The notes below the pieces were generated by a model that was not told the DNA's origin, searched no databases, and saw nothing but the letters and a program-made list of their open reading frames with translations. DNA of 48,962 nucleotides, taken from positions 1 to 48,962 of the forward strand of contig CACXUM010000033.1 of assembly GCA_902770835.1 (NCBI GenBank), read 5' to 3'. Positions 1 through 48,962 of the stretch are shown one piece after another. The position numbers and the translations under genes are program-made. This DNA comes from an uncultured Bacteroidia bacterium. GTDB lineage: Bacteria; Bacteroidota; Bacteroidia; Bacteroidales; F082. How positions within the stretch are numbered: the stretch's first letter is position 1; every line of letters starts with the position of its first letter.

Positions 1-94
<94 letters not shown>

Positions 95-100
95 CCACAC

Positions 101-141
101 GGAAACCCTCCCAGAGAGAACTGGGAGGGTTTCCCGTTTTT
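101..141 (+). terminator. rRNA operon terminator
   Basis: A perfect 14-bp inverted repeat (101-114 with 121-134, loop AGAGAA) is followed by GTTTTT. It sits just after the 5S rRNA, as expected for the intrinsic terminator of the rRNA operon. Confidence 0.92.
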
Positions 142-441
142 ATGGACGCGCAGCGAAAAGTGTCCTCCGAGTACGCGATTCGTGGACTCCCTTTCCAATC
201 CCAAAAGATTTTTTTTGCAAAAAGCACCAGAGTTCTGGTTTTTTCCGTATTTTTGTAACTTCAAAAAGGCGCGAAACCTATGCCAAACAACTATAAATCA
301 TTGATATTCAATAAGATACAACGGGGGGGGGGGTAAGAATCTTCCCATGGTTTTCGTGCATACGCCATCCAAGGCAGTGCCGAAGGGCTTTGTCTTGGAT
401 TTTTTTGTGCCAGAATCTTAATTCTTAAACTCAAATAACAA
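142..441. other. Intergenic region with G11 tract
   Basis: About 300 bases between the rRNA terminator and the first protein gene. It has a TAttTTTGT match to the Bacteroidota -7 motif at 248-256 without a clear -33 partner, and an uninterrupted run of 11 G at 323-333. I see no gene: the short reading frames here lack signal peptides or family features. Confidence 0.5.
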
Positions 442-738
442 ATGAAAAAAGCTGATTCACTGAAAGCCCTCGCGCTTTCGCTCGGGCTGGCGGCCCTGAT
501 GGCACCGGCCACAATGAACGCCCAAATCAACCGTGGGCTTTTGCAGAACCCCTACAAGGACCACGACAACAGCCGCCGCAACGAATCGATGATGCGGGCT
601 GGAAATCCTAATTCTATTGAAGGCGACATCACCAATGACGGCTTCGGTAGCAATGCCCCCCTCGGCAGCGGCATCGCCATCCTGATTGGCGCTGGCCTCG
701 GCTATGTTGCACTCAAAAAGAAGGAGGACGAGCAATGA
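442..738 (+). CDS. Small exported protein with C-terminal membrane anchor
   Basis: 98 aa. An N-terminal signal peptide (basic MKK, then a hydrophobic stretch to about residue 27, ending MNAQ) is followed by a short polar region rich in Asn, Asp and Arg. It ends with a hydrophobic segment beginning APLGSG at about 73-77 and a charged KKKEDEQ tail. This signal peptide, short linker and PLGSG-type C-terminal helix is a pattern I associate with small Bacteroidales proteins encoded before exported lipoproteins; that is recall, not a family assignment. Its stop overlaps the next start (ATGA at 735-738), so the two are probably translationally coupled. Function is unknown; a partner or anchor for the next protein is a guess. 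Confidence 0.75.
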   Translation: MKKADSLKALALSLGLAALMAPATMNAQINRGLLQNPYKDHDNSRRNESMMRAGNPNSIEGDITNDGFGSNAPLGSGIAILIGAGLGYVALKKKEDEQ

Positions 739-3037
739 AAAGAATGACCTATTTCGTGATGGCCTTGGCCTTGGTCTTAGGCTTCACCCAATGCAAGAAA
801 GAACAAGTCCATACTCCTGAAAACGAGACCAAAACCGTGAATATTACCTTGAATGTGGGTGGCAACGGTGGTGGCTCAAGGCACGATATCAATACCACTA
901 CTGGAGCCGTTTATCAGGACAATCCTCGTTCACGGTCGACATCAGCGACCAAAGCACCGAAATGCCCGTGCTGTCGTGCAACCATGTGACTTATCATCCT
1001 GGCACTACAAGCTACTCATGCAAGCTGGAGAACCAGTGCGCTTTGGTGAAGTTCACCACTGTCAGCACTACTGACCATGTTCATGTGGGCGGTTTGTACA
1101 CTGAAGCTCAGATTGACTTTGCAGCTCCTAGCATCACCCATACGGCAACTACAGGTTTTGTGAAACTATACCCTGATGCAGATGATAATACGGCAAAATG
1201 GGCTGTCCTTCTTCCACAGGACGACTTTAGCAATATAGAAGGTGTTGTGGCCGATAAAGGTTATACGATTTCAATGCAACCCGAAACCACCATTTCTGCC
1301 GATGGTTTTATTACAGGAGAACAGGCTATTGGCATTACCTCTACGCCAAGCCATAACAGATACCTCCAGTGGGCCGTTCGCGATTTGACGTTGGAAGGCG
1401 GAGACCATGTCTATGGCACGCTCAGCGGCAACTACAAGATTTCCATTGCCGCCGATGCCACCGTCACATTGAATAATGCCACCATCACTGGTACAAACAG
1501 CAATAGTTACAAGTGGGCAGGCATTAACTGCGAAAACAACGCTACCATCATTTTGGAGGGCACTAATAACGTGACAAGTTTCCACGAGGACTATCCAGGC
1601 ATCCATATCGCCTCAGACAAGACCCTCACCATCCAAGGCAGCGGCACACTTAACGCCAGCAGCAACGGTTATGGTGCTGGTATTGGCAGCAGCTACAATG
1701 TTGACTGCGGCAATATCGTTATTAACAGCGGTACTATCAACGCCACAGGTGGCATTATGATGGCCGGCATCGGTGGTGGTTTTCGTAAGAACTGTGGTAG
1801 CATCACCATCAATGGCGGAAATGTTACAGCCACTGGCGGTCGTGGAGCAGCAGGTATTGGCACTGGAATGAGCCAAGTGATGAGCATCACCATCAATGGC
1901 GGAAATGTTAAAGCCACTGGCGGTAGTGGAGCAGCAGGTATTGGCACTGGAAGGAGCCAAGAGAGTATCACATGTGGTGACATCAGCATTACGGCAGGTA
2001 TTGTGAATGCCACTGGCGGTCGTGGAGCTGCCGGCATAGGAAGCGGTTTCGTAACATATAATGGTATACATAATACATGCGGCAATATCAGCATCACCGG
2101 CGGACAAGTTACAGCTACGGGTGGCGATGGCGGAGATCATGTCTATCCTGATATTATAGATAATACTAGTTGGGAAAATTTTACTTATTATGGAGGTGCG
2201 GGTATTGGAACTGGCTCTACTGTCAATAGTAGTGGCTCCAATGCAGGCTTCAGCAGCTGCGGCTATATTAGCATCACCGGCGGACAAGTAACCGCCACCA
2301 AGGGCGGCGGCACCCATCCTGCCACCAACAGCATTGGCAAAAACCACAGCGATTATAACCACGGCACCTGCGGCACCATCACCATTGGCGGCACGGAGTA
2401 TCCCAGCGGCGCAACGCCCAACCAGTCCGACGGATTGACGTTTGTTTATCCTGTTCCGGCCCCTCCCACCGCTCCCGCAGGTGCCATCAACGGCCTCTTC
2501 TCGGTGAGCGCCACCCAGCAGGTCTGGTTCTCGCAGGGCAACCTGTTGAACACCGGCTATTTCGCAGACAATCAGTATAACTATGGTGGTTTGCTTCAGT
2601 GGGCTGCGTCTTTTACCTCAAACTATTCCGGTGACTGGCGTGCGTTAACTAGTGAAGAATGGAATTATCTCCTCACAGATAGAGCCAATGCGTCAAATTT
2701 GTGGGGATTTGCTAATGTCGAATCTTTTAATGGTATTATCCTCCTCCCCGACGGCTCTTCATTAAGTATCAATACAAATCATTCTGCTTGGGACAACAAT
2801 AGTATTGATAATACCACATGGTCGGAAATGGAGGCCAACGGCGCGGTGTTCCTGCCTGCTGCTGGCTACTTAGACGGCAGCTCGCCAGAGGACAATGGAA
2901 AGAAAGGCTACTACTGGTGTTCTACGAGTGGCGAATACGTGAGATTCGGCGGCTCCGGCAGCTCTTTCGAAGCCCCGACCTACTATGTCGGCGGCGGCGG
3001 TCGCCGCTCTGTGCGCCTCGTCATCAACGTGCAATAA
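735..3037 (+). pseudogene. Repeat-rich surface lipoprotein, frameshifted near N-terminus
   Basis: The first part (735-about 930) encodes a lipoprotein signal peptide with lipobox GFTQC and a start like related exported proteins (NITLNVGGNGGGSRHDI). Translation then runs off frame to a stop at 987-989. The rest continues in another frame from about 905 (FTVDISDQSTEMPVLSC, then KCALVKF-like text) to 3037. In relatives I remember, a segment of roughly 60-80 residues separates these two blocks, so this looks like an internal deletion that broke the frame. The downstream part has Gly-rich 28-residue repeats (SITINGGNVTATGG type, about 1500-2330) resembling carbohydrate-binding-domain lipoproteins, and a C-terminal domain (about 2490-3037) ending RRSVRLVINVQ, like the FISUMP/DUF1566-type modules of Bacteroidota and Fibrobacter. 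The 691-aa frame could still be made from an internal start, but without a signal peptide. It may also be a sequence error. Confidence 0.72.
1799..1968 (+). repeat. Tandem 84-bp repeat inside lipoprotein gene
   Basis: Two near-identical 84-bp units start at 1799 and 1883 and encode 28-residue blocks (SITINGGNVTATGG..GAAGIGTG). More diverged copies extend on both sides, from about 1700 to 2300. The period is a multiple of three, so copy-number change would keep the frame. Confidence 0.85.
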
Positions 3038-3436
3038 TCTGATAGACATCAAATAAAAACCAACGCAACAGGAGGCCTTCGGGTCGCCTGTTGTTTTTTA
3101 TTGGATAGATGTCGATTATTTCATCATCAGTTTGACCCGTTCTTCCGAATTTGCAATTCGGAAGCTGTGAATATGAGCATTTGCAATGCGGGAATGATAC
3201 CAACCTAATCAAATCCAGAAAAGGCGGCCTTCATTTTTGAGGGTCGCCTTGTTTTATCGTTTTCGTCAGGGAAGCATGTTTTCATTCCGTTGCAAGCAGG
3301 GACTGCCGTCGCCTGCTTGTGTTCGGGTCGTCCTTTCAGGACTTTGGCGGCATCATGGACCCCAACCAAAAAACCATAAAAAGCATTGCACCGAATCTGC
3401 AACATTTTTACTAATTTTACGGCCAAATTCAAAGGT
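3038..3436. other. Intergenic region with four hairpins
   Basis: About 400 bases without a supported gene. A terminator-like hairpin CAACAGG/CCTGTTG with a T-run lies at 3066-3100. A perfect 10-bp palindrome with a 3-base loop is at 3142-3164. A second terminator-like stem with the same GGCCTTC...GGGTCGCCT wording is at 3219-3256, and another stem CAAGCAGG/CCTGCTTG is at 3291-3319. The first and third look like duplicated copies of one terminator arm. I see no strong promoter motif before the next gene. Confidence 0.6.
3066..3100 (+). terminator. Terminator of lipoprotein gene
   Basis: CAACAGG (3067 onward) pairs with CCTGTTG around a TTCG-containing loop and is followed by TTTTTTA. It lies about 30 bases after the stop of the 735-3037 gene. 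Confidence 0.75.
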
Positions 3437-5542
3437 ATGGCCAAAAAATTGGTGATTGTTTTCATTTTACTGATTTCCAGTTTATTAGGATTCCCACAAA
3501 GTCCCAATCAAGATAGTATTGCTCCAAAAAGGCCATCCCTCTCCCCTTCCCTGCCCATAGATTCCACCTTCGTCACTTACAACGCCTTCCAGTTCGACAG
3601 CATCTTCCTGAACAGTTCAAAAGTCATCGACACACTGACTTTCCACACTTCGGACTTTGAGGTTTTGGAACGCGAAAAGACCATCTACAGCACGCTCTCC
3701 AACACGGGACTTGCCCATAAGTCGATGAGATTCAACCATCTGCATCAAGCGGGATTCGACATGAGCCTTCCCTCATTCATCGTTTACATGCAAAACGAAA
3801 GCAAGATGGTTTCGTACCAGTCGGTCCTACCCTACTCCGAAATCCGCTATGTGATGACCACCGCCGACAAGGAGCAGCACCTCAACGTCAAGTTTGGGAG
3901 GCAGTTCTCCACTCGCCTATTCGTTTCCTTCGCCTTCAACACCGACTTTTCGCCCGGGACATTCAAGAACAGCAAAAGCCTCAACAACTATTTCTGGCTC
4001 AACGCGCATTATTTCACGAAAGACAACCGCTATGGCGTGATGACCTACTATTACCGCAACAAACTCGAAATGGGAGAAAACGGCGGCATCGTCAATGATG
4101 AAAGTTACATATCTCACACAGAATCAGACAATTCCGTCATCAATATCAACCTTTCTTCCGCGACCAATTTCGTTGTTTCGAGCGGTATCGGTTTCGAGCA
4201 TTACTTCAACCTCTTGCCACAAAAAACAGTGGTCAAGAAGCAAGAAAACACCACCATCGAAAACGATTCCATCACCACGATTCCCCTTTCCAACGACAGT
4301 CTTTTGATGGACACATTGTCGATGGACACTTTGAGGATAGACACTTTATTGATAGACAGCATAAAAACCATTGAAAATCAAGATATTGCAGTTCAAGAAA
4401 CCAAGGTCAGGAAATTCACTTTGGGAAGGATTTGCCACAGTTTCAGTTACCTGAACAACAAACTCTTCTACAACGAGTCCTCCCCCACAGCAGCCTTCTA
4501 CCAACCTTACGACACCTTGCTCAACACAACGAAATCGACGGACACAACCTTGGTGAGGGCTATAAGGAACTCGCTGAAATGGAGCAGTTTAGGCTACCAA
4601 AAATACAATGACGACATTCCATTTTACCTTTATGCGGGCCTCTCGCACGGTTTCTATAAGGTGAAACTATTCGACTACCTTGAAGGCGAAACCTTACTTT
4701 CGCGCAACTATCAGCAACTCAGCGTGAACGGCGGCATCATCGTCAATCTGTTCAAGTCGACGCGCATCACGGGGCAAGGCGAACTTGTCACCTTGGGCTA
4801 CCAAATCGGCGATTTCGACCTCAGAGGGCAATGGAAACAGTTCCTTGGAACGAGCAGCAAAAACTGGGGTTTCGCCACCTTCGACGCGGAAATCAAGCGG
4901 CAGTCGGCCAACTGGTTCGAGGAGAGTTATTCGTCAAACCATTTCCGCTGGAAGAACGATTTCAAGGCCGCTACCTACCTGACTTTCAACCTGAAATACA
5001 ACTACAAGACCTATTGCATCGGCGTGAGGCAGACCAGCATCGCCAACCTGATTTATTTCGGCACCGATGCGCGTCCCGCCCAAAACGAGGGCATGTTCAG
5101 CATCCGCGAGGCTTACCTCAGTTTCTACCAAAGCCTTTGGCGATTTGAGTTTGAGGGTTTTGCGAGTCTGCAAAAGTCGAGCAATGAAGAAGTTATGCAC
5201 CTGCCTCTGCTTCAGGGCCGACTGAAAATCGGGTATTCGCAGCCCATTTTCCGCAAGGCTGCCACACTGTATCCGAGCATTACGGTACGCTATTTCACCA
5301 AGTATTACGCCGATGCCTATATGCCCGCCACGCGGGTTTTCCACCTTCAGAACGAGGTCAAAATCGGGAATTTCCCTTTTATCGACATGTCGTTGGCCAT
5401 CAAAGTAAAAAAAGCGCATATCTATTTGGTTTACAGCAATATGTTCCTACTTACGGGCAACTACAATTCGTTCATCGCCCCCCACTACCCCATGCGCGAC
5501 AGCAGAATCTTTATCGGGGTCAATTGGAGATTGTTCAACTAA
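3437..5542 (+). CDS. Putative porin, Porin_10-like outer-membrane barrel
   Basis: 701 aa from the ATG at 3437; this start is preferred over 3386 because it begins a clear signal peptide (MAKKLVIVFILLISSLLGFPQ). The rest alternates polar and aromatic residues, as in outer-membrane beta strands. Phrases such as NRYGVMTYYYRNKLEMGENG, with a Gly at the strand turn, and the ending IFIGVNWRLFN fit the Bacteroidota putative porin family (Porin_10). The C-terminal aromatic residue region suits BAM-dependent insertion. An acidic, Asp/Thr/Ser-rich insert with short repeats (DTLSMDTLRIDTLLIDS) at about residues 290-315 is probably a surface loop or linker. Thirteen bases separate it from the antiporter gene, so the two may be co-transcribed. 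The substrate cannot be told. Confidence 0.82.
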   Translation: MAKKLVIVFILLISSLLGFPQSPNQDSIAPKRPSLSPSLPIDSTFVTYNAFQFDSIFLNSSKVIDTLTFHTSDFEVLEREKTIYSTLSNTGLAHKSMRFNHLHQAGFDMSLPSFIVYMQNESKMVSYQSVLPYSEIRYVMTTADKEQHLNVKFGRQFSTRLFVSFAFNTDFSPGTFKNSKSLNNYFWLNAHYFTKDNRYGVMTYYYRNKLEMGENGGIVNDESYISHTESDNSVININLSSATNFVVSSGIGFEHYFNLLPQKTVVKKQENTTIENDSITTIPLSNDSLLMDTLSMDTLRIDTLLIDSIKTIENQDIAVQETKVRKFTLGRICHSFSYLNNKLFYNESSPTAAFYQPYDTLLNTTKSTDTTLVRAIRNSLKWSSLGYQKYNDDIPFYLYAGLSHGFYKVKLFDYLEGETLLSRNYQQLSVNGGIIVNLFKSTRITGQGELVTLGYQIGDFDLRGQWKQFLGTSSKNWGFATFDAEIKRQSANWFEESYSSNHFRWKNDFKAATYLTFNLKYNYKTYCIGVRQTSIANLIYFGTDARPAQNEGMFSIREAYLSFYQSLWRFEFEGFASLQKSSNEEVMHLPLLQGRLKIGYSQPIFRKAATLYPSITVRYFTKYYADAYMPATRVFHLQNEVKIGNFPFIDMSLAIKVKKAHIYLVYSNMFLLTGNYNSFIAPHYPMRDSRIFIGVNWRLFN

Positions 5543-5554
5543 AACCACGCAGCA

Positions 5555-7123
5555 ATGATTCAACCCGACCTGATACCCACAACCAACACATTGTCAAGAC
5601 TTAACGATACCTTACCGCAACTCAGGGAGGCTTTTCCCCGACCTGACCTCATCAACACAGTGGCGGAGCAGGCGGCCAGCGGCAGTTCGTCAAAAGACAT
5701 CGGCCTGACCATTGCCATCATCGGTTTGCTCATTTTCACGGCTCACCTTTTCAGCGAAATCTTCAGCCGCAAGCGCATCCCCGATGTGCTGTTTCTCATC
5801 ATCATCGGCTTGCTCATCGGCCCCGTTTTCCATTGGGTTTCGCCCGAAAGTCTTGGAAACGCGGGCAGTCTATTTTCGGGCATCACGTTGGTCACCATTC
5901 TTTTTGAAAGCGGTACACAACTGAGATTCAGTGCCTTAAAAGGCTCGTTTAGAGGAGCATTAAAACTCACCGCCTTGAATTTCGTGTTCTCCGCCATCGC
6001 CGTTTGGCTGGTGGGATGGCTGCTTTTGGACATCGACCCCATCATTAGCATGATGCTTGGATGCGTGCTGGGCGGCACGGCCTCTGCCGTGGTGATCCCC
6101 ATTGTGAGGCAGATGCGCATGTCGGAGAAACCCGCCACCATGCTCATCCTTGAAGCCGCCATCGGCAATGTGTTCAGCATCGTCCTCGCCTTGGCCCTGA
6201 TGCAAGCCATCCAGTCGCGACACGTTGTGTTTGGGGCCATCCTCGGCGACATCTTCTCCTCGTTTATCCTCGCCACGGTGATGGGTCTGATTGGCGCCAT
6301 CTTTTGGGCTTTGATTCTCGACCAAGTTCGCAACATCAAATACTCCATCCTCACGACACCCGCCTTCGTCTTCATCATCTACGGACTCAACGAATGGATG
6401 GGCTTCAGCGGTGCCATCGCCGCCTTGGCTTTCGGCATCGGCATGGCCAACATCGACAGCATCTACAACACTTGGCTCAAGAAATTCATCAAGAAAGTGC
6501 CGGTCAACCTGAACGAAACCGAGCGTTCCTTGTTCTCGGAACTGGTGCTGCTGCTCAAGACCTTTTTCTTTATTTATGTGGGCATTTCCATCCAACTCAA
6601 CCAATGGCATCCATTCGTTATCGGACTGGGAATCAGTGTATTGCTTTTCATCATCCGCATTCCAGCCGTCCGTTTTGCCATCTCGAAGAAAGAAGGCATC
6701 CCCGAGAAGGAAATCGTTTTCATGTCGGCCCTCAACCCCAAGGGACTGACCGCCGCCGTACTTGCCACGCAAGCCCTCATTTACATTCCCGACGGAGAAA
6801 TCGCCCTGTTTGTAAGGAACATCGTCTTTTCCGTCATCCTCTCCACCATTGTCATCAATTCCATCCTTATTCCCTTGATTGACAAGGAGAAAGGACTATA
6901 TCGCCTTTATCTGAAAATGTTGAGTTTCAACCAAAAGATGAAAAACATGGTGAACAAGACCAAGCATGAAGGCGAAGAATGGCACCACAAACATTCGAAG
7001 GCACATAATCTTGTCGGAGAAATGTTTCATTCTGAGGTGATTACGGAAATCATCGAACATCAGGACAAACCCGGAGCCGTAATCAACAAAGCTGAATCGG
7101 GAAACATGGACGTAGCAGACTAA
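5555..7123 (+). CDS. CPA-type cation:proton antiporter family protein
   Basis: 522 aa, inner membrane. After a 45-residue N-terminal extension come about 12 hydrophobic segments (the first near 49-66, the last ending near 450), then a charged His/Lys/Glu-rich cytoplasmic tail of roughly 80 residues. Family features include the RIPDVLFLIIIGLLIGP start of the transport core, FESGTQL at 117-123, the GGTASAVVIPIV stretch near 173-184, and NPKGLTAAVLATQ late in the core. In CPA1 relatives the segment after the LILE motif carries an ion-binding Asp (TDVL or NDP). Here it reads LEAAIGNVFSIV (199-210), with Asn205 where Asp is usual, so exchange activity or ion coupling may differ. NhaP-like sodium or potassium exchange is the usual role, but the ion is not predictable. 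A porin lies upstream and a macro-domain-like gene 13 bases downstream. Confidence 0.85.
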   Translation: MIQPDLIPTTNTLSRLNDTLPQLREAFPRPDLINTVAEQAASGSSSKDIGLTIAIIGLLIFTAHLFSEIFSRKRIPDVLFLIIIGLLIGPVFHWVSPESLGNAGSLFSGITLVTILFESGTQLRFSALKGSFRGALKLTALNFVFSAIAVWLVGWLLLDIDPIISMMLGCVLGGTASAVVIPIVRQMRMSEKPATMLILEAAIGNVFSIVLALALMQAIQSRHVVFGAILGDIFSSFILATVMGLIGAIFWALILDQVRNIKYSILTTPAFVFIIYGLNEWMGFSGAIAALAFGIGMANIDSIYNTWLKKFIKKVPVNLNETERSLFSELVLLLKTFFFIYVGISIQLNQWHPFVIGLGISVLLFIIRIPAVRFAISKKEGIPEKEIVFMSALNPKGLTAAVLATQALIYIPDGEIALFVRNIVFSVILSTIVINSILIPLIDKEKGLYRLYLKMLSFNQKMKNMVNKTKHEGEEWHHKHSKAHNLVGEMFHSEVITEIIEHQDKPGAVINKAESGNMDVAD

Positions 7124-7136
7124 AAAACTATAAACT

Positions 7137-7583
7137 ATGGAAAATCAAGCAGAAAAGAACGAGCAGAACCAAGTTGACGCATCGGTCAACGCGAATCAGG
7201 AGCGAATCACTCCCGAAAAAGTCAACAAACTACACAACAACGAAATCTTTGTATTCGGCAGCAACCTGCAAGGGATGCACGGCGGAGGCGCGGCGCGAAT
7301 CGCTTTCCAACGCTATGGAGCCATCATGGGCCAAGGTGTTGGTTTACAAGGGAAAAGTTATGCCATTCCCACCATGCAGGGCGACGCAAGCACCATCAAG
7401 CCCTACGTTGAAGAGTTCATCGATTTCGCCAAGCAACACCCTGAAATGACTTTCCTCGTCACAAAAATCGGTTGTGGCATCGCAGGTTTCACACCCAAAG
7501 AAATCGCGCCGCTATTCAAGAAAGCCGTCAAGGTACAAAACATTTACCTGCCGATAGAATTTTGGGAGGAGTTGAAGCAGTAA
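7137..7583 (+). CDS. Macro-domain-like protein (A1S_2505-like family)
   Basis: 148 aa, no signal peptide, so cytoplasmic. The first 30 residues are polar and probably disordered. Then comes NNEIFVFGSNLQGMHGGGAARIA (about 35-57), which matches the start of the A1S_2505 or phage non-structural-like family. Its Gly-rich loop resembles the ligand loop of macro domains, which bind ADP-ribose. The later TFLVTKIGCGIAGFTPKEIAPLF (about 103-125) is the second conserved block. A role in ADP-ribose or NAD metabolism is inferred from fold similarity only; no activity is established. It follows the antiporter by 13 bases in the same direction and converges with the DUF4421 gene, leaving only a 12-base gap between the two stops. 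Confidence 0.72.
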   Translation: MENQAEKNEQNQVDASVNANQERITPEKVNKLHNNEIFVFGSNLQGMHGGGAARIAFQRYGAIMGQGVGLQGKSYAIPTMQGDASTIKPYVEEFIDFAKQHPEMTFLVTKIGCGIAGFTPKEIAPLFKKAVKVQNIYLPIEFWEELKQ

Positions 7584-7595
7584 CGGCCAATTGCA

Positions 7596-8726
7596 TCAAA
7601 ACCGATAGACGAGCAATCCTTTCACCGTCCAATCGTGGAAGGCACCGCGAAAAGCGATGTCGTCTGCCTTATATTGGGTGTATTGTTGGTCATTGAAGGC
7701 ATCGCGGCTGCGGAAATAGAACCAGTTGTAGGTGAATTGCGTCGAGAAATAAAAACGGTTCAAAGTTAGGCTAATGGCCGCGCTGCCGATGTAATTGGGC
7801 ATGGGATAACACAAAATCTTGGTGACTTTTTCGCCGGTTTTTTGCCCGTCGTTATTCATTTCGTAGGCAGTGGTTTTCAGGTAGTTGAATACCGTCAGCA
7901 CGGGCATGGCGGTCAAATTGATGGTAAGGTTGCGAAGCCCTTTGTCGCGAGCATCGACGGGGTCTTTATGCCAAGGCACAAAGTTGACCGAATAGCCGCC
8001 ACCCATCGAGGCTTGCATCGTGGCGAAACAGTCCAAGAGGTTGTAAGTGTTCCATGAGGCTTCGGGCGAGTTGTAGAGATTGCCTTGCATGAAACGTGCC
8101 GTCAGCATCCACGAACCGGCCGTGCGGCGTTGCACCAAGCTCTTCTTGTAGGCAGCCGGATAGGCAAAACGCTTGTTATTGAAGACGTAATAGCCATCGA
8201 TGGAAAGGCTTCGCAGTGATGCTTTTTCTTCTGTGATGAACTCGTTTTCAGAGGAAACCTTACCATCTTCGTCAAAAAAAACAATTCCCGAAACGAATGG
8301 GTTGCTGATTTTGAAGTAATTCAGACGCAAGCCCCACGATTTTCCAAGGATATTGAAAGCGAAGGCACTCTTTTTCTCTGCACTTCGAGGCCTCACTTCG
8401 AGGCCATAGCCTAAAACGACATTGCCGTAGCCGACTTCAAGGCCAATTTTCTTGCAAAGGCTTTCCCTAAGTCCGTAAGTAGAAATGCCTTTGAGCAAGT
8501 GTGTTTCGTCTAATTTGAGGTCGAAGTCCACACCCACATCGAAGCCCGCTTTTTGTCCAGTGGTGAACAAGCCCAAAGAAAAACCGGGGGTCGGTTGGTA
8601 AATGCGCGACGAGTCAACCACAGCGGGCTTGGTCAAAAAACGGTTGACCTTTCCCCAAAAGGTTTCTTGGGCATGAAGGGAAGCGAAGCAAAAAAACAGG
8701 GCTGTGATGACTATGAGTCTTTTCAT
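7596..8726 (-). CDS. DUF4421 outer-membrane protein
   Basis: 376 aa from the ATG at 8726. This start is chosen because it opens a signal peptide (MKRLIVITALFFCFASLHAQ) and lies just downstream of a -7 promoter motif at 8743-8751; longer starts would lie upstream of that promoter. The body is rich in amphipathic beta strands. It contains the DUF4421 hallmark block YYVFNNKRFAYPAAYKK followed by QRRTAGSW, and ends in KGLLVYRF, suggesting a barrel closed by a C-terminal Phe. DUF4421 is a Bacteroidota family of unknown function, probably in the outer membrane. It appears to be transcribed alone. Confidence 0.8.
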   Translation of the reverse strand: MKRLIVITALFFCFASLHAQETFWGKVNRFLTKPAVVDSSRIYQPTPGFSLGLFTTGQKAGFDVGVDFDLKLDETHLLKGISTYGLRESLCKKIGLEVGYGNVVLGYGLEVRPRSAEKKSAFAFNILGKSWGLRLNYFKISNPFVSGIVFFDEDGKVSSENEFITEEKASLRSLSIDGYYVFNNKRFAYPAAYKKSLVQRRTAGSWMLTARFMQGNLYNSPEASWNTYNLLDCFATMQASMGGGYSVNFVPWHKDPVDARDKGLRNLTINLTAMPVLTVFNYLKTTAYEMNNDGQKTGEKVTKILCYPMPNYIGSAAISLTLNRFYFSTQFTYNWFYFRSRDAFNDQQYTQYKADDIAFRGAFHDWTVKGLLVYRF

Positions 8727-8742
8727 TAGTGAGGAATTTGGC

Positions 8743-8751
8743 GCAAAGGTA
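8743..8751 (-). promoter_or_regulatory. -7 promoter motif for DUF4421 gene
   Basis: Reads TAccTTTGC on the minus strand, an exact match to the Bacteroidota -7 consensus TAnnTTTGC, 16 bases before the ATG at 8726. No clear -33 TTTG at the ideal distance. Confidence 0.7.
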
Positions 8752-8791
8752 AGTATTTTTTGCAATATGAGATGTGTCGACAATTGAACGG

Positions 8792-8830
8792 AAAAATCGC
8801 CCGCTGGAAAACTTTCCAACGGGCGATTTT
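8792..8830 (-). terminator. Terminator of prolyl oligopeptidase gene
   Basis: Two 18-base arms (8793-8810 and 8813-8830) with one G-U type pair and a two-base loop. Read on the minus strand the hairpin ends in a T-run, and it lies 19 bases after the stop at 8849. It separates this gene from the DUF4421 promoter. Confidence 0.85.
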
Positions 8831-8848
8831 GTACCTGAAAGTCGGCAA

Positions 8849-10999
8849 TTATTTCGCCTCCTTCGGATAAGTCAATCCCATGTTATAAAGGATGAACGAA
8901 TAAATGTCAGCCTGCTCTTCCAAGACCTTGGAAATCGGCTTGCCGCCGCCGTGACCGGCCTTGGTGTCGATGCGGATGATCTTGGGCTGATCGCCGGTTT
9001 GGGCTGCCTGCAAGGTGGCTGCATACTTGAACGAGTGGGCAGGCACAACGCGGTCGTCGTGGTCGGCGGTGGTGACCATGATGGCGGGATAGTGTACGTC
9101 GGCACCGCTCTTGATGGTGTGCAGGGGCGAGTAGGCATATAAGGCCTTGAACATGGCTTCGTCGTCCTCGCTGGTGCCGTAGTCGCTGGCCCAGTTCCAG
9201 CCGATGGTGAAGAGGTGGTAGCGAAGCATGTCCATCACGCCGACTTGCGGCACGGCCACAGCGAAGAGGTCGGGACGTTGGTTCACAACCGCGCCGACGA
9301 GCAGACCGCCATTGGAACCACCGTTCAAAGCCAAATATTTCGGCGAGGTGTATTTATTATTAATAAGGTATTCGGCGCAGGCGATGCAATCGTCAAAAAC
9401 ATTCTGTTTCTGCAACTTGGTGCCGGCAATGTGCCATTCCTCGCCGTACTCGTTGCCGCCGCGCAGGTTCATCTGGGCATAAATGCCGCCATTCTCGATG
9501 AAGGGCAGGCGCGAGGTGCTGAAGCCTGGATTGAGCGTCACGTTGAAGCCGCCGTAACCGTACAGGAAGGTCGGGTTGGTGCCGTCTTTCTGCAAGCCTT
9601 TCTTGTAAGTAAGGAACATCGGGACTTTGGTACCATCCTTCGAGGTAACAAAGACTTGCTCCGTAACGTAGTCGTCCGACTTGAAGTCGATGGCGGGCGC
9701 GCGGAACACGGTGGAGGTGTTGTCGTCGATGTTGTACTGGTAAATCGTGGTCGGGAAGACGAAAGAGGTGAAGGCATAGAACACTTCGGGTTCCTTATAT
9801 TCGCTGCTGAAGCCAACCGAACCGTATGTGGGCAAAGCAATTTCGTGGAGCTGCTCGCCGTCCATCGTGTAAACGTAGGCGTGGTTGGCGGCATCCTTGT
9901 CGTAGGTGACAATCATTTTGCCCTTGGCGAGGCTGATGCCTGAAATCACATTTTCACACTCGGGAATCACATCCACCCAATTCTCCATTTGTGGAGCCTT
10001 GGTCGAAACCTTGCAAATGCGACCCTTGGGCGCGTTGTAGTTGGTGAAGATGTACAAAGTGCCGTCAATCACGTCGATGGGGCTGTATTGGTAGTCCATA
10101 TCATCGGCAATCTGCACGAACTTGCCTTTCGGGTCTTGCATGTCGCGAATCCACAGCGTGCTGCCCGCGCCTTGTCCGCTCTCGAAGAGGAACATATAAT
10201 GCTCGTCCTCGGTGAGGTCCACTTGATGGAAGTAACGCGGCTGTGCGGGATTGGAATAGAAGAGCTCATCCTGTTCTTGCGGCGTGCCGAGTTTGTGGTA
10301 GTAGATTTTGTGGTTTTCGTTCACGTTGCTGAATTCCTTGCCGGCTTCGGGGCGGTCGTAGGCGGCATAGAAGAAGCCGTCCTTATACCACGATGCTCCC
10401 GTGAACTTGGCCCATTCGATGTGGTCGGGGAGGAGTTCGAGGGTGGCCATGTCCTTCACATAGATCTCAACCCAGTCGGAGCCGCTGCGTTGGATGGTGT
10501 AGGCCATGTATTTGCCGTCGTTAGAGAAGCTGATGCCGCCGAGGGAAACCGTGCCGTCGTCGGAGAGTTTGTTGGGGTCTAACAAGACGGTAGGCTCGCC
10601 GTCAAGCGTCTCCTGCATGTAGATGACGCTTTGGTTCTGGAGGCCGTCGTTCTTCGAGTAGATGTAGCGTCCATGCTTCTTCGATGGCATACTATAACGC
10701 TCGTAATTAACGATTTGCGTCAAGCGGTCCTTGATGGCGTTGCGGAAGGGGATGTGGCTCAGGTAGTCTTGCGTGACTTCATTCTGCGCCTTGACCCATT
10801 TCGCGGTCTCGGCGGAGGTGTCGTTTTCGAGCCAACGGTACGGGTCGGCGACCTTCGTTCCGAAGTAGTCGTCGACGACGGTTTCGTCCATGCGCGTCTC
10901 GGGGTAAGCCTTGACGGAATAGCGTTCAGGCTGCTTTGGTTGTTGGTTGCAGCCGAAAAGGGTGATTGTGCCCATAACTAATAAAGTGAGTTTTTTCAT
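8849..10999 (-). CDS. Prolyl oligopeptidase family lipoprotein (S9A)
   Basis: 716 aa, about the usual length for the family. A lipoprotein signal with lipobox LFGC (MKKLTLLVMGTITLFGCNQQ) indicates a periplasmic or surface-anchored enzyme. The N-terminal part (about 25-430) is the beta-propeller that filters substrates, starting with DDYFGTKVADPYRWLEND. The C-terminal alpha/beta-hydrolase domain carries the nucleophile Ser562 in NGGSNGGLL, the acid Asp in ADHDDRVVP, and His683 in KAGHGGGKP. It should cut short peptides on the C-terminal side of proline. It is monocistronic, with a -7 motif at 11027-11035 and a strong terminator downstream. Confidence 0.94.
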   Translation of the reverse strand: MKKLTLLVMGTITLFGCNQQPKQPERYSVKAYPETRMDETVVDDYFGTKVADPYRWLENDTSAETAKWVKAQNEVTQDYLSHIPFRNAIKDRLTQIVNYERYSMPSKKHGRYIYSKNDGLQNQSVIYMQETLDGEPTVLLDPNKLSDDGTVSLGGISFSNDGKYMAYTIQRSGSDWVEIYVKDMATLELLPDHIEWAKFTGASWYKDGFFYAAYDRPEAGKEFSNVNENHKIYYHKLGTPQEQDELFYSNPAQPRYFHQVDLTEDEHYMFLFESGQGAGSTLWIRDMQDPKGKFVQIADDMDYQYSPIDVIDGTLYIFTNYNAPKGRICKVSTKAPQMENWVDVIPECENVISGISLAKGKMIVTYDKDAANHAYVYTMDGEQLHEIALPTYGSVGFSSEYKEPEVFYAFTSFVFPTTIYQYNIDDNTSTVFRAPAIDFKSDDYVTEQVFVTSKDGTKVPMFLTYKKGLQKDGTNPTFLYGYGGFNVTLNPGFSTSRLPFIENGGIYAQMNLRGGNEYGEEWHIAGTKLQKQNVFDDCIACAEYLINNKYTSPKYLALNGGSNGGLLVGAVVNQRPDLFAVAVPQVGVMDMLRYHLFTIGWNWASDYGTSEDDEAMFKALYAYSPLHTIKSGADVHYPAIMVTTADHDDRVVPAHSFKYAATLQAAQTGDQPKIIRIDTKAGHGGGKPISKVLEEQADIYSFILYNMGLTYPKEAK

Positions 11000-11026
11000 T
11001 ATTGTGTTGATTTAAGATTGTTGGGG

Positions 11027-11035
11027 ACAAAAGTA
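11027..11035 (-). promoter_or_regulatory. -7 promoter motif for prolyl oligopeptidase
   Basis: Reads TActTTTGT on the minus strand, a match to TAnnTTTG, 27 bases before the start codon at 10999. Confidence 0.55.
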
Positions 11036-11217
11036 CGATAATTTTGGGGAATGGGTGAATATTTATTACCAAAACGGAAACTTTGTGTGTCATTCCTCTA
11101 TTTGTGAGTTTGGTTGTTCTAATCTATAAAGTGTATTATTTCGTAGAGGAGGATGATGTTTACATCGCTTCGATTTGGGATTGCAGACAAGGAGGTGCAG
11201 CATTTTAAAAAAAGCAT

Positions 11218-11226
11218 TACCTTTGC
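11218..11226 (+). promoter_or_regulatory. -7 promoter motif for pcrA
   Basis: TAccTTTGC, an exact match to the Bacteroidota -7 consensus, 18 bases before the ATG at 11245. The -33 element is not obvious. Confidence 0.7.
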
Positions 11227-11244
11227 ACCCCAAACAAACCGACA

Positions 11245-13560
11245 ATGATTGACCTACTGAAAGACTTGAACGAGCCTCAGCGTGAGGCCGTTACCACCAT
11301 AGAAGGCCCCGTGATGGTGATTGCGGGCGCCGGCTCGGGAAAGACCCGTGCCCTCACCTACCGCGTCGCCTACATGATTCAAGAAGGCATCGACCCGTTC
11401 AGCATCATGGCACTCACCTTCACCAACAAGGCCGCCCGCGAGATGAAGGAACGCATCATGCAACTCGTCAACGCGAGCGACGCCCGCAATGTGTGGATGG
11501 GCACCTTCCACTCCATTTTTGCCCGCATCCTGCGCATTGAGGCGGAGAAAATCGGCTTCACGAGCAACTTCTCGATTTACGACACCGACGACTCGAAAGC
11601 ACTCATCACACAGATACTCAAGGATTTGAGTTTGGACACAAAGGTCTATCCGCCCAAGCAGGTGCTTTCGCGCATAAGCTCGGCCAAGTCGAGCCTGTTT
11701 TCACCCGAAGACTATGCCAACAACCCCGACATCCAAGAAACCGACCGCAAGTCGAACAAGCCGCTGATGACACAACTCTTCAAGCTCTACAACGACCGCC
11801 TACACCGCGCCAACGCCATGGATTTCGATGATATTCTGTATTTTACGAACATCCTTCTGCGCGACAACCCCGATGTGCTATACAAATACCAAAACCACTT
11901 CAAGTTTATCCTCGTCGATGAGTATCAGGACACTAACTTCGCCCAATACCTCATCGTGAAGCGCATCGCAGCCCTGTTCGAGAACATCTGCGTGGTGGGC
12001 GACGACGCGCAAAGCATCTACGCCTTCCGTGGCGCGAACATCCAGAACATCCTCAACTTCAAGAACGACTACCCTGATTACAAGCTGATTAGGCTGGAGC
12101 AGAACTACCGCTCCACCCAAAACATCGTCAACGCGTCGAACAGCGTCATCGCGCACAACAAGGACCAAATCAAGAAAAAGGTGTGGAGCGACAAGGAAGC
12201 GGGCGAACTCATCGGCCTCATCCACGCCAACAGCGACACGGAGGAAGGCACGATGGTGGCCAACAGCATTTTTGGCTACAAAATGACGCGCCATTTGGCC
12301 AACAAGGACTTCGCCATCCTCTACCGCACCAACGCCCAAAGCCGCTCGATGGAAGAGGCTTTGCGCAAACAGAACATACCTTATAAAATATATGGCGGCC
12401 TCTCGTTCTACGACCGCAAGGAAATCAAGGACCTGTTGGCCTACTTCCGCGTCGTCATCAACCCCGAGGACGAACAGGCATTGCTCCGCATCATCAACTA
12501 TCCCGCCCGTGGCATCGGCAAGACCAGCATCGAGCGCATGATGGTCACGGCCAACGAGAACCGAAGCAGCATCTGGAAATGTTTGGAAAGCAACATTTTC
12601 CCACAAGACTTCAACATGGGCACGCTCAACAAGTTCCGCGACTTCATGGTGATGATCAAGAGCTTCCAGAGCCTGCAAGCCAAGATGAACGCCTTCGAGT
12701 TGGCCAAACACATCACCAACACCATCGGTCTCATCAAGGTCTTGAAGGAAGACGACTCGCCCGAGGGCGTTTCGAGGGTCGAGAATGTGGAGGAACTGCT
12801 CAACGCCATCATGGAGTTCAGTGACCGACAGGTGGACGAGACCACCGGCGAGACCGCCCGCGTCGACCTGGTTCAGTTCATGGAAGACGTGGCCCTGCTC
12901 ACCGACGCCGAGATGAAGAAAGACGACGGCAACGACGACTTCGTCAGCCTGATGACCATCCACTCGGCCAAGGGCCTGGAGTTTCCCTATGTCTACGTCG
13001 TCGGCATGGAAGAGAACCTCTTCCCCGGCATCCTCAGCCTCAGCACCCGCGAGGAATTGGAGGAAGAACGCCGCCTGTTCTATGTGGCCATCACCCGCGC
13101 CATGACCAAGCTCACTTTGAGTTACGCCGAGCAACGCTACCGCTACGGCAACCTCACCCTCAGCGAGCGTTCCCGCTTCGTCGATGAAATCGACGCCAAC
13201 CTCATCGAGCAGACGCAAAAGGCCTCGTTCAGAGGCACTTCGCCGATGGGCGGCAGAGGCACTTTCGGCGGACGTTTTGGCAAGCCCATCGCCGAGCCGG
13301 AGCAACACGGTTTCCGCAAGATAGAGAACATGCCATCGGCAAGGCCGACATCCAGCCAACCCGCTGTGCCACAAAACTTCGAGCCTTCCAACCCCGACCT
13401 GCTTCAGGAAGGGATGCGAGTGATGCACGCCAAGTTCGGCGCAGGCACCATCCTCAGCATCGAAGGCGCAGGAGCCAACAAGAAAGCCTCCGTCAACTTC
13501 GACGCAGGCGGCGTGAAAATGCTCATGCTGAAGTTCGCAAGGCTGGGGATAATCAGATAA
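11245..13560 (+). CDS. pcrA: PcrA/UvrD-type DNA helicase
   Basis: 771 aa, a full-length superfamily 1A 3'-5' helicase acting in nucleotide excision repair, replication restart and clearing of recombination intermediates. Seen in order: Q-motif LNEPQREAV (8-16), Walker A AGAGSGKT (27-34), ALTFTNKAAREMKERI (motif Ia), Walker B LVDEYQDTN, GDDAQSIYAFRGA (motif III), LEQNYRST (motif IV), TIHSAKGLEFPYVYV (motif V), and RRLFYVAITRA (motif VI). The C-terminal 120 residues include a Gly-rich linker and the small GMRVMHAKFGAGTILSIEG domain used by PcrA/UvrD to contact partners such as RNA polymerase. It is monocistronic with its own promoter. PcrA rather than UvrD is a naming choice; Rep is less likely given the C-terminal domain. 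Confidence 0.96.
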   Translation: MIDLLKDLNEPQREAVTTIEGPVMVIAGAGSGKTRALTYRVAYMIQEGIDPFSIMALTFTNKAAREMKERIMQLVNASDARNVWMGTFHSIFARILRIEAEKIGFTSNFSIYDTDDSKALITQILKDLSLDTKVYPPKQVLSRISSAKSSLFSPEDYANNPDIQETDRKSNKPLMTQLFKLYNDRLHRANAMDFDDILYFTNILLRDNPDVLYKYQNHFKFILVDEYQDTNFAQYLIVKRIAALFENICVVGDDAQSIYAFRGANIQNILNFKNDYPDYKLIRLEQNYRSTQNIVNASNSVIAHNKDQIKKKVWSDKEAGELIGLIHANSDTEEGTMVANSIFGYKMTRHLANKDFAILYRTNAQSRSMEEALRKQNIPYKIYGGLSFYDRKEIKDLLAYFRVVINPEDEQALLRIINYPARGIGKTSIERMMVTANENRSSIWKCLESNIFPQDFNMGTLNKFRDFMVMIKSFQSLQAKMNAFELAKHITNTIGLIKVLKEDDSPEGVSRVENVEELLNAIMEFSDRQVDETTGETARVDLVQFMEDVALLTDAEMKKDDGNDDFVSLMTIHSAKGLEFPYVYVVGMEENLFPGILSLSTREELEEERRLFYVAITRAMTKLTLSYAEQRYRYGNLTLSERSRFVDEIDANLIEQTQKASFRGTSPMGGRGTFGGRFGKPIAEPEQHGFRKIENMPSARPTSSQPAVPQNFEPSNPDLLQEGMRVMHAKFGAGTILSIEGAGANKKASVNFDAGGVKMLMLKFARLGIIR

Positions 13561-13645
13561 GATTGCTACGACATCGTGTTTTAAGATTTCAAATAAAAAG
13601 AATGGGAAAGTAATATGGGTATGTACTTAGTTGGAATATTTATGA

Positions 13646-13829
13646 GAGAGTTTCGCTTTCGTCAGCAATGGCCAGCTCATGATCAACGGCACAGGCACCT
13701 TGCAGGTGATGGACATCCTTAGCCCCCAATCCTCACCAAGGAACTCTCAACTCTCACCTTCACCGCAAGTGAATATGTGGTACGCCTCTGCAAAGGCAAC
13801 GACGTGAAACGCAGAAGATTGTAATGGAA
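13646..13829 (+). pseudogene. Remnant of T9SS C-terminal sorting domain
   Basis: Three pieces in different frames join into a recognisable type A-like sorting domain. ESFAFVSNGQLMINGTGT and LQVMDIL lie at 13646-13720. ILTKELSTLT, then EYVVRLCKGNDVK, lie in the next frame from about 13731. TQKIVME lies in a third frame at about 13808-13829. T9SS tails of this kind end with VYVLRLINGN and a TQKIVV-like block. At least two frameshifts are needed to connect them, and the body of the protein is missing upstream, so this is a decayed gene end left after a deletion. The family consensus is from memory. Confidence 0.75.
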
Positions 13830-13961
13830 TATTGTCACAAAACTCTCAAAACATACAAAACCCAAGCAAGTCATTGGGAAACTCGCCAACTGGCGGTTTC
13901 CCGTCGGCAAGCACGAAGAGAAAGAAGGAGGACTGAGCCATTAAACGCTCAAAACCTAAGA

Positions 13962-13996
13962 AAGCTGTGCCGCAACTTGCGGTGCAGCTTTTTTTG
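13962..13996 (+). terminator. Terminator-like hairpin
   Basis: AAGCTGTGCCGCA pairs with TGCGGTGCAGCTT (wobble or mismatch at one spot), followed by a run of seven T. It probably ended the gene whose remnant lies just upstream, or ends pcrA readthrough. Confidence 0.75.
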
Positions 13997-14027
13997 ATGT
14001 ACACTTCTTGGTGTGGATATTTTTCCG

Positions 14028-14036
14028 TACCTTTGC
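14028..14036 (+). promoter_or_regulatory. -7 promoter motif for DUF4290-murA
   Basis: TAccTTTGC, an exact consensus match, 17 bases before the ATG at 14054. A CTTG at 14007-14010 may serve as the -33 element with 17-base spacing. Confidence 0.72.
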
Positions 14037-14053
14037 AAAAATTTTAAGACAAG

Positions 14054-14761
14054 ATGGACAAAATCGGATTAACCTACAATACTGAGAAAGAGCAGATTGT
14101 GATTCCCGAATACGGTCGTTGTATTCAGGAAATGATCAAGAAACTGCCTGAGATTGAAGACCGGCAGCAGCGCACCGAAGCCGCCAAATACATCATCAGC
14201 GTGATGGTGCAGATGAACCCGAACATCAGGCAGTCGAGCGACTTCGAGCACAAACTTTGGGACCACCTCTACATGATTTCGGGCTACAACCTCGATGTGG
14301 AAAGTCCCTACGCACCACCCACCCCTTTGGCACAACAGAAAAAGCCCCAACATATTGGCTACCAAAACAATGACATCAAATACGGTCACTATGGCCAATA
14401 CCTTATCAAGATGATTGAGGCCGCCTCGAAGGAAGAGAACGACGAAGTGCGCGAGGCCCTCGCCTATTCGCTGGCTGGCCAAATGAAACGCAATTATATC
14501 GAGTGGAACAAGAGCGTGGTGAACGACCAAGTCATCCTCGACGACCTGAAAAACATCTCCAAAGGGCGACTCGTCATCGGCGAAATATCGAAACAGAACC
14601 AGAACGGCGACATCCTCGGCAAAATCAGGCAAAAGCCCCAACAGCAGCAGCAACAGCAAGGCAAGAAGAAGAAAAAGAAGGTGCCGAACCTGAAGGCCAA
14701 CATGAACAACCCGAACAACCCGGCGTATAAGCTGAGGATGCAGCAAATGGGGAAAATGTAA
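14054..14761 (+). CDS. DUF4290 family protein
   Basis: 235 aa, cytoplasmic, no signal peptide. The N-terminal 190 residues match DUF4290, a Bacteroidota family: LTYNTEKEQIVIPEYGRCIQ at 5-24, then IEDRQQRTEAAKYI (about 34-47) and FEHKLWDHLYMISGYNLDVE (about 67-86). The rest is helical and ends in a Gln-rich run and a Lys-rich stretch (about 196-214), a possible nucleic-acid or membrane-surface contact. Function is unknown. It lies 99 bases before murA in the same direction, the usual neighbour as far as I recall, so a cell-envelope link is plausible but unproven. Confidence 0.88.
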   Translation: MDKIGLTYNTEKEQIVIPEYGRCIQEMIKKLPEIEDRQQRTEAAKYIISVMVQMNPNIRQSSDFEHKLWDHLYMISGYNLDVESPYAPPTPLAQQKKPQHIGYQNNDIKYGHYGQYLIKMIEAASKEENDEVREALAYSLAGQMKRNYIEWNKSVVNDQVILDDLKNISKGRLVIGEISKQNQNGDILGKIRQKPQQQQQQQGKKKKKKVPNLKANMNNPNNPAYKLRMQQMGKM

Positions 14762-14860
14762 TAATTATGAATGCAGAATGCGGAATGCGGAATAGGGGGC
14801 AAAGCCCAGCGTCGCATCGCGATATTCCGAATTCCGCATTCCTAATTCCGAATTAAAAAT
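14762..14860. repeat. Structured intergenic GCGGAAT repeats
   Basis: Tandem AATGCGGAAT wording (14771-14795) is answered by the reverse form ATTCCGCATTC at 14831-14841, giving 11-bp inverted arms 14776-14786 and 14831-14841. Small GGGC/GCCC and GCG/CGC stems lie inside. Transcribed, it would fold into a long hairpin between the DUF4290 and murA genes. Confidence 0.65.
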
Positions 14861-16159
14861 ATGGCATCACTAAAGATAAAAGGCGGCAACACGCTTCATG
14901 GCGAAATCACGCCGCAAGGCGCGAAAAACGAAGCCATGCAAATCCTCTGCGCCTGCCTGCTCACCGACGAGAAAGTCACCATCCACAACCTGCCCGACAT
15001 CCTCGACATCAACAACCTGATTGCCCTGCTTGAAGGCATGGGCGTGAGCGTGGAACGCCCGACACGGCACGACATCACCCTGCAAGCCAAATCGCTCAAC
15101 TTCAACTACTTCAACGAAGCAGCCTACCAACAGACCGCCTCGAAACTGCGCGGCAGCGTAATGATGACCGGCCCGATGCTGGCCCGCTTCGGCAAGGCCT
15201 ATATGCCCAAGCCCGGCGGCGACAAAATCGGTCGGCGCAGGTTGGACACACATGTCATCGGATTGCAGAAACTCGGTGCCATCTTCGACTTCGACACCTA
15301 CCAAGTCGGGGTGCAAAAAGGCGGACTGAAAGGCTGCTACATGCTCCTTGACGAAGCCTCCGTCACCGGCACGGCCAACATCGTCATGGCCGCCGTTATG
15401 GCCGAAGGCACCACCACGATTTTCAACGCCGCCTGCGAGCCTTATTTGGTGCAGCTTTGCACCATGCTCAACAACATGGGTGCCGACATCAAGGGCGTGG
15501 GTTCCAACCTATTGACCATCAACGGAGTGACAAAACTCCACGGCACGGAACACACTTTGCTTGCCGACATGATCGAGGTGGGCAGCTTCATCGGCATGGC
15601 CGCAATGACGGGCAGCGAAATCACCATCAAGAACGCTGGCATTGGGCAACTTGGCATCATTCCTGACGTTTTCCGCCGCTTGGGCATCCAAATGGAATAC
15701 CGTGGCGACGACATCTTCATTCCCGAGCAGGAGCATTACGAGGTGCAGACCTTCATGGACGGCAGCATCCTCACCGTGGCCGATGCGCCCTGGCCCGGCT
15801 TCACGCCCGACCTCATCAGCATCGTTTTGGTGGTGGCCACCCAAGCCAAAGGCACCGTGCTCATCCACCAGAAAATGTTCGAGAGCCGTCTGTTTTTCGT
15901 CGACAAACTCATCGACATGGGCGCGCAAATCATCCTCTGCGACCCGCACCGCGCCAACGTCATCGGCCTCGACCATTCCCACAATCTTCGCGGCATCCGT
16001 ATGGCCTCCCCCGACATCCGCGCCGGCGTCGCCCTGCTCATCGCCGCCCTCTCCGCCGACGGCACCAGCATCATCGACAACAGCGACCAAATCGAGCGCG
16101 GGTATCAATATATCGACACGCGCTTGAACGCACTTGGGGCGGAGATTGAGAGGATGTAA
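14861..16159 (+). CDS. murA: UDP-N-acetylglucosamine 1-carboxyvinyltransferase
   Basis: 432 aa, cytoplasmic; transfers enolpyruvate from PEP to UDP-GlcNAc, the first committed step of peptidoglycan synthesis. Conserved features: the KNE motif at 22-24 (GAKNEAM), the KLRGSVMMTGPMLARFG block (95-111), and late DGTSIIDNSDQIERGY. The active-site loop reads PKPGGDKIGRRRLDTH, with Asp121 in place of the Cys that fosfomycin alkylates in E. coli MurA (Cys115). Cys-to-Asp forms are known to work and to be naturally fosfomycin resistant in other bacteria. It is probably co-transcribed with the DUF4290 gene. Confidence 0.96.
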   Translation: MASLKIKGGNTLHGEITPQGAKNEAMQILCACLLTDEKVTIHNLPDILDINNLIALLEGMGVSVERPTRHDITLQAKSLNFNYFNEAAYQQTASKLRGSVMMTGPMLARFGKAYMPKPGGDKIGRRRLDTHVIGLQKLGAIFDFDTYQVGVQKGGLKGCYMLLDEASVTGTANIVMAAVMAEGTTTIFNAACEPYLVQLCTMLNNMGADIKGVGSNLLTINGVTKLHGTEHTLLADMIEVGSFIGMAAMTGSEITIKNAGIGQLGIIPDVFRRLGIQMEYRGDDIFIPEQEHYEVQTFMDGSILTVADAPWPGFTPDLISIVLVVATQAKGTVLIHQKMFESRLFFVDKLIDMGAQIILCDPHRANVIGLDHSHNLRGIRMASPDIRAGVALLIAALSADGTSIIDNSDQIERGYQYIDTRLNALGAEIERM

Positions 16160-16200
16160 ACTTTTTTCTCATAATGTTCTTCTATTCTAACAAAAATCCG

Positions 16201-16209
16201 TATTTTTGC
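16201..16209 (+). promoter_or_regulatory. -7 promoter motif for hipB-like gene
   Basis: TAttTTTGC, an exact consensus match, 23 bases before the ATG at 16233. It overlaps the alternative start at 16206, which argues against that start. Confidence 0.7.
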
Positions 16210-16232
16210 GCAGAATTTTGAACATTATAGAA

Positions 16233-16550
16233 ATGAAAAGACCTTTATTGCCCAAACAAGAAAGGATGTTGCAGACCCTTGGCGAGAACATTCGCCTCGC
16301 GAGGTTGCGCCGCGACTTGTCGTCAGAACAAGTGGCCGAGCGCGCCGGAATTTCCCGCAACACCTTGATAAAGATTGAACGCGGCGACGAAGGCGTGGCC
16401 ATCGGAATGTATTTCCGCGTGCTCATCGTCCTCGGCCTGCAAGACGACCTGCTCATCATCGCCCGTGATGACGTGTTGGGCCGCAAGTTGCAGGACATCG
16501 GCTTGACCACACCGCGCCGTGCCTCGAAAAAGCCACCCTTGAACGACTGA
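16233..16550 (+). CDS. HipB-like XRE-family antitoxin/repressor
   Basis: 105 aa from the ATG at 16233. A helix-turn-helix of the XRE/Cro type covers about residues 12-70 (LGENIRLARLRRDLSSEQVAERAGISRNTLIKIERG). The tail is basic. It is followed after 4 bases by a hipA-like gene, the classical hipBA order, in which HipB binds operator DNA and neutralises the HipA kinase. The partner here lacks its kinase core, so HipB may now act only as a repressor of its own operon. The gene looks intact. Confidence 0.87.
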   Translation: MKRPLLPKQERMLQTLGENIRLARLRRDLSSEQVAERAGISRNTLIKIERGDEGVAIGMYFRVLIVLGLQDDLLIIARDDVLGRKLQDIGLTTPRRASKKPPLND

Positions 16551-16554
16551 CACC

Positions 16555-17253
16555 ATGAACAAAGAGATTTACGTTTATTTCGACGATGCCTTTACCGTAG
16601 GCCCAGCCTTGGTCGGAGTGCTTTCAGCGCAGCAGGTGCGCGGTCGCGAGGTGTTCTCTTTCGAGTTTGCCGGCGATTGGCTTCACGACAGTCGTTGCCA
16701 CTTGTTGGACCCTGACTTGCAACTCTTTTCGGGACGGCAATATCTACCTGAAAGCAAGAGCAACTTCGGCCTTTTCCTCGATTCGTCGCCCGACCGCTGG
16801 GGGCGCGTCCTCCTCGACCGACGCGAAGGCTATCGCGCCCGCGCGGAACAACGGCCACGACGCAACCTCCAAGAAAGCGACTATCTCATGGGTGTTTTCG
16901 ACGAGAGCCGCATGGGTGCCTTGCGCATGAAATTGACTCCCAACGGCGATTTCTTGGACAACGATCCCGAATACAGCACGCCGCCTTTTACCTCGCTGCG
17001 CGAGTTGGAAAACGCCGCATGGCAGTTGGAGCAAGACGGCGAAGGCTTGAGTCTGAACATCAACGAGCACGACAACGCCCTCGATTTCGCCCTTGCCTTG
17101 GAAGTGGCACCCTACGCAGGCATCTCCAAAGCCTACGCAAGCCAAATGATTGAGCAAACGAAAGAAGTCGTTGCCCGTTGGCGCACTTGGGCTGCGCTGT
17201 TCCACATTCCTCGCGAGGAACAGGAGATGATGGCGAAGGCGTTTGAGCATTAA
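16555..17253 (+). pseudogene. HipA-like protein lacking the kinase core
   Basis: 232 aa, against about 400-440 aa for HipA toxins. Residues 1-160 match the N-terminal HipA region (VGVLSAQQVRGREVFSFEFAG, FGLFLDSSPDRWGRVLLDRRE, SLRELENAAWQLEQD). Residues 162-232 match the far C-terminus (GEGLSLNINEHDNALDFALAL, then SKAYASQMIEQTKEVVARWR). The roughly 190 residues between them are absent. They normally hold the ATP-binding loop, the catalytic Asp, and the KFDR and NTDDH-type motifs. The junction is at about 17035-17046 and keeps the frame. With no catalytic residues it cannot phosphorylate GltX; it might still bind HipB. It could be a real deletion, perhaps between two GACGGCGAAGG-like repeats, or an assembly error. 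Confidence 0.85.
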
Positions 17254-17269
17254 ACAATTCCCCTCCCCT

Positions 17270-17314
17270 GCCATTTTGTCAAAACCCGACGTTTGGCAAA
17301 GGTTTTGATATGGC
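17270..17314. repeat. Inverted repeat upstream of grpE
   Basis: GCCAT and TCAAAACC at 17270-17286 are answered by GGTTTTGA and ATGGC at 17301-17314, separated by 14 bases. It lies between the hipA remnant and grpE and could be a terminator stem without a T-run or an operator for the chaperone genes. It does not match the CIRCE element bound by HrcA. Confidence 0.5.
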
Positions 17315-17352
17315 TTGCGGCAAAATGAAAAAATAGTAAAACAACACATATC

Positions 17353-17979
17353 ATGGAAGAAAACGAAAACGTTAAGAATCAGGACGATGCCTTGAAAGAC
17401 ACCGTCAATCCCGACATGGAGAACAAGCAAGAACCCACCGAAGATCAAGCCGCCAACGAGAAAAAGGAAGAAGCCGCTGACAAGGTTTCGGACAAAAAGT
17501 CAAAGCGGTTCAAGATTCGTCATGCGGCTGAAAAGGCTTTGGAAGAGGAAAAGGCCAAGTATGCCGAACTGAACGACAAATACTTGCGACTGTTCTCAGA
17601 GTTCGACAACCACCGCAAGCGCACGGCCAAGGAAAAACTCGACCTGATGGCCACAGCTTCGGAAAACGTCATCAAGGACATTTTGCCCGTGCTCGACGAC
17701 TTTGAGCGCGCCCTGCAAAACATGGAAAAGAACGGCAACGAGGCCGACCTGCAAGGCGTCACCTTGATTTTCAACAAGTTGAAAGACACCTTGAAGAAGA
17801 AGGGCTTGGAGGAAATCGAGGCGATGAACGCCGAGTTCAACACCGACGAGCATGAAGCCCTCACTATGATTCCCGCTCCTGAAGAGGACAAGAAGGGCAA
17901 GGTTTTGGATGTCATCCAGAAAGGTTACAAGCTGAATGGCAAGGTGATTCGCTTCGCGAGAGTCGTCGTCGGGAATTGA
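17353..17979 (+). CDS. grpE: Nucleotide exchange factor GrpE
   Basis: 208 aa, cytoplasmic co-chaperone that releases ADP from DnaK. The first 55 residues are acidic and low in complexity. A long coiled coil follows (about 58-100, EKALEEEKAKYAELNDKYLRLFSEFDNHRKRT), containing the family signature FDNHRKR. The C-terminal beta domain ends in the GrpE signature with LDVIQKGYKLNGKVIRFARVVV. dnaJ follows 167 bases downstream in the same direction, so heat-shock co-regulation is likely. The preceding inverted repeat may be the control site. Confidence 0.95.
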   Translation: MEENENVKNQDDALKDTVNPDMENKQEPTEDQAANEKKEEAADKVSDKKSKRFKIRHAAEKALEEEKAKYAELNDKYLRLFSEFDNHRKRTAKEKLDLMATASENVIKDILPVLDDFERALQNMEKNGNEADLQGVTLIFNKLKDTLKKKGLEEIEAMNAEFNTDEHEALTMIPAPEEDKKGKVLDVIQKGYKLNGKVIRFARVVVGN

Positions 17980-18040
17980 TTTTTTGGTATCGCTTCGCGA
18001 GAAATCCCTCAAAAATCAAAATAAAAATCATTCAAAAATC

Positions 18041-18123
18041 ATTTTTGAAAGATTTCTTGCCGCAGGCAATCCCAAAGAAAAATAAATGATTTTTGAAAGA
18101 TTTCTTGCCGCAGGCAATCCCAA
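18041..18123 (+). repeat. Two 35-bp direct repeats between grpE and dnaJ
   Basis: Identical 35-base units occur at 18041-18075 and 18089-18123 (ATTTTTGAAAGATTTCTTGC, continuing CGCAGGCAATCCCAA), 48 bases apart start to start. The first unit also completes a 9-bp palindrome TTCAAAAAT/ATTTTTGAA at 18031-18049. The copies sit in the 5' leader of dnaJ. Confidence 0.9.
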
Positions 18124-18146
18124 TAAAAGAAAAAGGAGAGTAAAAC

Positions 18147-19343
18147 ATGGCAGACAAACAAAAAAGAGATTACTACGAGGTGCTTGGGGTGAACAAAAAC
18201 TCCACGCCCGACGAGATAAAGAGCGCGTACCGTAAGGCCGCGCTCAAATGGCACCCCGACAAGTGGGTGAACGGCACCGACGCCGAGAAAAAGACCGCCG
18301 AGGAGAACTTCAAGGAAGCCTCGGAGGCCTATTCCGTGTTGAGCGATGCCAACAAGAAGGCACGTTACGACCAATTCGGCTTCGATGGCATGGACGGCGG
18401 CTCGGCAGGCGGCGGTTTCGGCGGTTTCGCCGACTTCGACCTGAACGACATCCTTAACAGCGTATTTGGGCGCGGCTTCGACTTCGGTGGTGGTCGCGGC
18501 GGCTTCAGTTTCAGCAGTTTTGGTGGAGGTGGCGGTCGTGGCGGCACGGTCAAGCAGCGCGGCTCCAACCTTCGAGTGAAGGTGAAACTCAACCTGTCAG
18601 AGATTGCCCACGGCGCAAAGAAAAAAATCAAGGTCAGCAAATACGTGACCTGCACGCATTGCCACGGCAGCGGCTCCGAGGACGGCTCCACCGAAACCTG
18701 CCCAACCTGCCACGGTCGCGGTCAGGTGGTGCAAACCGTCAACAGTTTCTTCGGGCAGATGCAGACCGCTTCGGTATGCCCCACTTGCGGCGGACAAGGC
18801 ACCGTCATCAAGAAGAAATGCACGCATTGCGGCGGTGAAGGCATTATGAAAGGCGAAGAAATCATCGACATCGACATCCCTGCCGGCGTGGGTGAAGGAA
18901 TGCAACTCACCGTGCGAGGCAAGGGCAACGCTGGTCCGCACAACGGCATCAACGGCGACTTGCTCGTCCTCATCGAGGAGGAAGCCCATCCCGACTTCGA
19001 GCGCGATGAAAGCACCTTGATTTACAACCTGTTCATCACCATCCCCGAAGCCATCATGGGAACACAGGCCGAAGTGCCCACCGTTGATGGCAAGGTGAGG
19101 GTGAAAATCGCCCCCGGCACTCAAAGTGGCAAGGTGCTGAGGCTGAGAGGCAAAGGTTTGCCAGTGGTCAATAGTTACGGCATGGGCGACATGCTCGTCA
19201 ACGTGAACGTATGGATTCCGAAGAAGTTCAACAAGAAAGAGGAGGAACTGTTGCAGCAACTCTCGCAATCGGAGAACTTCAGGCCCAACCCCACCGCCGA
19301 AGAAAAGAGTTTTTTCAGTAAGATCAAGGATTACTTTAACTAA
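18147..19343 (+). CDS. dnaJ: Chaperone protein DnaJ
   Basis: 398 aa, the usual length. It has the J domain (1-75) with the HPD motif in ALKWHPDKW that stimulates DnaK ATP hydrolysis. A long Gly/Phe-rich region (about 85-135) follows, then four zinc-binding CxxCxGxG repeats ([32 protein letters not shown]; about 170-235) and the C-terminal substrate-binding domains. It works with DnaK (outside the window) and GrpE. It ends 2 bases before the ABC transporter ATPase gene, an unusual neighbour that may share its transcript. Confidence 0.97.
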
Positions 19344-19345
19344 AC

Positions 19346-20269
19346 ATGACCAAAATATCCGTCAACGAGGTCACAAAGCGATACGCCGACCACACCGCCT
19401 TAGACCGTATGTGCATCGAGATTCCAGAGCGTTGCATATACGGCCTTTTGGGTCCAAACGGCGCGGGCAAGACCACCCTCATCCGCATCCTCAACCAAAT
19501 CACCGCCCCCGATTCGGGTCAAGTGCTGATTAACGGCGAGAAACTTTGCCAAAAGCACATCGCCCGCATCGGCTACCTGCCCGAAGAACGCGGCCTTTAC
19601 AAGAAAATGAAAGTCGGCGAGCAGGCCATCTATTTGGCGGAACTCAAAGGCATCAAGAAGGCCGAAGCACAGAAACGCCTGAAAATGTGGTTCGACAAGT
19701 TTGAAATCGGAGGCTGGTGGGACAAGAAAGTCGAGGAACTCTCGAAAGGTATGCAGCAGAAAATCCAGTTCGTCACCACCATCATCCACGAGCCAGAAAT
19801 CCTCATCTTCGACGAGCCTTTCAGCGGCTTCGACCCCATCAATGCCAACCTCTTGAAGGAAGCCATCCTCGAACTGCGCGACAAGGGTGCGACCATACTG
19901 CTTTCCACCCACAACATGGCCTCCGTCGAGGAACTTTGCGACAGCATCACCCTAATCAATCACGGAAAAAGCATCCTGCAAGGCAAGGTCGGCGACATCA
20001 AGCGGCAACACGACACCCACGAAAGGGAAATCATCGTGCGCTGCGACGACTTCAACAAGGTGATGGCCGTCGCCGACACCTATAATAATATAAAGGTGGA
20101 GCACACCGACCTTCATGACGAAACCAAACTGACCCTTTTCAGCGAGTCGCCCAACGAATTGCTCGGGCAATTGCTGCAAGTCGGGCAACTCGTTTCGTTC
20201 AAGGAAGTGCTACCCTCGATGAACGACATTTTCATCCAAGAAGTGCAATCCAAAAACCAAGCCGCATGA
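19346..20269 (+). CDS. ABC transporter ATP-binding protein (NatA-like)
   Basis: 307 aa, peripheral inner-membrane ATPase. Walker A is LGPNGAGKTT (about 36-45), the ABC signature ELSKGMQQKIQ (about 131-141), and Walker B ILIFDEPFSGFD, with the H-loop in LLSTHNMASVEE. The last 80 residues form the extra C-terminal domain (DUF4162-like) found in NatA/EcsA-type exporters. Its TGA overlaps the ATG of the permease gene (ATGA at 20266-20269), so the two are translated together and form one transporter. The substrate is unknown; sodium export by NatAB relatives is one possibility. Confidence 0.93.
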   Translation: MTKISVNEVTKRYADHTALDRMCIEIPERCIYGLLGPNGAGKTTLIRILNQITAPDSGQVLINGEKLCQKHIARIGYLPEERGLYKKMKVGEQAIYLAELKGIKKAEAQKRLKMWFDKFEIGGWWDKKVEELSKGMQQKIQFVTTIIHEPEILIFDEPFSGFDPINANLLKEAILELRDKGATILLSTHNMASVEELCDSITLINHGKSILQGKVGDIKRQHDTHEREIIVRCDDFNKVMAVADTYNNIKVEHTDLHDETKLTLFSESPNELLGQLLQVGQLVSFKEVLPSMNDIFIQEVQSKNQAA

Positions 20270-21579
20270 ACAAGATCGGACTCATCATCAAGCGCGAATA
20301 CTTGACTCGCGTGCGCAAGCGTAGTTTCCTCATTCTCACCTTCTTGGGGCCTATTTTGATGGCTGCCATTTACATCATCCCCATCATGCTCGCCCTCAAC
20401 ACAAGCACTGGTCACTTGCGCGTGGCCGTAGTGGACGAAAGCCACTGGTTTGAGGACCGCTTCACCAACAACGAGGAACACACTTTCCTGTCCATGCGCG
20501 GCCAACCGATTGACTCAGTGAAGGATATGGTGAAAAACGGTGTGTTCGACATGGCGCTCTATGTGCCGCCCACTCAACTCAACATCCCTTCAAACGCAGT
20601 GGTCTACAGCATCCGGCAAGTGCCGATGGAGGTGGAAACCTACATCAGCGGAGTAATGCAAAAGGAAATCGAGGACCAAAAACTGATGGCCAAAGGTGTT
20701 GACCCTGAAATTGTTAGTTCAGTCAAGACCGACGTCAACCTGCAAGTCATGCGCATGGACGAAAACGGCAACGAAAAGGAAACCTTCACGAAAGTGCAGT
20801 TCTCGCTCGGCATGATTCTCGCCATGCTCATCTACTTCTTCATCATGATTTTCGGCGGCCAAGTGATGCAGGGCGTGATTGAGGAAAAAACCAACCGCAT
20901 CATCGAGGTCATCATCAGTTCGGTGAAGCCTTTCCAACTGATGATGGGCAAAATCATCGGCGTTTCTTTGGTCGCGCTCACCCAGTTCGTGATGTGGATT
21001 CTGCTGACGGGCGTGCTGTATGTGGGCTTTTCCGCCTACATCGGCCTGAGCAACCCGGAAATGTTGTCGCAAGGCACGGTGATGGCGCAGGAAATCACTT
21101 CCAACGACATCATGAGCAACGAAACGGTGCAAAACATCGTGCAAATCGCCCATTCCATCGACTTCGGCACCATCATCACCACTTTCCTCATTTTCTTCAT
21201 TTTGGGCTACCTGCTTTATGCCACCTTGTATGCCGCCGTCGGCTCTTTGGTTGACAATAATACTGATTCACAGCAATTTACATTACCCATCACTGTTCCG
21301 CTCATTGTTGCCATCATTAGTTCGTTCTACATCGTCAACAACCCCGACAGCAGCCTATCTGTTTGGTTATCAATGATCCCATTCACATCCCCTATCTCGA
21401 TGATGGTCAGGATTCCGTTTGGCGTTCCCATTTGGCAAATCGTGGTTTCGGTGGTGCTGTTGGCCGTCACTTTCGTGCTGATGACATGGATTGCGGCCAA
21501 AATCTATCGGACAGGCATTTTGATGTACGGAAAAAAACTCACTTATAAGGAAATTTTCAAGTGGTTGAAATATAAATAG
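20266..21579 (+). CDS. ABC transporter permease (NatB/ABC-2 type)
   Basis: 437 aa, inner membrane. One N-terminal membrane helix (about 20-42, SFLILTFLGPILMAAIYIIPIML) is followed by a periplasmic domain to about residue 180. Then come five or six helices (about 182-205, 240-265, 305-335, 345-365, 388-412). The order and the motif GVIEEKTNRIIEVIISSVKPFQLMMGKI are typical of ABC-2 permeases of the NatB/YhaP type. It pairs with the overlapping ATPase gene. A promoter for secDF starts 10 bases after the stop, with no clear terminator between. Confidence 0.92.
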   Translation: MNKIGLIIKREYLTRVRKRSFLILTFLGPILMAAIYIIPIMLALNTSTGHLRVAVVDESHWFEDRFTNNEEHTFLSMRGQPIDSVKDMVKNGVFDMALYVPPTQLNIPSNAVVYSIRQVPMEVETYISGVMQKEIEDQKLMAKGVDPEIVSSVKTDVNLQVMRMDENGNEKETFTKVQFSLGMILAMLIYFFIMIFGGQVMQGVIEEKTNRIIEVIISSVKPFQLMMGKIIGVSLVALTQFVMWILLTGVLYVGFSAYIGLSNPEMLSQGTVMAQEITSNDIMSNETVQNIVQIAHSIDFGTIITTFLIFFILGYLLYATLYAAVGSLVDNNTDSQQFTLPITVPLIVAIISSFYIVNNPDSSLSVWLSMIPFTSPISMMVRIPFGVPIWQIVVSVVLLAVTFVLMTWIAAKIYRTGILMYGKKLTYKEIFKWLKYK

Positions 21580-21598
21580 AAATATTCCTTATCTTTGC
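21565..21598 (+). promoter_or_regulatory. Promoter of secDF
   Basis: -7 motif TAtcTTTGC at 21590-21598 with a TTG at 21565-21567 as a possible -33 element (22-base gap). It begins inside the end of the permease gene and leaves a leader of about 65 bases before the ATG at 21675. Confidence 0.7.
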
Positions 21599-21674
21599 AG
21601 GCTCAAAATAGGGTAAAAATTATATTGTTGGAAATTTAACAAATTAAAAGTCAAATAATTAAATTAGTTTTACA

Positions 21675-24600
21675 ATGCAAAACAAAGGAGCAATTAGGAC
21701 GATAGCCATTATCTTCGCGCTCATCTTTCTCTACCAGCTCTCGTTCACTTTGGTGACGAAGAGAGTCGAAAAGAAGGCAGAGAAGTTTGCTGAGGCAGAG
21801 GCTACGAAACTTGCAAACGGAAACGAGTCACAGTTCAATCTTCTCAAAGACGAGAAGGAAACTTATTTTTTGGACTCGGTCAGCAACACGAATGTGTACA
21901 ACTTGTTATTCAAGAAGTTCACCTATCGCGATGCGAAAGAAAGAGAAATCAATTTGGGTCTTGACTTGAAGGGCGGCATGAACGTCACCCTTGAAGTCTC
22001 GGTGAAAGACATCGTAAAGGCCTTGTCGGGCGACTCTCAAGACCCCACCTTCTTGCAGGCTATGGAATTGGCCACCAAGAGGCAGGAAGAGAGCAAGGGC
22101 GACTTCGTCACCCTGTTCGGTCAAGCCTACGAAGAAGTGGACCCCAACGCCCGTCTTGCTTCCATTTTCCTGTATGAATTCAAGGACAAAGGCATCACCG
22201 TCAACTCTTCCAACAGCGACGTGCTGAAGGTTTTGAAGAGCGAAAGCGACGGTGCCATCGACCGTTCCTACCAAATCCTCGGCACCCGTATCGACCGTTT
22301 CGGCGTGGCCCAGCCCAACATCCAGAAGATGGAGAACTCGGGCCGTATCCTCGTCGAACTGCCCGGTATCAAAGACCCGAAGCGTGTGCGCAAACTCCTC
22401 CAAGGAACCGCACAACTCGAGTTCTGGGAGACCTACAACCTTTCTGAGGTGCAACAATTCTTCATCGAGGCCGACAACAAGGTTGCCCAAACCCGCAAAG
22501 CCAAGAACTCTTTGGGTGAAACCAAGGCTGAAGAGCCTGCCGTGACCGAAAACGCTGAAGATGAAGCCATTGCCGAAGCCACTGACGCTGTTGTGGCCGA
22601 CAGTGCCGCCCAAGCAGGCGACCTCCTCAACGAACTTGCCGAAAGCCAAACCGAAGAAGAAGTGGCCGAGCCTGAAGACGAAAACCAATTTGCTGCCCTC
22701 CACCCCTTGATTTACAAACTCAACATGGGCGGCCTCTATGGTTCATCAGCACGTGTGGGTATGGCCCAAGTGAAAGACACCGCCGACATCAACCAAATGT
22801 TAGCCGAGGCCAAGGGTATTTTCCCGCGCAACCTCAAGTTGGCATGGTCGGTGAAGCCTGAAACATACGACGGACAAAATGGCGAAAAGGTCGAAATGCT
22901 TGACCTCGTTGCCCTGAAGATGTCGCGCGACAACAAGTGCGCCCTCGGTGGCGAAGTCATCACCGACGCCCGTCAGGACTACGGCCAAGGCAACCAAGTG
23001 GAAGTCACCATCCAAATGAACCCCGAAGGTGCCAAGGCTTGGAAGCGCCTCACCGGCGAGAACATCGGCAAGCAGATTGCCATCGTCCTCGATGATTATG
23101 TGTATTCCTTCCCCGTGGTCAATGGCGAGATTCCGAATGGCCGTTCATCCATCAGCGGTGGCGGCATGACCATCGAAGAAGCACAAGACTTGGCCAACAT
23201 TTTGAAGGCCGGTAAGCTGCCCGCTCCTGCAAGAATCCTTGAGGAACAAGTTGTTGGTCCTTCACTCGGTAAGGAAGCCGTGCAAAAAGGTATGTGGTCG
23301 ATGGTGTTCGCCTTCATCCTCGTGCTGGTCTACATGGTGTTCTTCTACAAGAAGGCCGGTACCGTGGCCGACATCGCCTTGTTGGTCAATGTGTTCTTCC
23401 TGTTCGGTGTGTTGGCTTGCCTCGGCTCCGTGCTGACTTTGCCCGGCATCGCTGGTATCGTGTTGACCTTGGGTATGGCTGTTGACTCCAACGTGATTAT
23501 CTTCGAGCGTATCAAGGAAGAAATCAAGGCTGGCAAGGGCATCAAACTTGCCATCCAAGACGGTTACAAGAACGCTTACTCCGCCATTATCGACGGTAAC
23601 GTCACCACCTTGATTACGGGTATCATCCTTATCATCTTGGGTACGGGTCCTGTCCACAGTTTCGCCGTCACCCTCTGCATCGGTATCCTCACCTCCTTGG
23701 CCACCTCCATCTTCATCTCGCGCTTGATCTTCGAACGCATGTTGGACAAGGAAAAGGAAATCACTTTCTCGACCAACTTGACCCGCAACTTCTTGCAGGA
23801 CAAGCACTACGACTTCATCGGCATCCGCAAGACCTCCTTCATCATCTGCATCTGCTTCATGGTGGTCAGTTTGGGTTCTCTCGCCATCCGTGGCTTGAAC
23901 CTCGGCATCGACTTCAAGGGTGGCCGTAACTATGTTGTCCAATTCGACGACCCGAGCATGAAGGTTGAAACCGTGCGTGAAGCCTTGGCTGATGTCAACA
24001 TCAACAAGAACGCCATCCACAGTGCCCTCGAAATGAGAGAAGACCAAGAAGTGGAAGACTGGTCAACACCTGAAGTGAAGACCTACGGCACCAACGGCCA
24101 AGTGAAAATCACGACCAAGTTCTTGATCAACAACGACAGCCCCGCTGTTGACTCTGTCATCCAAGTCATTCTTTACGACAACCTGAAAGGCCTTTACGGC
24201 AACAACCTGACGATGAACCAGTTCTCGTCAGAAGACGAAACCGTTGGCATCTTGAGCACGCAGAAAGTGGGTGCCACCATCGCCAGCGACGTGACCCGTA
24301 AGTCCATCATCGCCATCATCGTGGCCTTGGCCTTGATGTTCTGCTACATCGCCATCCGATTCAAAAAGTGGCAATACGGTGTGGCCTCCATCATGGCATT
24401 GGCACAAGACACCATCATCGTGTTGGGTATGTATTCCTTGTTCTACAATGTGCTGCCCTTCACTATGGAAGTCGACCAGAGCTTCATCGCCGCCGTGCTG
24501 ACCGTCATCGGTTACTCCATCAACGCTACGGTGGTTATCTTCGACCGTATCCGTGAGAACGTCAATCTGCACCCGAAAGCCTCTTGGAAGGAGAACATGG

Positions 24601-24845
24601 TCAATGCCGTGAACAGCACCTTGACCCGTTCCTTCAACACATCGGGTTCGACCTTGGTCGTGTTGCTCGCCATCTTCATCTTCGGCGGCGACACCATCCG
24701 TGGCTTCATCTTCGCCCTGTTGGTCGGTGTGTTGGCTGGTACGTTCTCGTCAGTGTTCCTGTCGTCGCCGTTTGCCTACGCGCTGATGAAAGGCGACAAG
24801 AAAGACAAGGAGATTGCCCAAGACAACACTTCAAAGAAGAAATGA
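21675..24845 (+). CDS. secDF: Protein translocase subunit SecDF (fused)
   Basis: 1056 aa, inner membrane; uses the proton gradient to pull secreted proteins out of SecYEG. The SecD half has a first helix at about 5-25, the conserved LGLDLKGGMNVTLEV (about 94-108), a large periplasmic P1 domain with RTIDRFGVAQPN, and five helices from about 540. The SecF half begins near 710 with LGIDFKGGRNYVVQF and a second set of helices containing GYSINATVVIFDRIREN. An acidic, Ala/Glu-rich insert (about 275-340) is longer than usual. Fusion of SecD and SecF is the normal Bacteroidota form. Own promoter and a strong terminator: monocistronic. Confidence 0.97.
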   Translation: MQNKGAIRTIAIIFALIFLYQLSFTLVTKRVEKKAEKFAEAEATKLANGNESQFNLLKDEKETYFLDSVSNTNVYNLLFKKFTYRDAKEREINLGLDLKGGMNVTLEVSVKDIVKALSGDSQDPTFLQAMELATKRQEESKGDFVTLFGQAYEEVDPNARLASIFLYEFKDKGITVNSSNSDVLKVLKSESDGAIDRSYQILGTRIDRFGVAQPNIQKMENSGRILVELPGIKDPKRVRKLLQGTAQLEFWETYNLSEVQQFFIEADNKVAQTRKAKNSLGETKAEEPAVTENAEDEAIAEATDAVVADSAAQAGDLLNELAESQTEEEVAEPEDENQFAALHPLIYKLNMGGLYGSSARVGMAQVKDTADINQMLAEAKGIFPRNLKLAWSVKPETYDGQNGEKVEMLDLVALKMSRDNKCALGGEVITDARQDYGQGNQVEVTIQMNPEGAKAWKRLTGENIGKQIAIVLDDYVYSFPVVNGEIPNGRSSISGGGMTIEEAQDLANILKAGKLPAPARILEEQVVGPSLGKEAVQKGMWSMVFAFILVLVYMVFFYKKAGTVADIALLVNVFFLFGVLACLGSVLTLPGIAGIVLTLGMAVDSNVIIFERIKEEIKAGKGIKLAIQDGYKNAYSAIIDGNVTTLITGIILIILGTGPVHSFAVTLCIGILTSLATSIFISRLIFERMLDKEKEITFSTNLTRNFLQDKHYDFIGIRKTSFIICICFMVVSLGSLAIRGLNLGIDFKGGRNYVVQFDDPSMKVETVREALADVNINKNAIHSALEMREDQEVEDWSTPEVKTYGTNGQVKITTKFLINNDSPAVDSVIQVILYDNLKGLYGNNLTMNQFSSEDETVGILSTQKVGATIASDVTRKSIIAIIVALALMFCYIAIRFKKWQYGVASIMALAQDTIIVLGMYSLFYNVLPFTMEVDQSFIAAVLTVIGYSINATVVIFDRIRENVNLHPKASWKENMVNAVNSTLTRSFNTSGSTLVVLLAIFIFGGDTIRGFIFALLVGVLAGTFSSVFLSSPFAYALMKGDKKDKEIAQDNTSKKK

Positions 24846-24881
24846 TTTAACATCATATTAACCTTCTAAACTGCTTGCAAG

Positions 24882-24911
24882 AAATCCCGCTGGAAACGGC
24901 GGGATTTTTTT
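24882..24911 (+). terminator. Terminator of secDF
   Basis: AAATCCCGC pairs with GCGGGATTT around TGGAAACG, followed by a seven-base T-run. It is almost identical to the terminator at 25547-25577, on the far side of the next gene. Confidence 0.9.
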
Positions 24912-24919
24912 GTTTTTCC

Positions 24920-24951
24920 TTTGGTTTTTTCTGTATTTTCCTTATTTTTGC
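24920..24951 (+). promoter_or_regulatory. Full -33/-7 promoter of Bro-N gene
   Basis: TTTG at 24920-24923, a 19-base spacer, then TAttTTTGC at 24943-24951. This is the best match to the Bacteroidota TTTG-N19-TAnnTTTG promoter in the window, 22 bases before the ATG at 24974. Confidence 0.85.
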
Positions 24952-24973
24952 ACTGTATAAATTCTGAACAAAA

Positions 24974-25536
24974 ATGACTCAACAAACAGCCATAAAACTC
25001 TTTGATGAGAAAAAAGTCCGCATCGTTTGGGACGAGGAACAGGAAAAGTATTATTTCGCAGTAGTGGATATAGTGCAAGTATTAACCGATAGTGCCGACT
25101 ATCAAACAGCACGAAAATATTGGAAAGTGCTGAAAGGTAGACTGATAAAAGAGGGAAACGAAACGGTAACAAATTGTTACCAGTTGAAATTGCCCGCAGC
25201 CGACGGCAAGCAACGCATGACCGACGTGGCTGATTTAGAGCAGATTTTCCGTCTCATCCAATCTATCCCGTCCAAAAAAGCCGAGCCTGTGAAACGATGG
25301 CTTGCTGAGGTGGGTGGACGCGTCAACGTAATCCAAAAGGGATGGCGCAAACCAGCAAGACCGCGCAAGAAGGTGGCGAAGTGGCACGCAATGCAAGAGC
25401 TGACATTGAAAGCCGCCTTGGTCGCTCCGTAGTTTCGCCGGAGCGCGCCTCCGACTACATCAAACCGATAGAGGCACAAGATGCTGATGCACTTATAATG
25501 CCGGATTCGGATGGAGCGGAAAAGGAACTATCCTGA
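24974..25536 (+). pseudogene. Bro-N/DinD-like protein, internally deleted and frameshifted
   Basis: Frame one (24974-about 25325) encodes a Bro-N domain: AIKLFDEKKVRIVWDEEQEKYYFAVVDIVQVL, YWKVLKGRLIKEGNETVTNC, and IPSKKAEPVKRWLAEVG. In DinD-like or phage antirepressor-like proteins this is followed by a middle region of about 100-120 residues and a tail with AQEGGEVA. Here the tail appears in another frame at about 25342-25536 (TAQEGGEVARNARADIESRLG, then VVSPERASDY). The middle is missing and the frame is broken, so the 152-residue product of frame one would end in unrelated basic sequence. The gene sits alone between two matching terminators with a perfect promoter. Such proteins occur in prophages and in chromosomal stress loci; the role here is unknown. 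Confidence 0.82.
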
Positions 25537-25546
25537 TTATTAGAAC

Positions 25547-25577
25547 AAAATCCCGCTGGTGACGGCGGGATTTTTTT
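25547..25577 (+). terminator. Terminator of Bro-N gene
   Basis: AAAATCCCGC (25547-25556) pairs with GCGGGATTTT (25565-25574), followed by more T. Only three loop bases differ from the secDF terminator, so the Bro-N gene is flanked by direct copies of one terminator. Confidence 0.9.
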
Positions 25578-25612
25578 GTTGCCAAATCTCGTTCCGTTTC
25601 TCGGAAATATTG

Positions 25613-25621
25613 TACCTTTGC
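25613..25621 (+). promoter_or_regulatory. -7 promoter motif for PorE-like gene
   Basis: TAccTTTGC, exact consensus, 50 bases before the ATG at 25672. It lies downstream of the reading frame's alternative start at 25576, which excludes that start. Confidence 0.72.
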
Positions 25622-25671
25622 CCAATAATAAAAACGCCCTTCCCGCGTTTGAAAAAAGAGAATTTACGTCT

Positions 25672-28128
25672 ATGAAGAAATACATCTTAATCATCTTATC
25701 GGCCCTGTTCATCTTCATGAGCAGCGACCTCTACGCACAAAGAAGAAACCCGGCCAAGAACGCCGATTTGGCCTTTGGCCGCAAGCAATACACCGAGGCC
25801 GCCGACCGCTACAAGAAAGCCTACCGTAAGGTGCGCCGCAACAAGGACGAGCGCAACCGCATCAGTTTCCAAATGGGTGAGTGCTACCGACTTATCGGCC
25901 TCACCAAACGTGCCGAGCCTTTCTACAAACGGCTGCTGAAAACGGAGTACCCCAACACCCACCCCGAAGTGTATCTCTATTTGGCTGAAACCTACAAGAT
26001 GAACGAAAAGTTCAATGATGCCATCGAAATGTATGAGACCTACGCCGAAAAGGTGCCCGAAGACCCGCGTGGACTTCTCGGTGCGGAAACCACGCGGACG
26101 ATTCAAGAATGGATGGAGAACCCGTCGAAATATGAACTCTCGCCATTGAAGAAAATCAACTCCACAAAGGACTCCGACTATTGCGCCACTTGGCTCAACA
26201 ACAACTACAACGAGATCATCTTCACCTCCACCCGCGACGCCGCCACGGGCAAAGAAAAAGACGGCATCACCGGACAAGAATTTGCCGATTTCTTCACCTC
26301 GAAGCAAGACCGCAAAGGCGACTGGAGCACGCCCGTACTCGCCGACGAGAGCGAAAATGTGAACACCACAGCCAGCGAAGGCACACCGTTTATGAACGAG
26401 AGATGCACCAAAATGTACTTCACCCGTTGCCAAAACGGTGCCCACAAAAAGAACGGCTGCCAAATCATGGTGGCTGGCAAGAGCGGCGGCAGTTTCTCTG
26501 AGGCGCGTCCCGTGGAAATCGCTGGTGTCGACACATTAGACATCATTGGTCACCCCACGCTGACGAATGACGAATTGGTCATCTATTTCGCCGCAGAGCG
26601 CAAAGGCGGTTTTGGCGGCAACGACATTTGGGTGGCCATGCGCGACAACGCTTCTGAGCCTTTCAAGCACCCGTTCAACCTCGGCGAGCGCATCAATACT
26701 GCTGGAAATGAAGTGTTTCCGTTCCTGAGATACGACACTGTCCTCTATTTTGCCTCCGACGGTCATGGCGGCATGGGCGGTTTGGACATTTTCGTCAGTT
26801 CGATGGACACAGCAGGCGAATGGGGCGAGCCGCGCAACCTGAAATACCCTATCAACTCAACTGGCGACGACTTCGGCATAGTGTTCCACCCCACCGAGGA
26901 ACGCGGTTTCATCTCATCAAGTCGTGGCAACAACCGTGGCTTGGACAACATCTATTATTTTGAGGAGCCTCCCATCCTGTTCACCTTCTCTGGCACGGTG
27001 AAGGATGCCAAGACCAAGCAATTGGTCAGCAATGCAACCGTCAGATTAGTCGGCAGCGACGGCTCCAATCTTTCGACCCGCACCAACGACAAGGGCTACT
27101 TCAACTTCAGCGACAGCCAAATCAACAAGAACACGACTTACGACATCACCATCGACAAGGACAACTACTTCACATTCACCGCTCAAGAGACGACCATCGG
27201 CTTGGAATTCAGCAAGGACATCGAGAAGGATTTCGACATCGAACCCATCCCGCAGGAGCCTATCATGCTGCCCGACATCCTTTATGATTTGGGCAAATGG
27301 GACCTGAAGCCGCAGTTTGAGGACTCGCTGCAAGGCCTGATTGAAACGCTGCAAGTCAACCCGACCATCACCATTGAGTTGGCCTCTCACACCGATGCCC
27401 GCGACACCGACGAGCGCAACGACATTTTGTCGCAAAAACGTGCCCAAAGCGTGGTTGACTATCTGATTATCAGAGGCATTGACCCATTACGCTTGACCGC
27501 AAAAGGCTATGGTGAACGTGTGCCGCGCACCATCCAGAACGACATCACCATGAAAGGTTACACCTTCAAGTCTGGCACAAGGCTGACCGAGGATTTCATC
27601 AACTCGCTACCTAACACCGAAATTAAGGAAGCCGCTCACCAGATGAACCGCCGCACCGAGTTCCGCATTTTGAGCAAGGACTATGTGCCTCGCGAACAAA
27701 TCAAGGAAGGCGGCACGGTCAACATCGCCATCAACCCGCAAGAAGACCAAACCGAGCATTTCACCGTGACCCAGAAAGGCTATTTCACCTTCTTCGCCAA
27801 CGTGGACGGCTACAACGAGCCTTTCACCTACAGCCAAAACGCCGACTTCTGCGTGTCGGAAAGCCGCGCTTTGGAAATGCTGAAGAACGGCCGCATCTCC
27901 GCCGACGACTTCAAGGGCGACGTGGAGAAGATTCTCACCACTGGCGGCATCGCCAACGATGCTGTCTTTGTCATCAAAGAGGTGAGAATTGCAGGCCGCT
28001 CCCTCTACAACGTGGAGTGCAAGGTGGTCAAACGGATGGTCGAGCAATGGGTCATTGGACAGAAGAACATGAAGCAACTCGGCAACTTCGAGTTTGACAC
28101 TAAAGATAAAAAGTTAAAGTTTAAATAA
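25672..28128 (+). CDS. PorE-like OmpA protein with C-terminal retropepsin-like domain
   Basis: 818 aa from the ATG at 25672, which opens a signal peptide ending DLYAQ. Order: TPR repeats (about 30-130), a PD40/WD40-like propeller (about 175-430) with DIWVAMRDN and GLDIFVSSMD blades, a carboxypeptidase-regulatory-like beta domain (about 440-515), and an OmpA peptidoglycan-binding domain (about 530-690) with ELASHTDARDTDERN and LSQKRAQSVVDYL. This is the layout of T9SS PorE, which links the secretion ring to peptidoglycan. Beyond it, residues about 700-818 resemble a retropepsin-like aspartic protease domain (ALEMLKNGRISADDFKG, RIAGRSLYNVECKV, WVIGQKNMKQLGNFEFD). The catalytic DTG position reads SQN (721-723), so it should be inactive. 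It has its own promoter. Confidence 0.87.
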   Translation: MKKYILIILSALFIFMSSDLYAQRRNPAKNADLAFGRKQYTEAADRYKKAYRKVRRNKDERNRISFQMGECYRLIGLTKRAEPFYKRLLKTEYPNTHPEVYLYLAETYKMNEKFNDAIEMYETYAEKVPEDPRGLLGAETTRTIQEWMENPSKYELSPLKKINSTKDSDYCATWLNNNYNEIIFTSTRDAATGKEKDGITGQEFADFFTSKQDRKGDWSTPVLADESENVNTTASEGTPFMNERCTKMYFTRCQNGAHKKNGCQIMVAGKSGGSFSEARPVEIAGVDTLDIIGHPTLTNDELVIYFAAERKGGFGGNDIWVAMRDNASEPFKHPFNLGERINTAGNEVFPFLRYDTVLYFASDGHGGMGGLDIFVSSMDTAGEWGEPRNLKYPINSTGDDFGIVFHPTEERGFISSSRGNNRGLDNIYYFEEPPILFTFSGTVKDAKTKQLVSNATVRLVGSDGSNLSTRTNDKGYFNFSDSQINKNTTYDITIDKDNYFTFTAQETTIGLEFSKDIEKDFDIEPIPQEPIMLPDILYDLGKWDLKPQFEDSLQGLIETLQVNPTITIELASHTDARDTDERNDILSQKRAQSVVDYLIIRGIDPLRLTAKGYGERVPRTIQNDITMKGYTFKSGTRLTEDFINSLPNTEIKEAAHQMNRRTEFRILSKDYVPREQIKEGGTVNIAINPQEDQTEHFTVTQKGYFTFFANVDGYNEPFTYSQNADFCVSESRALEMLKNGRISADDFKGDVEKILTTGGIANDAVFVIKEVRIAGRSLYNVECKVVKRMVEQWVIGQKNMKQLGNFEFDTKDKKLKFK

Positions 28129-28141
28129 TTGGACTATGGCT

Positions 28142-28192
28142 TATGACTATGGCCTATGGCCTCTTGGCTACTGAAAGCCAGCCATAGTCATA
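28142..28192. repeat. Inverted repeat between PorE-like gene and purM
   Basis: Perfect 12-bp arms TATGACTATGGC (28142-28153) and GCCATAGTCATA (28181-28192). Extra GGCCTATGGCC wording is nested inside and just upstream. There is no T-run. It could be an RNA hairpin, a regulator site or a small repeat element. Confidence 0.7.
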
Positions 28193-28220
28193 GGCCGTAT
28201 GCCAAAGTAAAAAAGAGAAA

Positions 28221-29384
28221 ATGGACAACCAAAGATATGCTCAACGCGGCGTTTCAGCCGAAAAGGAAGACATCCACAACGCCATCAAGAACCTTGACAA
28301 GGGCTTGTATCCCAACGCTTTCTGCAAAATCATCCCCGACATCCTCGGCCATGACCCGCTTTATTGCAACATCATGCACGCCGACGGCGCAGGAACCAAA
28401 TCCTCATTGGCCTACCTCTATTGGAAAGAGACAGGCGACATGAGCGTGTGGGAAGGCGTGGCACAAGACGCCGTGGTGATGAACACCGACGACCTCATCT
28501 GCGTGGGCGCGACCGACAACATGCTCCTCTCCTCCACCATCGGGCGCAACAAGAGCCTCATTCCGGGCGAGGTGATTTCCGCCTTGATTAACGGAACGGA
28601 GCATTTCTTGGAGAAGTTGCGCAAACTCGGCATTGGCATCTACCTCACGGGCGGCGAAACCGCCGATGTGGGCGACTTGGTGCGTACCGTCATCGTCGAC
28701 AGCACCGTGACCACCCGAATCCGCCGTGACGAAGTGATTGAGAACAACATACAGCCGAATGATGTCATCGTGGCCTTCGCCTCTTACGGACAAGCCACCT
28801 ACGAGGACAGCTACAACGGCGGCATGGGCAGCAACGGCCTCACCTCGGCCCGCCACGATATGCTCAACCATTATCTGGCCGAGAAATACAACGAGAGCTA
28901 CGACCACAGCATTCCTGAAGACTTGGTCTATTCCGGCCCGCACAAGCTCACCGGCCCGACCGAAGTCCCTGGTGTGGACGTGGGCAAGCTAATCCTCTCG
29001 CCCACCCGCACCTACGCCCCGCTGATGATTCCGATTCTGAAGGAATTCCGCAAACAAATCCACGGCATCATCCATTGCAGCGGCGGTGCGCAGACCAAAG
29101 TGCTGCATTTTGTTGACAAGCTGCACATCGTGAAGGACAATATGCTGGCGTTGCCGCCCTTGTTCCGAATGATTCAAGCGGCTTCGGGCACCGACTGGCA
29201 CGAGATGTACAAGGTCTTCAACATGGGCCACCGCTTGGAGATTTACACCAACGAAAAGGCTGCCAATGAGATGATTGCCATTGCAAAAGCGTTCAGTATT
29301 GAAAGTCAGATTATTGGACATGTGGAGGCTTCGGAGCAAAAGAAATTGACGATTAAGAGCGAGTTTGGAACATTTGAGTATTAA
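28221..29384 (+). CDS. purM: Phosphoribosylformylglycinamidine cyclo-ligase (AIR synthase)
   Basis: 387 aa, cytoplasmic; ATP-dependent closure of the imidazole ring, the fifth step of purine synthesis. Seen: the start RYAQRGVSAEKEDIHNAI, HADGAGTKSSLAYLYW with the GAGTK phosphate-binding motif (about 53-57), MNTDDLICVGA (about 90-100), GGETADVGDLVRT (about 148-160), and the GMGSNGLTSARH loop (about 202-213). The length is typical of the Bacteroidota form, which is longer than E. coli PurM (345 aa). It stands alone between a hairpin and a small lipoprotein gene. Confidence 0.93.
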   Translation: MDNQRYAQRGVSAEKEDIHNAIKNLDKGLYPNAFCKIIPDILGHDPLYCNIMHADGAGTKSSLAYLYWKETGDMSVWEGVAQDAVVMNTDDLICVGATDNMLLSSTIGRNKSLIPGEVISALINGTEHFLEKLRKLGIGIYLTGGETADVGDLVRTVIVDSTVTTRIRRDEVIENNIQPNDVIVAFASYGQATYEDSYNGGMGSNGLTSARHDMLNHYLAEKYNESYDHSIPEDLVYSGPHKLTGPTEVPGVDVGKLILSPTRTYAPLMIPILKEFRKQIHGIIHCSGGAQTKVLHFVDKLHIVKDNMLALPPLFRMIQAASGTDWHEMYKVFNMGHRLEIYTNEKAANEMIAIAKAFSIESQIIGHVEASEQKKLTIKSEFGTFEY

Positions 29385-29407
29385 ACAACCTACAAATCAT
29401 AAACATC

Positions 29408-29818
29408 ATGAACAAATCGAAGTTTTTAGTCTTAATGGGCATTTTGCTCATTTTCGGATTCCCAAGTTGCAACAAAAACGGTGAAAAAGTCACCATCAAA
29501 ACCAATCAGCCAGAAATAGTTGATGCACATCATGCAAAAATTACAGGCACCATCAAATCGCTTGACAAAAGCATTAATGAGCTTTGGGCTTACGGTTATT
29601 GCTTAGGAGAAGAACCCAATCCTGACATGTCACAAATGGTCTCTTGCGTTTATGCAACGGACTATGACCATCCTGATGTATCACTACCGAGACCGTTTGA
29701 GTATACGCTTGTTGGTCTGGAGCAAGAAACAGAATACCATTTCAGGGCTTTTGCTTTTCTCAATGAAAATTCGGTTGTTTTTGGAAAGGATATTAGTTTT
29801 ACAACCCCTGCTGAATAA
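29408..29818 (+). CDS. Small lipoprotein with fibronectin-III-like domain
   Basis: 136 aa. Lipoprotein signal with the Cys at residue 21 in FGFPSCNKNG. The mature part looks like one beta-sandwich domain: ITGTIKSLDKSINELWAYGYCLG, then the ending LVGLEQETEYHFRAFAFLNENSVVFGKDISFTT. This is the layout of an Fn3-like domain with the LxPxTxYxFRA block. Probably exposed in the periplasm or on the surface; function unknown. It is followed by a perfect palindrome acting as a likely terminator, and it starts 24 bases after purM, so it may be co-transcribed. Confidence 0.75.
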   Translation: MNKSKFLVLMGILLIFGFPSCNKNGEKVTIKTNQPEIVDAHHAKITGTIKSLDKSINELWAYGYCLGEEPNPDMSQMVSCVYATDYDHPDVSLPRPFEYTLVGLEQETEYHFRAFAFLNENSVVFGKDISFTTPAE

Positions 29819-29842
29819 GTTAAGCTGACATAAGTCAAGAAC

Positions 29843-29887
29843 AATTATTGGCGAAAATTGGCAAAACACCGATTTTCGCCAATAATT
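29843..29887. terminator. Perfect 16-bp palindrome, probable bidirectional terminator
   Basis: Arms 29843-29858 and 29872-29887 (AATTATTGGCGAAAAT and its exact complement) enclose a 13-base loop. Position fits a terminator for the small lipoprotein gene. The downstream arm ends four bases before the prfA -7 motif, so it could instead be an operator overlapping that promoter. Confidence 0.65.
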
Positions 29888-29890
29888 TTG

Positions 29891-29899
29891 TACCTTTGC
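29891..29899 (+). promoter_or_regulatory. -7 promoter motif for prfA
   Basis: TAccTTTGC, exact consensus, 18 bases before a GTG start at 29917. A frame start at 29848 would lie upstream of this promoter. Confidence 0.68.
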
Positions 29900-29916
29900 C
29901 CAACAATTTCAAAACC

Positions 29917-30887
29917 GTGGACATCACCTCAAAACTCGAAACAATCAAACACCGCTGGGAGGAGATGGGCGAACAGCTCGCCGACCCTGCCGTGGCTTCC
30001 GACATGAAGAAGTTCGTGAAGCTCAACAAGGACTATAAGGACTTGGAGCCTATCGTTATGGCCTTCAAGGAATACAAGACGCTGAAAGCCAACGTGGAAG
30101 AAACAGCAAGAACGCCATCATGGAGATCCGCGCAGGCACGGGCGGCGACGAAGCCTGCCTCTTTGCCGGCGACTTGTTCCGAATGTACAGCAAATTCTGC
30201 GAAAACCGTGGCTGGAAGGTCGAAGTGACCAGCGTGAGCGAAGGCGCGAGCGGCGGCTACAAAGAAATCGACTTCACCGTGACGGGCAATGGCTGCTATG
30301 GCATTTTGAAATTCGAGTCGGGTGTTCACCGCGTGCAGCGTGTTCCAAAAACTGAAACCCAAGGCCGCATCCACACCTCTGCCGCTTCGGTGGCCGTGTT
30401 GCCTGAGGCTGAGGAATTTGACGTGGAAATCAACGAGGGCGAAATCAAGTGGGACACCTTTCGCTCAAGTGGCGCTGGCGGACAGAATGTGAACAAAGTG
30501 GAGTCGGGCGTGCGCCTGCGTTATATGTGGAAGAACCCCAACACGGGCGAAATGCAAGAAATCCTCATCGAGTGTACCGAAACCCGCGACCAGCCCAAGA
30601 ACCGTGAACGCGCCCTGTCGCGACTGCGCACGCGCATCTACGACATGGAATACCAGAAATACATCAGCGACATCTCCGCCAAGCGCAAGACCATGGTCTC
30701 CACCGGCGACCGCTCGGCGAAAATCCGCACTTACAACTACCCCCAAGGCCGCGTCACCGACCACCGCGTGGAAGGCTTGACCGTCTACAATCTCGCTACC
30801 GTCATGGATGGCGACTTGGATGAGATTATTAACCGTTTGCAAATGGCGGAAAATGCTGAGAGACTGAAAGAAAACATTGAATCATGA
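29917..30887 (+). pseudogene. prfA: Peptide chain release factor 1, frameshifted with missing segment
   Basis: RF1 ends translation at UAA and UAG. The N-terminal part starts at the GTG at 29917 (DITSKLETIKHRWEEMGEQL, KRFVKL-type block, DYKDLEPIV) and runs in frame to about 30105 (LKANVEETA). The rest is in another frame from about 30105 ([20 protein letters not shown]) to 30887. It includes the recognition-loop region [16 protein letters not shown], the catalytic GGQ in [14 protein letters not shown], and [14 protein letters not shown]. Compared with E. coli RF1, about 42 residues of the domain 1 helical hairpin are absent between ETA and NSKNA, and the frame changes. RF1 is essential, so I suspect a collapsed or mis-joined assembly; otherwise the product from 30120 would be a truncated RF1. 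Resolve with raw reads. Confidence 0.88.
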
Positions 30888-31042
30888 TATTCATAAAACC
30901 CACAAAACTTACAAAGCAAAAACAGAATCGTTGGCGACTGGCACAACCGTGCCATCGCTGGAAAGCTGCCGGTTGGCGAGCTTTCCCCGCAAGAAAAAGA
31001 GTTTTAATGGTTTTGCCGGTTTTGTGACAAAAAACAACCAAT
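30888..31042. other. Intergenic hairpins between prfA and pyrF
   Basis: 155 bases with two adjacent stems: TGGCGACTGGCAC against GTGCCATCGC at about 30933-30955, and GGAAAGCT..AGCTTTCC at about 30959-30985. The second resembles, loosely, the GGGAAACTCGCC hairpin at 13876-13902. No gene or clear promoter is seen. Confidence 0.5.
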
Positions 31043-31870
31043 ATGAACAAACACCAATTATTCGAGCAAATCAAGAAAAAGCAGTCCTTCCTTTGCGTCG
31101 GGCTGGACACCGACATTAACAAGATTCCGCAGGAATTGTTGGCTTTGGAAGACCCTGTTTTTGAGTTCAACAAACAGATTATCAACAAGACCGCCGAATT
31201 TGCAGTGGCCTACAAACCCAACACGGCTTTCTACGAGGTGTATGGCGCTAAAGGCTGGCTGAGCCTTGAGCGCACCATCCAATACATCAAGAACAACCAC
31301 CCCGACATCTTCATCATCGCCGATGCCAAGCGCGGCGACATCGGGAACACCTCAGCCAACTATGCCAAGGCCTTCTTCAACACCTTGAACGCCGACGCCC
31401 TGACCGTGGCACCTTATATGGGCAAAGACTCCGTCGAACCTTTCCTCAACTTCGAGGACAAATGGGTGATTTTGTTGGCCTTAACCTCCAACAAAGGCTC
31501 ACAGGATTTCCAATACTTGAACGTCGGGGAGCGGATGTTGCACCAACAAGTGCTGCAAACCGCCACTACTTGGGCCACTTCGGAGCAGATGATGTTTGTG
31601 GTCGGCGCGACGCATCCCGAGGAGTTAGGCGAAATCCGCAAGATGTTGCCCGACTATTTCTTCCTCGTTCCCGGTGTGGGCGCGCAAGGCGGCGACTTGC
31701 AGGCCGTGGCCCACAACGGCTTGAACGGCGAATGTGGCCTGTTGGTTAATTCGTCGAGAGGGATTATCTATGCTTCGAATGGCAGTGATTTTGCTGTTCG
31801 GGCGGGCGAGGAAGCACAGAAATTGCAGCAACAAATGGCCGAATTGCTGAAGGAGAAGGGATTGGTTTAA
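31043..31870 (+). CDS. pyrF: Orotidine 5'-phosphate decarboxylase, type 2
   Basis: 275 aa, cytoplasmic; converts OMP to UMP in pyrimidine synthesis. The catalytic signature [18 protein letters not shown] (about 92-109) carries the Asp-Lys-Asp set. The N-terminal [15 protein letters not shown] and the later [15 protein letters not shown] and [10 protein letters not shown] phosphate-binding blocks are those of the longer type 2 enzymes (about 270 aa) rather than the roughly 240-aa E. coli type. The start at 31043 gives the normal N-terminus [20 protein letters not shown]. It ends at a bidirectional terminator shared with the minus-strand gene. Confidence 0.95.
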
Positions 31871-31895
31871 TCCCCACCCCACCCATGCTAAAACG

Positions 31896-31926
31896 AAAAA
31901 AGCCACCTCGATTGAGATGGCTTTTT
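31896..31926. terminator. Bidirectional terminator
   Basis: AAAAGCCACCTC pairs with GAGATGGCTTTT (one wobble) around GATT, with A-run before and T-run after. It serves pyrF on the plus strand and the Omp28-like gene on the minus strand. Confidence 0.88.
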
Positions 31927-31948
31927 CAGTTTCAGTCAGTCGGCTTGA

Positions 31949-33991
31949 TTAACGGGCGACTGAGAATGTGCGGTTCAGCACGGAGCCGTCGTTGGCAAGA
32001 ATACGGATGAAATACATGCCGTTGTTCAAAGACTCAGTGTTGACCTGAGCCTTGTTGCCATTGACTTCCTGAGCCATAATACGCTGGCCAACAGTATTGT
32101 AAACCTCAACACTCGTCAATCCTTCGCCTTCGATGTTCAGCACATTGGCGGTCGGGTTGGGATAGAGTTTCAGGCTGTTTTCAAGTTCGCCAACGCCTAC
32201 CGTTTCGGTTTGGAACGTGGACTCGCTGCCGTAGAAGGTTTGGCCGCTGATAACAGCGTAAGCCTTCACCATGTAAATTGTACCAGGTTCAAGGTCGTCG
32301 GTGAAGCCAAGGATATTTCCAAATTCATTGTAATGTCCTTCCACAATGAATTCATCTGCATTAGTAACCTTTTTGTAGATAAAGCCCACCTCATCAGGAT
32401 AAGCCGAGCATTCCAAAGGAGCCATGAAATCGGCGTGAGTGTCACTAATGCCGCTGATCTCGGTAGTGCCCACCGTGGCCTGTACATTGCCCTTGACAGA
32501 AATCAGATGGGAGGCGGATTCACCAAACTGGCCGTTGTCCTCATCACCGAAAATCACGTTGCCTGCGCTGTCCTTCACGATATAATAGCCGTGGCCGTAA
32601 GAGCAGCAAATGCCGTTGCCCATCTGGTCATAAATGGTGAACTTCACGCACTCGTTGGCAGGAACGGTCACATTCTCAATATGCAGCTGCGTACCCGTGC
32701 CGCTGGCCAGCATTGTGTAAGGACCACCAGCAGCCAACACACTGCCATCGGAAGCAGTAAATTCCCAAGTGATGTGGTTGCCAAACTTGTCTTGCACCAG
32801 TTCGAGCTTCAGTTCTTCCTCTTCGCCTTCAATCTCAAAGTCCTGCCATTCAACACATTCTACCGTGCCCGAACCTTGATTGTTGAAAGGCTCGCCATTG
32901 GCAGAAGTAATAGTGGCGTGGACAGTGTGAGTTCCAAAAGGCACATCCATAGCCGCAATCAGTTTTTCGCCACCATATTGCGGCAATTCGCCCTCCCAGT
33001 TGATGGTCTGGGTCTGACCTTCCATTTCCACCTCAAGGGTCATGCTTGTAATAGTTTCTGTACCAAGGTTTTGTACTGAAACCTCAATGTCTTTTGTGTG
33101 CGAGCAGGTGACTCCTACAGGTTGGGAAACACCCATAACGGCTGGATAAATCGGTTCGTCGCTGCCAAAAACCATGTCGAGTTGGCAAGCGTTCAGAATC
33201 GGACGGGTTGGGGTGCCTTGGAATTGCTCAGATACAAAGGCAAGGAAATGAATATGATCGAGAATCACTTCAGCGCCATTGGGTGAGCCAATGACTTCAG
33301 GAATCTCGTACTCATAGGTACGGGTAATCAATGTGCCTTGTGTGGTAGGAGAAATGGCATCGCCCCATACACTCTCATTAACGACATCACGCAATGTGTG
33401 CATGTGTACATACTGATTTCCAATCCATTGGGTAGGATTGTAGTTGCCATAGTCGGCCTGAGCTCCAAGAATACTATCCTGCAGCATGGCAACCGTCAGG
33501 TAGTTATGGTCAACGTTGCTATTACCCGTATAATAGACTTCAACAGTAATGGTAGCCATACGGGTTTGCGGATTGACGACAGCCAAACCTCCAACATTAC
33601 ATTCAGCGGCTTGGTTCAATTGGTTGTTGGTCAAGCCAGCCCATTGTCCTCTGTCGGCAGCAGTGCCAGAGTGACGATTCACGACGCCAGTGGGGATGCC
33701 ACTAAAACTAAATCCGTTGGAAATGGCAGTGCCATCAGGGCAGTTAAGATTGGGATAGGAAGTAGGCGACAAACTCGTGCAATGGAGATTCATTGCCCAA
33801 ACCCTACCAGGGTTGGCCGCCATGATTTGGTTGGCTTTGGCATGGCCATCAGTGCAATAGCCACAGTTACGGCCAGTGAACTCTTCAAGGATGACGTTCC
33901 TGTTGGCAGGTTCCGTCGACACAAACTGCTGAGCCTTCAAGGAGAAAGAGAAAGCCAGCATAGCCATTAAGGCAAAGGAAAACTTTTTCAT
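31949..33991 (-). CDS. Omp28-like secreted protein with T9SS sorting domain
   Basis: 680 aa. Signal peptide MKKFSFALMAMLAFSFSLKA, then NRNVILEEFTGRNCGYCTDGHAKANQI (about 28-54), the thioredoxin-like start of the Omp28 family with a CxxC motif (CGYC). Omp28-like regions cover about 25-260. Beta-sandwich domains follow, and residues about 600-680 form a type A T9SS C-terminal domain (LKLYPNPTANVLNIEGEG, SVEVYNTVGQRIM, NGMYFIRIL, ending FSVAR). The protein should be exported by Sec, then moved through T9SS and anchored to the surface or released. The CxxC could be a redox or structural disulfide; function unknown. Monocistronic with a promoter at 34029-34037. Confidence 0.9.
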   Translation of the reverse strand: MKKFSFALMAMLAFSFSLKAQQFVSTEPANRNVILEEFTGRNCGYCTDGHAKANQIMAANPGRVWAMNLHCTSLSPTSYPNLNCPDGTAISNGFSFSGIPTGVVNRHSGTAADRGQWAGLTNNQLNQAAECNVGGLAVVNPQTRMATITVEVYYTGNSNVDHNYLTVAMLQDSILGAQADYGNYNPTQWIGNQYVHMHTLRDVVNESVWGDAISPTTQGTLITRTYEYEIPEVIGSPNGAEVILDHIHFLAFVSEQFQGTPTRPILNACQLDMVFGSDEPIYPAVMGVSQPVGVTCSHTKDIEVSVQNLGTETITSMTLEVEMEGQTQTINWEGELPQYGGEKLIAAMDVPFGTHTVHATITSANGEPFNNQGSGTVECVEWQDFEIEGEEEELKLELVQDKFGNHITWEFTASDGSVLAAGGPYTMLASGTGTQLHIENVTVPANECVKFTIYDQMGNGICCSYGHGYYIVKDSAGNVIFGDEDNGQFGESASHLISVKGNVQATVGTTEISGISDTHADFMAPLECSAYPDEVGFIYKKVTNADEFIVEGHYNEFGNILGFTDDLEPGTIYMVKAYAVISGQTFYGSESTFQTETVGVGELENSLKLYPNPTANVLNIEGEGLTSVEVYNTVGQRIMAQEVNGNKAQVNTESLNNGMYFIRILANDGSVLNRTFSVAR

Positions 33992-34028
33992 TGTAGATTA
34001 TTTAAGTGATTAATACTGAATTTCCGCG

Positions 34029-34037
34029 ACAAAAATA
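34029..34037 (-). promoter_or_regulatory. -7 promoter motif for Omp28-like gene
   Basis: Reads TAttTTTGT on the minus strand, 37 bases before the ATG at 33991. Confidence 0.6.
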
Positions 34038-34102
34038 CACATTATCAAAAAAATGCGCCGCATTGCGACGCATTTTTTTTGACGAAAGCGAATTTTTTCC
34101 GC

Positions 34103-35128
34103 TTAGAGGCCTTCGATGACGGTAGTCCAGCCATATTCGTCAGGCTCGGTGCCGTATTGGATGCCACGCAGTTTGTTGTACAGCTTCTGGCTCCACGGGC
34201 CGGGCTTGCCGTCGCCAAACTGGTACGACTTGCCGTTTTCGGGGTCGTCGATGCGCGAGATGGGGCTGATGACGGCAGCAGTGCCGCAAGCGCCAGCCTC
34301 CTCGAAGGTGGCCAATTCCTCTTCAGCGATGGGACGACGCTCCACCTTCATGCCAAGGCTCTCAGCCAACTGCATCAAACTCTTGTTGGTGATGGAAGGC
34401 AGGATTGAGGTGCTTTGAGGCGTGATGTAGGTGTTGTCCTTGATACCGAAGAAGTTGGCAGCACCAGCCTCATCGATATACTTCTTCTCCTTGGCATCGA
34501 GATAGAACTCGCAGGCGTATTGTCCACCGTGACAAGCCTCAACGTGGGCACGCAAGGAAGCGGCGTAGTTGCCACCCACCTTGAAAATACCTGTGCCGAG
34601 AGGAGCCGAACGGTCGTACTTGCGCGTGATGACATAGGGGTTAGCCATGAAGCCGCCCTTGAAGTAAGGACCTACTGGTGTCACGAAGACGATGAAAAGG
34701 TATTCTGTGGCCGGTTTCACACCCACTTGAGCACCCATACCAATAAGCAACGGACGGATATAGAGCGAAGCGCCCGTTTCGTAAGGTGGAATGAAGTCGG
34801 CATTGAGGCGCACAACCTTCTCGATGGCAGCTTGGAACTTGTCCATCGGGAACTCGGCCATCATGATGCCACGGCTCGAACTCTGCAAACGCTTGCAGTT
34901 TTCGTCCATGCGGAAGACGCGCACCTTGCCGTCTTTGCCACGGAAAGCCTTCAAGCCTTCAAAAGCCTCCTGACCATAATGCAGGCAGGTGGCGGCCATG
35001 TGGATGTTGATGGTGGTTTCGGAGCTCACTTCGAGTTCACCCCATTCGCCGTTGCGGAAATAGCAACGGACATTGTAATTCGTTGGATAATAACCAAATG
35101 TCAAATTTGCCCAATCAATGTTTTGCAT
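34103..35128 (-). CDS. ilvE: Branched-chain amino acid aminotransferase
   Basis: 341 aa, cytoplasmic PLP enzyme (fold type IV); last step of Leu, Ile and Val synthesis and first of their breakdown. The start NIDWANLTFGYYPTNYNVRC is typical of the Bacteroidota BCAT-II-like form. The PLP lysine lies in GIFKVGGNYAASL (about 182-194). Later blocks are FYLDAKEKKYIDEAGAANFF with the cofactor-binding Glu, and a tail with EAGACGTAAVISPI. Length matches the group. No strong -7 motif is seen upstream. Confidence 0.95.
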   Translation of the reverse strand: MQNIDWANLTFGYYPTNYNVRCYFRNGEWGELEVSSETTINIHMAATCLHYGQEAFEGLKAFRGKDGKVRVFRMDENCKRLQSSSRGIMMAEFPMDKFQAAIEKVVRLNADFIPPYETGASLYIRPLLIGMGAQVGVKPATEYLFIVFVTPVGPYFKGGFMANPYVITRKYDRSAPLGTGIFKVGGNYAASLRAHVEACHGGQYACEFYLDAKEKKYIDEAGAANFFGIKDNTYITPQSTSILPSITNKSLMQLAESLGMKVERRPIAEEELATFEEAGACGTAAVISPISRIDDPENGKSYQFGDGKPGPWSQKLYNKLRGIQYGTEPDEYGWTTVIEGL

Positions 35129-35224
35129 GATTCTTTTATTTTTTAGATGATTGATTCTGTTGTTTCCAAAAAGTCCACGAAGATACGAAGAATTTCCGAA
35201 TGTTCTGCCTTTTTTCGAGAAATA

Positions 35225-36395
35225 TTAGCAATTAAAGTCCAAAACCGTTTCAAGGTAGTGTCTTTCAATGCCGTAGCGAGCCTTCAAATCGGCAATCTGC
35301 TGCAAAATTTTCGGGTCTTTCGCGTTTTTCGATGTTTTTCTCCCAACGAGCAACACATTCTTCGGCGTGTGTTCCATCTCAATGAACTCCATGATTTGCG
35401 TCTTGTAGCCGAAATATTCCAAAATCAGTGCGCGGATGGTGTCGGTAACCATAACAGCCTGACGTTCAAGGAAAATACCATAGCGCGTGATGGCATCGTA
35501 ACGACCCGAGCGTTCCATCTCCTGCCGGATTTGCTTGTGGCAGCACGGGGCGCAAACAATCAACTCCGCGCCTGCCTTAATGCCCGATGCGATAGCGTCG
35601 TCGGTGGCCGTGTTACAAGCGTGAAGTGCAATCAAAACGTCTAATTTTTCAGGATGATACGCTTCGATGCTACTCTCCACGAACTCCAAGCCTTTCAGAT
35701 GGTTAGCCTTGATGATTTCGTTAATTTTCAACACCAAATCAGGACGGATTTCCACGCCTTTGATGTCCACATCAAGATTCAGCCGTTGGGTCAGCAGTTC
35801 ATAGAGGGCAAAAGTCAAATACCCCTTCCCTGCCCCCATGTCGGCGATATGAACGGTGCCATCGAACTTCATCGGCTTGATGAGGCTTTCCACGATTTCG
35901 GCATACTTGTAAATCTGTTTGAACTTGTGCTGCATATCGGCGGTAATCTTGCCCTCGCGCGTGGTCAAGCCCAACTGGTACCACCACGGATTAGCCGGAT
36001 TGATAAGACGGGCTTTCTGCTTGTCGTGTTCCAAATTCTGCTCGCGACATTCCTGCACTTTCTTAGTTTGAATCGTGGCCTTGCCCTTGCTTGAAACGAG
36101 CAATGTGACATCCTCGCTCACGGTGAAAAGCACAGCGTTCAAGAAGTGGTTCGGAATCATTTCACGCAGAATGTCAAGCATTTGCGTGGCATCATAGTTC
36201 TTCACCTCGTCACGACGCTCATAGTGATAGGTGAAGGCGAAAAGGCGCTTCCCCCTTGATAAGCACTGGCTTCACATAGATATTGCGCAGCTCGTCACGT
36301 TTCGATGCGGGCTTGCTCAAGGTCATCTTCACCATAGTGCTTTGCTCGACGGCATCGCTGACGCGGCTCAAAAACTTTTCAAGGCTTTCCGACAT
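35225..36395 (-). pseudogene. SAM-dependent methyltransferase, one-base frameshift
   Basis: The intact frame 35225-36205 encodes about 326 residues with a class I methyltransferase core: HIADMGAGKGYLTFALYELL (SAM loop) and LIALHACNTATDDAIASGI. The later CAPCCHKQIRQEM resembles the Methyltransf_32 family. The true N-terminus lies upstream: MSESLEKFLSRVSDAVEQS from the ATG at 36395, then KRDELRNIYVKPVLIKG. After this the frame shifts at a run of five G (minus strand; CCCCC at 36251-36255). Reading the run as four G joins it seamlessly to KRLFAFTYHYERRDEVKNYD. So the gene is either a fresh frameshift, a slippage-controlled gene, or a sequencing error. The methylated substrate is unknown; RNA or a small molecule are both possible. 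Confidence 0.85.
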
Positions 36396-36423
36396 GGTTG
36401 ATTATTGAGGCAAGAGGAAAGAC

Positions 36424-37032
36424 TTATTTCGGCAACTCGACGGCAGGCCAGCCATAGTCTTGCACCATCTTGACAGGAAGATTGTTCTTCTTCACATAGT
36501 CGGCGATGAATTGCAGTCTGATGCTCTCGCGCTTTTCCTGGTTGCTGTTGATTTCATGGAAGGCCTCATACTGGTCGCCAAAAATCTTCTTGGCGCTCTC
36601 AAGGTTGCCTGCACCATCCTCCACGACCTCGAAGTTGGTCACTTCCATGCCCTTGTCGGTCTTCTTCAGGTGCATCAAGCCGGGATGGTTGCCACCCGAA
36701 ACGGTCTTCAGCGTGTCGCCCGAAACATTGTAGTTGAACACCCAAAAGTCGCCCCAAACCTTGACATCCTGCAAATCACCATTGTCAGTGCTAATGACAA
36801 AAGGAGAAGAAATACTGTATTGACCCTCAGCATATTGTTTGCCGATGACATTCTCCAGATAGTTGGCAACAGCCGCGTCGCATGCTTTAGAATCAAACAC
36901 ATTAACAACTTGGTTGTTTTCCACTGTAGCTTCTTTAGGTTGTTCTTTAGCGTTTTTGCTGCCACAACCAACCAAAACCGTGCTGCAGATCAGGATGGCA
37001 GCCAGCATCCACATTTTCAATGTCTTTTTCAT
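36424..37032 (-). CDS. Lipoprotein of unknown function
   Basis: 202 aa. Lipoprotein signal MKKTLKMWMLAAILICSTVLVGC with the Cys at residue 23. The mature domain (about 45-200) is mixed alpha/beta: CDAAVANYLENVIGKQY, then a beta region with VKVWGDFWVFNYNVSGDTLKTVSGGNHPG, then a helical FGDQYEAFHEINS stretch. I do not recognise a family. It looks like a single globular periplasmic domain. It has a -7 motif at 37066-37074 and is divergent from the ThiD-AraC/pdxST operon, so it may share control from the same intergenic region. Confidence 0.78.
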   Translation of the reverse strand: MKKTLKMWMLAAILICSTVLVGCGSKNAKEQPKEATVENNQVVNVFDSKACDAAVANYLENVIGKQYAEGQYSISSPFVISTDNGDLQDVKVWGDFWVFNYNVSGDTLKTVSGGNHPGLMHLKKTDKGMEVTNFEVVEDGAGNLESAKKIFGDQYEAFHEINSNQEKRESIRLQFIADYVKKNNLPVKMVQDYGWPAVELPK

Positions 37033-37065
37033 TTTTCTTGATTTCTTTAAAAACTTATTGAGACT

Positions 37066-37074
37066 GCAAAAATA
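37066..37074 (-). promoter_or_regulatory. -7 promoter motif for lipoprotein gene
   Basis: Reads TAttTTTGC on the minus strand, exact consensus, 33 bases before the ATG at 37032. Confidence 0.68.
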
Positions 37075-37103
37075 CGACCTTTTTTCATACTTGAAAATCC
37101 ATT

Positions 37104-37134
37104 TTTTCCAAAAACCGCATTTTGTTTTCCAAAA
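37104..37134 (+). promoter_or_regulatory. Direct repeats, candidate AraC-type operator
   Basis: TTTTCCAAAA occurs at 37104-37113 and again at 37125-37134, exactly 21 bp apart, two turns of the helix on one face. AraC-family regulators often bind direct half-sites at this spacing. The pair lies between the divergent promoters of the lipoprotein gene and the ThiD-AraC/pdxST operon, about 35 bases upstream of the possible operon -7 motif (TTtaTTTGC near 37171). That the fusion protein binds here is inference. Confidence 0.5.
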
Positions 37135-37194
37135 TCGGAATGCACCTTATAATAATTGCGGAAACTTCTGTTTATTTGCAACAAAATCACTGCA

Positions 37195-38136
37195 ATGAAA
37201 ACGGTTTTAAGCATTACAGGCTCCGATGGCACAGGCGGTTCGGGCGTACAAGCCGACATCCGAGCCATCACTCTCTTAGGGGCACAAGCCGTGACCGCTA
37301 TCACGAGCATCACCGTGCAAAGCACACTTGGCATCCAGTCTTTCTTCGACCTGCCAGCCAACGTAGTAAGTGGACAGATTGAAGCCATCTTCAACGATAT
37401 GGACCCACAGATTGTGAAAATCGGCATGTTGCGCCGCATCGACGTGGTGGAATCCGTTGCTGAAGTGCTGAAGAAATACCATCCCAAGCACGTCATTCTC
37501 GACACGGTGGCACATTCCTCGTCGGGCGACAAGCTGATGACGCCAGAAGTGATGGCGACCATAAAGAAGAGACTTCTGCCCTTATGCACGTTGGTCATAA
37601 CGCGTCCCGACGACAACATTTTCAGCCTCTCCGACTACGCATCGGTGAAGCGACTGACCATCGATGGACGACAAGGACACGGTCATGGCAACCTGCTTTC
37701 CTCAGCCATCGCCGTCATGCTCAGCCGTGGCGAAAACATGCAAACTGCCATCGACGATGCGAAGAGATACCTCGGACAGCTGATCCCTGAACACATCGAA
37801 CAGACGGGGCGGGCAGCTTCGCTCTACAACAATTTCCTCGACAGTTTGGAGCGCTTCTTCATGTTGTACAAAGACGTGTCGTTCTACGCCGAGCAGCTGA
37901 ACGTCAGCAGCCGTTATCTGGCCCAGGTGACCAAACGGTTCGCTGAAAAAACGCCCAAGACGCTCATCGACGAAAGAATCGCCAACGAGATAGAACGACA
38001 GATGCGGACCTCCGACAAGACCGTGCAAGAAATCGCCATCGCTTTGGGTTTCAGCTCACAAGCGCAACTGTCGAGGTTCTTCCGCAAAATGCGCAACCAG
38101 TCGCCGTCGCAATTCAGAAAAACACTAAACACTTAA
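37195..38136 (+). CDS. ThiD-like kinase domain fused to AraC-type DNA-binding domain
   Basis: 313 aa from the ATG at 37195, which gives the normal ThiD start MKTVLSITGSDGTGGSGVQAD. Residues 1-200 match the ThiD/PdxK ribokinase-like fold: QADIRA, VQSTLGIQS, VKIGMLRR, LDTVAHSSSGDKLM. Residues 226-313 are an AraC-type double helix-turn-helix (YAEQLNVSSRYLAQVTKRF and VQEIAIALGFSSQAQLSRFF). The kinase half looks dead: the anion-hole/catalytic motif that reads GTGC (or GAGD) in active enzymes is GHGN at 163-166, so the catalytic Cys/Asp is Asn166. The roughly 45-50 residues expected after LVITRP (137) are missing. pdxS starts 3 bases after the stop. I infer a regulator that binds a B6 vitamer or related pyrimidine and controls pdxST. 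Confidence 0.9.
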   Translation: MKTVLSITGSDGTGGSGVQADIRAITLLGAQAVTAITSITVQSTLGIQSFFDLPANVVSGQIEAIFNDMDPQIVKIGMLRRIDVVESVAEVLKKYHPKHVILDTVAHSSSGDKLMTPEVMATIKKRLLPLCTLVITRPDDNIFSLSDYASVKRLTIDGRQGHGHGNLLSSAIAVMLSRGENMQTAIDDAKRYLGQLIPEHIEQTGRAASLYNNFLDSLERFFMLYKDVSFYAEQLNVSSRYLAQVTKRFAEKTPKTLIDERIANEIERQMRTSDKTVQEIAIALGFSSQAQLSRFFRKMRNQSPSQFRKTLNT

Positions 38137-38139
38137 AAC

Positions 38140-39015
38140 ATGGATAACGAAAGACAAAATCTCAACCGACAACTCGCTCAAATGCTAAAAGGCGGCGTCA
38201 TCATGGACGTGACCACCCCTGAACAAGCCCGCATCGCCGAAGAAGCCGGCGCCTGCGCCGTGATGGCTTTGGAACGCATACCCGCCGACATCCGTGCGGC
38301 CGGTGGCGTGTCGCGCATGAGCGACCCAAAGATGATCCGCGGCATCCAAGAAGCCGTCTCCATCCCCGTCATGGCGAAATGCCGCATCGGCCATATCGCC
38401 GAGGCACAAATCCTCCAAGCCATCGAAATCGACTACATCGACGAAAGTGAAGTGCTCTCACCCGCCGACGACATCTACCACATCGACAAGACCCAATTCC
38501 AAGTGCCGTTCGTTTGCGGTGCCAGAGACCTTGGCGAAGCCCTGAGGCGCATCGCCGAGGGTGCCACCATGATCCGCACCAAAGGCGAACCCGGCACGGG
38601 CGACATCGTGCAAGCCGTGCGTCACATGCGCTGCATGCAAAGCGAGATTCGCCGTGTGGTTGCCATGCGCGACGACGAACTATTTGAAGCCGCCAAACAG
38701 CTCCAGGTGCCTTACGGCCTGCTCGCTTTCGTACATGCCAACGGCAAACTGCCCGTAGTGAACTTCGCCGCCGGTGGTGTGGCCACTCCCGCCGACGCCG
38801 CACTGATGATGCAATTAGGCGCCGAAGGCGTCTTTGTCGGCAGCGGCATCTTCAAAAGTGGTAACCCTGCCAAACGCGCAGCTGCCATCGTGAAGGCCGT
38901 CACCAACTACACCGATGCTCACATGTTGGCCGAACTGTCAGAAGACCTCGGCGAGGCCATGGTAGGCATCAACGAACAAGAGATCGAACTGTTGATGGCC
39001 GAGAGAGGAAAATAA
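38140..39015 (+). CDS. pdxS: Pyridoxal 5'-phosphate synthase subunit PdxS
   Basis: 291 aa, cytoplasmic; builds PLP from ribose 5-phosphate, glyceraldehyde 3-phosphate and ammonia in the R5P-dependent B6 pathway. TIM barrel with the catalytic residues Asp23 (GGVIMDV), Lys80 ([10 protein letters not shown]) and Lys148 ([11 protein letters not shown]) in place. The [29 protein letters not shown] phosphate-binding region lies near the end. Near-full conservation and normal length indicate a working enzyme. It takes ammonia from PdxT, encoded 2 bases downstream. It is translated close behind the ThiD-AraC fusion (3-base gap), so all three form one operon. Confidence 0.97.
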
Positions 39016-39017
39016 CG

Positions 39018-39587
39018 ATGAAAATAGGCGTTTTCGCATTACAAGGAGCATTCGCAGAGCACGTGCGGATGCTCCATGACCTTGGTGCAGAGGCCTTCGA
39101 GATACACAGTCTCTCCGACTGGGAAAAAGAGAAAGACGGCATCATCTTGCCTGGAGGCGAAAGCACTACGCAAGTCAAACTGTTGCACGACTTGGGTATT
39201 TTCGAGCCTTTGAAAAATGAGATAAGGAACGGATTACCCGTATTCGGCACCTGTGCAGGAATGATACTTTTGGCCCAAAACACGACGAACGACGACCGCG
39301 AGCATCTTGCCACAATGGGCATCAGCGTGCGCCGCAACGCTTACGGGCGCCAGTTGGGAAGTTTTCACACCTTTGGCACCATGGAAGGCATCGGGGAAGA
39401 CATCCCCATGACCTTCATAAGGGCGCCTTACATAGAGAAGGTGCTTTCACCCGAATGTGAGGTATTGGCAAAAATTGATGGTAACATCGTTGCCGCACGT
39501 CAAGGCAAGCAACTCGTCACAGCCTTCCACCCCGAGCTGGATGCCGACTTTCGAGTGCATGAGTATTTCCTGAAAATGTGCAGATGA
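39018..39587 (+). CDS. pdxT: Pyridoxal 5'-phosphate synthase glutaminase subunit PdxT
   Basis: 189 aa, class I glutamine amidotransferase that feeds ammonia to PdxS in a 12+12 complex. The triad is visible: Cys79 in VFGTCAGMILLA, and His171 and Glu173 in TAFHPELD. The GGEST substrate loop at 46-50 and VRRNAYGRQLGSF at 105-117 are also conserved. Length is normal (about 190-200 aa). Last gene of the operon; it converges with the sialidase gene across a 19-base gap without a visible terminator. Confidence 0.96.
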   Translation: MKIGVFALQGAFAEHVRMLHDLGAEAFEIHSLSDWEKEKDGIILPGGESTTQVKLLHDLGIFEPLKNEIRNGLPVFGTCAGMILLAQNTTNDDREHLATMGISVRRNAYGRQLGSFHTFGTMEGIGEDIPMTFIRAPYIEKVLSPECEVLAKIDGNIVAARQGKQLVTAFHPELDADFRVHEYFLKMCR

Positions 39588-39606
39588 CAGTGATGGTTTG
39601 AGAGAA

Positions 39607-40767
39607 TTACTTCTCCAACCATTCCAAGCCGAAGTTGTAGAACACCATGGAATAACCCAAAGTGTCGCCATCAGACTCTTCCACATACATGCCGATAGAG
39701 TTGTCGGGCAGGATGCAGAGCGAGGAATAGGCAGCATCGTAAGGCACTACGATTTTATGCACAGGCCAGGTCATGCCTTCGTCGTAGCTGGCATACAAGG
39801 TGACGTCTTTGCGGCCTTCGGCGCAAGGCAAGGAATGGAGCAGGATGTTCTTTTCAGCGCCCTCATTCACAGACGAATAACGTATGATATCGCCATTGCA
39901 AGCTGTAGCCACAAGGTCGGACCAAGCGGAGGTTTCGGGCCGCCAAGTGGTGCCACCGTCCTCTGAAATGTTGTACCAACGCTCGCCTTCATGGCGGATG
40001 CTCATCAAGATGCGGCCATCGGCCAATTCCACTACCTTGGCTTCGTCGCCGCGCTGGGAAGCGCGGCCAGATATCTGCCATGTCTCACCATTGTCATCGG
40101 AATAAACGGCATAGTTGCATGCGGCCCATTCCTCGGTGTCGCGCACGGCGAGGACGAACATGATGCGCCCCGTGGAGGTCAGCAGGCCGTTGCCCGATGC
40201 GAAAAAGGCCGACCACCATGTGCGGCTCACCTCGTTTTGGCACTTCGCGCCATAAAGTTCATCAGTGATGTCTTTCGGTTCAGTCCAAGTCTGGCCGTTG
40301 TCGTAACTCCTTGCAATATAGGTGCGTTGCGGGTTTTCGGGCCGACCTTGCCAAAAGCCGGTTCCGCCCACGAAAGCCGCCAAGAGGCCGCCTTCGTCGT
40401 GGGTGTGTACCAAGGCGCAGTCGCCAAAGCCCTTCCCCACCCCTTGGCCTTCAACAAGGGTGTAAGGCTCGCTCCAAGTGCGACCGCCGTCGGTGCTTCT
40501 ATTAATAAGGATGTCGATGTCTTCGGGCAGGTCGTCGATGTTGTGTTTCCGCTTGTCGGTGGCCACCACAAGCGAGCCATCCTTCGCCGTAATGATGGCG
40601 GGAATGCGGTAATTCCTTGAATCGTAGTCGCCCGGACGGTAAAGCACCGTGCGCAGGCGGATGGAGTCGCTTTGCGGTTCTTCTTGTTGTTTTAGTTGGT
40701 TGTTGTTGCCGCATGAGGCCAGCACAAAGCCCAATGCCATTACGAAAAGCGAAAGTGGGTATTTCAT
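39607..40767 (-). CDS. Sialidase-like (neuraminidase family) lipoprotein
   Basis: 386 aa. Lipoprotein signal MKYPLSLFVMALGFVLASCGN. A six-bladed sialidase propeller is indicated by NYRIPAII (the Arg-Ile-Pro motif with the first catalytic-pocket Arg) at about 53-60. Asp-boxes of the SxDxGxTW type follow: STDGGRTW, SYDNGQTW, YSDDNGETW, EDGGTTW and SYDEGMTW. IRHEGERW may supply a second pocket Arg. A late YVEESDGDTLGYSMVFYNFGLEWL resembles the end of GH33 domains. It should release sialic acid from glycans at the cell surface. No nan uptake or catabolism genes are in the window, so free sialic acid use is not shown. Promoter motif at 40786-40794. Confidence 0.88.
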   Translation of the reverse strand: MKYPLSLFVMALGFVLASCGNNNQLKQQEEPQSDSIRLRTVLYRPGDYDSRNYRIPAIITAKDGSLVVATDKRKHNIDDLPEDIDILINRSTDGGRTWSEPYTLVEGQGVGKGFGDCALVHTHDEGGLLAAFVGGTGFWQGRPENPQRTYIARSYDNGQTWTEPKDITDELYGAKCQNEVSRTWWSAFFASGNGLLTSTGRIMFVLAVRDTEEWAACNYAVYSDDNGETWQISGRASQRGDEAKVVELADGRILMSIRHEGERWYNISEDGGTTWRPETSAWSDLVATACNGDIIRYSSVNEGAEKNILLHSLPCAEGRKDVTLYASYDEGMTWPVHKIVVPYDAAYSSLCILPDNSIGMYVEESDGDTLGYSMVFYNFGLEWLEK

Positions 40768-40785
40768 AAGCGTCGTATTAAGGCC

Positions 40786-40794
40786 TCAAAAATA
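40786..40794 (-). promoter_or_regulatory. -7 promoter motif for sialidase
   Basis: Reads TAttTTTGA on the minus strand (last base off consensus), 18 bases before the ATG at 40767 and just beyond the M28 terminator. Confidence 0.55.
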
Positions 40795-40796
40795 CA

Positions 40797-40832
40797 AAAT
40801 TCTCCGCCTCAATGATATGAAACGGAGAATTT
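40797..40832 (-). terminator. Terminator of M28 peptidase gene
   Basis: Perfect 10-bp arms AAATTCTCCG (40797-40806) and CGGAGAATTT (40823-40832); on the minus strand it ends in T-rich sequence. It lies 24 bases after the M28 stop. Confidence 0.8.
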
Positions 40833-40856
40833 TGAAGATTTTAAGTCAGTCGAGGC

Positions 40857-42665
40857 TTATTGCACCATGATTTTCGCCGTCACTCCCCTACTTTCGCCCG
40901 TGGCTTTCAGGAAATACATTCCCTTGCGGCACTCTCCGAGGTCGAGAACGGAGCGGCCATCCATGCGGTTTTCATAGACCTTGCGGCCAGTGATGTCGTA
41001 AACTTCCACGTTCCATTGGCCTCCGCCGAGATTGAGGTTGAAGGTGCCGTTGGAAGGATTGGGATAAACCAAAGTGCTGCCGTTTTCAATCTCTTCCACA
41101 CCATCAGGAAGTCCCTCGCCAATAAGGGTTTCCGAAGCGGCATCGCAACCATCACTGTAAACCGCCACAATGTAATACTCCGCTTGGGTGCCAACCGTAA
41201 TTGTATCCTGATAATTAAAGACATTGATTTCTAAGGTGGCAAGCAAAGCGTTGTCGCGATACACATCGAAATGCTCCAATTCACCCGTCGAGCCTTCTTC
41301 TGGAGCCTCCCAAGCCAACCATAGCGTTGTCATCTCCTTGGACAATGGTTCAATGACTTGGAAATTCGTCACCGGATTGCATTGAACCACAGGCGTTTCG
41401 CCCAAAGGATTGGCAATCTCAGCCAAGCAAGCAATGTTCATCTGGCAATATTGGCGCGACATCTCGAAACTGTTCACGCTGTTGCCAATCAAGTCGTTGG
41501 GCGTGTGGATGTAAGGACTGTAGTTTTGGTAGTCCTCAAAAGGATAAATGCCCATATAGCCGTGGTTGTTGAAAGAGGTGTGGTCGCTGTCGCCCTCGTT
41601 GAAGTTGACGTGGCGGATGGGCAGTTCGGGATAATACACGCTTCCGACGTTCATGTAATAGGTACCAATCGGCTCCACCGCGTTGGGATAGATGCAGTCG
41701 ATGTGGATTTGGTCGCCATAGAGGTAGCCATTCATGTCGTTGTTGAAATAGCCGATGATGTCCATGCCTTGTTGCTGGCAACGGGATGCGTAAGCTTCGC
41801 TGCCGTACAACCCCATTTCTTCACAACCGTAGGCGCAATAGACAATGCTGTACTCGAACTCGTATTGCGTCATGATTCTTGCGCTTTCGAGCACGGCGGC
41901 CACACCTGTGGCGTTGTCGTCGGCACCTGGAGCGGCACCGCCACTCATGGCTTCCCATGAGAACGAGTCGAAATGGCTGCCGCAAACAACGTATGTGTCG
42001 GGATATAGCGTACCGCGCTGGATGCCAATGACATTGGGCGCAGCCTGGCCGCTACCAAGCCAAGTGCTGGCATAAAATGCCTGTTGTTCCACTTCGAGGC
42101 CCAAAGCCTGCATACGGCCTGCAATCCAGTCGGAAGCGGCAAAGGCATTGTCGGAGTTCCAAAAACGCTGGCCGTAATCTTGCAAGTGCTGCACGGTGGC
42201 CTCAATCGAGTCCATGTTCACCTGATTAAGCATCTCACGGATGCGAGGGTCTTCCTCCGTCACCACGGGGAAGTCGCGGGTCAAGCGAGGCAAAGTCGCC
42301 TTTTTGTTGAAAATGGCCACTGCGCCGTCGTTCTTGTAAGGCATCGTTGCCCCTTTCACGATGACGTAATTCTGGGTCGAAAACAGCGCGTCAAATTGCT
42401 GCTGTTGCGCTTTCGGGCAATACACCAACGTATAGCACCCGTTTCCCGAGAAAGCGTTTTCGTCAATCATAACCATGCTGGCGGCATTGAAGCGTTCTGC
42501 CGTGGCGAAGACCTCTGAATTGGTGTAGAAATGCACCGTCAGATTGGGGTCAGAGAAGTGTTTTTCCAGTTCGGCGCGACCCGAATAAGGAAGCACCACG
42601 AAATTGCCAGCCATCGTCGCCACGGACAAGGCCAGCGAAACCAAAGTAAAAAGTAACTTTTTCAT
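40857..42665 (-). CDS. M28 family metallopeptidase with T9SS sorting domain
   Basis: 602 aa from the ATG at 42665, chosen because it opens a signal peptide (MKKLLFTLVSLALSVATMAG) 49 bases after a -7 motif. The catalytic zinc-peptidase domain (about 160-420) has the metal ligands in VVCGSHFDS (His), GADDNATGVA (Asp), GCEEMGLYGS (Glu pair), NNDMNG (Asp) and HTPNDL (His). This indicates an aminopeptidase or carboxypeptidase of the M28 family. A small Fn3-like domain follows (about 430-515), then a type A T9SS sorting domain (LVYPNPSNGTFNLNLGGGQ, VEVYDITGRKVYENRMDG, KGMYFLKATGE, ending KIMVQ). Exported through T9SS to the surface or medium for peptide digestion. Confidence 0.92.
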   Translation of the reverse strand: MKKLLFTLVSLALSVATMAGNFVVLPYSGRAELEKHFSDPNLTVHFYTNSEVFATAERFNAASMVMIDENAFSGNGCYTLVYCPKAQQQQFDALFSTQNYVIVKGATMPYKNDGAVAIFNKKATLPRLTRDFPVVTEEDPRIREMLNQVNMDSIEATVQHLQDYGQRFWNSDNAFAASDWIAGRMQALGLEVEQQAFYASTWLGSGQAAPNVIGIQRGTLYPDTYVVCGSHFDSFSWEAMSGGAAPGADDNATGVAAVLESARIMTQYEFEYSIVYCAYGCEEMGLYGSEAYASRCQQQGMDIIGYFNNDMNGYLYGDQIHIDCIYPNAVEPIGTYYMNVGSVYYPELPIRHVNFNEGDSDHTSFNNHGYMGIYPFEDYQNYSPYIHTPNDLIGNSVNSFEMSRQYCQMNIACLAEIANPLGETPVVQCNPVTNFQVIEPLSKEMTTLWLAWEAPEEGSTGELEHFDVYRDNALLATLEINVFNYQDTITVGTQAEYYIVAVYSDGCDAASETLIGEGLPDGVEEIENGSTLVYPNPSNGTFNLNLGGGQWNVEVYDITGRKVYENRMDGRSVLDLGECRKGMYFLKATGESRGVTAKIMVQ

Positions 42666-42714
42666 CTTACAATTATTTAAAGTTTTTGAAATCAAATAGC
42701 TTTTATATTTAGGT

Positions 42715-42723
42715 GCAAAAATA
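42715..42723 (-). promoter_or_regulatory. -7 promoter motif for M28 peptidase
   Basis: Reads TAttTTTGC on the minus strand, exact consensus, inside the gap after the histidine kinase gene. Confidence 0.68.
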
Positions 42724-42760
42724 CACAAGAAAACAACACGCCGCCCCAAAAATGCCATAA

Positions 42761-43618
42761 TCACCGAAAAACCAAAGCAAAAACCGTCATGTTTTCGTCG
42801 CTTTGTTCGAGGAGCAAGGTGCCGTTGTGCCGCACCATGATTTGCTTTGAAAGGCTCAAACCGATGCCCGTGCCGTTGGGTTTGGTGGTATAGAACGGGA
42901 TGAAAATCTCTTCGATCTGCCGCAGCGGAATGGGCTTGCCATTGTTCGTCACGCGGATGACGGTTTGGTCTTCCGAGTTCAAGTCGGCGGTGATGCGGAT
43001 GGAGTTGGCACCGGCTTGTATAGCGTTCTTAATCAGATTGTTGAACACCAGCATCAGTTGGCCTTCGTCGGCGTAGATGAGCAGGTCGGGCGTTTTGGCG
43101 GTGTAGGAAAGCGAGGCACCTTGCTCGGCGATTTTGGCCTTGTTGAGAAGCAAGACCCTGTCCATCAATTCGTCCACCATCACGGCCTTGCGCACGGGTG
43201 GCTGGGCATTGGCGAGGCTACGGTACGACTCCACGAAGCGCACCAAGTCCTTCGACGAGGCCGAGATGGTTTCCAAACCCGCCTTCACGTCCACGCCTTC
43301 CTCGTTGATGAGCGCGTCGCTCAGCGAGGCGATAGGCGCGACGGTGTTCATAATTTCGTGCGTCATCACGCGGAAAAGCTTGCTCTGCGTGGCTTCCTCG
43401 TTCACCGCCGTGCGCCGCTCGAAAATGCCCCGGATGCGGTTGAGCGTGCGGTTCATGGCCGACTTGCCGCTAAAGCGGAAGTTCAGTTCGCCGTCCTCCA
43501 AGGCATCCATCATGAAGGCCACCTTGCGGACTTCGCGCCGCCTGACGATCCAAGCCGTCAGCACGACGGCCAAAACGACCGCCGCCACAACAACCGCTAT
43601 CCATTCCCAAGTGCTCAT
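42761..43618 (-). CDS. Sensor histidine kinase, short form
   Basis: 285 aa. One membrane helix (about 6-26), then a HAMP-like linker (LNFRFSGKSAMNRTLNRIRGIF, about 45-66) followed almost at once by the phosphoacceptor box LFRVMTHEIMNTVAPIASLSD with His87. The N box (FNNLIKNAIQAGANS), an F-box-like FIPFYTTKPNG and the GTGIGLSLSKQI G box are complete. Relatives that I recall carry a PAS domain of about 110 residues between linker and His box; it is absent here, an in-frame shortening that may be natural. ATGA overlap (43615-43618) with the NtrC-type regulator gene upstream makes them a pair. The signal is unknown. Confidence 0.88.
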   Translation of the reverse strand: MSTWEWIAVVVAAVVLAVVLTAWIVRRREVRKVAFMMDALEDGELNFRFSGKSAMNRTLNRIRGIFERRTAVNEEATQSKLFRVMTHEIMNTVAPIASLSDALINEEGVDVKAGLETISASSKDLVRFVESYRSLANAQPPVRKAVMVDELMDRVLLLNKAKIAEQGASLSYTAKTPDLLIYADEGQLMLVFNNLIKNAIQAGANSIRITADLNSEDQTVIRVTNNGKPIPLRQIEEIFIPFYTTKPNGTGIGLSLSKQIMVRHNGTLLLEQSDENMTVFALVFR

Positions 43619-44964
43619 ATACCGTATTTCTTTAGGCGACTGTACAAAGTCGGGCGACTGATATTCAAGGCTTTGGCCACCAAAGTCAGGTTGCCGTTGT
43701 AGGTTTTCATCGCATTGCGGATGACTTGTTCCTCGGCACTTTCAAGGGTTTGGTTTTGCGGTTTTGGTTCCTTTTCGTCCATCAGTTCCGAGGCACGGAT
43801 TTGGAGGTCGGCAGCGCGCACCAGTTCGGTTTCGGAATAGATAACCGCCTTCTCAATGCAGCCTTGCAGCTCACGGATGTTGCCGCTCCAACGGCAACGC
43901 TTCAGGAGGTTCAACGCTTCTTCGGAAAGGCCTTGCGCCTTGCGGTGGTATTTTTCGGCGTATTGCTTGATGAAAAGCTCTGACAATGAGACAATTTCGT
44001 CGGGACGCTCACGCAAGGGCGGCAAGTTGAGCACCACCGTGTTGATGCGGTAGAACAAGTCCTCGCGGAACCGACCTTCCTTGACCATCGCGGGCAGGTC
44101 CATGTTGGTAGCGCAAATCAGGCGAATGTCGATGGGAATGGATTTCGTGTCGCCGACGCGAGTGATGCTTCGGTTTTGGATGACACGCAACAGTTTGGCT
44201 TGTTCGCTCAGCGGAATGTTGCCGATTTCGTCCAAGAAAAGCGTCGTTCCTTGCGCCTGCTCAAACTTCCCGATGTGGTCGGCGTGTGCATCGGTGAAAG
44301 CGCCTTTCACATGGCCGAACATCTCGCTCTCAAACAGCGTCTCGGTGATGGCACCAATATCGACGCTCACCATCGGCTTGGTGGCGCGAAGCGAAAGTCG
44401 GTGTATCTCGTTGGCCAACACATCCTTACCTGTTCCGTTCTCACCAGTAATTAATAAGGTGGCCTCGGTCGGGGCCACTTTTTCCACCATCTCGCGCAGT
44501 TGCTTCATTGCCTTGCTCTTGCCCCATTGCATGGCAGGCGGGGGATTGGCGGAAGTGCCTTTCGCGGCAGCATTACGGTGTTTCTTGCAGGCTTCTTCAA
44601 GCGTGGCGAGGAGTTTGGCGTTATCCCATGGCTTCACCACGAAGTCGAAGGCACCGCGTTTCATGCCTTCCACGGCGAGGGCGATGTCGGCGTAGGCCGT
44701 GAACAGCACCACCTGCACATCGGGAAAGTCGCGCTTGAGTTCGGAAAGCCAGAAGAGGCCCTCGTTGCCTGTGTTGATGTCGGTCTCGAAGTTCATGTCA
44801 AGCAACACCACGTCGGGTTTGAAGGTTCGCATGGTTTCCATCAGCACCTTGGGCGAAACGATGAGTTCCACCTCGGCAAAACGCATCGGCAGCAGAATCT
44901 TCAGCGCCGAGCGGATGCCCGCGTTGTCATCGACGACTAGGATTTTTGATTTGAGTTTGGGCAT
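43615..44964 (-). CDS. Sigma-54-dependent response regulator (NtrC family)
   Basis: 449 aa. Receiver domain (1-125) with Asp56 in VVLLDMNFETD as phosphoacceptor and Lys111 in VVKPWD. An AAA+ sigma-54 activation domain (about 145-380) has Walker A GENGTGKD (174-181), the sigma-54 contact loop GAFTDA (221-226; GAFTGA in most NtrC proteins), Walker B TTLFLDEIGNIPL, and the Arg fingers in GRFREDLFYRINTV. A Fis-type helix-turn-helix ends the protein (LTLVAKALNISRPTLYSRLKKYGI). It would drive RNA polymerase with sigma-54 from enhancer sites; targets are unknown, though FtsX-type transporter genes lie nearby. Partner kinase overlaps by 4 bases. Confidence 0.94.
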   Translation of the reverse strand: MPKLKSKILVVDDNAGIRSALKILLPMRFAEVELIVSPKVLMETMRTFKPDVVLLDMNFETDINTGNEGLFWLSELKRDFPDVQVVLFTAYADIALAVEGMKRGAFDFVVKPWDNAKLLATLEEACKKHRNAAAKGTSANPPPAMQWGKSKAMKQLREMVEKVAPTEATLLITGENGTGKDVLANEIHRLSLRATKPMVSVDIGAITETLFESEMFGHVKGAFTDAHADHIGKFEQAQGTTLFLDEIGNIPLSEQAKLLRVIQNRSITRVGDTKSIPIDIRLICATNMDLPAMVKEGRFREDLFYRINTVVLNLPPLRERPDEIVSLSELFIKQYAEKYHRKAQGLSEEALNLLKRCRWSGNIRELQGCIEKAVIYSETELVRAADLQIRASELMDEKEPKPQNQTLESAEEQVIRNAMKTYNGNLTLVAKALNISRPTLYSRLKKYGI

Positions 44965-44967
44965 AGT

Positions 44968-45387
44968 TTATTGATATAGAATTGCCACCATTTCAGCAGG
45001 TGTGACCACAAAAGGTTTCTTCGGAAAATGCTTAATGTTTCCCGTGACCAGATAGGCATCATCCTTGCTCAGTGTGACTTCATAAAACACAACATCTTTA
45101 GGGTCGGGGAAAACGCCTTCAAAGGTGGTTGCTCGTCCTAATTTCAGTCCTATCGTTTTCATTAGAATCTCCACCAAATCAACATCTTCCTTTTGAAAAG
45201 GGAATTTACTACGGCCCAATACGTCTTTATATTCATCGAGAATCTCATCATTATACAGAGGAGTTATTCTGCCATCAAGAATAGCCTCAAAAACACGTGA
45301 TGTATTTGATTCTTTGTTATTCTTCGACAATAAAGCAGAAACAATGACATTGGTGTCGATGACGGCAAAAACCTTATTTCTTCCCAT
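44968..45387 (-). CDS. PIN-domain toxin
   Basis: 139 aa. PIN-domain ribonuclease fold of the COG1569 type: AVIDTNVIVSALLSKNNKES (first acidic residue Asp12), YNDEILDEYKDVLGR (Glu and Asp in the second block), and KDVVFYEVTLSKDDAYLVTGNIKHF with the third and fourth acidic positions. Such toxins cut RNA using Mg2+. It overlaps the upstream RelB/DinJ-like antitoxin gene by 14 bases, so the pair is translationally coupled. Gap to the response regulator gene is 3 bases, so readthrough could join them. Confidence 0.87.
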   Translation of the reverse strand: MGRNKVFAVIDTNVIVSALLSKNNKESNTSRVFEAILDGRITPLYNDEILDEYKDVLGRSKFPFQKEDVDLVEILMKTIGLKLGRATTFEGVFPDPKDVVFYEVTLSKDDAYLVTGNIKHFPKKPFVVTPAEMVAILYQ

Positions 45388-45670
45388 AGCGAACCTCGTG
45401 GATTATGTCATTAATTTCTTCAAGCGAGAGGTCCTGTAATCCAGCAGCGGCCGCATCAGCCCTCATTCTTTCGTACGCAAGCCTTGCCTTTCTTCTCACT
45501 TCCTCTTCAGATTCCGTCTTAATTTCAAAAGGAATCCTACATTCGCGCACGACGGTTTTTATAAACAGCATCAGCGCAGAGGTATTGCTGAGGCCGAACT
45601 CATCGCAAAGGACATCGAATCTTCGTTTCAAGTCGCTATCGACTCTAATGGACATGGTTGTTTGTGACAT
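45374..45670 (-). CDS. RelB/DinJ-like antitoxin
   Basis: 98 aa. A ribbon-helix-helix N-terminus (TTMSIRVDSDLKRRFDVLCDEFGLSNTSALMLFIKTVVRE, about 4-43) is the RelB/DinJ DNA-binding dimer domain. The basic and acidic C-terminal half should wrap the toxin. In classical pairs RelB/DinJ goes with RelE/YafQ; here the partner is a PIN-domain protein. It starts after a -7 motif at 45700-45708 and probably represses its own promoter. Confidence 0.88.
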   Translation of the reverse strand: MSQTTMSIRVDSDLKRRFDVLCDEFGLSNTSALMLFIKTVVRECRIPFEIKTESEEEVRRKARLAYERMRADAAAAGLQDLSLEEINDIIHEVRYGKK

Positions 45671-45699
45671 ATTGCTTTATATTTTAATGGTTTTGTAAT

Positions 45700-45708
45700 G
45701 CAAAAGTA
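45700..45708 (-). promoter_or_regulatory. -7 promoter motif for toxin-antitoxin pair
   Basis: Reads TActTTTGC on the minus strand, exact consensus, 29 bases before the ATG at 45670. TTACATCGTA-like wording just upstream may be the antitoxin site. Confidence 0.65.
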
Positions 45709-45793
45709 CGATAAATTTCATTACATCGTACAGATTTTTCAATTTCGCTCAAATTACCGAAAAAAAATTACCGAAAAAACATAATTTCCAAGA

Positions 45794-45880
45794 TCACTCC
45801 TTCTGCAACACATCCACCGGATTGGTCTTGGCCGCCTTCAAGGTCTGCCAAAGCACCGAAAGGAAAGCCATCACGAGGGA
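45794..45880 (-). pseudogene. Remnant of FtsX permease C-terminus (1)
   Basis: Reads SLVMAFLSVLWQTLKAAKTN then PVDVLQKE and a stop on the minus strand. This is the last membrane helix and the conserved A-A-x-x-NPV tail of FtsX/MacB-type permeases, with no gene body upstream of it. Confidence 0.75.
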
Positions 45881-45925
45881 AAATGATTGAGGTTTTGCAT
45901 TGTTTTGTGGATTTTGTGATTAGAA

Positions 45926-45972
45926 TTACTCACTCCGCAAAGACCTCACCGGATTCATCGTTGCCGCCCGCA
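45926..45972 (-). pseudogene. Remnant of FtsX permease C-terminus (2)
   Basis: Reads LRAATMNPVRSLRSE and a stop on the minus strand, 13 of 15 residues identical to the end of the intact permease gene (LRAATMNPVKSLRNE at 46150). Its body is missing. It shows that tandem paralogues once lay here. Confidence 0.78.
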
Positions 45973-45975
45973 AAC

Positions 45976-46143
45976 AAACTACGGATTCCACGGATTTGAC
46001 GGATATGCTTCCGAAAATTTTCGGGATGCAAGCATCCAATTCCTACGGATAGGCTAACGCCAGCAGGAATCCGTACCAATCGGACGCTTGCGTCCTCCAA
46101 ATTTCTTGTCGGACATCCGTTTAATCCGCGCAATCCGTAGTTT
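45976..46143. repeat. 28-bp inverted repeat with nested stems
   Basis: Arms 45976-46003 and 46116-46143 (start AAACTACGGATT; about 5 mismatches over 28 bp). Inside are TCCGAAAATTTTCGG, CGGACGCTTGCGTCC and further ATCCGTA/TACGGAT wording. The whole 168 bases could fold as a branched hairpin, like a small palindromic element. Confidence 0.75.
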
Positions 46144-46149
46144 CTCAAA

Positions 46150-48504
46150 TTATTCATTCCGCAGCGACTTCACCGGATTCATCGTGGCCGCCCGCAAACT
46201 GCGCAAGGTGACCACCGCTATCGTTACACCCAAAACAGCCAACAACGCAAGTGCAAACACCCAAACATGCAGCGGCACTTGATAGGCAAAGCCCTCCAAA
46301 TAACGCTTCATAATGACGATGCTCACCGGCACGGCAATCACGAAGCACACCAGCACAATCTTCACAAAGCGCGAGTTGAACATCGCCAAAACCTGCCCCA
46401 CCGTGGCACCGTGTACACGACGGATGCCGATTTCCTTGCGGCGGTGCTCCGTCTCGAACATCACCAAGCCGAACACGCCCATCAGCGAGATGACGATGGC
46501 CAAAATCGTGAACAGATTGACCAACTTCGAGAGGTTTTGCTCCTTTTTGTATTGGCTCTCAATGGATTGCGAGAAAGGTTGAACCTCGAATGACATACCA
46601 TCGCCCAAGTCGGGGTCGAGGTCGTTGAGGGTTTTCGTGATGCGCTCCATCAGGGCGGGGACATCCACGCCGGCTTCAGTGCGAATGAAAAGTCGCATAC
46701 ACGGTCGCGCCGGTTCCTTGCCGTAAATAAAGAACGCAAACGGGGTAACGGGTTGGCGCAGCGAGGCAAAATTGAAGTCCTTGCAGAAACCAGCGATTTC
46801 TTCTATGCCGTTCCAACCTTCCAATTGGTCGTCAAGGGTGATGTCGTACAAATCGCGTGCGGTCTCATTGAAGATATACACACCATCCGATTGCTCGTCG
46901 GCGGGAGTGAAATCACGGCCTTCCACGATGTCGATGCCCATAAAACGCAGGAAGTTCCACGAGACGGGATAGACCTGCCAACTGGCTTCCTCGCCACGCA
47001 CTCGGCGTCCCCAACTCATTCGTGTATCGCGCACAAATGCGCCGTCGCCCCAAGCAATGTCCTTGATGGCGGCATCGGCCCGCAACTGGCTCTCCACGGC
47101 TTCGCGGTTGTTGGCGAGGTCCCACGACACCTGCGACTGCAACAGACATTCCTGATCGAATCCCAATTCGTGTTCCATCATATAGCGGCGTTGCTCGTGG
47201 ACGAATATCGCACAGATAATCAGTATGATGGAAACGGTGAACTGCAAGCCAATCAAGCCAATGCGGAAGGTCTTGCCCTTTTGTGTGGTGCCGAGGGTAC
47301 CTTTCAGGGCGAAAGCGGGATTGAACGAGGTGGCGAACAAAGCGGGATAAATGCTGGCTGCCACCGAAATGAACAAACCCAAGCCAACGGTCAAGGCGAC
47401 GATGCCCCAATTGTGGCCAAATCTGAGCGAGGTGTCAATCAGCGAGGCCAAGGTGGACTGCCTGAACAGCGTAATCACAGCCACCGCCAAACCCAAGGCA
47501 ATGACAACCATCAGCAGCGACTCACCCACCGACGACATCACTAACTGGAAACGGCTGCTACCCAATATCTTGCGCGTGTTGATATTGCGCAGACGCAGCG
47601 GCACCATCGCGAAGAAGAAGTTGATGTAGTTGATGAAAGCAATGACCACCACGAAAATGGCAATGACGAGCAAGGTCATTGTTGTGGTTTTGTTGCCCGA
47701 CTTGCCTACAGGGAAGCCATCTTCGGGAAAATACATATCCGTCAATAGTATCGGATGAATCCACGATTTCACTTCCTCATCATTGGCAGCGGGATTGTCC
47801 ACAGCTATCAAAAACTGGCGCCAAAAAGGCTTTGAGATTTCGTCGATTGAATTGGGATCGGCGCCTTTGCGCAACTTAACGAAGTAATGAAACCCGAACT
47901 CTCTCCAATCATCGATGAATCGGTCTCCAAAGTTATATACCATATCGAAAGCGCCGAGATCGCTATTGCGCGGCATATCCTTGTAGATAGCTGCCACGGT
48001 GGCATCGGCCCATTTCATTCCTGCCTGGTACTGGAACGGGTCGCCCACTTGAAGTCCGAAACGCTTTGCCGCCGATTCCGAGAGGGCAAAGGCATCGCCT
48101 TGCCAGTTGTCCCAACTGCCAGAAACGAGTTCAAAGCCGAACACTTCGATGGTGGGTGGGGTGAAACGTGCCATTTCGGCCTCAACCAGCGGCTGGTTGT
48201 CGCCTAAGCGGATATTTCGATACTCGCCTTCAAGTTTGGCATAGCCACCGACTTCAATGTCAGGCGAATTAGCGACGACTGCTTCGCCCAAGGGACGGCT
48301 CATCCAAGGCATATAGCCTGAAAAGCCTTGTTCTTTCCTCGCGAGGCAATAAATCCTGTCGCTGTCCTTAAGCCCCTTGTTGTAGGTGAGGTCGTGGTGT
48401 ACCTGCACGAGGATGATATAGAGCGCGGCGAAGGCTGCCGTCAAGCCCAAGATGTTCAGGATGGAAGACACGAGGGAGGTCTTGCCTTTTTTATAGATTC
48501 TCAT
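46150..48504 (-). CDS. FtsX/MacB-type ABC transporter permease
   Basis: 784 aa, inner membrane. One helix at about 15-36 is followed by a periplasmic domain. Three helices lie at about 280-305, 330-352 and 372-395. Another pair-start helix is at about 420-442 (GLIGLQFTVSIILIICAIFV), then a second periplasmic domain to about 655. The final three helices are at about 660-682, 712-732 and 748-770, ending LRAATMNPVKSLRNE. This two-unit layout is the Bacteroidota form of MacB/FtsX permeases, which use a separate ATPase to move substrates or energise envelope processes. No ATPase gene is in the window. ATGA overlap (48501-48504) with a small frame upstream. Confidence 0.92.
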   Translation of the reverse strand: MRIYKKGKTSLVSSILNILGLTAAFAALYIILVQVHHDLTYNKGLKDSDRIYCLARKEQGFSGYMPWMSRPLGEAVVANSPDIEVGGYAKLEGEYRNIRLGDNQPLVEAEMARFTPPTIEVFGFELVSGSWDNWQGDAFALSESAAKRFGLQVGDPFQYQAGMKWADATVAAIYKDMPRNSDLGAFDMVYNFGDRFIDDWREFGFHYFVKLRKGADPNSIDEISKPFWRQFLIAVDNPAANDEEVKSWIHPILLTDMYFPEDGFPVGKSGNKTTTMTLLVIAIFVVVIAFINYINFFFAMVPLRLRNINTRKILGSSRFQLVMSSVGESLLMVVIALGLAVAVITLFRQSTLASLIDTSLRFGHNWGIVALTVGLGLFISVAASIYPALFATSFNPAFALKGTLGTTQKGKTFRIGLIGLQFTVSIILIICAIFVHEQRRYMMEHELGFDQECLLQSQVSWDLANNREAVESQLRADAAIKDIAWGDGAFVRDTRMSWGRRVRGEEASWQVYPVSWNFLRFMGIDIVEGRDFTPADEQSDGVYIFNETARDLYDITLDDQLEGWNGIEEIAGFCKDFNFASLRQPVTPFAFFIYGKEPARPCMRLFIRTEAGVDVPALMERITKTLNDLDPDLGDGMSFEVQPFSQSIESQYKKEQNLSKLVNLFTILAIVISLMGVFGLVMFETEHRRKEIGIRRVHGATVGQVLAMFNSRFVKIVLVCFVIAVPVSIVIMKRYLEGFAYQVPLHVWVFALALLAVLGVTIAVVTLRSLRAATMNPVKSLRNE

Positions 48505-48644
48505 GATGTTGAATTGTTGATTGTTGAATTGTTGTCTAAACGAACAAGTCTTTTGTATATTTTCTCTGCTTTTTCAAGTCCGAAAGCCATTACCAGTTTT
48601 TCAAAAAGTAACTGCTTGATTTTTAGATTTTTTCGGTTTTTCAT
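48501..48644 (-). CDS. Possible small protein before FtsX permease
   Basis: 47 aa if started at the ATG at 48644 (MKNRKNLKIKQLLFEKLVMA, then FGLEKAEKIYKRL). The central part would form a basic amphipathic helix. The tail NNSTINNSTS comes from low-complexity DNA. Its stop overlaps the permease start (ATGA), the pattern of translational coupling, but it also overlaps the end of the DUF2807 gene by 44 bases in another frame. I do not recognise it; it could be chance. Confidence 0.35.
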   Translation of the reverse strand: MKNRKNLKIKQLLFEKLVMAFGLEKAEKIYKRLVRLDNNSTINNSTS

Positions 48645-48962
48645 CGCAACACTTTTTGTTGGTTTTCGCATTTTCCGAGTCAATCCGACTGATTTTTCCG
48701 CCTATGTTGGTGCCTCTCACTTTGACAGTGCCAAAGTATCTGATAGTCCCAGAGCCAGCGATGTTGTAATCCATCGTTTCCAACTCGCAGCGGGTCTCCA
48801 CCGAACCCGTGCCGGCCACGGAAATGTCCGCGCTTTTCACCGCACCCGCCTTGATGACGATTGCTCCCGCACCGGCCACGTTCAAATCCGCATAGTCGGA
48901 ATGGAGATTCTTGCACACCAACTGACCCACGCCTGCGACATTCAAGTCCACACGGTCGGAAT
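48601..48962 (-). CDS. DUF2807 (head GIN domain) protein, C-terminal part
   Basis: About 120 residues are visible; the 5' end lies beyond the window. The sequence is a regular beta-helix ladder with the DUF2807 repeat pattern: VDLNVAGVGQL, ADLNVAGAGAIVIKAGAVKS, ADISVAGTGSVE, MDYNIAGSGTIRYFG, and TNIGGKISRID, then a Lys-rich tail. Proteins with this domain are usually exported with a signal peptide and often lie beside membrane transporters or regulators. Function is unknown. It precedes the FtsX permease in the same direction and may share its operon. Confidence 0.85.
   Translation of the reverse strand, partial: SDRVDLNVAGVGQLVCKNLHSDYADLNVAGAGAIVIKAGAVKSADISVAGTGSVETRCELETMDYNIAGSGTIRYFGTVKVRGTNIGGKISRIDSENAKTNKKCCDEKPKKSKNQAVTF

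Follow-up and report, generated by a model that had tools for sequence, protein, structure and literature searches.

Introduction

PdxR proteins are one-component regulators of pdxST in which a former enzyme domain serves as the PLP sensor, as set out in the accessible text of PMC5320631, and they offer the closest comparison for the system described here. PdxR joins a GntR-type helix-turn-helix (HTH) to an aminotransferase fold, whereas the protein we describe joins an AraC-type HTH to an apparently dead ThiD fold; both would act as one-component pdxST regulators, with the former enzyme domain sensing PLP in PdxR and being the proposed sensor in the fusion. MocR-type factors were recorded in 11 of the 38 Bacteroidetes genomes studied, Bacteroidaceae included (PMC5320631, accessible text), which shows that the phylum has further B6 regulators. 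The open-access literature that we searched, including the accessible parts of PMC5320631, PMC6593275 and PMC9997740 (in its accessible part, the last states that regulators are not covered), does not describe a ThiD-AraC fusion of this kind; subscription papers, supplements and RegPrecise fell outside that search.

The kinase half of the fusion has its fold, homology and substrate-side motifs in common with the ThiD/ThiD2 (PdxK) kinases (PF08543, TIGR00097). It differs from them in the loss of both the catalytic Cys and the TPN Asn in all 96 fusions compared, in the added HTH and, in the type found here, in a shortened core. AraC/XylS activators have the HTH_18 domain in common with the fusion, whose predicted operator, two direct repeats next to the promoter at a spacing of 21-22 bp, is also of their kind; their usual sensor half is a cupin-like domain, whereas that of the fusion would be a pseudokinase. 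ThiR of archaea, an HTH joined to a ThiN-like domain, likewise uses a vitamin-pathway enzyme domain as sensor, as is proposed for the fusion, and differs in domain, vitamin and HTH. In its accessible text, PMC12029414 describes ThiR simply as regulating thiamine synthesis and transport.

We consider it likely that the fusion regulates pdxST as a one-component transcription factor of the AraC type, sensing B6 through a dead ThiD domain and acting as an activator. Judged by gene order and conserved sites, pdxST as its target is strongly supported; we infer the ligand (PLP or another B6 vitamer) and the sign of control.

Results

A ThiD-like/AraC fusion precedes pdxS and pdxT

The window, by which we mean the whole 48,962-nucleotide stretch analysed, contains the following features.

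37195..38136, + strand: ThiD-like/AraC fusion, the proposed pdxST regulator; 313 aa, intact, with its ATG at 37195 and its stop codon ending at 38136
37195..37809, + strand: ThiD-like domain, aa 1-205; apparently catalytically dead, with about 45 residues fewer than ThiD
37690..37692, + strand: codon for Asn166 at the catalytic Cys position; 80 of 81 short-type fusions have Asn there, whereas all 37 stand-alone ThiDs have Cys
37885..38121, + strand: AraC-type helix-turn-helix domain, aa 231-309 (PF12833, 70.6 bits, cut-off 33.6)
38140..39015, + strand: pdxS, PLP synthase lyase subunit (TIGR00343, 491.4 bits, cut-off 438.45)
39018..39587, + strand: pdxT, PLP synthase glutaminase subunit (TIGR03800, 219.4 bits, cut-off 105.55)
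37109..37148, + strand: predicted operator, two direct repeats starting CAAAA (37109 and 37130; 21 bp apart), a family-wide motif
37171..37178, + strand: -7-like promoter box TTTATTTG, at a fixed spacing in 61 of 65 upstreams; 22 nt past the operator here, 21 in most relatives

A preliminary description of this DNA had reported a 313-aa ThiD/PdxK-like and AraC fusion followed by pdxS after 3 bp and by pdxT after a further 2 bp, and the open reading frames, Pfam and NCBIfam all agree with that arrangement. The only significant Pfam matches of the fusion are Phos_pyr_kin (PF08543, 9e-47, best stretch aa 11-135) and the AraC-type HTH_18 (PF12833, 1e-19, aa 231-309); it lacks the GntR HTH and aminotransferase-like domain of PdxR/MocR proteins. 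PdxS and PdxT of the window both pass the NCBIfam equivalog cut-offs. On the kinase half the ThiD model TIGR00097 scores higher than PdxK-type models, reaching 154.4 bits for the fusion, under its cut-off of 204.95. Behind pdxT, an open reading frame on the reverse strand (39607-40767) contains Asp-box-like repeats (SxDxGxTW) and is sialidase-like by eye.

The fusion family is linked to pdxS

In many Bacteroidales of the gut and the mouth, the ThiD-like/AraC fusion stands in front of the genes for B6 synthesis. Among 173 genomes of the same family, fusions were found in 13, members of the window's genus with its own genome included, and each has pdxS downstream. A contig scan gave 303 candidates, and the best 80, all with both halves, were studied; they come from Prevotella, Segatella, Hoylesella, Xylanibacter and other Bacteroidales. 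Within these best 80, pdxS lies on the same strand at a gap of at most 250 bp in 69 loci (median gap 12; where a gap is negative, an ORF start is over-long), and the remaining 11 have pdxS further off on the same strand (4), on the opposite strand (2), lost to a contig end (3) or absent from the locus (2). These counts, and those of box spacing below, leave out L004 and L005. The survey of ThiD-AraC architectures next to pdxST that the preliminary description had proposed thus uncovers a widespread family, which has linkage to pdxST in common with PdxR/MocR proteins, and on these counts a chance neighbourhood with pdxS was dropped as an explanation.

Three further genomes, from families f42, f19 and f111, have the fusion and pdxS in divergent orientation (L113, L114 and L115). 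Across 393 Bacteroidales genomes, pdxS was found in 8 of the 10 with a fusion versus 11 of the 383 without (Fisher p=2.5e-10, relatedness not corrected); mostly the five best first-look candidates were scored in that search, so fusions may be missed, and the ten were read off the match table. The two fusion genomes in which pdxS was not found, G471 (the source of L040) and G533, speak against a pdxST regulator; both have PdxJ and encode a response-regulator-like protein behind the fusion. A strict search (E<=1e-55) of a small phylum sample of 395 genomes returned the window's own fusion alone, the other matches covering the kinase part only.

Some unusual arrangements were also seen. Orphan fusions in two PdxJ genomes without pdxS (L173, L174) keep the operator at the fusion's own promoter and are followed by a response-regulator-like gene, accompanied in one genome by a HATPase domain. 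Genome G190 encodes a second, strongly diverged fusion of 304 aa (L176:3273-4187), which sits on the longest branch of the tree and keeps HGxxN by eye, with no pdxS in the 8 kb read. In L099 a separate AraC-type gene on the reverse strand (5882-6907) shares a few bases with the fusion's 3' end.

A direct-repeat element leads into the pdx promoter

The regions upstream of the fusions have a 40-bp element in common, with an EM log-likelihood of 1118 versus 162-168 in three dinucleotide-shuffled sets (81 sequences, left from 96 upstreams after removal by k-mer likeness). Scores above the 99% level of the shuffles were reached in-sample by 67 of 98 upstreams, two duplicate records among the 67. 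Self-correlation of the motif matrix peaks at shifts of 21 and 22, marking two direct repeats, and T...TTTG follows exactly 21 nt beyond the site in 55 of 65 cases and at 21-23 nt in 61 of 65 (shuffles, about 2%). The Bacteroidetes promoter consensus is TTTG-N19-TAnnTTTG. The conserved element is the likely operator, a pair of direct repeats 21-22 bp apart leading into a Bacteroidetes-type promoter. By conservation, it resembles the direct-repeat operators near the -35/-33 region of AraC/XylS proteins. The copy in the window is weaker than most (score 21.6, against up to 50.5), a point against the regulator reading.

Of the 81 short-type loci, the type to which the window's fusion belongs, 63 carry the site ahead of the fusion; 12 of the remaining 18 carry it ahead of pdxS. 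In eight of these 12 the site falls inside the fusion-pdxS gap (L037, L039, L043, L065, L066, L076, L089, L092); in L036 and L069 it precedes a pdxS on the other strand more than 2 kb from the fusion, and in L109 and L038 (S. copri) a pdxS more than 3 kb and more than 4 kb off, respectively. Site scores are modest, from 5.8 to 14.2, in L037, L038, L039, L043 and L089, and L099 has two copies, one before the fusion and one before pdxS. In L038, L069, L076, L099 and L109 the site overlaps an over-long pdxS ORF start and was read as upstream, these ORFs spanning 155 (partial) or 312-357 aa against 291 for the PdxS of the window. Re-checking placed the site before the fusion in L052 and L068, whose ORF starts had been misplaced. 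Four of the 81 loci (L042, L049, L062, L064), three of them cut by a contig end, have no site, which counts against the regulator reading, as does the passing of the motif threshold by only 2 of 15 upstreams of the long type (about 356-375 aa). Where a long-type fusion and pdxS point the same way, inspection by eye suggests repeats resembling TATCGGAAT, at a spacing of about 21 bp, in the gap before pdxS.

The predicted operator follows pdxS, not the fusion alone. The suggestion in the preliminary description that the fusion controls PLP synthesis gains support from the pdxS linkage and from the placement of this putative site before pdxS in split operons. It is unlikely, if worth keeping in mind, that the same regulator with the same ligand represses pdxST: in its favour, the second half-site reaches the -33 region; against it, an AraC-type HTH and a fixed position upstream of -33 favour activation.

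A second, near-identical operator-like stretch was noted about 1.8 kb upstream of the fusion at L033:3182-3221 (match in G067, E=6.6e-8), between CTP-synthase-like and FMN-reductase-like ORFs by eye and without an obvious gene on the same strand; it looks like a duplicated segment.

The best genomic operator matches lie at the pdx locus

Whole genomes were searched with a profile (R1) of 51 sites, 50 plus that of the window, from which near copies and low scores had been removed (54), followed by L076, L087, L097 and L112. In each of the ten genomes searched, the top match fell at the pdx locus; 8 of them are in the training set or are near copies of its members. Outside the training set, the genome-best match lies just upstream of pdxS in Xylanibacter brevis (E=2.4e-11), where fusion and pdxS are on separate contigs of 290,795 and 274,455 bases, and in Segatella copri iAQ1173 (E=1.4e-5). 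The best match in the window's genome covers 37109-37180 (E=1e-5, next 0.0117), the window site being itself a training row. Many of the lower matches listed cover the promoter part only; a full-length runner-up, found in Segatella buccae (E=1.8e-4), precedes what by eye resembles a tRNA gene, has no clear repeats and was set aside as a promoter match. A regulon of one operon is the simplest reading.

No match was found at E<=1 at the pdxS loci L143, L144, L146, L149 and L151, from 5 of the 11 genomes with pdxS and no fusion, nor at E<=1e-3 in three members of the genus in which neither fusion nor pdxS was detected (G094, G105, G109). The pdx site was missed at E<=1e-3 in two genomes with divergent long-type fusions (G190, G322), which speaks against the regulator reading.

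Gene content speaks for B6 over thiamine as the signal

Searches of the window's genome detected neither thiC nor PdxJ, and no ThiD standing alone or GntR protein of MocR length. Among 16 genomes searched for thiC, 8 gave no match, and the fusion is present in five of those 8 (G000, G064, G067, G072 and G282). In G000, G064 and G067 the fusion is the only PF08543 protein at E<=1e-10 and PdxJ was not found, leaving pdxST as the only detected de novo PLP route; at 86% completeness the absences in G000 are weak evidence, and G067 is 99% complete. The fusion is also the sole PF08543 protein found in G077 and G053 among the 21 genomes examined.

The failure to detect thiC and ThiD genes speaks for B6 over thiamine as the signal, judging by gene content. 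The fusion might still control pdxST and sense HMP or a different intermediate of the thiamine pathway, in which case B6 synthesis would depend on thiamine status. The better score of its kinase half with the ThiD model than with PdxK-type models would suit such a sensor, as would its nearest fold, which is that of ThiD, and the presence of thiD and thiC near the fusion in G054 and G066. Against it stand the fusion genomes without detected thiC and stand-alone ThiD, which make HMP the less likely ligand, and the 36000-40000 region, where a search for a thiamine riboswitch or other RNA gave 0 Rfam matches and hence no TPP riboswitch. We rate this HMP reading as quite improbable; the thiD and thiC genes near the fusion-pdxS locus in G054 and G066 would nevertheless fit a thiamine link and so count against the preferred reading. 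One ThiD-family kinase accepts both pyridoxal and HMP, according to the accessible text of PMC7093009.

In G054 and G066 one contig each (G054:C43, G066:C41) brings together a long-type fusion, thiC and a stand-alone thiD, all three within about 10 kb of one another.

The kinase half is a predicted dead ThiD domain

Residues were counted in 81 short-type and 15 long-type fusions and in 37 ThiDs drawn from the same searches, leaving out L004 and L005 (duplicate records of L033 and L034) and the locus copies L118, L119, L028, L031 and L032; L110 lacks its N-terminus, giving 80 of 81 in some columns, and set A1 is without L006. In an alignment with 1jxh, the ThiD of Salmonella, Asn166 of the GHGN motif in the window's fusion occupies the position of the catalytic Cys, as the preliminary description had read it. 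The core shortening that it placed after residue 137, of about 45-50 residues, is borne out as well: the stretch bounded by aligned residues 137 and 156 counts 18 residues in the fusion and 63 in the 1jxh chain, about 45 fewer.

The catalytic position holds Asn in 80 and Gly in 1 of the short-type fusions, Gly in 15 of 15 long-type fusions and Cys in 37 of 37 stand-alone ThiDs, so Cys is kept in 0 of 96 fusions (Asn 80, Gly 16). The TPN Asn is likewise kept in 0 of 96 fusions versus 37 of 37 ThiDs. GHGN as such, whose conservation the preliminary description had left to be scored, is not a family motif; what is conserved is HGxxN in 80 of 81 short-type and HG(V/I)xG in 15 of 15 long-type proteins. 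Homologues with an active motif, a full core and no link to pdxST, a case that would have told against the proposal, did not turn up among these fusions: none of the 96 has the Cys, and the long type has near-full core length but Gly. The kinase half appears catalytically dead throughout the set, on the evidence of its residues, in line with the inactivated kinase first proposed.

Much of the substrate side remains. Gly9-Ser10-Asp11 and Gln19-Ala20-Asp21 are kept in 80 of 80 short-type rows with a residue there, Gln42, Lys75, Gly77, His162 and Gly163 in 81 of 81, and His162-Gly163 in 96 of 96 fusions; in the long type the pocket Gln42 is present in 10 of 15 and gone in 5. The AlphaFold2 model of the window's fusion, a calculation also foreseen in the preliminary description, has a mean pLDDT of 90.2 and a pTM of 0.74 and predicts a ribokinase-like ThiD fold. 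Foldseek with this model is led by the ThiD structures 8g1h, 7r8y and 4jjp (E 5e-17 to 1e-16), and pyridoxal kinases such as 4c5l (the S. aureus enzyme with pyridoxal) rank below them. In a tree of kinase halves, one branch (support 100/99) parts 37 fusions from 37 ThiDs.

These data bear on what the kinase half is for. It could be a dimerisation domain only, or respond to another signal (a pathway substrate or the PdxST proteins), with pdxST still regulated. ThiD-family proteins are dimers, and the divergence of the half and the loss of the pocket Gln in 5 of 15 long-type fusions would agree with such a role; the retention of the GSD, Gln19-Ala-Asp21, Gln42 and Lys75 columns in 80 or 81 of 81 short-type fusions exceeds what a dimer surface would need, and we hold this role to be very unlikely. 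A trigger enzyme, able to regulate and still to phosphorylate B6 or HMP, would fit the 5 of 21 genomes where no other PF08543 protein was seen for salvage and the universal His162-Gly163, and we give it hardly any credence, the catalytic Cys and TPN Asn both being lost in 96 of 96 and the window protein being about 45 core residues short; the reading of the fusion as an active kinase was dropped on the same loss of catalytic residues.

The cassette may have moved between genera

In the tree, the fusion of the window and its relative L033 are short type and group with Prevotellaceae, and six other members of the window's genus are long type. PdxS of the window is 79-81% identical to that of ten long-type genus members, 93-94% to that of L033 and L034 and 84-92% to that of the remaining scanned loci. 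This grouping and these identities would be most simply explained by movement of the cassette from one genus to another.

Discussion

The preferred mechanism, a B6-responsive activator of pdxST, can be set out as follows. The N-terminal half probably goes back to an enzyme resembling ThiD or pyridoxal kinase; its catalytic residues are gone, and it appears, from the predicted model and its residues, to have retained the fold and much of the substrate-side sequence. Its dead pocket may bind a B6 vitamer, most likely PLP or pyridoxal. The HTH half would bind both direct repeats, at the site marked by conservation, which lies just upstream of the pdx promoter's -33 region and extends into it, and the fixed distance from operator to -7 box suggests activation of the kind seen in class II AraC-family proteins. 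The PLP level would thereby be coupled to expression of pdxST, and of the fusion itself where the operon is shared.

The fusion would join the enzyme-derived one-component vitamin regulators. Its independence from PdxR, put forward in the preliminary description, agrees with the search of 25 genomes, fusion genomes among them, for MocR-type factors of PdxR size: none held a GntR protein (E<=1e-8) with an open frame of more than 353 aa, and such a regulator was dropped as the explanation in fusion genomes. Taking a wider view, we lean towards the idea that an AraC-type activator sensing PLP or pyridoxal through a dead ThiD/pyridoxal-kinase domain arose once in Bacteroidales, independently of PdxR, that it has an operator to itself and controls perhaps a single operon, and that it spread among genera with pdxST.

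How PLP synthase is controlled in Bacteroidales is not told in the accessible literature that we examined. Databases may list the genes for the fusion as HMP kinases or as plain AraC regulators. The present analysis supplies a protein, a target operon and an operator with base positions, for which species such as Segatella copri, Prevotella denticola and Xylanibacter brevis could serve as test organisms, and it offers a clear example of a kinase fold that has probably become a transcriptional sensor.
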